A stretch of 33,826 nucleotides of DNA from NCBI GenBank assembly GCA_963575715.1, contig CAUYTW010000155.1, forward strand, positions 1-33,826. Reading direction: 5' to 3'. The translations under genes and the position numbers were made by a program. This DNA is from Gammaproteobacteria bacterium. GTDB lineage: Bacteria > Pseudomonadota > Gammaproteobacteria > CAIRSR01. Position 1 is the stretch's first letter; the number at the start of each line of letters is the position of its first letter. The notes below the pieces were generated by a model that worked only from the letters and a program-made list of their open reading frames with translations, was not told the origin of the DNA and searched no databases. Below, one piece after another: positions 1-33,826 of this stretch.

Positions 1-78
1 AAGACCGGCTCCTAATTCTGAAAACCGCCCGCTTTCCTCCCTGCCCAGCTAAAGCAGGAGGCTTCTCGCCGGCATTTG
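1..78 (+). repeat. Right-end fragment of the HEARO/omega-RNA-like element family (copy 1, cut by the window edge)
   Basis: The window opens inside an element. It starts with AAGACCGGC, the last part of the GGGAAAGACCGGCAAC core motif seen in the full copies, followed by the right-end hairpin (CCTCC..TGC paired with GCAGGAGG around 36-61) and a tail CTCGCCGGCATTTG. It abuts GTGA at 79-82, the alternative to the ATGA that follows most other copies. The body of the element lies outside the window. No start codon of a long gene is used at this GTGA, because the frame stops after three codons. Confidence 0.6.
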
Positions 79-157
79 GTGATTAGGTAGCTTGACTATC
101 TAATCTCTGTACATATAAACATTCGGTTGAATACTGCACAACCAGAAGAGTAAAGCA

Positions 158-646
158 GTGACTTCGTGTCCATTGATATCGATAAGTGTCGCCACGCAAC
201 GCTTGCAACTCATTGAAAGGGATCGCATAGTCATAGATGTTGCCGTCGCCACTGCTCGGCTAGGAGTCGGAGAGCGTCGTGGTAGTGAACAGACTCCTCG
301 TGGCTGGCACGAAATCCGTGCGTGTATCGGAGCGGACAGTCCAATTAATACCGTCTTTGTCGGTCGTCGTCCCAGCGGAGAGATTTACTCCCCCGCACTA
401 CGTGCCAGCTATCCGAACCGGGATTGGATTCTTACACGGATTTTGTGGCTTTCCGGTCTAGAAGTAGGACGCAATCGTTGCGGCGAAGTAGATACCATGG
501 CGCGTTATATCTATATTCACGGTTGTCCCGATGAAGATCCAATGGGCATCCCCAGCTCTCACGGTTGCATCAAGATGCGCAATCACGAAGTCATTGAACT
601 TTTTGAACGAATAAGCGCTGGAACGCGGGTGAATATTACAGAATAG
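158..646 (+). CDS. L,D-transpeptidase (YkuD-domain) protein
   Basis: A 162-residue protein starting at GTG 158, preceded by an AGAAGAG Shine-Dalgarno-like sequence. The C-terminal half carries the YkuD signature: His121 in IHGCP, then SSHGCIKM with the predicted nucleophile Cys137. Family members either form 3-3 cross-links in peptidoglycan or attach lipoproteins to it. No signal peptide or LysM domain is visible, so this is a minimal, possibly cytoplasmic or non-classically exported member, like the short ErfK/YkuD proteins of many gammaproteobacteria. It stands alone between two element remnants and shows no operon partner. The catalytic motif is clear; substrate and location are not known. 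Confidence 0.8.
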   Translation: MTSCPLISISVATQRLQLIERDRIVIDVAVATARLGVGERRGSEQTPRGWHEIRACIGADSPINTVFVGRRPSGEIYSPALRASYPNRDWILTRILWLSGLEVGRNRCGEVDTMARYIYIHGCPDEDPMGIPSSHGCIKMRNHEVIELFERISAGTRVNITE

Positions 647-699
647 CTTAAGTAGTCGGCATCGCTGCCAAGGATGGACCAGGATACAAAAACCAACGA

Positions 700-853
700 A
701 CAAACTAGCTAGCAGCCGCAGCGAAAGATTTACGTCATCAGGTACGAAGGACTGACAATCGGGAAAGACCGGCATTTTAACGGATGGTTGAAAAACTGTT
801 TCCTTATCATTTCATCCCACGGCTAAAGCCGTGGATTTTGTTTGGATTCTCGG
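700..853 (+). repeat. 3'-half remnant of the HEARO/omega-RNA-like element ending at the rnm start codon (copy 2)
   Basis: Positions 733-774 match the 3' core of the full copies (GTCATCAGG, then GACTGACAATCGGGAAAG, then ACCGGCA). The right-end hairpin CCCACGGCTAAAGCCGTGG follows at about 817-835, and the tail GGATTCTCGG runs up to ATGA at 854. The left end is not recognisable, so the 5' boundary is approximate. The ATGA that marks the right border is the start codon of the next gene. Confidence 0.6.
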
Positions 854-1678
854 ATGACACGCTACGACCTGCACACTCACTCTAACGCCTCCGATGGTAC
901 CTTGTCGCCGACCGAACTGGTACGTCGTGCCCGTGACCGTGGAATAAATGTTTTGGCGCTTACCGACCATGACAGCACCGATGGGCTGGCGGAGGCAGAA
1001 GCAGAAGCCATCAGACTCGGGCTGATTTTTGTTCCAGGGGTTGAGATTTCAGTAACTTGGGAGAATCATCAAACAATTCATGTCGTGGGTTTACAACTGA
1101 ATCCGGCAACTCCGGTGCTACAGGCGGGATTGGCGCGATTGCGTGAATTTCGCGGGTGGCGCGCATGTGAGATGGCGCGGCGTCTAGCTGTCCACGGCAT
1201 TCCTGGAGCTTTTGAGGGCGCGCGGGCGCTGGCGCGCGGAACGATTGTTTCGCGCACACACTTTGCCCGTTTTCTGGTCGCCGGGGGTCATAGTCGTGAC
1301 GTGAATGACGCCTTTGAACATTTTTTACTTCCAGGCAAACCTGGGTATGTATCCGGCGAGTGGGCAAATCTGACGGAATGCGTGAATTGGATTCAAACTG
1401 CCGGAGGCCAGGCGGTACTTGCGCATCCATTGCGCTATCCGCTGTCCGGTTCCCGGTTACGTCAGTTGCTTGGTCAATTCCGTGATTGTGGCGGAGTAGC
1501 GTTGGAGTTAATTTCCGGTCGTAACAATGAAAGTCAAATATTAGCTAACTATGCCCATGAATTTGGCCTAATGGCCTCGCTGGGATCAGATTTCCATACT
1601 CCAGTAAATCCCCATGTCGATTTAGGTTTGCTCGCGGATCTACCCAATGACGTGCCTCCAGTGTGGGCGAATTGGTAG
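854..1678 (+). CDS. rnm: PHP-domain phosphoesterase, RNase AM (YciV/TrpH) family
   Basis: A 274-residue protein from ATG 854. The longer frame beginning at TTG 842 lies inside the upstream element and was not used. PHP metal-binding motifs appear in order: DLHTHSNASDG at the N-terminus, LTDHDSTDG, GVEIS, VLAHPLRY and SDFHTP near the C-terminus, giving a full trinuclear-metal set. Length and motif spacing match RNase AM, the 5'-3' exonuclease that trims 5' ends of rRNA precursors and hydrolyses 3',5'-nucleoside bisphosphates. The start codon is the ATGA that borders an element right end, so its translation signals now derive from that element. Function is assigned by family resemblance only. 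Confidence 0.85.
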   Translation: MTRYDLHTHSNASDGTLSPTELVRRARDRGINVLALTDHDSTDGLAEAEAEAIRLGLIFVPGVEISVTWENHQTIHVVGLQLNPATPVLQAGLARLREFRGWRACEMARRLAVHGIPGAFEGARALARGTIVSRTHFARFLVAGGHSRDVNDAFEHFLLPGKPGYVSGEWANLTECVNWIQTAGGQAVLAHPLRYPLSGSRLRQLLGQFRDCGGVALELISGRNNESQILANYAHEFGLMASLGSDFHTPVNPHVDLGLLADLPNDVPPVWANW

Positions 1679-1697
1679 CGATTATTATTATATTCAT

Positions 1698-1941
1698 CAG
1701 TGTCTCCGAGAAATCTCGTTCTTGAGGGCGGGGAGTATTTAAGGAGACGATTTTTGCAATCATCGGTAAAAATCTGGTCTTTCACAGCGGTAGTCTGTAA
1801 GCGACCCAAATGAACGAGCCTTTCGGCTCACCCGAATTGCGCAAGAAGCCCCGGCAAACGCCGGAGAGGGATAGTGTACCGTGCAATCCCGTTTTCAATG
1901 TGTCTGCTGGCAAGCACCGTCCTTTAGGGCGGGGTAATTGA
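1698..1941 (-). repeat. Internally deleted HEARO/omega-RNA-like element, minus strand (copy 3)
   Basis: Read on the minus strand it starts with TCAATTACCCCGCCC, the same left end as the full copies. It keeps a degenerate 3' core (GAGCCGAAAGGCTC hairpin, then GTGAAAGACCAG) and ends with the hairpin and tail CTCGGAGACACTG, directly followed by ATGA (1694-1697). The 5' half of the core RNA is missing, giving about 244 nt instead of about 350-430. The right end sits 19 bases beyond the rnm stop codon. The short minus-strand frame starting at its ATGA lies antisense to rnm and is not called as a gene. Confidence 0.7.
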
Positions 1942-1972
1942 TTTCTGCTTTTCCTGAAAATTACGATTACCG

Positions 1973-2016
1973 TCAATTACCTTGACTTGAAGGACGAAGT
2001 TTATCGAGGATATTGG
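1973..2016 (+). repeat. Miniature element (left end fused to right end) just upstream of a full copy
   Basis: About 44 nt with the left-end motif TCAATTACC and the right-end-like tail TTTATCGAGGATATTG, compared with TTTATCGGGGACACTG in the miniature copy before degQ. It is directly followed by the full copy at 2017. No core RNA remains. The assignment rests on short similarity and is tentative. Confidence 0.4.
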
Positions 2017-2392
2017 TCAATCACCCCGCGCTAAAGGGCGGGGCTTTTGAAACTGAGCACGAGGTTGACCAGCTTTAGTTCGAGAAATCGGACTACGTTG
2101 CAACGAAGTAAAAGACTCACCCTGGGATGCTTCCTCAGTTCCAGGCTCTGAAAGCGGCGGATGCAGACAAAGTTCGGGTAACTACGAAACGGTCTGCTGC
2201 AAAGTTCGTAAGAACTGAAGCTGCGTTGCAACATTGGCGAGGGGAGCCACACCGTAAGGTGTGCGTTACTAGGCCCGTAAGGGCTGACAGCCGGGAAAGA
2301 CCGGCAACTTAAAAATTTTGCTATCTAAAGGGACGGAAAAAACCGTCCCCTTTCATCCCCGCCCTAAAGGGCGGGGTTTCTCGGGGACATTG
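2017..2392 (+). ncRNA. Full-length HEARO / IscB-type omega-RNA-like element (copy 4)
   Basis: One of three well-preserved copies, about 376 nt. Order: left-end motif TCAATCACCCCGC with a GC hairpin; GTTGACCAGC; hairpin GTTCGAGAAATCGGAC; GTTGCAACGAAG; CCTGG..CCAGG hairpin; AGCGGCGGATGC; a GCAGAC..GTCTGC stem around 2162-2197; AGTTCGTAAGAACT; a second GTTGCAAC; CACACCGTAAGGTGTG; GCCCGTAAGGGC; CCGGGAAAGACCGG; then the right-end hairpin CCCCGCCCTAAAGGGCGGGG and tail CTCGGGGACATTG. The motif string CACCCTGGGAT..GCGGATGC and the CCG-GAAAGACCGG hairpin resemble HEARO/IscB omega RNA as I remember it. No nuclease gene accompanies it. An IS200/IS605-derived non-coding element is the main alternative. 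Confidence 0.75.
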
Positions 2393-3688
2393 ATGAAAGA
2401 ACCAACTGTCACCGTTATTGACAACCAAACCGGCAAAAGCATGGAATTGCCAATCATCCTTTCGACTCATGGTGCATCTGGAATTGATGTACGTCAGTTG
2501 CAAAAGGGATTAGGGCTATTGAGCTTTGATCCCGGTTTTATGTCAACTGCGAGTTGCCGCAGCGCCATTACTTACATTGATGGCGAAGCCGGGTTTCTCT
2601 GGTATCGGGGTTATCCCATCGAACAACTCGCCGAGCATTCAAGTTTCTTAGAAGTCTGCTATTTATTGCTTAACGGAGAATTACCAACTTCAGGGCAATT
2701 AGCGCAATTCAGTGACTTGATTGCGCAACATGCGATGGTTCATGAAGGGCTGCTACATTTTTATCACGGATTCAGACGTGATGCACACCCAATGGCGGTC
2801 ATGCTTGGCGTCGCGGGAGCGTTATCGGCTTTTTATCCCGACGCGATGAATGTCACGGATCCTGCCTCACGAATGTTGTCGGCTCATCGGCTCATTGCCA
2901 AAATGCCGACCCTAGCCGCAGGAGCTTTCAAGTATTTTCGCGGTGAACCATTTATATATCCCGACAATTCCCTGAGCTATATCGAAAATTTTTTACGCAT
3001 GATGTTTGCAACCCCAGCCGCACCTTATAAAATCAATAAAATAATGGTTCGGGCAATGGAAACTGTTTTCATTCTCCACGCCGATCATGAGCAAAATGCC
3101 AGCACTTCCACGGTACGCCTAGCGGGTAGTTCCCGATCTAATCCGGTTGCCGCAATTACCGCCGGAATTAGCTCGTTGTGGGGGCCAGCGCATGGTGGAG
3201 CTAATGAAGCGGTATTACACATGCTGGAGCAGATCGGCGATGTCGGGAACATTCCGCAGTATATCGCCCGCGCCAAGAATCGTGATGATACTTTCCGTCT
3301 CATGGGGTTTGGTCATCGCGTTTATAAAAACTACGACCCACGCGCAAAAATTATTCGTAAAATTTGTTATGACCTTATCGACGAATTGGGAATTCGTAAT
3401 AACCAATTATTCAAAACCGCTCTGGAGCTGGAAAGAATTGCTTTGGAAGATGACTATTTCGTTAGTCATCAACTTTATCCCAATGTTGATTTTTACTCAG
3501 GAATCATTTTAAGGGCTTTAGGAATAGATATTAGCATGTTCACGGTAATTTTTGCTCTGGCACGCACTGCTGGCTGGATTACTCAATGGATGGAAATGAT
3601 GGCCGAACCGGATCAACGCATTGGACGTCCACGGCAGATTTATTTAGGCCAGACCCAGCGCGAGTATATTTTCATTGATCAACGTTAA
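2393..3688 (+). CDS. gltA: Citrate synthase (type II, hexameric)
   Basis: A 431-residue protein (E. coli GltA has 427) that condenses oxaloacetate and acetyl-CoA at the entry of the TCA cycle. The catalytic triad is intact: His267 in [11 protein letters not shown], His308 in [14 protein letters not shown], and Asp366 in PNVDFYSG. The start ATG 2393 was chosen because homology begins at MKEPTVTV; the upstream in-frame extension from 2318 is element sequence. GGGGA at 2383-2387, inside the element tail, makes a well-spaced ribosome binding site. The stop lies 13 bases inside the next frame if that gene starts at 3675. Confidence 0.95.
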
Positions 3689-4886
3689 TCTTCCCGGCAT
3701 AGACCCTCTCACTAAATCATCGGCGTCTGGATTTGCCAGGTTGCGACTTGAGAATAATTCGCGCGTGTTGCACTGTGATGGACCTTGGACAATAGAAGGC
3801 ATTGATGTGATTGGAAGACGCCTTCCAGTCTTGCGCCCACCACCAGGAAAGCCATTGACTGTGGATGCCTCGGGAATCACCGCCATGGATACTGCTGGAG
3901 CCTGGCTGTTGGCAAGGACAATAAATAACTTGGAGTTGGCGCTTTCAGAAAAAGAAAACAATAACAATTATGAATTAAACGAAACGCGGGAACCGTGGAT
4001 AATACTTGCTGGTCTCCAGCCTTCGCATCAATCCTTGTTGAATTTGGTGCGTACCCGGAATATTCCGAGGGACGTAACCGCGCCAAAAAAAATTGGAAAA
4101 CTGGAAAATATTGGACGTCAGGTTATTGACCACCTGGAACAAGGCTATGCTCTGCTGATTTTTCTTGGAGAAGTGACTCTGGCATTATCTTATGCCTTGT
4201 TCGCGCCAGGTCGGTTGCGCTTCAAGGCAATTCTCCACGATTTACGAACTGCCGGCGCAGATGCATTGCCGATTGTCGGTTTGATATCCTTTTTAATGGG
4301 AACCGTGATTGCTTACCAGGGTGGAGCGCAATTACGCTATTACGGAGCTAATCTGTTCGTGGTGGATTTAGTCGGAGTATCCCTACTGCGGGAATTGGCA
4401 CCACTCCTGACCGCAATTATCGTAGCGGGCCGTACCGGATCCGCCTACACTGCTCAAATCGGTACCATGCGCGTGACCGATGAAATTGACGCGCTGCGTA
4501 CTATCGGCATTGATCCATTGGAATTATTGGTCATTCCCAAAATTATTGCCCTTTTCTTGGCGCTGCCGCTACTAACAGTCTATGCCGATATTCTTGGAGT
4601 GCTGGGTGGTATGGTTATATCTCATTTCGTCTTGGGCGTTGATCCATATAGTTTCCTCGCGCGCTTTCCTGAATCGGTGAGCGTGGTTCATTATTATATC
4701 GGTCTTGGCAAAGCACCAATATTTGCGGCCATTATTGCAGTTGTGGGCTGTTTTCAGGGAATGCGCGTCGGTGGTAGCGCCGAGGCAGTGGGTTACCAGG
4801 TAACAACGAGTGTGGTTCAGGCAATTTTTTTAGTGATTATCGCCGATGCCATCTTCTCTGTTCTATTCAGCTTATTGGAATTATAA
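3675..4886 (+). CDS. mlaE: MlaE/YrbE-type lipid ABC transporter permease with N-terminal STAS domain
   Basis: 403 residues. Positions 1 to about 125 look like a STAS domain ([19 protein letters not shown]). The remainder is the MlaE permease with about five membrane segments and conserved stretches such as [39 protein letters not shown] and [12 protein letters not shown] near the end. MlaE permeases move phospholipids between inner and outer membrane with an ATPase (MlaF) and an MCE protein (MlaD); none of these partners is adjacent. The start is uncertain: TTG 3675 overlaps gltA by 14 bases and TTG 3741 is an alternative, and no ATG is available near the N-terminus. The family call is firm; exact substrate and partners are unknown. 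Confidence 0.88.
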
Positions 4887-4902
4887 AAATTAGCGAGAAA
4901 AC

Positions 4903-4920
4903 CCACGGTTTTAACCGTGG
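4903..4920. terminator. Hairpin after mlaE (weak terminator or element relic)
   Basis: CCACGGTT and AACCGTGG form an inverted repeat with almost no loop, 17 bases after the mlaE stop. It has no T-run on the plus strand. Read on the minus strand it resembles an element right-end hairpin followed by a TTTTCTCG tail, so it may instead be a decayed element end. Confidence 0.35.
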
Positions 4921-5047
4921 TCGGTTGCGCCTTTCAAGATTGGTGAGTTTCACTTCCAGCATTCTGGTTCTTGCGGTGTCATCAGGAATCTCACCTATTT
5001 ATTCGTGGGAGTGTCAAAACGAACGAGAAATTCAGGGCGGATTCCAA

Positions 5048-6274
5048 ATGCGGATAATCCATACCTCTGATTGGCATCTGGGCCATTCTCTTCATCGCGT
5101 GTCCCGTGATTACGAACATGAACGTTTTCTCGCCTGGTTGCTGGATATCCTAGAAAACGAAGCAGCTGACGCGCTAATCGTGGCGGGAGACGTTTTTGAT
5201 TCCGCCAATCCTCCGGTTAGTGCTTTGGCGACTTTTTATCGTTTCCTGGTCAACGCGCGGCGGCGAATGCCATGCTTGGATATCGTGGTGGTAGCGGGTA
5301 ACCATGACTCTCCCGCACGTCTGGAGGCCACCGGACCACTGATGGAAACGATTGGAGCGCATGTGGTTGGCTGTGTGAACCAGGGAGTTGCTGGTGCGCC
5401 GGACACGGATTCTTTGCTTTTTCCCCTTCATGACCGCAGTGGCGTGGTCAAGGCATGGTGCGCTGCAGTTCCTTTTTTACGCGCCGCCGACCTGCCACCA
5501 GAGCGTGGCGAAGAAAAAGATTTTGATCCGTTGGTGGAAGGCGTGCGTCGATTTTACGCAGCGGTGGTGGATGGCGCGCGTTGTCGTCTTGGCGCGGGGC
5601 AACCGTTGTTGGCTACCGGACATTGTTATTTAGTTGGCGGCAAGATCTCGGAAGTCTCCGAGCGCAAAATTTTAGGAGGCAACCAGCACGCACTGCCCAC
5701 TGATATCTTCCCTGCTGACCTGGCTTATGTTGCCCTCGGCCATCTTCATTGTCCCCAGGCGCTTGCCGACGGCAGGCTCCGTTATAGTGGTTCGCCGCTG
5801 CCGCTATCCTTCGCGGAAAATCATTATCCGCATCAAGTGGTACGAGTCGATCTCGGTGATCACGCGGATATCGTGGTGACGGCCATACCAGTACCCCGAA
5901 CCGTGGAGCTGCTACGTCTTCCCGTCGCTGGCCCACGACCACTGAACGAAGTTTTGCACGAATTACGCAAATATCCCTGGGATTCCACCGTGGTTCGGCC
6001 TTTCCTGGAGGTATCGATATTGCTGTCTGCTCCCGAGCCAGATTTGCGACGACGCCTAGATGAAGCCCTGGAAGGGTACCCGGTACGACTGCTCAATATC
6101 GTGGTCCATGTTCCCGGAGATGGAGGCACGCTGGCGGATGCACTCCCTGAATCAAGCCTAGATCGTCTCGAACCAGACACGGTTTTTGCTCGTTACTACC
6201 AGCAGATCCACAATACCGAACCTCCTACGTTACTGATGGAAGCCTTTCACGAATTACTAGAAAGCATAAGATAA
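5048..6274 (+). CDS. sbcD: Exonuclease SbcCD, nuclease subunit SbcD
   Basis: 408 residues from ATG 5048 (E. coli SbcD has 400). The five metallophosphoesterase motifs are present in order: SDWHLGH, GDVFD, GNHDSP, ATGHCY and ALGHLHC. This is the Mn-dependent nuclease of the SbcCD (Mre11-Rad50-like) complex, which cuts DNA hairpins and processes double-strand ends. The start was chosen because MRIIHTSDWHLG is the usual N-terminus, with AGGGCGG 9 bases upstream; the in-frame extension from 4925 has no support. The ATPase partner sbcC normally follows sbcD but is absent here, the next genes being V-ATPase, so it must be elsewhere or lost. Confidence 0.92.
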   Translation: MRIIHTSDWHLGHSLHRVSRDYEHERFLAWLLDILENEAADALIVAGDVFDSANPPVSALATFYRFLVNARRRMPCLDIVVVAGNHDSPARLEATGPLMETIGAHVVGCVNQGVAGAPDTDSLLFPLHDRSGVVKAWCAAVPFLRAADLPPERGEEKDFDPLVEGVRRFYAAVVDGARCRLGAGQPLLATGHCYLVGGKISEVSERKILGGNQHALPTDIFPADLAYVALGHLHCPQALADGRLRYSGSPLPLSFAENHYPHQVVRVDLGDHADIVVTAIPVPRTVELLRLPVAGPRPLNEVLHELRKYPWDSTVVRPFLEVSILLSAPEPDLRRRLDEALEGYPVRLLNIVVHVPGDGGTLADALPESSLDRLEPDTVFARYYQQIHNTEPPTLLMEAFHELLESIR

Positions 6275-6393
6275 TTCACGGCTAAAAATTTTAGTGGCGA
6301 TTATCTCATTCGGGATATGTCTCACGACCGTTTCTTAGCGTAAAAAGCTATAAATATTTTTAATATGTCAATTACCCATCAATCACTCTGTAA

Positions 6394-6422
6394 TTGAGAA
6401 GATTTGTGGGATAAATAATTAT
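6394..6422 (+). promoter_or_regulatory. Candidate promoter of the V-ATPase operon
   Basis: In the AT-rich 200-base gap before the first V-ATPase gene, TTGAGA at 6394-6399 is followed after 16-17 bases by TAATTAT. A LE-like TCAATTACCC at 6368-6377 lies just upstream and may be a decayed element end. The call is by eye only. Confidence 0.3.
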
Positions 6423-6475
6423 TTTAATGATTTAAGCTGTATTTTTAATGATGATGTTGTTGAAGGCGATCATTG

Positions 6476-6796
6476 ATGGAAGCAATTCTCAAACGTCTGT
6501 TAGACGCGGAAACTAAAGCACAGCATTTGCTTAATCAGACCGAGAGCGAATGCGAGCGTATTGTTCACGAAGCTCTTGCGAATGCTCAAGCGGCGGCGGA
6601 ACGTTTTACAATTCGTGTCCCTGAAATCCAATCCTCTTTCATCGATAACGCACGCGGACGCGCCGCCCAGGCAGTCGATGAAATGCGTCGCCGTCACGAA
6701 GACCGTTTAATTCTACTCAAACAGTTGGCCAGGGAACATCAGGAGAAAGCCATCGAGGCGGCCTTGACAGTGGTTCTTGATTCCGAACAGGCGTAA
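6476..6796 (+). CDS. V-type ATPase peripheral-stalk subunit (G/H-like)
   Basis: A 106-residue, almost entirely helical protein rich in Glu, Arg and Ala with no membrane segment, consistent with the coiled-coil stalk partner of subunit E (AhaH/NtpF/Thermus G type). ATG 6476 was preferred over the in-frame TTG 6473 directly before it. It is the first gene of a nine-gene V-ATPase operon, 5 bases ahead of subunit C. Identification depends mainly on position, size and composition, since such stalk subunits diverge fast. Confidence 0.7.
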   Translation: MEAILKRLLDAETKAQHLLNQTESECERIVHEALANAQAAAERFTIRVPEIQSSFIDNARGRAAQAVDEMRRRHEDRLILLKQLAREHQEKAIEAALTVVLDSEQA

Positions 6797-6801
6797 CCGT
6801 C

Positions 6802-7842
6802 ATGACGGTTGTATCGCAATACGCCTACTTACACGCTCGGGTATCTGTACTTACCCAGTATTTATTTCAAGAAAAGCTACTCTCAACCCTGATTGACGGA
6901 GGGAATGGTGGTAATATTTTACTCCAGCATGCCGGAGTAATTCGCCATTCATTGGAGGAGACCTTTCCGCGAATGGAAGGAAAGGAATATGCGGCAATTT
7001 TGGAACAACATCTGATTGGCCTATTCCTTGCGGACGTAAAAAATTTGGTTGGCCATCTCGATGGAGTAGCGCGTGATCTATTAATTTATTGGGCGCGGCG
7101 CTACGAGCTTGCCAATCTTAAAATGATTATCCGTGGTCGAATTGCAGGCCAAAATTCAGCATGGATTCACAAGGAACTGATTGACGTTGGCACCTTTGCC
7201 ACGTTTCGCGTTGGCGATTTACTTCAAACCGAAGATGTGAGCGAAATGTTGCGCCGCCTGGAAGCTACCGCTTATAAAAATATCGCGCGCCAGGCGCGAA
7301 CTCTCCTTGCAGGACGTAACGAGCCATTCACTCTCGATGCAGTCATTGATAAACATTATCATGCTGAATTGCATCAGTGTATTCGTGCATTGCCAATTTT
7401 TGATCAACGGTATTTACGTCCACTAATCGGAATTCTTATCGACCGATTTAATTTGGTCTGGCTACTACGTTATCGTTTTTCTCATGATTTACCGCCAGCC
7501 CATGCTTATTACCTTCTCATCCCGGGTGGTATTCACCTGACCAGTGATCGGCTTCTTTCCCTGATCCGGCTTGGCACGTTCGGAGAAGTAATTCGCCAAC
7601 TGCCCACCGCTTTGGCAGCTGTAGTAGGTACAGTGGCGACAACGAGTGAGGTCGAAGATCGATTAACGCACGAAATAGAACGTCAAGCACAAATCGTTTT
7701 GAAGCGTACCCTCTTTAGCGTCGCACGGGCTTTTGCCTATTTGCTGATCCGTGAATATCAGCTCTATCAAATTCATGCGATTCTCAAGGGTAAAGCGCTC
7801 GGATTGGACGAAAGCGTGATTCGTCGCGCTGCGCGATGTTGA
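6802..7842 (+). CDS. ntpC: V-type ATPase subunit C (V0D/AC39 family)
   Basis: 346 residues, helical, without membrane segments. Features are the N-terminal YAYLHARVSVL, the central LIYWARRYELANLKMIIRG segment typical of AC39/subunit C, and a similar LLRYRFSHDLPPAHAYYLLIPGG repeat in the second half. The protein links the rotor ring of the membrane domain to the central shaft. It starts 5 bases after the stalk gene and stops at 7842, only 3 bases before a miniature repeated element that fills the gap to subunit I. Confidence 0.85.
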   Translation: MTVVSQYAYLHARVSVLTQYLFQEKLLSTLIDGGNGGNILLQHAGVIRHSLEETFPRMEGKEYAAILEQHLIGLFLADVKNLVGHLDGVARDLLIYWARRYELANLKMIIRGRIAGQNSAWIHKELIDVGTFATFRVGDLLQTEDVSEMLRRLEATAYKNIARQARTLLAGRNEPFTLDAVIDKHYHAELHQCIRALPIFDQRYLRPLIGILIDRFNLVWLLRYRFSHDLPPAHAYYLLIPGGIHLTSDRLLSLIRLGTFGEVIRQLPTALAAVVGTVATTSEVEDRLTHEIERQAQIVLKRTLFSVARAFAYLLIREYQLYQIHAILKGKALGLDESVIRRAARC

Positions 7843-7845
7843 TTA

Positions 7846-7918
7846 TCAATTACCCCGTCCTAAAGGGCGAGGCTTGTGAAAGCAAGTCCTTGCATTTCAA
7901 GCGAAGATTTCATCAAAC
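7846..7918 (+). repeat. Miniature element filling the ntpC-ntpI gap (copy 5)
   Basis: The left end TCAATTACCCCGTCC with hairpin CCTAAAGGG and the following CTTGTGAAAGCAAG match the other left ends. A right-end-like GCGAAGATTTCATC follows directly. About 73 nt in all, with no core RNA. It spans the whole gap from 3 bases after the ntpC stop to the ntpI ATG. The border codon here is ATGT rather than ATGA, so the right border is less certain than in other copies. Confidence 0.55.
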
Positions 7919-9805
7919 ATGTTCATACCCATGCGGCGTATTATTCTGCATTGCCTCAAGGACGACGCGTCAACCGCCGTTTTAGCCTTGGCGGAAGCAG
8001 GGGTCATGCATCCAGAAGAAGCCTCATCGAACGACAAAGATTTGCCGGAACTTCCTGGGCGCGATTATCAGCAGATTTACCATGCCGCCCATGCGCGCCT
8101 GGAAAAAATTCAGCATCACATGAATCTGGATCTTGCCGCTTTCGCCTCCGCTACCCCGCGCGTGGTGGGCGAGGCCGAATTGCTTCAAGTTAATGATGAT
8201 CTTGGTGAGCTATGGCGTCAGTGCTCAGACATTGAGGAGCAGGAACGACGTTTAGCAGAAGAAAATAAAATCATCAATGACCTCGCGCAAACCTTAAAAA
8301 ATTTTTCATTACTCGATGTTGATTTAGGATTGCTTCAGGGAAATACTCGATTTTTGGATGCGCGCGTGGGAATAATTCCCATGACCAACCTAGATCGCTT
8401 GCGCGAGGCGTTGGGGCTGGAAGAATATTTTCTGAGTGTATTTGGCATCGCAGAAAATAATGCGCGTATCGTAATCGCGGGTTTGCGGAATGCGCACTCC
8501 GAAAAAAAAATTGGCGCGCTACTGGAAGCCGCAGATTGGCGAACGATCCCGTTACCAATTGAGTTTAAGGGGCGTCCGGAAAAACTCAAGGAAGAACTTG
8601 CCAATCGCCGATTAGCGGTGGACAAGGATCGCCTGGTACTCCGCGCGGAAAGAGAAATTCGCCACATTGAGTGCAGCGTCAAATTAATGAATGCCATCCA
8701 GGTATTGCGTTTAGCGGCTCCTCACGCCGAGATGGCGGAAGTATTACGGGGGCGTGGCGGTTTGAGCGTGATTCAAGGCTGGATTCCTCATGACCAAATT
8801 CAGACAGCGTGGACGGCTCTTGAGGATCGATTTACCCGTCCCTTTGTACTCGAAACTCGTGCGCCTACTCTCGATGAGCGCACTCGTACTCCCAGCCTCG
8901 TGAAACATCCTCCTTGGCTCGATTTATTTTTGACTCTGGTTAAGGGTTATGGCGTGCCGCGCTACGGTGAATTTGATCCAACCTGGTTATTTGCCATTAG
9001 TTATGTCTTGATGTTCGGGATAATGTTCGGCGACCTCGGGCAAGGCGCGGTCATCGTCGGATTGGCGGGATATTTCCGTCAGCGGCTGGGTCACATTGCA
9101 CCATTTTTGATGGCGGTAGGAGGAGCCTCAATGATTTTCGGCATCTTGTATGGTTCGCTATTTTGTTTTGAGGATTTGCTGCCTGCTTTGTGGATGTCGC
9201 CGTTGAAAGATCCTGCGCGAATGTTGATGCTCGCTTTATATTGGGGAGTTGGATTTATTGTGTTATCAACACTATTAAGCGTTCGTAACCGCATTGTCGA
9301 TGGCCATGTACTCGAAGCACTGTTCGACGGTAAAGGCCTGGCGGGCATTGCTGCTTACTTGGGTTTACTTTGGGGCGGTTATTCTGGAATGGTTTACAGC
9401 CAGTTTGGCAATGGAGAAAAATTTGCCATTATTATTCCTTTATTGTTGATGCTTGGTTACAAATGGCATGAACTTGACTTTCCGCCCGGCGAAAAAATTT
9501 TGGTGATGCTTATTGAAGGATTCGACGCCATGATGAATTATTTTTCTAATACGCTTTCTTTCCTGCGCGTGGCAGCTTTCAGTCTCAACCATGTGGCCTT
9601 AGCATTTGCCATTTTCGCCGTAGCCGATATGATGGGAACTACTGGTCATTGGCTCACCGTGGTATTCGGTAATATCTTCATCATGGTATTGGAAGGAGGA
9701 GTAGTCGCCATTCAAGTATTGCGCTTGGAATATTATGAGAGTTTTTCTCGTTTTTTTAGTGGGGATGGTCGGGAGTTTAAGCCATTAATGTTGTGGAAAT
9801 CATAA
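7919..9805 (+). CDS. ntpI: V-type ATPase subunit I/a (membrane stator)
   Basis: 628 residues. The N-terminal half (about 1-310) is soluble and helical; the C-terminal half holds about seven to eight membrane segments. Family marks include FIPMRRIIL at the start, GIMFGDLGQGAVI near 360, the conserved SNTLSFLRVAAFSLNHVAL stretch carrying the channel arginine, and VLRLEYYESFSRFFSGDGREFKPL at the end. This subunit forms the ion half-channels beside the rotor ring. ATG 7919 gives the usual N-terminus; a second ATG at 7931 is possible. Length is normal for bacterial subunit I. Confidence 0.93.
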   Translation: MFIPMRRIILHCLKDDASTAVLALAEAGVMHPEEASSNDKDLPELPGRDYQQIYHAAHARLEKIQHHMNLDLAAFASATPRVVGEAELLQVNDDLGELWRQCSDIEEQERRLAEENKIINDLAQTLKNFSLLDVDLGLLQGNTRFLDARVGIIPMTNLDRLREALGLEEYFLSVFGIAENNARIVIAGLRNAHSEKKIGALLEAADWRTIPLPIEFKGRPEKLKEELANRRLAVDKDRLVLRAEREIRHIECSVKLMNAIQVLRLAAPHAEMAEVLRGRGGLSVIQGWIPHDQIQTAWTALEDRFTRPFVLETRAPTLDERTRTPSLVKHPPWLDLFLTLVKGYGVPRYGEFDPTWLFAISYVLMFGIMFGDLGQGAVIVGLAGYFRQRLGHIAPFLMAVGGASMIFGILYGSLFCFEDLLPALWMSPLKDPARMLMLALYWGVGFIVLSTLLSVRNRIVDGHVLEALFDGKGLAGIAAYLGLLWGGYSGMVYSQFGNGEKFAIIIPLLLMLGYKWHELDFPPGEKILVMLIEGFDAMMNYFSNTLSFLRVAAFSLNHVALAFAIFAVADMMGTTGHWLTVVFGNIFIMVLEGGVVAIQVLRLEYYESFSRFFSGDGREFKPLMLWKS

Positions 9806-9807
9806 AT

Positions 9808-9845
9808 CATACTACTGCTAAAGTCGGTGACTTTAATCGATAATG
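9808..9845 (+). repeat. Possible left-end relic of the element family (copy 6)
   Basis: ACTGCTAAAGTCGGTGACTTTA just after the ntpI stop parallels CACTGCTAAAGCCGGTGGCTTTA at the left end of the full copy at 22253. No core or right end is recognisable before ntpK. Confidence 0.35.
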
Positions 9846-9925
9846 ACAATCAAGAATGCCGATACTGAAGCTGAAATCAATTTTTTTGGTTCTTTCGATT
9901 CCGAGAAATCAGCCAGGTTAACGGC

Positions 9926-9959
9926 AACCAGTTAAAGTGTATCCTGGTTATTTTTTATT
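9926..9959 (+). terminator. Terminator-like hairpin between ntpI and ntpK
   Basis: AACCAG (9926-9931) pairs with CTGGTT (9944-9949), followed by ATTTTTTATT. It lies inside the operon, 48 bases before the proteolipid gene, so it could act as an attenuator or mRNA boundary that sets the high level of subunit K. The stem is only 6 bp, so efficiency is doubtful. Confidence 0.4.
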
Positions 9960-10007
9960 AATCATAACTCGCAAACTGCGAAATTTAGAGTTAGAGGAGG
10001 CTATAAG

Positions 10008-10460
10008 ATGTATTGGTTGATTGCAGTGATGAGTTTTAGTTTGCTCGGAACCATGGGCCTCGGCGCGTGGCTAGAGTTCAATCCCACGACCACTGGCGCG
10101 TCAACTCCGCGTTGGTTGCGGCGGACAGTGAATGCCAATCTCATTGGCTTTGTCGCCACCGGAATCGGAATGATGTTTATAGGGATGCGGGAAGTCATGG
10201 CAGTGACCGAACCGGTTGCTGGCACCGCACACGAAATTTCAATGGGAATGGGAATGGCCATGATTGGCATCGCGTTGCCCACCGCTATGGCCACGCTCGC
10301 CGCCTCTTACGCGGTAGCTGCGATTGGATCCGCCGCACTTGCGGTGCTTGCCGAGCGACCTGAATCATTCGGCCGGAGCTTGATTTTTCTAGGACTGGCG
10401 GAAGGTATCGCCATTTATGGGCTAGTGGTCAGCATATTAATGCTGGGTAAATTGGGATGA
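10008..10460 (+). CDS. ntpK: V-type ATPase subunit K (proteolipid, rotor ring)
   Basis: 150 residues, about four membrane segments (roughly 1-22, 44-62, 78-112, 122-147). The last pair forms the typical c-subunit hairpin, with ERPESFGR in the polar loop and the ion-binding Glu132 in LAEGIAIYG. The first pair has no membrane Glu, so each subunit offers one ion site, as in Enterococcus NtpK. No Gln corresponds to the sodium-ligand glutamines known there, which leans towards protons, but this is inference. A strong GGAGG lies 8 bases before the ATG, in keeping with the need for many copies. The stop overlaps the subunit F start by 4 bases. Confidence 0.9.
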   Translation: MYWLIAVMSFSLLGTMGLGAWLEFNPTTTGASTPRWLRRTVNANLIGFVATGIGMMFIGMREVMAVTEPVAGTAHEISMGMGMAMIGIALPTAMATLAASYAVAAIGSAALAVLAERPESFGRSLIFLGLAEGIAIYGLVVSILMLGKLG

Positions 10461-10846
10461 CCCCGATCTCGCCTCTCCAACTCGCAAATTTGGCTGAAAA
10501 GATGCCGGGTGTGCCGTTGGAAACGCGGCTGATTGTCATGGGTGGTGCCCCGTTGACCGAAGGTTTCGCGCTGATTGGTTTCGAGGTTTTCCCAAACGCC
10601 ACTATTGATGAATTAGATGATGTGCTGAACGAGCTGTTGAAACAGCGACAAAAGGCTCTGGTATTAATTGAGGATTACTTGGCACTGGGCAACAGGAGTT
10701 CCATTCTTGCCCAAATACGTGCGGAAGGGGGAAGCATTGTGGTGGTGGAGATTCCGCGCATCAACGCTCCTGCTGACTACCATCCTCAAATAGAAGCAAT
10801 GGTTGTCTCCATTTTAGGACCAAATGCCTTAGAGGAACGCGCATGA
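10457..10846 (+). CDS. ntpG: V-type ATPase subunit F (central shaft)
   Basis: 129 residues with the Rossmann-like layout of subunit F: TEGFALIGFEVF near 34-45, KALVLIEDYLA, then a Pro-rich PRINAPADYH segment and a C-terminal helix. It sits on the central shaft with subunit D and affects ATP hydrolysis. ATGA overlaps join it to subunit K upstream and subunit E downstream, suggesting translational coupling. The N-terminus (MTPISPLQLANLAEK) is about 20 residues longer than in many homologues. Confidence 0.82.
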   Translation: MTPISPLQLANLAEKMPGVPLETRLIVMGGAPLTEGFALIGFEVFPNATIDELDDVLNELLKQRQKALVLIEDYLALGNRSSILAQIRAEGGSIVVVEIPRINAPADYHPQIEAMVVSILGPNALEERA

Positions 10847-11478
10847 ATACCCTCACCAATGTCGAGGAACTGGAACGCGCCCTGCTCGCTCGCGCCCAGG
10901 CGCTTGCCGGAGAATATCTTGAACGCGCACGTCGTTCTCGTGACCGCGTCCTCAATGAAGAGAATGAACGTTTACGCTTGCGTGAGGAACGCGAAGCCAT
11001 GATGGCCAAGGCATTGGGTGAACGTGTTTATCGCCGTCAGGTTCAGCAGGCGGAACTCCTTCGTCATGAGGAACTGGATCGGCTACGCTGGATTTTAATC
11101 CGTGGCGTCATGGATGTCCTGCCAGAGCGCCTAGCGAGGCTTGCCAACGACGAGGATCGCTATTTGCAGATTCTTGGCCGATTCCTCGCTGACGCTGCCC
11201 GAGCCATTGAGCGCGACGACCTAGTGTGCGAGCTGAACGTCACTGACCTTCAGCGGCTGCGCACGCGCTGGGATGCTTTCGCGCTCGCGGCAGTACCGGA
11301 GCGTCATATCACCCTTCATCTTCAGCCACGGTTTTGTAATGGTGGTTTACTGTTGCGCACCGCTGATGACCGAATTCGCGTTGACAATACCTTCGAGGGT
11401 CGTCTGGCGCGCATGGAGGAACGGCTTGAACGCGTGATTCGAGAACAACTGTTTGGCCTGCCCACGAATTCTGTTTAA
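10843..11478 (+). CDS. ntpE: V-type ATPase subunit E (peripheral stalk)
   Basis: 211 residues. The N-terminal about 100 residues form a charged, Arg/Glu-rich coiled coil; the C-terminal domain has the NGGLLLRTADDRIRVDNTFEGRL motif (G-G-x-x-x-x..D..R.DNTFE..L) diagnostic of subunit E. It pairs with the stalk subunit encoded at 6476 to hold the catalytic head. It begins in a 4-base ATGA overlap with subunit F. A 139-base gap follows before subunit A; it holds a loose AGGGC..GCCCT inverted repeat but nothing else that I recognise. Confidence 0.88.
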   Translation: MNTLTNVEELERALLARAQALAGEYLERARRSRDRVLNEENERLRLREEREAMMAKALGERVYRRQVQQAELLRHEELDRLRWILIRGVMDVLPERLARLANDEDRYLQILGRFLADAARAIERDDLVCELNVTDLQRLRTRWDAFALAAVPERHITLHLQPRFCNGGLLLRTADDRIRVDNTFEGRLARMEERLERVIREQLFGLPTNSV

Positions 11479-11617
11479 TCAAATCAAGGGCCTTTCAACG
11501 ATTACAACGCCGTAGCGCCCTCTACTCCGCTAGGTTATGTACCTGGGCTGTGGGGTCGTCCTTCGTCCATGGAGTCCTTCGATGAATTTTACATATAACT
11601 TTGCGGTGGATTAATCA

Positions 11618-13372
11618 ATGGGCGACATCATCGAAATCAACGGTCCCCTGGTGCGAATCCGTCTTCCCGACGTGCTGAACGGGGAACAAGTCAAAATTGG
11701 CAAACTCGGTCTGGTAGGCGAGGTCATTGGCCGCGACGCCGAGCTTGCTATGGTTCAAGTTTATGAATCCACTGAAGGCGTGCGTCCCGGCGAAAGTGTC
11801 GTTGCCCTCGGTCATCCCTTGGTAGTTGAGCTGGGTCCTGGATTGCTTGGTCAAATTTACGATGGAGTGCAGCGCCCCTTGCTGCGTATCCAGGCGCTCT
11901 CCGGCGATCATATTGCTCGCGGCTTGGAAGTTCCCTCATTGGATCGCGAGCGGCGTTGGGCATTCACACCCAACGTCGAACTGGTTGTGGGTGGCGATGT
12001 CAAGGGCGGCATGGTACTGGGTACCGTTCCCGAGACTCGGGCCATTATCCACCGCATATTGGTGCCACCGAACGTCGCGGGTAAATTATTGGAAATTGTC
12101 CCCGCCGGAGAATATTCGGTGGAGGAAGTGATTGCCCGCATTTGCGACAAGGACGGCCACGAATATCCATTAAAGCTTTATCATCGCTGGCCGGTACGCA
12201 TTCCACGCCCCTACGCTAGGCGCGACCACGCCATCGCTCCGTTAATCACGGGCCAACGGATTTTAGACACCTTTTTCCCACTGGTGAAAGGCGGAAAAGG
12301 AGCGGTGCCCGGCCCTTTCGGTGCAGGAAAAACCGTGGTTCAACAACAGATCGCGCGCTGGTCGAATGCTGATATCGTTATTTACGTGGGTTGTGGCGAG
12401 CGGGGCAACGAATTGGTAGATATCCTGGAGACCTTTCCGGAACTCAATGACCCACACACCGGGCGCTCGCTAATGGAGCGTACCCTGCTGGTGGCCAACA
12501 CTTCCAATATGCCGGTAGTGGCCCGCGAGGCATCCATCTACGTTGGAGTTACGCTTGCAGAATACTACCGCGATCAAGGCTACGATGTGGTGATGGTGGC
12601 TGATTCCACCTCACGTTGGGCTGAAGCACTTCGAGAGGTGGCTGGACGCCTTGGTCAAATGCCGGTTGAGGAAGGATATCCTGCCTATCTTGCCTCGCGC
12701 CTGGCAGCTTTCTATGAACGCGCCGGGTTGGTCAACACCCTGAGCGGAAAAAATGGCTCGGTAACTTTAATCGGTGCGGTCTCGCCGCCGGGCGGTGATT
12801 TTTCCGAGCCAGTGACTTCGCACACCAAAGAAATTGTCGGGACTTTTTGGGCCTTGTCCAAAGAATTGGCCGACGCCCGTCATTACCCAGCGGTGGCTTG
12901 GACCGATAGTTTCTCAAGCTACGTAGCCACCGCCGCCCAATGGTGGGCGGAGCACGTCAACCATAAATGGAGCGAGGAGCGCGCTGAGGCTCTCGGGCTG
13001 CTGATTCAGGCGGATGAACTAGCGCGTATCGTTAACTTGGTCGGTCCCGAGGCGCTTTCACCAACTCAGCGCTGGATTCTGGAAGGAGCGAATCTGCTCA
13101 AGGAAGGACTGCTCCAACAAAGTGCCCTTGATGAAGTGGATTGCTATTCCTCGCCAGAAAAGCAATTCACGCTACTTGATCTAATTCTCCAAATTTATCA
13201 TGAAGGTCAGGCAGTGCTCGACCGTGGATTTCCCATTCAACAATTGATGTCGCTGGCCATTTTAGGCCGTGCTCGGCGGATTAAGGGAGTTTATTCCAGC
13301 AACCAAATAGAGGGACTACGCAATTTCGCCAAGGAAATTCACGCTGAATTCCAACGTTTACTGATTGAATAA
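11618..13372 (+). CDS. ntpA: V-type ATPase catalytic subunit A
   Basis: 584 residues, full length. The Walker A motif GPFGAGKT is at 232-239, followed by IVIYVGCGERGNELVDIL, the Walker B region DVVMVADSTSRWAEALRE and EGYPAYLASRLAAFYERAG. The non-homologous insert that separates A subunits from F-type beta is present between about 110 and 200. It hydrolyses or makes ATP in the head together with subunit B. GGTGG lies 9 bases before ATG 11618. The stop is followed immediately by a repeated-element remnant that fills the gap to subunit B. Confidence 0.96.
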   Translation: MGDIIEINGPLVRIRLPDVLNGEQVKIGKLGLVGEVIGRDAELAMVQVYESTEGVRPGESVVALGHPLVVELGPGLLGQIYDGVQRPLLRIQALSGDHIARGLEVPSLDRERRWAFTPNVELVVGGDVKGGMVLGTVPETRAIIHRILVPPNVAGKLLEIVPAGEYSVEEVIARICDKDGHEYPLKLYHRWPVRIPRPYARRDHAIAPLITGQRILDTFFPLVKGGKGAVPGPFGAGKTVVQQQIARWSNADIVIYVGCGERGNELVDILETFPELNDPHTGRSLMERTLLVANTSNMPVVAREASIYVGVTLAEYYRDQGYDVVMVADSTSRWAEALREVAGRLGQMPVEEGYPAYLASRLAAFYERAGLVNTLSGKNGSVTLIGAVSPPGGDFSEPVTSHTKEIVGTFWALSKELADARHYPAVAWTDSFSSYVATAAQWWAEHVNHKWSEERAEALGLLIQADELARIVNLVGPEALSPTQRWILEGANLLKEGLLQQSALDEVDCYSSPEKQFTLLDLILQIYHEGQAVLDRGFPIQQLMSLAILGRARRIKGVYSSNQIEGLRNFAKEIHAEFQRLLIE

Positions 13373-13544
13373 AGTAGCAAACTGGATCTGTGTTGCAACA
13401 TTGGTGAGGGAGCGAAACTACAATGCTTTCATCACTAGGTCAGTCAGGATTGACGGCCGAAAAGATTCGGCAGTAATGACGGTTGCAAAAACCGTCTCCT
13501 TTCATCCCCAACGGCTTAAAACCTGGGGTTTCTCGGAGACTTGG
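13373..13544 (+). repeat. 3'-half HEARO/omega-RNA-like element filling the ntpA-ntpB gap (copy 7)
   Basis: It begins in the core with GTTGCAACATTGGTGAGGGA, shared with the full copies, then ATCACTAGG and a degenerate GGCCGAAAAGATTCGGC, and ends in hairpin CCCCAACGG..CCTGGGG and tail CTCGGAGACTTGG. The left end and 5' core are absent. The right border abuts ATGA at 13545, the ntpB start codon, and its GGAG at 13535-13538 is correctly spaced to act as the ribosome binding site. Confidence 0.75.
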
Positions 13545-14945
13545 ATGAGAGAAAAAGAATATCGTCTCGCCTCCGCAGCCCGTGGAGGACTGTTATTCAT
13601 GCGCGGAATCACGGGCGTGGCTTTCGCTGATCGAGTCGTGGTTCGTGATCATCGTGGCCGGCGACGTAATGGCCAAGTCATCCGTAGCTCCGCAGACATC
13701 GTACTGATTCAGGTGTTAGAAGGCACAGACGATCTCAATCTGGAAAATACTTGGGTACGTTTTCTGGATGAACCCATCGAATTATCGGTCTCGCCAGAGT
13801 TGTTAGGACGAGTATTCAATGGCACTGGTGCCCCCCGCGATGATCGTCCACGGGTAATTTCCGATCTGCGCCGCAATGTCAACGGTTCTCCTGTGAATCC
13901 CGCCGCTCGGACCTATCCACGGGAATTCATTCAGACCGGAATTTCCACCATTGATGGCTTGAATTCTCTGGTACGTGGCCAGAAGTTACCCATTTTTTCT
14001 GGATCGGGCTTGCCCCACAATCGCCTCGCTGCCCAAATCGTGCGCCAGGCAAAGCTCCTCTCAGAGGACGCCCATTTTGCAGTGGTATTTGCCGCAATGG
14101 GAGTCTCGCACGCGGACGCGCGATTCTTCGAGGAAAATTTTGAATCGTCGGGAGTGTTGGGCAATGTGGTAATGTTTATTAACCTTGCCGATGATCCTCC
14201 TATTGAACGACTTATTTTGCCGCGCACTGCACTCACCGCCGCAGAATATCTTGCCTATGATTTGGACATGCACGTTTTGGTGGTAATGACCGATATGACC
14301 CATTACGCTGAGGCGTTGCGCGAGGTTGCCACAGCCAAAGGAGATGTTCCATCGCGCAAAGGCTATCCAGGATATCTCTATTCAGACCTGGCGGAAATTT
14401 ACGAACGCGCCGGGCGAATCAAAAATCGTCATGGTTCAATTACCTTCGTGCCGGTTTTATCGATGCCCTCCGATGACATCACCCACCCAATTCCCGATTT
14501 AACTGGATATATCACCGAAGGTCAGATTGTTTTGTCCCGTGAATTGCACGGTCAAGGCGTCTACCCACCGGTGAATATTTCTCCGTCGTTGTCCCGTTTG
14601 ATGAAGGATGGCGTGGGCAAAAATTTTACCCGCGAGGATCATCCACGGGTAGCGAGTCAACTGTATGCCTCTTATGCGCATGCTCAGGAAATTAGAAATT
14701 TGGCATCGATTATTGGTGCGGAGGAACTGTCTACAATCGACCGTCGCTACCTTGAATTCGCCAAACGTTTTGAAAGTCATTTTGTTGGACAAGGCGAGGA
14801 TGAAGATCGATCCATCATTGATAGTTTGAATATCGCCTGGGATCTATTATCGCTACTGCCACCAGAATTACTATCCAGGGTACGCGAGGCAGATATTGCA
14901 AAATATCACCGTCAGGAAAAGAGCAGCATCCCGGAAGAGGTCTAA
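13545..14945 (+). CDS. ntpB: V-type ATPase regulatory subunit B
   Basis: 466 residues from ATG 13545, matching the usual length of about 460. Family marks are VRDHRGRRRNGQVI, FNGTGAPRDDRP, PREFIQTGISTIDGLNSLVRGQKLPIF, and SGSGLPHNRLAAQI where catalytic subunits have a Walker A loop. SRKGYPGYLYSDLAEIYERAG and MPSDDITHPIPDLTGYITEGQ follow. B alternates with A in the hexameric head and holds the non-catalytic nucleotide site. The longer frame from 13365 runs through element sequence and is not protein-like there. Confidence 0.95.
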   Translation: MREKEYRLASAARGGLLFMRGITGVAFADRVVVRDHRGRRRNGQVIRSSADIVLIQVLEGTDDLNLENTWVRFLDEPIELSVSPELLGRVFNGTGAPRDDRPRVISDLRRNVNGSPVNPAARTYPREFIQTGISTIDGLNSLVRGQKLPIFSGSGLPHNRLAAQIVRQAKLLSEDAHFAVVFAAMGVSHADARFFEENFESSGVLGNVVMFINLADDPPIERLILPRTALTAAEYLAYDLDMHVLVVMTDMTHYAEALREVATAKGDVPSRKGYPGYLYSDLAEIYERAGRIKNRHGSITFVPVLSMPSDDITHPIPDLTGYITEGQIVLSRELHGQGVYPPVNISPSLSRLMKDGVGKNFTREDHPRVASQLYASYAHAQEIRNLASIIGAEELSTIDRRYLEFAKRFESHFVGQGEDEDRSIIDSLNIAWDLLSLLPPELLSRVREADIAKYHRQEKSSIPEEV

Positions 14946-14954
14946 ATTTCACTC

Positions 14955-15575
14955 ATGTCTCAACGGCTAAAGGTTCCTCCAACCAAGAGTTCCCTGCTGG
15001 CGCTGCGTCGCCAGGAAAATTTTTTGCAAGAAGGGTACACATTGCTTGAACGCAAGCGCGATTTGTTGACACGTTTGGTTTATGAACGGTTGAATCGCTA
15101 CCGTCGTTTACGAATTGAAGTACGAGATGCCTTAGTGAACGCCTATCGTTGGCTGGCCATCATTCAATTACGGATGGGAAGTCGGAGTTTGCATCAAGCG
15201 GCCTTGGGTTCAATTCCGGCATTGCAAGTCAATATTTTTCCACGCTCGAGTCTGGGCGTGGAATACCCAGCGGTGAGTGCCGAGCTTCGGCCTTTACAGC
15301 CTGTGGGATTAATGGGAACCGATGCAAGTTTCGATGAAGCGCGGGATCACCTAGCACGATTGACCATCATTCTTGCCAACCTTGGCGAGGCGGAAATGGC
15401 ATTGCGTCGAATGCTGGCCGAGCAACGTAAAACTCAAAAAAGAGTAAATGCATTAAAATATAATGTTATTCCTCGTTATCAAGCCACAATTCATTTTATT
15501 CAGTCTTCCCTGGAAGAAGAGGAACGGAATACTTTATTTCAAACCAAATTATTGTGTAAGCAAGATGTAGCCTGA
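14955..15575 (+). CDS. ntpD: V-type ATPase subunit D (central rotor shaft)
   Basis: 206 residues with the standard N-terminus: PPTKSSLLALRRQ followed by LERKRDLL. The protein is a long helical hairpin, and the C-terminal helix has the family's ALRRMLAEQRKTQKRVNALKY pattern and IPRYQATIHFIQSSLEEEER. It forms the rotating axle inside the A3B3 head. It starts 9 bases after subunit B and is the last recognisable V-ATPase gene, followed by an AT-rich stretch. Confidence 0.93.
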   Translation: MSQRLKVPPTKSSLLALRRQENFLQEGYTLLERKRDLLTRLVYERLNRYRRLRIEVRDALVNAYRWLAIIQLRMGSRSLHQAALGSIPALQVNIFPRSSLGVEYPAVSAELRPLQPVGLMGTDASFDEARDHLARLTIILANLGEAEMALRRMLAEQRKTQKRVNALKYNVIPRYQATIHFIQSSLEEEERNTLFQTKLLCKQDVA

Positions 15576-15643
15576 AAATGGTGTATTATCTATTAAAGTC
15601 ATAAATATTATTAATAATTATCTTTTACTGGATTAACAATCAC

Positions 15644-15844
15644 ATGATTACCGCACTAATTATTATTTTTTCGTTTACACTGGGTGTAAAAATTATGGTA
15701 ATGAAAAAACTGTTGGTACTTCGTGATTTATTTCCAGAAAAGCAGATGTATTATGATTCGTTAATCAAGCTTGCTAAAATGTTTATTATCCCGACCACTG
15801 TTTTGTTAGTCGGGGCGTTAATTTTCAAAATTTGGAGAAATTAA
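15644..15844 (+). CDS. Small two-helix membrane protein, unknown
   Basis: 66 residues with two hydrophobic segments (about 1-18 and 46-62) joined by a charged LRDLFPEKQMYYDS linker. I do not recognise the family. Its stop codon TAA overlaps the ATG of the next gene, so the two are probably translated together. It follows subunit D by 68 AT-rich bases and may be carried on the V-ATPase transcript. The base composition is markedly richer in A and T than the ATPase genes. Confidence 0.6.
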   Translation: MITALIIIFSFTLGVKIMVMKKLLVLRDLFPEKQMYYDSLIKLAKMFIIPTTVLLVGALIFKIWRN

Positions 15845-16275
15845 TGTTCAACACTCACTGGATAATGATTCCAATATCTTTTTTTCCAGCAGGAATTTCT
15901 TGCGGACTTTTAGGAATAACCGCCGAAGGAATTTTATTTATCACTTTGTTTATTTCTATTTGCTGGCTGCATATCGCATTTTATTTCTTGTGTAAGGTTT
16001 TTCTCGATATCGAATTTGGTCAATTACCAAAAATGGAATTGCTGATTGCACTAGGCAGTTTTATGACGGGATATCTTCTTTCTTTTGGATATCAAAATTT
16101 CCGTAGTTTTTGCATATCGCTTCTCGCGTGGGGAATATTCTTTTTTCATGATTTTGTCTTTGGCATATCATTATTATTTGGTGGTTCCACGTTAAAAGGT
16201 ATTTTATCGCGGGATATGCCACCAATAAGAAGAACACGACGTTTTTATACGAAAATTAAAAATGATGATAGTTAA
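15844..16275 (+). CDS. Four-helix membrane protein, unknown
   Basis: 143 residues from ATG 15844, with GGAGAA 7 bases upstream inside the previous gene. About four membrane segments (roughly 5-26, 30-52, 64-82, 88-112), then a basic tail RRTRRFYTKIKNDD, which points to a cytoplasmic C-terminus. No family recognised. The TAATG overlap with the preceding 66-residue gene suggests a functional pair. A role linked to the V-ATPase is possible from position only. Confidence 0.6.
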   Translation: MFNTHWIMIPISFFPAGISCGLLGITAEGILFITLFISICWLHIAFYFLCKVFLDIEFGQLPKMELLIALGSFMTGYLLSFGYQNFRSFCISLLAWGIFFFHDFVFGISLLFGGSTLKGILSRDMPPIRRTRRFYTKIKNDDS

Positions 16276-16287
16276 ATTGGTACCTTG

Positions 16288-16330
16288 TCAATCACCACCG
16301 CGGCCTCTACAAAATCGAGAGGTTTGTAGG
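16288..16330 (+). repeat. Possible left-end relic of the element family
   Basis: TCAATCACCACCGCGG followed by a CCTCT..AGAGG hairpin and TTTGTAGGG parallels TCAATCACCCCGCG plus hairpin at 2017. No right end is recognisable before the next gene. Confidence 0.35.
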
Positions 16331-16367
16331 GTGACCTGCAATGGTAACTAGTTGATTATAATTACTT

Positions 16368-17150
16368 ATGGTTCTCAAAAATAAAATAATGAAGCACTCT
16401 TCCGTCGATCCGCGTGAAAGTATCCGCGAAGAAAAACTTGGTACTGTTTGGACCAATGAATTAAACAAGGTATTCGCTAACATCGCGCCACATTACGATA
16501 TTGCGAATTATGTGGCGAGTTTTGGGTTGTGGGGATGGTTTCGCCATCGTTTTATGAAAATGATGGAAGTGCATCCACACGAAAGGATATTGGATGTCTG
16601 CGCCGGAACCAATGCCATTGGTATTGCACTCCTTGAGCGTGAACCAACCCTTGAAGTACATGCCATTGATCGAAGCGTAGAAATGCAGGAGGTAGGCAAG
16701 AAAAACGCAGCAAAGCGGGGATTTAATATTCAGAGTGTAATTGCTGATGTGCATGTTCTTCCATTTCCAGATAATTACTTCGACGTGGTTACCCTACAAT
16801 TTGCTTCGCGTCATCTCCGCGTGCGCCAAGTATTTACCGAGATCCATCGAGTGCTCAAGCCGGGAGGACGTTTTTATCATTGCGACATGTTGCGTCCGAC
16901 AAATCGAATTGTTGGAATATTTTATTATGGTTATCTACGTTTCACCCTATGGTTGACAGCTTCTTTATTTCGTAGTGGAAAGGTGGCGCTTAGTTGCAAA
17001 AAATATTTCATCAATGCTCTGCAAATGTTTTATTCTGTACCGGAATTATCCAACCTGCTGATTGAATTAGGTTATATAAATGTCACTGGAAAAGGGATAT
17101 TCTCCGATATGCTCGGAGTTCATCGTGCGATTAAGCCATCTTTAGACTAA
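16368..17150 (+). CDS. UbiE/COQ5-like class I SAM-dependent methyltransferase
   Basis: 260 residues. The SAM-binding motif I is LDVCAGTNAIGIAL at about 76-89, the acidic end of strand 2 is VHAIDRSVEM, and the post-motif LPFPDNYFDVVTLQFASRHL and EIHRVLKPGGRFYHCDMLRP are typical of UbiE-type C-methyltransferases of quinone synthesis. The N-terminus VFANIAPHYDIANYVASFG also matches UbiE. Motif I has N where UbiE usually has GD/GT, so the substrate may differ. ATG 16368 and ATG 16389 are both possible starts. There are no ubiquinone genes nearby, so I do not assign the ubiE symbol. Confidence 0.78.
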   Translation: MVLKNKIMKHSSVDPRESIREEKLGTVWTNELNKVFANIAPHYDIANYVASFGLWGWFRHRFMKMMEVHPHERILDVCAGTNAIGIALLEREPTLEVHAIDRSVEMQEVGKKNAAKRGFNIQSVIADVHVLPFPDNYFDVVTLQFASRHLRVRQVFTEIHRVLKPGGRFYHCDMLRPTNRIVGIFYYGYLRFTLWLTASLFRSGKVALSCKKYFINALQMFYSVPELSNLLIELGYINVTGKGIFSDMLGVHRAIKPSLD

Positions 17151-17173
17151 CACTATAAAGATTATGAATTTTC

Positions 17174-17203
17174 TTGTGACGTCTTTTGATAATCAGGTAA
17201 GAT
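17174..17203 (+). promoter_or_regulatory. Candidate promoter upstream of the response regulator
   Basis: TTGTGA (17174-17179), an 18-base spacer and TAAGAT (17198-17203). The 14-mer TTGATAATCAGGTA that leads into this -10 box recurs at 25576-25589, where it runs into TATAAT. A hairpin ACGGCG..CGCCGT follows at about 17284-17312 in the leader. The remainder of the 240-base gap up to 17391 holds nothing I can name. Confidence 0.35.
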
Positions 17204-17390
17204 TTTTCATTGAAAGACTTCAAGGATGGAGGACCACTCCGCAGTGCATCAGGGTGGATAGCCTAACGGAGCAGAGGATGACACGGCGTTGTAATCGGTT
17301 GTGTCGCCGTTTAAATTAGCGATATTCTCAAACTCTGGTTAGGGCGAAGCCACATCAATCACGGCTACATTCCACGTAGACCATAATTTT

Positions 17391-18188
17391 ATGGCAAATA
17401 TCGAAATTTCCGATCTTTCTATCCTGTTGGTGGAGCCTTCCATTAGCCAACTAAAAATTATTCAGCGTAGCTTGCAAGGGACTGGCGTCCGTAATGTGGA
17501 AGGGGTGAACAGCGGCAAAAAAGCATTGGAAGTGCTAGAAAAATTTCAACCAGATTTAGTAGCCAGCGCAATGTATCTGCCTGATATGACAGCTACGGAA
17601 TTAGTGCTTGCCATGCGCGATACCTCGGCCCTGCGCGAAATCCCCTTCATGCTGATTTCAAGTGAAACTCATTTCAGAACACTGGAACCCATCCGTCAAG
17701 CTGGAGTGGTGGCCATCCTTCCTAAACCATTTGGTCGAGAGGAATTACGTCGGGCATTGCGCGCCACCGTAGAATTATTGGATCCAAAAGAATTGGAACT
17801 AGAGCACATCGATCTCGACGATGTTCACGTCTTGCTGGTCGATGATAGTGGCACGGCGCGTAATTATGTCAAAAAAGTATTAGTTAATCTGGGCATTCGT
17901 CATGTAAGCACTGCGCAAAATGGACTCAAAGCAGCAGAAATGCTGAACAACACTGTTTTTGATCTGATTGTAACCGATTTGAATATGCCAGAAATGGATG
18001 GTTTGCAATTAGTCGAATATGTACGTCGTCGTTTACATAATTTAGAAGTGCCGATTATCATGGTAACCAGTGAGCAAGATGAAACTCGACTAGCTAATGT
18101 TGAACACTCAGGAGTTTCGGCGATCTGCGATAAACCATTCGATCCCCAAAGCGTGCGGGAAATGTTAGCTCGGGTAATGCGTCCATAA
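17391..18188 (+). CDS. Response regulator with two receiver domains, the first degenerate
   Basis: 265 residues made of two REC domains and no output domain. REC1 (about 8-130) has Glu15-Pro16 in place of the acidic pair and Ala60 at the phosphorylation site (DLVASAMYLPDM), so it cannot be phosphorylated in the usual way; the PKPF lysine is kept. REC2 (about 145-265) is complete: Asp151 and Asp152, phospho-acceptor Asp196 in VTDLNMPEMDG, MVTSE, and Lys248 in CDKPF. It resembles CheY-like relay proteins in which a pseudo-receiver supplies binding. No histidine kinase or chemotaxis gene is adjacent. It converges on rlmJ with 12 bases between the stops. Confidence 0.88.
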   Translation: MANIEISDLSILLVEPSISQLKIIQRSLQGTGVRNVEGVNSGKKALEVLEKFQPDLVASAMYLPDMTATELVLAMRDTSALREIPFMLISSETHFRTLEPIRQAGVVAILPKPFGREELRRALRATVELLDPKELELEHIDLDDVHVLLVDDSGTARNYVKKVLVNLGIRHVSTAQNGLKAAEMLNNTVFDLIVTDLNMPEMDGLQLVEYVRRRLHNLEVPIIMVTSEQDETRLANVEHSGVSAICDKPFDPQSVREMLARVMRP

Positions 18189-18200
18189 AACGGTTTTAAC

Positions 18201-19055
18201 TTATTCTCCTACTAGCCAACGTACATTTGATTCAGCTTTATGTTCGGAAGAAAGCATGATTGCCAGTTCTTTACCCAGAATAACGAGGTCTTTTTCCAAT
18301 AGCCACGGGGGATTATGCAGCAATAAGGCACTGCCATGAAATCGCCCCGCCACGTCCTCGGGCAGTATTCGTAATTCTATTAATAATAAACGACGTAGGC
18401 CGCTTTCTTTCAAGGCATCATGAAATTTAGCAATGGCGCGTCGCTCCTTGAGTGGATACCATGCCATCACGGTTCCTGTGGAAAATAATCGATGCGCCGT
18501 GGCCAGTGCCGTCAATAGATCTTTGAATTCACTGTTGCGTTCAAATGGAGGATCAATGAATAAAACTCCACGTCGTTCCGGGGGAGGAAGCCAAGGTTTG
18601 AGGGCCGCGTAGCCATCTCCAATCCGAACCTGTATTCGTAGGCCCTTACCCTCTTTTTTCATCGTTGTTTCCAATCTTTGTGCCTCTGAAAAACATGCTT
18701 CCAATAAAACCATGCGATCGATTGACCGCAGGCAGGCACGGGTGATTAAGGGAGAACCAGGATAATGACGTAAATGGCCATTGGGATTAAGAGCGGCAAC
18801 CACCGCCAGATATGGTGCTAATTGCGACGATGAATTGCGAATGCCTCGTGCCCAAAGGCGACCGATACCATTTTCCCATTCACGAGTACGATCAGCATCG
18901 GAACTATGCAAATCATAACGGCCTGCGCCAGCATGGGTTTCTAAATAGAAAAATGGATTATCCTTACGCGCCATTGCCCGTAACAACAAAGCAAGAACAG
19001 CGTGTTTATGGACATCCGCAAAATTACCAGCGTGAAAAGAATGCCGATAATTCAT
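18201..19055 (-). CDS. rlmJ: 23S rRNA (adenine(2030)-N6)-methyltransferase
   Basis: 284 residues from the ATG at 19055 (E. coli RlmJ has 280). The N-terminus NYRHSFHAGNFADVHKHAVL is the family hallmark, followed by YLETHAGAGRYDL (SAM site) and the catalytic IDPPFERNSEF. It methylates A2030 of 23S rRNA. A TTG four codons upstream is a less likely start. It lies 16 bases downstream of nrdJb on the same strand, so it may be the last gene of the nrdJ transcript. RlmJ is largely restricted to gammaproteobacteria and close relatives, which supports the taxonomic guess. Confidence 0.93.
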   Translation of the reverse strand: MNYRHSFHAGNFADVHKHAVLALLLRAMARKDNPFFYLETHAGAGRYDLHSSDADRTREWENGIGRLWARGIRNSSSQLAPYLAVVAALNPNGHLRHYPGSPLITRACLRSIDRMVLLEACFSEAQRLETTMKKEGKGLRIQVRIGDGYAALKPWLPPPERRGVLFIDPPFERNSEFKDLLTALATAHRLFSTGTVMAWYPLKERRAIAKFHDALKESGLRRLLLIELRILPEDVAGRFHGSALLLHNPPWLLEKDLVILGKELAIMLSSEHKAESNVRWLVGE

Positions 19056-19071
19056 AGATTGATTCAAGCAA

Positions 19072-19752
19072 TCACCCGCACTTGGATTCTCCGCAGCTTA
19101 GACAGGTAAGGCAACTATCCATCACAATCATGGCCTTGGTCTGACATTTGGTGCAAAGTTTGGCGGTTGAAGGAAAGGAAGAAGTGTTATTATCATCATG
19201 ATTGGAAAAATCGTATTCAGCACGTCTTTTGGCAATAAATTCTCTCTGATGTTCGTCCAGCCCGTCTCCCTGGATGAGACCAATCGATCGCAAATGAGAT
19301 TCAATAACATCTCCTAATTCAGCCACCAGGGAAGGCATGTATTTCCCGCCGCGTTTGAAATAGCCACCCTTGGGATCGAAAACTGAGCGTAATTCCTCGA
19401 CTAAAAAAGTAACATCCCCTCCCTTGCGAAATACGGAAGAGATAATACGAGTCAGTGCTACGATCCATTGAAAATGGTCCATGTTCTTGGAATTAATGAA
19501 AATTTCAAATGGGCGGCGGTGTTCATGAGGAGTATTTTCATTAAGTACGATATCATTGATAGTAACATAAAGCGCATGTTCGGAAAGTGGCGTACGAATT
19601 TTATAAGTAGCGCCCACCAGAATCATCGGACGCTCGACATTTTCGTGCATTTGCACGGGGAGCACCGTCGGAGGAACGCTAGGGGTTGGCACGGTATCTG
19701 TTTCTTTTACTACACTGTACTTAACAATTTTTTTATCAATGCAAATGGTCAT
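19072..19752 (-). CDS. nrdJb: Split class II ribonucleotide reductase, small chain NrdJb (TSCPD domain)
   Basis: 226 residues from the ATG at 19752. The central region (SSVFRKGGDVTFLVEELRSVF, then GGYFKRGGKYMPSLVAELGDVIESHL) matches the TSCPD-type C-terminal part of B12-dependent reductases. The C-terminus carries a Cys cluster: CTKC, then CLTC, CGESKC. This probably supplies the zinc site and the redox-active pair that re-reduces the NrdJa active site. The gene lies 40 bases downstream of nrdJa, the same split seen in Pseudomonas. The in-frame extension upstream of 19752 overlaps nrdJa and is not supported. Confidence 0.88.
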   Translation of the reverse strand: MTICIDKKIVKYSVVKETDTVPTPSVPPTVLPVQMHENVERPMILVGATYKIRTPLSEHALYVTINDIVLNENTPHEHRRPFEIFINSKNMDHFQWIVALTRIISSVFRKGGDVTFLVEELRSVFDPKGGYFKRGGKYMPSLVAELGDVIESHLRSIGLIQGDGLDEHQREFIAKRRAEYDFSNHDDNNTSSFPSTAKLCTKCQTKAMIVMDSCLTCLSCGESKCG

Positions 19753-19792
19753 AGGTAGTCTCGAAAAAATTATTCTGGGAATAATTTGCTGG

Positions 19793-21946
19793 TTATAATT
19801 TTCCGTAATAACCTTCTTTAAGCGCATCATAAAGATTGGCAGCGCTGTGAATTTCACCATCGTATTCAATTTCTTCATTACCCTTGGTTTCCACTACAGT
19901 GCCATCCTCCAGGATAAAACGATAACGAGTTGATTCCAAATCTTTGTCTTTGACGAGTACACCCTGAAAAGCTTCGGGATTGTAACGAAAAGTCGTGCAT
20001 CCCTTGAGTCCTTTTTGATAGGCATAAAGATAGATGTCCTTAAAATCATCGAAGGGAAAATCGGAAGGAATATTAATAGTTTTAGAAATCGAGGAATCTA
20101 TCCAGTATTGGGCGGCAGCCTGAACATCAATATGTTCCCGGGGAGTAATATTTTCCGCAGTGACAAAATAATCTGGAAGCCGCAACGCCGCATCCTCGGC
20201 ATAAGGCATAGCCTTAGGATTAATCAGGGAACGATAGGCTAATAATTCAAAAGAATAAACATCGACCTTTTCTTTGCTTTTCTTTCCCTCACGAATAACA
20301 TTACGCGCATAATGATGCGCGAAACTTGGCTCAATCCCATTGCTGGCATTATTGGCAAGCGACAGAGAAATGGTTCCGGTAGGCGCAATTGAAGCATGAT
20401 GAGTAAACCGGCAGCCATGTTGTTCCAATTCTAAGATTAATTCCGGATCGACATCACGCAACCGTTGCATGTAACGGCCATAGCGAGCATGAAGAATTTT
20501 TCCTTTGATGCTATCGCCCACTTGATAGCCATCATCGGCCATTTCCGGGCGATTACGCAGCATTTCCGTATTTACCACGAAATCTTCCTCCATAATTGGA
20601 GCTGGTCCCTTTTCATTGGCTAATTCCAAACCAACGCGCCAACCGGTCAAGGCCATCTCGCGAGTTACCCGATCGGTGAATTCCAGGGATTCCGCGCTAC
20701 CATAACGGAAACGCAGCAAAGTGAGGGTAGAGCCTAATCCAAGATAACCCATACCATGACGGCGTTTACGAAAAATTTCCGCGCGCTGCCCTGGCAGCGG
20801 AAGACCGTTAATCTCTACAACGTTATCCAACATGCGAGTAAATATGGCAACTACTTTACGGAATTGATCCCAATCGAAAGCAGCACGATCGGTAAAGGGA
20901 TGAAGAACAAAATTAGTGAGATTAATAGAACCAAGAAGACAGCTTCCATAGGGTGGCAAACCCTGCTCGGCGCACGGATTGGTCGCACGAATATTTTCAC
21001 ACCACCAATTGTTATTCATCTCATTGTATTGATCGATGAGAATAAAACCTGGCTCGGCGTAATCATAGGTCGAAGTCATGATAAGGTCCCACAATTTTCG
21101 CGCAGAAATGGTGTGGTAGACCCTACAGGCTACTCGTCCTACGGCATCGGTAAAGTAACCGACGGTATCGGGCCAGAAACGCCAGATTATCTTAGTGGGG
21201 TCGTGGAGTTCTGATGAATCAGGCGCAATTTCCTTGGCGGTGACAGGAAAGGCAAGCGGCCAGGAACGATTGGCGCGTACCGCCTCCATGAATTCCGTAG
21301 TAATCAACAACGATAAATTAAATTGACGCAGGCGGCCCGCTTCGCGTTTTGCGCGGATGAAGTCGATCACATCAGGATGTCCCACATCAAAGGTGGCCAT
21401 TTGCGCCCCGCGTCGGCCTCCAGCGGAAGACACCGTAAAGCACATCTTGTCATAGATGTCCATAAAGGATAGCGGCCCGGAGGTGTGGGATCCCGATCCA
21501 GAGACATAGGCACCGCGCGGGCGGAGGGTGGAAAATTCATAACCCGTACCCGCGCCTGCCTTGAGTGTCAATCCCGCCTCATGGACTTTGGCAAGAATGT
21601 CGTCCATTGAATCGCGAATAGTGCCGGATACCGTGCAATTAATCGTCGAGGTCGCGGGTTTATGCTCCCAAGCACCGGCATTGGAGACAACCCGTCCGGC
21701 TGGGATGGCACCGCAGCGAAGCACCCACAGGAATTTCTCAAACCACTCCTCGCGTTTTTCTATCGTTTGTTCCACCTCAGCCAGCGCCCGCGCCACTCGC
21801 CTGAAGGTATCATCTATGGCATGGTCAATGACCTCGCCGTCCTTGGACCGAAGTCGATACTTTTTATCCCAGATATCCAGAGAAGCATGTTGGAACGGTA
21901 TATCAACGATACTGTTAGGTACGGCCTTGAGATGTGTGGGCTTCAT
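19793..21946 (-). CDS. nrdJa: Adenosylcobalamin-dependent ribonucleotide reductase, large chain NrdJa
   Basis: 717 residues from the ATG at 21946. Class II marks: STINCTVSGTIRDSMDDI with the first active-site Cys, GAGTGYEFSTLRPRGAYVSG, and the finger-loop NPCAEQGLPPYGSC with the thiyl-radical Cys. Near the end, ASIAPTGTISLSLANNASNGIEP is the usual substrate-binding stretch. It reduces ribonucleotides to deoxyribonucleotides independently of oxygen. A GTG at 22057 in frame would put the start inside an NrdR box and was rejected. The catalytic core ends with LYDALKEGYYGKL; the C-terminal redox and zinc part is encoded separately by nrdJb. Two NrdR boxes and a promoter lie upstream. Confidence 0.93.
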   Translation of the reverse strand: MKPTHLKAVPNSIVDIPFQHASLDIWDKKYRLRSKDGEVIDHAIDDTFRRVARALAEVEQTIEKREEWFEKFLWVLRCGAIPAGRVVSNAGAWEHKPATSTINCTVSGTIRDSMDDILAKVHEAGLTLKAGAGTGYEFSTLRPRGAYVSGSGSHTSGPLSFMDIYDKMCFTVSSAGGRRGAQMATFDVGHPDVIDFIRAKREAGRLRQFNLSLLITTEFMEAVRANRSWPLAFPVTAKEIAPDSSELHDPTKIIWRFWPDTVGYFTDAVGRVACRVYHTISARKLWDLIMTSTYDYAEPGFILIDQYNEMNNNWWCENIRATNPCAEQGLPPYGSCLLGSINLTNFVLHPFTDRAAFDWDQFRKVVAIFTRMLDNVVEINGLPLPGQRAEIFRKRRHGMGYLGLGSTLTLLRFRYGSAESLEFTDRVTREMALTGWRVGLELANEKGPAPIMEEDFVVNTEMLRNRPEMADDGYQVGDSIKGKILHARYGRYMQRLRDVDPELILELEQHGCRFTHHASIAPTGTISLSLANNASNGIEPSFAHHYARNVIREGKKSKEKVDVYSFELLAYRSLINPKAMPYAEDAALRLPDYFVTAENITPREHIDVQAAAQYWIDSSISKTINIPSDFPFDDFKDIYLYAYQKGLKGCTTFRYNPEAFQGVLVKDKDLESTRYRFILEDGTVVETKGNEEIEYDGEIHSAANLYDALKEGYYGKL

Positions 21947-22053
21947 GACCGATTGTTTCACTATCGCCAGGGTGGCGGAAAAGGGGTAAAATTTTACACG
22001 GGATAAAGTACACAGTTCGACGCTGCCATCCGATTGTATAACTACAGAACGAC

Positions 22054-22069
22054 ACACAATATATTGTGT
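22054..22069. promoter_or_regulatory. NrdR box, proximal
   Basis: ACACAATATATTGTGT is a perfect 16-bp palindrome matching the known NrdR box. It lies 14 to 29 bases downstream of the candidate -10, overlapping the start of the transcript, where bound NrdR would repress nrdJ when dATP is high. Confidence 0.85.
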
Positions 22070-22082
22070 TTATTCGTTAAGA

Positions 22083-22111
22083 ACGATAAGCCACACGAAG
22101 GTTCTAGTCAA
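22083..22111 (-). promoter_or_regulatory. Candidate sigma-70 promoter of nrdJa
   Basis: On the minus strand, TTGACT (22106-22111), a 17-base spacer and TATCGT (22083-22088). The proximal NrdR box begins 13 bases beyond the -10 on the transcript side, giving a 5' leader of about 130 bases before the nrdJa ATG. Confidence 0.55.
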
Positions 22112-22208
22112 TATCACCAAAGACTGATACATTTATATATATCAATAAGTTATCGAATACTAAAAGAATCAAGAAGATAATAAATGGCTGTCTCAACTAA
22201 CTGTGACA

Positions 22209-22224
22209 ACACAATATGTTGTGT
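22209..22224. promoter_or_regulatory. NrdR box, distal
   Basis: ACACAATATGTTGTGT differs from the proximal box at a single central base. It is about 155 bp upstream of the proximal box, start to start, instead of the roughly 15-16 bp usual for paired NrdR boxes. Confidence 0.8.
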
Positions 22225-22252
22225 TTTGCATTTTTGGGTAGCAGTTATCTTG

Positions 22253-22681
22253 TAAATTACCTCACTGCTAAAGCCGGTGGCTTTATGGATAAAGTCTGGT
22301 TTACCAGCCTGAGCCACAAAACATCGTGGCTACATTGCAACGAAGTACAAGACTCACCTACTAAGGCTTCCTCCTGCCTGTCGGCAGACAGGCAGTTCGT
22401 AGTTCTGAAAGCTGTAGGTGCAGATAACCTTTAGGGGTAGGACGAAACGGTTTGTCGCAAGGTTCAAAATCTTGTCCTGCGCGAAGTCGCAGGAATCGAA
22501 CTGAAGCTGCGTTGCAACTTTGGCGAGGGGATCGGGCCGAAAGGCTCCGTCACCAGGGCCGCGTAAGGGCTGGCAACCGTGAAAGACCGGCAACTTCACT
22601 TCAACCTTAACTGCAAAAACAAACAGGAGGCGGCGCTTTCTCCCCCATGGCTCAAGTCAGGGGTTTTCGCGCCGAATTTGG
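22253..22681 (+). ncRNA. Full-length HEARO/omega-RNA-like element with extra hairpins (copy 8)
   Basis: The longest copy, about 429 nt. Left end TAAATTACCTCACTGC with hairpin AAAGCCGGTGGCTTTA, then TTACCAGCC, CATTGCAACGAAGTA, GACTCACCTAC, CTGAAAGC, ACGAAACGGTTTGTCGCAAGG, CTGCGTTGCAACTTTGGCGA, GGGCCGAAAGGCTC, CGTAAGGGCTGGCAACC, GTGAAAGACCGGCAAC, and a right-end hairpin CCCCCATGGC..GTCAGGGG. The right border abuts ATGA at 22682. Two extra perfect hairpins are inserted, at 22374-22395 and 22475-22494. It lies between the divergent nrdJ promoter region and the cNMP-domain gene, whose real ATG is 37 bases further on. Confidence 0.7.
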
Positions 22682-22718
22682 ATGATTATCAAAATTCTAT
22701 TCATTACGGTGCTTGTTT

Positions 22719-23219
22719 ATGAATAAGAACGCTACGAATACCAATTTGGTTGAGGATTTAGGTGTCAGCATAAAAAAACGTGCTGAAATCCTTGATCAAA
22801 CAAAATGGGTTCATGATTTTTCCTGGATAGAGATTGAAACGCTTGCAACCTATCTACGACTCAATAACGCGGTAAAAAATTCTGTTATCTTAAAGGAAGG
22901 AGTTGGTGAGCATTTTCTGGCTATTATTGTGCATGGAACCGTTGGAATTTATAAACAGGATCCAGAAAATCATCTCAAAGAACTCGCCATCATTGGTCCT
23001 GGACAAACGATTGGAGAAATGTCCATGATTGATGGAAGTCAATGTTCGGCAACGGTTATCGCAACGGATAACTTGAGTGTATTGACTATGTCAAAAACGG
23101 CGATGAATAATTTGATTAACGAAAAGCCAAACGTCGCTATAAAGTTCATTCTAAAAATTGCTCGAATATTAAGTCAAAGGCTGCGAATGACTAGTAGTAA
23201 TTTAGTTGATTTACTGTAA
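22719..23219 (+). CDS. Stand-alone cyclic-nucleotide-binding-domain protein
   Basis: 166 residues. One cNMP-binding beta-roll (about 32-150): LKEGVGEHFLAIIVHGTVGIY, then IGPGQTIGEMSMIDGSQCSATVIA and a C-terminal helix ILKIARILSQRLR. No HTH DNA-binding domain follows, so it is not a CRP-type regulator. In the phosphate-binding cassette the usual Arg before S/T-A is Cys109 (QCSATV), so normal cAMP or cGMP binding is doubtful. The start is ATG 22719; the in-frame TTG 22713 was rejected. It precedes thyA by 21 bases on the same strand and may be cotranscribed. The stretch 22700-24530 is AT-rich. Confidence 0.82.
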   Translation: MNKNATNTNLVEDLGVSIKKRAEILDQTKWVHDFSWIEIETLATYLRLNNAVKNSVILKEGVGEHFLAIIVHGTVGIYKQDPENHLKELAIIGPGQTIGEMSMIDGSQCSATVIATDNLSVLTMSKTAMNNLINEKPNVAIKFILKIARILSQRLRMTSSNLVDLL

Positions 23220-23240
23220 TCGTTCAAGGAAAAGGAAGAT

Positions 23241-24053
23241 ATGAAAATATATTTGGACTTACTAAAAAAAATTATGGAAGAAGGTGTCTGTAAGCAAGAT
23301 CGTACCGGTATAGGAACTAGATCTATTTTTGGATATCAAATGCGTTTTGATTTACGTGCTGGATTCCCACTGGTCACCACAAAAAAACTTCATTTAAAAT
23401 CGATTATTTATGAACTTCTTTGGTTTTTACGTGGAGATACCAATATTAAATGGCTCAATCAGCATGGAATAACGATTTGGAATGAATGGGCAGACGAAAA
23501 TGGTGATTTAGGTCCAATTTATGGAAAACAATGGCGGGCTTGGCAAGGATGCCAAGGAGAAACTTATGACCAAATTTTTCAACTTGTGGATCAGATAAAA
23601 AATAATCCCGACAGCCGACGAATGGTGGTTTCGGCGTGGAATGTAGCTGATTTACAATCACTTATTGTAGGAAAGAAAACAGCACCTCCACCATGTCATA
23701 CTATGTTCCAATTCCATGTCGCTAACAATCAACTATCCTGTCAGCTCTATCAACGTAGCGCGGATAGTTTCCTCGGGGTACCTTTTAATATTGCTTCTTA
23801 CGCGCTCTTAACTATGATGATTGCGCAGGTTACCGAACGAGAAGTAGGAGAATTCATTCATACTCTGGGTGATGCGCATATTTATAATAATCATGTTGAC
23901 CAAGTAAAACTTCAATTATCGCGCCAACCCAGAGAATTACCAAGAATGAGGATAAATCCTGCTGTGAAGGAAATTATCAAATTTAGATACGAAGATTTTA
24001 CCATGGAAGGCTATCATCCGTATCCTACTATTAATGCACCCATAGCCATATGA
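23241..24053 (+). CDS. thyA: Thymidylate synthase
   Basis: 270 residues (E. coli 264). It converts dUMP and methylene-tetrahydrofolate to dTMP and dihydrofolate. Motifs: [19 protein letters not shown] at the N-terminus, nucleophile Cys152 in [33 protein letters not shown] (phosphate and folate site) and [20 protein letters not shown] lies upstream of the ATG. Its stop overlaps the folA start by 4 bases (ATGA), a classic pairing that couples dihydrofolate production to its reduction. A four-residue insert, KKTA, precedes the catalytic PPPC. Confidence 0.96.
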
Positions 24054-24529
24054 TTATTCTCGGCCCGGTTGCAGTAGCGAATAATTCTGTTATTGGCAAG
24101 AATAACGACCTACCTTGGTATTTTCCAGAAGACTTGATGCATTTTAAAAAAATAACGTTTGGCCAAGTATTATTAATGGGGCGTAACACATTTGAATCGA
24201 TTATGAAACGGTTGGGGAAACCGTTACAGAATCGTAAAAATGTCGTAATTACACGCCAGCTTGATTATAAAGCACCTAAGGAAGTTTTGATATTTCATGA
24301 TGTATTGTTAGCAATCCAGTCGCTATCACAAGCACAACAGGATATTTATGTTATCGGTGGCGAACAAATTTTTCGACAACTTTTACCATTTTGCGGGTTG
24401 GCCTATATTACGCATATTCACGACAATTATGAAGGCGACGCTTTTTTTCCAAAAATAAATTGGCATGATTGGGAAAAAATCGCAGAAGAAAAATATGATG
24501 GCTTTAGTTTTGTAACGTATGCCAGGTGA
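24050..24529 (+). CDS. folA: Dihydrofolate reductase
   Basis: 159 residues, the same length as E. coli FolA. It reduces dihydrofolate made by ThyA. Motifs: [30 protein letters not shown] with the catalytic acidic residue in [14 protein letters not shown] for NADPH binding, and [15 protein letters not shown]. Translation is probably coupled to thyA through the ATGA overlap. A relatively divergent C-terminus ([20 protein letters not shown]) is normal for the family. The following 118 bases up to the insertion sequence hold nothing that I recognise. Confidence 0.95.
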
Positions 24530-24679
24530 TGAAAAATGAAAATTATCAAATTTTTTGGCGGGCCACACCACTTGCATCGCTGCTCTATAAGTTTTTTCTT
24601 AAAAATTTAGTGTTAACCGTTCCTAGAGAGTGTTTAAGTTTTCATTAGGGCCTGTTAACATTAAAATAGCAATAAAAAC

Positions 24680-25530
24680 ATGATATTAACCACGATAATT
24701 TTTGAAAAAATTGAAAAGCTATTACCACGTCAACGTGGTAATGTGACATATTCCAATTTTTCTGTACTAACCGCGATACTATATGTTTTAGAAAACGGTT
24801 GTAAATGGAGAGGTCTCCCAAGAGAATTTGGGAATTGGCACACGATTTACACGCGCGCCAATCGATGGGCAAAAAGAGGTGTCCTGGATCGCGTCCTTTC
24901 TGTATTGAAGGAGGAATTAATTAAGGAAGTTGAGCATGTATCGTTGGATAGTACAATTATTAAAGTACATCCCGATGGTACCGGTGCGTTAAAAAGTAGT
25001 GGTCCACAATCGATCGGTAAAACATGCGGTAGATGGACCACAAAAATTCATACGATTGCAATCAATGATAAAAAATAACTTTATTTTTCATTATCTTATG
25101 GATAAAAACACAATGCACCCGAAGGAAGAAAACTCCTCGAACAATTAAACATAGAAAAGCTGGAAAGAATTTCAGTAATCATGGATAGAACTTATGAGGA
25201 CGATAAAACAAGGAAGTTAGTATCTGATCTTAGAATGGAACTTGTAGTTCCTATAAAAAAGAATAGAACTATAAAATGGAAATATAATAAAAAACGTACA
25301 AAAAATAAATGAATTTGAACGATTATTCAAGAGATTAAAAAGATTCAGAAGGGCTTTTACAAGATTCGATAAATTAGATATTAATCTGTGCATTGGTTAG
25401 GTGACACTCTTAAAATTGGAGATCCAGTCCACAGCCTATCACACAATTTTTTAGGTGTCACTTTACTTATGCACAGATTAATATCATGTTTAATTTCTTT
25501 ATTTTGGCCTAATTATGGATATGTTTAATT
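24680..25530 (+). pseudogene. IS5-family DDE transposase, broken
   Basis: The N-terminal 132 codons are open (YVLENGCKWRGLPREFGNWH, then first catalytic Asp in HVSLDSTIIKVHPDG). A TAA at 25076 ends this frame. The same frame then continues with LYFSLSYG, a second TAA at 25103, and APEGRKLLEQLN..VIMDRTYEDDKTR with the second Asp. A stop and one-base shift near 25310 separate this from NEFERLFKRLKRFRRAFTR with the catalytic Glu. A palindromic insertion splits the C-terminus at KLDI, and IMFNFFILA follows it. The breaks are in-frame stops plus an indel, not a programmed frameshift, so the gene is dead. Confidence 0.85.
25377..25485. mobile_element. 109-bp palindromic MITE nested in the transposase pseudogene
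   Basis: 17-bp perfect terminal inverted repeats (GATATTAATCTGTGCAT at 25377-25393 and its complement at 25469-25485), extended imperfectly inward to GTGACAC and GTGTCAC. It interrupts the transposase between KLD and IMFNF. It has no coding capacity. The family is not recognised; any target duplication is hidden by the AT-rich palindromic ends. Confidence 0.75.
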
Positions 25531-25602
25531 AGTATTAACAGGTCTTAGTGAAAAATCCGAGATGGCTGAAGCGCGTTGATAATCAGGTATAATTTAGTAT
25601 GA

Positions 25603-25962
25603 TCAGCCACTACCCTGCCGCTAGTCTGTTTGTGAAAGTTTTGAAGACATACTTGGATATGATTTTGGGTTATCATAGACTCTATCCCGCTGACGCCTGC
25701 ATCAGTTGTGAAATGCGGATAATTCAGGTGTAGAACGAAACGGTCCGAAAAGTTATAAAGTACTGAACTTCACACATGGCAACTTTGGCGTAGGGGGAGC
25801 GATGCCTTGAAAAGCCTTAGTCACCAGGCCCGTAAGGGCTGACAGTCGGGTAAAGACTAGCTCCTAATTTAGGCTAAAATCATTAATTCTGACACCAAAG
25901 GCAGAATTTCCTCCTCTTGACCCCCTTCTCGAGATCAAGATGGGATATCCGCCGAGGATTTG
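25603..25962 (+). repeat. Decayed HEARO/omega-RNA-like element (copy 9), first of a tandem pair
   Basis: Left-end-like CCACTACCCTGCCG with TTTGTGAAAG, then recognisable core pieces: AACGAAACGGTCCG, CATGGCAACTTTGGCG, GTCACCAGGCCCGTAAGGGC and GTCGGGTAAAGACTAG. The right-end hairpin CTTGACCC..GAGATCAAG and tail CCGCCGAGGATTT lead straight into the next copy. The 5' core is badly eroded. A TATAAT at 25588-25593 lies just ahead of its left end. Confidence 0.6.
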
Positions 25963-26309
25963 TCAATCATCCCGCCCTAAAGGGCGGATTTTGTGAAAAC
26001 AAATCTGAGCTTGACCAGCCTTAGTTCGAGAAATCGAACTACGTTGCAACGAAGTATAAAGACTCACCTTGGGGGCGCTTCCTCAACTCCAAGCTCTGAA
26101 AGCGGCGGATGCAGACACGGTGCGGGTAACTACGAAACGGTCTGCCGCAAAGTTCTCAAGAACTGAAGCTGCGTTGCAACATTGGCGAATGGAGTCACAC
26201 CGCAAGGTGTGTGTCACTAGGCCCGTAAGGGCCTGGCAGTCGGGAAAGACCGGCAACTTAAAACCGCCCGCTTACCTCCTCACTGCTAAAGCTGTGGTGC
26301 GGGCATGTG
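25963..26309 (+). ncRNA. Full-length HEARO/omega-RNA-like element (copy 10), second of a tandem pair
   Basis: About 347 nt, nearly collinear with the copy at 2017. Left end TCAATCATCCCGCCC, then GCTTGACCAGCC, GTTCGAGAAATCGAAC, CTTGG..CCAAG hairpin, AGCGGCGGATGC, GCAGAC..GTCTGC, AGTTCTCAAGAACT, CACACCGCAAGGTGTG, GCCCGTAAGGGC, GTCGGGAAAGACCGGCAAC and tail GGGCATGTG ending at GTGA (26310-26313). Several stems differ from the copy at 2017 by paired changes, which argues that the RNA structure was selected. The 140 bases from 26310 to 26449 contain no other feature I can name. Confidence 0.75.
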
Positions 26310-26449
26310 GTGAAGTATTCCGCTGTTATCTAGGTTATTCTTTGCGATGAGCAACGAGGTCCCAAGGCGGTCCTTGAGAAGTAGCGGGGGGTCGTGTCCC
26401 ACATTACGACGCGACCATTGAGTCCATTAGTCATCTTCACGGTTCAGGA

Positions 26450-27043
26450 ATGCCAATCGACCTGCTCTCGGTCATTATTCAAGCTACCATTGTCATCAGC
26501 GTCCCTACCCTCGTCGCCAATGGCGGGGAGGCGTTGATGCATCTGATCGCTCATCATGAATTTCATGCGATCCCCATCCTCACTACCCTCTCGCGGTTGC
26601 AAGGGTTATTGGCGGGTGGTCTTCTTCTCCATGCCAGTTTCGACGAAAGCTACTACGACCTTCAGGCATTGTTTGTACCAGCGAGTCGCTGGAATCTCAG
26701 TATGAAACAGTTCCTGCTGGAACGAGCCAATCTTTTTTCCTACGACCCGGAACCGCTATTGAGTCTGCTGCGGGACGATCCGCTGAGTGGTCGTGGTCTG
26801 CTCATAGCTCTCGTGGTGGTAATAATCCCCACCATACTTGTATTGGTATGTCTACGCGTCTGGAAATTTTGGGACGCGTTGCGAGGGATAGTAGCATGTG
26901 CAGGTACTGCCCTGTGGTCGGCCTGGATAACAATCTACCTAGTTTGTCTAGTTTTCTGGGGCCTGTATCTCCTGAACTATTGGAGCCTGGCACTACTTGC
27001 CGTGTACATCCAATACCAACGGAGTCGAGGCGGGCACCACTGA
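26450..27043 (+). CDS. Membrane protein of unknown function
   Basis: 197 residues. Hydrophobic segments at about 5-24, 45-62, 116-136 and 146-185 suggest four to five membrane spans; a soluble stretch of about 50 residues (DESYYDLQALFVPASRWN..LLRDDP) lies between the second and third. The N-terminal HLIAHHEFHAIP is His-rich, but no known metal motif is evident. I do not recognise the family. It starts at ATG 26450 with AGGA immediately before it, a weak site. A strong terminator follows, so it is a single-gene unit ahead of metK. Confidence 0.6.
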   Translation: MPIDLLSVIIQATIVISVPTLVANGGEALMHLIAHHEFHAIPILTTLSRLQGLLAGGLLLHASFDESYYDLQALFVPASRWNLSMKQFLLERANLFSYDPEPLLSLLRDDPLSGRGLLIALVVVIIPTILVLVCLRVWKFWDALRGIVACAGTALWSAWITIYLVCLVFWGLYLLNYWSLALLAVYIQYQRSRGGHH

Positions 27044-27067
27044 AATGTAGCGATTCAATCCATGATG

Positions 27068-27115
27068 GCCATGACTTGACGTGAGTTCACCACTTACGTT
27101 GAGTCGTGGCTTTTT
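27068..27115 (+). terminator. Intrinsic terminator after the unknown membrane protein
   Basis: GCCATGACTTGACGT (27068-27082) pairs, with a few G-U pairs, with ACGTTGAGTCGTGGC (27096-27110), followed by TTTTT. It is a 15-bp stem, 25 bases after the stop codon. Confidence 0.88.
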
Positions 27116-27227
27116 ACATCATGCATTAGCCATGTTAGCGTTTGATATCGATTGGGTTCCGTTAGTACTACTCAAACTAGAAACTAAACTCCCCCATCAT
27201 TAAGTTTTGTAGGAGCAAATCATACCG

Positions 27228-28403
27228 ATGGCCAAAAATTACCTCTTTACCTCCGAATCTGTATCTGAAGGTCATCCTGACAAAATGGCGGATCAGATCT
27301 CGGATGCCGTCCTCGATGCACTAATCGCGCAAGATCAGACAAGTCGCGTTGCTTGCGAAACTCTTGTTAAAACTGGCGTGATCATTATCGCGGGCGAAAT
27401 CACCACCAACGCCTGGGTAGATCTGGACCAAATTGCCCGTCAGGTAGTCAAGGAAATCGGCTATACCAGTTCGGAGACAGGTTTTGACGGAGAGACCTGC
27501 GCTGTCCTTACTGCCCTTGGCAAGCAGTCCTCGGACATTGCCATGGGGGTGGACGAAACCGTCAACCATGAACAAGGTGCCGGCGATCAGGGCATGATGT
27601 TTGGCTACGCCACTGCGGAAACCGATGTTTTGATGCCCGCTCCCATTACTTATGCCCATCGTCTGGTACGCCGTCAATCTGAAGTTCGCAAGAATGGTGT
27701 TCTTCCCTGGTTGCGTCCTGATGCTAAGAGTCAAATTAGCTTCCGTTACGAAGATCACCGACCGGTCAGCATTAACGCTGTGGTGCTTTCCACTCAGCAT
27801 AGCCCCGAGATTGAGGTTTCAGTGCTGCGCGAGGCGGTGATGGACGAAATCATACTTCCCGTTCTTCCAGCAGAATGGATTAATAAAGAAACTAAATTTT
27901 ATATCAATCCAACAGGACGTTTCGTCATTGGTGGTCCGATGGGTGATTGCGGACTCACCGGGCGGAAGATCATCGTAGATACTTACGGCGGAATGGGTCG
28001 CCATGGGGGTGGTGCATTTTCCGGCAAAGATCCCAGTAAAGTGGATCGTTCCGCTGCTTACGCCGCCCGCTACGTGGCCAAAAATATCGTCGCGGCGGGT
28101 CTGGCTGATCGATGCGAAGTACAAGTTTCTTACGCAATTGGCGTTGCTCGTCCCACTTCGATCTCGGTAGATACTTTTGGTACCGGTCGTGTTGACGATG
28201 AGCGATTGGTAGACCTGATCCGCGAACATTTTGATCTTCGTCCGCGTGGCATCATCACCATGCTCGATCTGCTCCATCCTATTTACCGTAAAACTTCAGC
28301 CTACGGTCATTTTGGCCGTGAGGATGCAGAATTTCCATGGGAAGCCACGGATAAAGCCGAGGCCCTACGCACCGCCGTCCCTTCTCATCAAAGTTCTTGC
28401 TGA
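27228..28403 (+). CDS. metK: S-adenosylmethionine synthase
   Basis: 391 residues (family about 384). Motifs: [21 protein letters not shown] at the N-terminus, the ATP-binding [12 protein letters not shown], and the phosphate loop [27 protein letters not shown]. It makes SAM from methionine and ATP. A clear AGGAG lies 12 bases before the ATG. It opens the SAM cycle cluster metK-ahcY-metF; no SAM riboswitch is recognisable in the 110 bases between the upstream terminator and the start. The extended C-terminus [13 protein letters not shown] is slightly unusual. Confidence 0.97.
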
Positions 28404-28444
28404 TTTGAGACCTCCCTCCTTCAGGGAGATTAGTTAAATTAGAC

Positions 28445-28473
28445 AACGATGCGTAAGCATCGTTATCCTTTTT
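28445..28473 (+). terminator. Intrinsic terminator after metK
   Basis: AACGATGC and GCATCGTT form a perfect 8-bp stem with a GTAA loop, followed by ATCCTTTTT. A smaller CTCCCT..AGGGAG hairpin lies just upstream at 28412-28428. This separates metK from ahcY, or attenuates readthrough. Confidence 0.8.
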
Positions 28474-28478
28474 GGTAA

Positions 28479-28550
28479 CCTCCTCATTTACGCGGAGGCA
28501 ATCTACAGACCTCAATCTGTCGATAGCTTTGTCATTCGGCAGATGAGGTC
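28479..28550 (+). promoter_or_regulatory. Structured leader of ahcY
   Basis: Two hairpins in the ahcY 5' region: CCTCC..GGAGG (28479-28498), and a long one in which GACCTCA and TCTGTCG (28508-28521) pair with CGGCAGA and TGAGGTC (28537-28550), leaving one bulged A. The known SAH riboswitch consensus (GAGGAGCGCUGC and CCAGGCUCG) is not seen. It could be a regulatory RNA of another type or a mere stem. Confidence 0.45.
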
Positions 28551-28562
28551 GGATGCGGATTG

Positions 28563-28582
28563 AAACAAACAAACAAACAAAC
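28563..28582 (+). repeat. Tetranucleotide tandem repeat (AAAC)5 in the ahcY leader
   Basis: Five perfect AAAC units, 42 bases before the ahcY ATG, followed by a degenerate AGATAAACATACATAC. It is non-coding and unstructured. Confidence 0.9.
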
Positions 28583-28623
28583 AGATAAACATACATACTC
28601 AATTAATCCACGAGAGCATTTGA

Positions 28624-30051
28624 ATGATCAATATATTATCACCCGTGGACCTTGCCCCCGCCTATCGGGTAGCCGATATGAGCCTTGCCGCCTGGGGCCG
28701 CAAGGAAATCGCCATTGCCGAGACCGAAATGCCGGGCCTCATGTCTCTGCGCGAAGAATATGCAGCAAAAAAACCCCTTACTGGAGCACGTATTTCTGGC
28801 AGTCTGCACATGACCATCCAGACCGCCGTCCTCATCGAGACCTTAGTCGCGTTGGGGGCTGAAGTGCGTTGGGCGTCATGCAATATTTTTTCTACCCAGA
28901 ACCACGCCGCTGCGGCAATTGCTGCCGTCGGTATTCCAGTTTTTGCCTGGAAGGGCGAAACCCTGGAAGAATATTGGTGGTGTACCGAACAAGCCCTTAC
29001 TTGGCCGGGTGGAAACGGTCCCAACATGATTCTCGATGACGGTGGCGATGCTACACTGCTGATTCATAAAGGTGTGGAATTTGAGGCCGTTGGAGTGGTT
29101 CCTGCACCAGTCGCCGGAGATTCCGAAGACTGGCGGGAATTTCTCAAACTCCTCGGGAAGAGCTTTGCGAAAAATTCCGATAAATGGCGCACAATGGCCA
29201 ATGGCATCCATGGAGTAACCGAGGAAACAACCACTGGCGTCCATCGCCTTTATCAAATGCAAGATAATGCTACTCTGCTTTTTCCTGCGATGAACGTCAA
29301 TGATTCCGTCACCAAGAGTAAATTTGATAACCTTTACGGCTGCCGTGAGTCTCTCATTGACGGCATTAAGCGCGCTACCGATGTCATGGTGGCAGGCAAA
29401 ATTTGTGTGGTGTGTGGCTATGGCGATGTAGGTAAGGGCTGTGCTCAAGCCTTTCGAGGGATGGGTGCCACAGTCTGGATTACCGAAATCGATCCGATTT
29501 GTGCACTTCAGGCATCCATGGAGGGTTATCGAGTAGTCATGCTTGACGAGGTGGCTGCGCTGGGTGATATTTTCGTCACCGCCACTGGCAATTTGCGGGT
29601 TATTTCCCACGATCACATGCTGCGGATGAAGAATGAAGCCATTGTTTGCAACATTGGTCATTTTGATTCTGAGATCGATATCGCAGCAATCGAATCATAT
29701 CCCTGGGAAGAAATTAAACCACAAGTGGATCACGTCATATTCCCCGATGGCAAAAAAATTATTGTGCTCGCCAAGGGACGCCTGGTTAATTTAGGATGCG
29801 CTACCGGTCATCCGAGTTTCGTGATGTCGGCTTCTTTCACCAATCAGGTAATGGCACAGATGGAACTCTTCGCGCACTATGTAAATTATGAACGGCGTGT
29901 TTATGTATTACCAAAAACACTGGATGAAAAGGTAGCACGTTTACATTTAAAGAAAATTGGTGCTCATCTAACTGAGCTGACTAATGAGCAGGCCACCTAT
30001 ATTGGTGTTTCCAAGGAAGGGCCATATAAACCTGATCATTATCGTTATTGA
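28624..30051 (+). CDS. ahcY: Adenosylhomocysteinase (SAH hydrolase)
   Basis: 475 residues. It splits S-adenosylhomocysteine into adenosine and homocysteine, relieving product inhibition of methyltransferases. Motifs: [35 protein letters not shown], the insert region [23 protein letters not shown]-binding [15 protein letters not shown], and the C-terminal [11 protein letters not shown] with the Lys and Tyr that contact NAD in the neighbouring subunit. ATG 28624 gives a normal N-terminus, with GAGAG upstream. It is preceded by its own structured leader and followed by a terminator-like hairpin, so it seems to be a separate transcription unit between metK and metF. Confidence 0.97.
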
Positions 30052-30059
30052 ATAATAAT

Positions 30060-30090
30060 AACCTTGGTCATTCATGATGACCAAGGTTTA
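30060..30090 (+). terminator. Hairpin terminator after ahcY
   Basis: AACCTTGGTCAT and ATGACCAAGGTT form a perfect 12-bp stem with loop TCATG, followed by TATTG, 8 bases after the ahcY stop. The T-run is weak but the stem is strong, and it is symmetric, so it may act in both directions. Confidence 0.7.
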
Positions 30091-30091
30091 T

Positions 30092-30312
30092 TGATGTCTC
30101 CGAGAAACCCCGTCCTTGAGAGCGGGGAGGACAAGGAGACGATTTTGCAAACGTCCAGTACAAATGCCAGTCTTGCCCTGCGGCCAGACCGTAAGCGGCC
30201 TAAGTGATGCACACCTTGTGGTGTGGCTCCCCTCGCCAAAGTTGCAACGCAGAGTATTGCGATAAACTGTTTTGTAATTACTCGTATCGTGCCTGTATTT
30301 GCCGCTATTTAC
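30092..30312 (-). repeat. Partial HEARO/omega-RNA-like element between ahcY and metF, minus strand (copy 11)
   Basis: Read on the minus strand: AGCGGCAAATACAGG (cf. AGCGGCGGATGCAGA), GTAATTACAAAACAG, CTGCGTTGCAACTTTGGCGA, GGAGCCACACC, AAGGTGTGCATCACTTAGG, a degenerate CAAGACTGGC, right-end hairpin CCCCGCTCTCAAGGACGGGG and tail CTCGGAGACATCA, bordered by ATAA. Left end and 5' core are lost or unreadable. Many differences from the full copies are transitions. It occupies most of the 353-base ahcY-metF gap. The final 90 bases before metF are AT-rich and probably hold its promoter. Confidence 0.7.
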
Positions 30313-30404
30313 CGTTTATGCTGACAATAAATTTATATATTATGTAGTTTTATCTATCATTGATCAATCCTTCACTGCTTTTATTTTCCGCCGAGGTCAT
30401 TAAT

Positions 30405-31259
30405 ATGCAATCACAGCAACGTCATCCTCGGGTTTTCAGTTTTGAATTTTTTCCACCAAAAAATGAAGAAAGCGCAGAAAAATTGCGCCAAATTCGTGAT
30501 GAGCTAGCTTTACTGGGTCCACGATTTTTTTCCGTTACCTACGGTGCTGGTGGATCTACTCGTGATCGTACCATCAAGGCGGTTCTTGACATTCAAAACG
30601 CTGGCCATGAAGCGGCTCCTCATTTATCTTGCATCGGTTCCACCCGGGAAGGAATCAGGGATATCCTCAATGAGTATCGGATGTGCGGCATTCGTCATAT
30701 CGTCGCTCTGCGCGGCGACCTGCCTTCGGGTACTCATGATGTGGGAGAACTACGCTATGCCAATGAACTAGTCGAATTCATTCGAACAGAAACAGGTGAT
30801 CATTTCCATATTGAAGTTGCAGCTTATCCCGAGTTTCATCCACAGGCTTCATTGGCCATCACCGATCTAAAAAATTTTAAGCGTAAGGTACAATCTGGCG
30901 CGAATAGCGCGATTACTCAATATTTTTACAATGCGGATGCTTATCTGCGCTTTGTAGAAAGTTGTGAACGGATGGGACTGGATATTCCTATCGTTCCAGG
31001 AATTATGCCAATTACCAATTTTACTCAGCTTGTTCGTTTTTCTGACCTTTGTGGTGCCGAGGTTCCTCGCTGGCTACGTCGACGCCTTGAGGGCTATGGC
31101 GACGATTTAGATGCAATTCGTGCCTTTGGGTTGGAAGTTGTCATTGAATTATGCCGGCGACTATTGGATGCCGGTGCTCCAGGTCTTCATTTTTACACAA
31201 TGAACCAGTCTGCTCCCACAAAAGCCATTTGGCGGGCACTTAACCTGAATGTCAGCTAA
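30405..31259 (+). CDS. metF: 5,10-methylenetetrahydrofolate reductase
   Basis: 284 residues (E. coli 296). It makes 5-methyl-THF for methionine synthesis, closing the methyl cycle with MetK and AhcY. Motifs: FSFEFFPPKNEESAEKL with the catalytic Glu, VTYGAGGSTRD, HLSCIGSTREGIRDIL, IVALRGDLPSG for FAD binding, EVAAYPEFHPQA and GLHFYTMNQS at the C-terminus. ATG 30405 has GAGGT well placed upstream; the in-frame extension to 30360 was rejected. It probably has its own promoter, because a terminator hairpin and a reversed element lie between it and ahcY. Confidence 0.96.
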   Translation: MQSQQRHPRVFSFEFFPPKNEESAEKLRQIRDELALLGPRFFSVTYGAGGSTRDRTIKAVLDIQNAGHEAAPHLSCIGSTREGIRDILNEYRMCGIRHIVALRGDLPSGTHDVGELRYANELVEFIRTETGDHFHIEVAAYPEFHPQASLAITDLKNFKRKVQSGANSAITQYFYNADAYLRFVESCERMGLDIPIVPGIMPITNFTQLVRFSDLCGAEVPRWLRRRLEGYGDDLDAIRAFGLEVVIELCRRLLDAGAPGLHFYTMNQSAPTKAIWRALNLNVS

Positions 31260-31308
31260 GAGCCTGTTCTATTCGTGAATATTTGGCGTAAAATGTAGAT
31301 AAAACATC

Positions 31309-31530
31309 ATGGAAACCACCATACGAAGATTACTAAAAGCAATATCGTGGTATCTCACGGGAATGCTCGCAGTTTTTCTTATTAGCTGGATTATTACAAG
31401 CAATGCCAAGCTCGCCGCCACTATCGCGCTTACAGAAGTAGTGACGAGATTTTTTCTTTATTGGTTACACGAACGGATTTGGAATAGAACAACCTGGGGA
31501 AGATATAATCCTAAACTCCCCCGGCTTTAG
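31309..31530 (+). CDS. DUF2061 small membrane protein
   Basis: 73 residues with two membrane segments (about 10-30 and 34-52). The sequence pattern KAISWYLTGMLAVFLISWIITS, then ALTEVVTRFFLYWLHERIWNR matches the DUF2061 family of small predicted membrane proteins, whose function is unknown; some members sit near cysteine or sulfate assimilation genes, but none is present here. It starts at ATG 31309 with no strong Shine-Dalgarno sequence. Its stop lies 10 bases before a shortened repeated element. Confidence 0.82.
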   Translation: METTIRRLLKAISWYLTGMLAVFLISWIITSNAKLAATIALTEVVTRFFLYWLHERIWNRTTWGRYNPKLPRL

Positions 31531-31540
31531 GAATCGACGG

Positions 31541-31666
31541 TCAAGAACCCCTCAACCCTACGGGATTGAGGATGGCTCTGTGAGGTAACACTCATAATTT
31601 CCAGCTTGACCAGCCTAAGCGATAAAACATCAAATCAAGATCGAGGGTTTTCCACGCTGAGGATTT
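31541..31666 (+). repeat. Shortened element ending at the hsp20 start codon (copy 12)
   Basis: 126 nt: left-end-like TCAAGAACCCCTC with hairpin CCTCAACCC..GGGATTGAGG, then the very start of the core RNA (CCAGCTTGACCAGCCTAAG), then directly the right-end tail CGAGGGTTTTCCACGCTGAGGATTT cut short at its border with ATGA (31667). The rest of the core is deleted. GAGGA at 31659-31663 is 3 bases from the hsp20 ATG, a tight but possible ribosome binding site. Confidence 0.65.
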
Positions 31667-32170
31667 ATGAATCAATTACGCCAAGGACTGGGTCGGGCTT
31701 TGGAGAATTTGACTGAAGGCTGGCATCAAGTCGTAGAAAGGGCGGGTGATGCGCTTACCCGTTTCAATCCGGTACGTCAAGCAGTAGAAAGTCCTGGAGC
31801 ATTGGTGGAGCGTTATGCTCCGCGTTGGGGCATAGTGGCGGCGGAATTGCGTGAGGATGGCGATGCCTTGGTGATCAAGCTCGAATTGCCGGGCATGGAA
31901 CCAGAGCAATTCGATGTGGACGTGGTTGATGATTTTTTGGTCATCCGTGGTGAGAAACGTGTGGAACGGGAAGAAGCTCGTGGGCGTTATCACCTTATGG
32001 AATGCGCTTACGGGAGCTTCGAACGGGCGATACGCTTACCGATGCCCGTTGATCCCACTCGGACTAAGGCGCGCTATCGTCATGGTGTCCTCACAATCAC
32101 CTTACCCAAACTCGCCTCACATCATACCCGTCGCATCAAAGTCAATAGCGAGTCAACTACCCCGCCTTGA
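31667..32170 (+). CDS. Hsp20/alpha-crystallin family small heat-shock protein
   Basis: 167 residues. The alpha-crystallin domain (about 63-150) contains VIKLELPGMEPEQFDVDVVDD, LVIRGEKRVEREEARGRYHLMEC, YGSFERAIRLP and ARYRHGVLTITLPK. It is an ATP-independent holdase that keeps unfolded proteins soluble. The C-terminal IxI-type anchor appears as RRIKVNSES and is imperfect. The last codons (S-T-T-P-P-stop) are made of a repeated element's left end (TCAACTACCCCGCCTTGA), so the natural C-terminus was replaced. The start codon is the ATGA bordering another element. It is followed by degQ on the same strand after 51 bases. Confidence 0.92.
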   Translation: MNQLRQGLGRALENLTEGWHQVVERAGDALTRFNPVRQAVESPGALVERYAPRWGIVAAELREDGDALVIKLELPGMEPEQFDVDVVDDFLVIRGEKRVEREEARGRYHLMECAYGSFERAIRLPMPVDPTRTKARYRHGVLTITLPKLASHHTRRIKVNSESTTPP

Positions 32171-32221
32171 AGAGCGATTTGTGCAAGCATGCCCTAAGGG
32201 TGAGATTTATCGGGGACACTG
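32153..32221 (+). repeat. Miniature element joining hsp20 and degQ (copy 13)
   Basis: 69 nt consisting only of a left end (TCAACTACCCCGCC plus hairpin and TTTGTGCAAGC) joined to a right end (GCCCTAAGGGTGAG, tail TTTATCGGGGACACTG). It overlaps the end of hsp20, supplying its last codons and stop, and its tail provides GGGGA (32212-32216) 5 bases before the degQ ATG. The right border abuts ATGA (32222). Confidence 0.7.
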
Positions 32222-33604
32222 ATGAGAATTAAACGCATCTCTATAACCAACACAGTACTATTGGCCGGAGGGTTGCTCTGTGGCATAACTCCATTAATCT
32301 GGGGAGCATTGCCGTCCAAATTGATGGATGGACGCGAAATACCCAGTCTCGCGCCGATTTTAGAGCCTATTCTGCCCTCGGTAGTTAATATTTCGACTCG
32401 GTCCAGGGTTCGGGTGCGTAAAAGCCCTTTATTTGACGATCCATTTTTCCGTCATTTTTTTGATCTCCCCGAGCGGCCTCGGGAACGAGTGGCCCAGAGT
32501 CTGGGATCGGGAGTGGTAATCAACGCGAGTAATGGCTACGTAGTCACCAACCATCATGTAGTGGACAAGGCTGACGAAATCACGGTTACCCTTCAAGATG
32601 GCCGTGTTCTTCAAGCTCAACCGGTGGGATCCGATTCCGATACCGATATCGCCGTCATTCAAATCCCCGCAGAACACCTCACCGCCATTCCCCTGGGAGA
32701 TTCCGATCGACTTCGGGTAGGAGATTTCGTCACTGCCATCGGAAATCCTTTTGGTCTGGGACAAACCGTCACCTCAGGCATCGTCAGCGCGCTCGGTCGT
32801 TCTGGACTCGGCATTGAGGGCTACGAAGACTTTATTCAAACCGATGCCTCTATCAATCCCGGTAATTCTGGTGGTGCCTTGGTTGATCTTCGTGGTGAGC
32901 TGGTTGGCATCAATACCGCCATTCTCGCTCCTAATGGCGGTAACGTTGGCATCGGATTCGCCATTCCGGCTAACATGGCGCACCAAGTCGTCACTCAACT
33001 TACCGAGCATGGAAGAATGCGTCGTGGAAGTCTTGGTGCCCAGCTTCAAGACGTGACTCCAGACTTGGCAGCAGCCTTTGGTATTCCCTCTCAGGGAGCG
33101 GTCGTCGCCAAGATAATGCGCAACTCATCCGCTGACCAGGCAGGGTTACGAGTAGGAGATGTTGTCGTTGCCATCAATGGTCACATGGTTCATGGTAGCC
33201 GCGACCTACGCAACACTTTTGGTATGTTGTCAATTGGTGCCAAGGCCGAGCTGCGCGTATTACGCGGTGGTCGTCCCGTGCAATTTACTATTAAAGTCCT
33301 TGACCCGCGAAAAGAAACTGTATCTGGCGAGCAAATCGATGATCGTCTAAGAGGCGCAGTTTTCGGCACAATTGCTGAAAATTCTCCAAACTCAGAAGAA
33401 TGGGAAGGAGTAATGGTTGTTGAGATAAGCCAAGGAAGTAAAGCAGCGAACGCCGGACTGCAAGAAAATGATCTATTGGTAGCAATTAACCGTCAACCCA
33501 TTCGCAACCTCGACGATTTAAAGCGAATGACTCGGGGAAAAAATAATAATCTCTTGCTCAATATCCAGCGCGGCGCTGCTTCCTTTTTGATTTTATTACA
33601 GTAG
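32222..33604 (+). CDS. degQ: Periplasmic serine protease/chaperone, DegP/DegQ (Do) family
   Basis: 460 residues, close to E. coli DegQ (455). An N-terminal hydrophobic segment (about 9-28) is a signal peptide or anchor. The trypsin-like domain holds the triad His112 (TNHHVV), Asp142 (DTDIAV) and Ser216 (PGNSGGA). PDZ1 (about 265-355, GSLGAQLQDVTPDL..GLRVGDVVVAINGH) and PDZ2 (about 380-455, GLQENDLLVAINRQPI) follow. It degrades or refolds misfolded envelope proteins. The linker after residue 55 is short (RSRVRVRKSPLFDDPFFRHFF), favouring DegQ over DegP. The start ATGA borders the miniature element, whose tail supplies the ribosome binding site. Confidence 0.94.
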   Translation: MRIKRISITNTVLLAGGLLCGITPLIWGALPSKLMDGREIPSLAPILEPILPSVVNISTRSRVRVRKSPLFDDPFFRHFFDLPERPRERVAQSLGSGVVINASNGYVVTNHHVVDKADEITVTLQDGRVLQAQPVGSDSDTDIAVIQIPAEHLTAIPLGDSDRLRVGDFVTAIGNPFGLGQTVTSGIVSALGRSGLGIEGYEDFIQTDASINPGNSGGALVDLRGELVGINTAILAPNGGNVGIGFAIPANMAHQVVTQLTEHGRMRRGSLGAQLQDVTPDLAAAFGIPSQGAVVAKIMRNSSADQAGLRVGDVVVAINGHMVHGSRDLRNTFGMLSIGAKAELRVLRGGRPVQFTIKVLDPRKETVSGEQIDDRLRGAVFGTIAENSPNSEEWEGVMVVEISQGSKAANAGLQENDLLVAINRQPIRNLDDLKRMTRGKNNNLLLNIQRGAASFLILLQ

Positions 33605-33652
33605 TGTCAGGAGTATTACCGTTGCTGCCTACCATTCCTATTTTCAGTTTAA

Positions 33653-33742
33653 GTCATTCTGCGCGAAGCGAAGTCGCAGAATCCATCTACTTATAGAGAT
33701 TCTGCGACTACGGGTGCTAACGCGCCCTTCGCGCAGAATGAC
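33653..33742. repeat. Nested palindromic intergenic repeat after degQ
   Basis: GTCATTCTGCGCGAAG (33653-33668) is the inverse complement of 33727-33742, and AGTCGCAGAATC (33672-33683) of 33698-33709. Together they form a 90-nt nested hairpin of the common GTCATTCTGCGCGAAGCGAA repeat type. It could end degQ transcription or be a REP-like mobile palindrome. A related short hairpin occurs inside the element copy at 22475-22494. The last 84 bases of the window hold no gene I recognise. Confidence 0.75.
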
Positions 33743-33826
33743 AGAAAAGAAAAAATTCGATCCTTTATAGCTAGGAGTTACGCAGTTGGAAGAGCTGGTA
33801 ATACGTAAAGAGGGTTCGCTAAATAA

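Follow-up and report, generated by a model that had tools for sequence, protein, structure and literature searches.

HEARO elements, according to their original description, are reportedly inserted next to ATGA or GTGA. Palindromic miniatures derived from IS200/IS605 elements (PATEs, REP/RAYT-like sequences) are non-autonomous, carry subterminal hairpins and cause no target duplication. HEARO RNAs and IscB are already known (PMC9755519). A literature search with few terms and few subscription papers yielded no account of translation-neutral insertion or translation-neutral ends, of HEARO-derived miniatures of 44-70 nt, or of right ends that act as leaders of genes.

The window analysed here, a stretch of 33,826 nucleotides from a gammaproteobacterial genome, contains a 70-nt sequence between hsp20 and degQ. 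We regard this sequence as very probably a non-autonomous, internally deleted HEARO element inserted 5' of an ATGA that formed the hsp20 stop/degQ start overlap, including the consequences for both genes described below.

Extent and origin of the ends of the 70-nt copy

The locus comprises the following features.
31667..32170, + strand, hsp20, small heat-shock protein of 167 aa (Pfam HSP20 at residues 62-160; translation)
32152..32221, + strand, miniature HEARO/IscB-type element of 70 nt, in which the left end is joined directly to the right end and the omega-RNA core is deleted
32152..32187, + strand, left-end part, the hairpin of which is decayed (by-eye alignment to the full-length left ends GTCAACTACYCCGCC.TAAAGGGCGGGGCTTGTGAAAACAAG; translation)
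32188..32221, + strand, right-end part, short hairpin GCCCTAAGGGT followed by TTTATCGGGGACACTG, with GGGG shortly before the ATG
32222..32225, + strand, ATGA, the native target of the insertion and start codon of degQ, which formerly also held the hsp20 stop TGA
32222..33604, + strand, degQ-like serine protease with Trypsin_2 and two PDZ domains (Pfam; orthologues in relatives)

A first-pass annotation of the same DNA had placed a miniature insertion of 69 nt at 32153-32221. The position was confirmed, but the length was one base short. Since the G before TCAA is conserved in the left ends of the family, the element comprises 32152-32221 and thus 70 nt. Based on a by-eye alignment, about 36 nt of the left end and about 34 nt of the right end are kept, the former matching GTCAAYYACCCCG and the latter TTTCTCGGRGACAYTG of the full-length copies. 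The left-end motif at hsp20 also finds matches among other genomic left ends (GTCAAYYACCCCG), and the right-end part is defined by about 40 scored matches in the genome (E of 1e-7 to 7e-3) together with a pattern survey. In this survey, a 20-base right-end pattern with at most three mismatches was found 69 times in a 1.13-Mb sample, compared to a single match in a first-order Markov control sequence. The matches of both ends to a dispersed family and the excess over the control confirm that the sequence is a miniature insertion.

The position between two genes and the weak hairpin would also fit a palindromic leader, either a chance structure or a functional terminator or attenuator without any relation to a transposon. 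This explanation is highly improbable, since both ends have counterparts in a dispersed family with cores of HEARO RNA, the right-end matches (69) compare to about one expected by chance per 1.13 Mb, and the same pair of ends occurs in other genomic copies. Furthermore, the predicted RNA fold of the 70-nt copy was no better than that of shuffled sequences. Palindromes unrelated to mobile DNA were ruled out by copy number and end pairing.

Two further inverted repeats were observed in the window. At 33641-33754, just after degQ, 28-nt arms lie 58 nt apart in a repeat with TCATTCTGCGCGAAG, which looks like another small palindromic element. At 25370-25492, an AT-rich inverted repeat of 49 nt, with 25 nt between its arms, is unlike the HEARO family.

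Relation to the HEARO/IscB family

Three other copies of the family were located in the window.
2016..2392, + strand, full-length family copy (HEARO RNA at 2016-2252, Rfam RF02033, 106.7 bits)
25962..26260, + strand, second HEARO RNA copy (match 25962-26200, RF02033, 85.7 bits; right end not recognised)
1698..1760, - strand, further right-end copy, then ATGA (pattern match)

The first two, which are full-length or near-full-length, score as HEARO RNA (Rfam) and match each other at 87%, and the copy at 2016..2392 ends where the citrate synthase gene begins with ATGA (2393; Pfam). Full-length copies comprise about 380 nt in the order GTCAATCACCCCG, hairpin, core, hairpin-TTTCTCGGRGACAYTG, followed by ATGA. 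In the whole genome, 129 matches to HEARO (RF02033) had an E of at most 0.001, and about half of these exceeded the Rfam cut-off. In relatives, the corresponding numbers were 69 for a same-genus genome, 37 for one same-family genome and 0 for another.

While the full-length family copies match RF02033, no match was obtained at 32152-32221 (Rfam), and an IscB gene is absent from the 70-nt copy because 70 nt are too short for any gene. Judged from its letters, the 70-nt copy is a deletion derivative of a HEARO/IscB element and not a full member. The first-pass annotation had not identified this family. An origin from IS605/TnpB, the first guess based on the subterminal hairpins, was discarded, as Rfam gave HEARO and plasmid relatives carry iscB.

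The 70-nt copy lies immediately 5' of ATGA (32222), as is said of the HEARO target. After filtering for a hairpin, 52 of 77 right-end matches were followed by ATGA, most of the others being followed by scattered single 4-mers that resemble chance matches. At a near-exact empty site of a related copy at hemL (not the window copy), the joined flanks GGAAAA-CAAAATGA match GGAAAAGCAAAATGA of the same-genus genome G001 across the junction, and no target-site duplication was found.

The miniature would have arisen by internal deletion of an element of about 380 nt, and either the miniature or its parent would have been moved in trans by a Y1 transposase of the IS200/IS605 type. Three Y1_Tnp loci over the cut-off were detected in the genome, of which one adjoins IscB and HEARO. 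At this locus (L192 161-2024; G000 C351:58-3581), a HEARO RNA is followed by a 392-aa IscB ORF that overlaps at its end with an ORF for a Y1 transposase. The right end of this locus, GGGGTTTTCTCGCCACATTTTATAA, is unlike that of the ATGA family. From its gene content, the locus is a candidate autonomous element and a candidate source of the transposase.

Within the preferred explanation, it can further be asked where the interior was lost. The 70-nt form may be a longer copy that shrank at this very site, in which case an element of about 380 nt was inserted and the 70-nt form itself never moved; we give this variant slightly less than an even chance. It would be in line with the left- and right-end hairpins, which are near-identical direct repeats and therefore prone to deletion, and with the many intermediate lengths among the copies. 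On the other hand, nine copies of an exact single-hairpin form of 44-45 nt in the 1.13-Mb sample suggest a defined, possibly mobile class of miniatures, although their hairpins differ. For these 44-45-nt forms, a deletion between the near-identical end hairpins would be a simple origin. One such copy of 44 nt (L220 2141-2184) lies between a long ORF, probably nadE, and the gene of a P-II protein; the upstream ORF reads 14 codons into it.

Consequences for hsp20 and degQ

The hsp20 ORF ends with ...KVNSESTTPP*, and TCAACTACCCCGCCTTGA corresponds exactly to 32153-32170. As proposed in the first-pass annotation, the reading frame runs into the element, so that the left-end motif provides the last five codons and the stop. 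In the hsp20 frame the left end reads (GA)G-TCA-ACT-ACC-CCG-CCT-TGA, and the last five residues of Hsp20, STTPP, are encoded by the element. The conserved domain (62-160) is unaffected by the insertion (Pfam).

A reconstruction of the site from its flanks, in which the 70 nt are removed and AATAGCGA is joined to ATGAGAATT, results in an Hsp20 ending with KVNSE*, the TGA of which overlaps the ATG of degQ. Accordingly reconstructed, the ancestral Hsp20 would comprise 162 residues; the insertion would have displaced its stop, with the left end giving a new one after five codons. In the element-free same-family genome G003, which is only about 70% identical, Hsp20 ends with KVNAE* and shows the same stop/start overlap with the ATGA of degQ. 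The overlap of four bases (-4) between hsp20 and degQ was also found in L046, L100, L116 and L118. The same-genus genome G001 offered no empty site for this pair, as hsp20 does not adjoin degQ there, and a base-exact empty site for hsp20-degQ was found in none of the relatives.

A longer Hsp20 tail had been expected at an uninterrupted locus. This expectation has to be reversed: relatives end with KVN(A/S)E, with the stop inside the ATGA overlap, and since the insertion added five residues (STTPP), the uninterrupted tail is shorter. Neither STTPP nor GGGGACACTG, the presence of which in relatives without an element would have spoken against an insertion, was found in the element-free relatives.

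Upstream of the degQ ATG (32222), the sequence GGGGACACTG shows that the right end supplies GGGGA and borders the ATGA, as had been noted before. The previous claim that one insertion defines both the C-terminus of Hsp20 and the start of degQ holds for the former, namely STTPP and the stop, but not for the latter. The ATG is the own start codon of degQ, and only its leader is now the right end of the element, with a Shine-Dalgarno-like GGGG/GGAG motif about six bases before the ATG. That the start codon is not made by the element follows from six other abutted genes, whose orthologues start with ATGA without an element. The element alters the initiation context of degQ and not its start codon.

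The opposite assumption, that the right end carries ATGA along and the element supplies the degQ start codon, could account for the ATGA that follows almost all right ends in the genome, including right ends that do not adjoin a gene. It is nevertheless very improbable: all six clear orthologues in G001 of element-abutted genes start with ATGA without the element, so the ATGA is host sequence; ATGA is present at the junction of the empty hemL site, and DegQ of the element-free relatives starts at the ATGA overlap.

According to the preferred explanation of an insertion directly 5' of a native ATGA, the tetranucleotide has remained on the degQ side, and Hsp20 lost its stop because the ATGA stays with degQ. 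As the sequence shows, the left end holds a stop in exactly the overlap frame (G|TCA ACT ACC CCG CCT TGA), by which Hsp20 gained five residues. The degQ ATG was kept, and the right end as leader puts GGGG/GGAG about six bases before it. If this motif acts as a Shine-Dalgarno sequence, such action would be the reason why the insertion was tolerated.

Right ends at gene starts and comparison with known systems

In the 1.13-Mb sample, 34 of the 69 right ends lie directly before the start ATG of an ORF (at least 100 codons, upstream frame closed), compared to 5.3% of all ATGA sites. The abutted genes include those of citrate synthase, a P-II protein and a class-III aminotransferase (hemL-like) according to Pfam; others look like housekeeping genes, judged from the N-terminal sequence. 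At several other copies, the gene upstream is in the overlap frame and has a SITPP-like tail; the preference for this frame is weak (11/20 by eye, p=0.04). Left ends of the GTAAATCACC type (GTAAA) were observed at L210 19359, L215 11793, L230 14347, L223 13847 and L249 4383. In the ATGA-overlap frame, these left ends give a stop at once (NNG TAA), so that no tail would be added to the upstream protein.

Right ends in the genome show GGAG or GGGG, six bases and ATG, as in a Shine-Dalgarno arrangement, and the motif would work as such. GGAG/GGGG was intact in 54 of 63 copies at gene starts and in 32 of 48 others (p=0.02), and of the right ends for which no left end could be detected, 22 of 29 were located at gene starts, compared to 14 of 35 with one (p=0.005). 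Retention of the motif and loss of the left end at gene starts fit a co-option, with the ages of the copies uncontrolled in both comparisons. As an extension of the preferred explanation, right ends could be kept at gene starts by the host as ribosome-binding leaders, beyond mere tolerance, and both comparisons point in this direction. Since copy ages are uncontrolled and part of the pattern is due to insertion or survival being biased towards ATGA at gene starts, we consider this extension possible but somewhat doubtful.

In longer copies, a GTCYCC located upstream is able to pair with the right-end motif, a partner that the 70-nt copy does not have. For the classes GGAGAC and GGGGAC, the matching form of the partner was found 20 times and a non-matching form twice (Fisher p=1e-4). 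The dominance of the matching pairing supports an outer stem, whether for transposition or for RNA structure.

It is proposed only tentatively that the HEARO/IscB miniatures of this lineage are translation-neutral at ATGA stop/start overlaps, with a stop for the overlap frame in the left end and a suitably spaced Shine-Dalgarno motif in the right end, and, at the same time, that many genes, among them core genes, now use co-opted right ends as ribosome-binding leaders. The four-base stop/start overlap as a site would offer a concrete route for a transposon to spread in compact operons without breaking genes, as the upstream protein ends a few residues later and the downstream gene receives a leader that contains a ribosome-binding motif. 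Provided that these leaders are functional, many genes here, including that of citrate synthase and probably those of a purine synthesis enzyme and other housekeeping functions (based on the N-terminal sequence), would begin translation from transposon DNA. Moreover, more than 100 insertions in one genome provide a natural test set for the target rules of IscB/HEARO.

A comparable arrangement was found on the plasmid NZ_CP017750.1 of Cupriavidus sp. USMAA2-4, where an intact IscB element separates traD from the next gene of the operon. TraD ends with GRSTTPP*, a tail that originates from the left end of the element and shares an identical STTPP* with Hsp20, and the gene that follows has an ATGA which overlaps with the stop of iscB. 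pCAR1 comprises the same gene order without iscB and with a different TraD tail; a close plasmid with an empty site for the traD insertion was not found, and the phages searched gave no match. Unlike the Cupriavidus element, the 70-nt copy carries no iscB, and its right end shows a Shine-Dalgarno-like motif. Since the Cupriavidus right ends comprise no GGAG, this motif is a feature of the lineage and not universal in the family.

Compared to the PATEs and REP/RAYT-like sequences, the 70-nt copy shares non-autonomy, subterminal hairpins and the lack of target duplication, but the family here belongs to the IscB/HEARO branch, includes single-hairpin forms of 44-45 nt and is placed precisely at start codons. 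There is also a likeness to the HEARO/IscB elements (RF02033; ISC, IS200/IS605-like): full-length copies here score as HEARO, one resident locus combines HEARO, IscB and Y1 TnpA, and the insertion 5' of ATGA agrees with what is reported for them. The 70-nt copy differs from these elements by having neither an omega-RNA core nor IscB.
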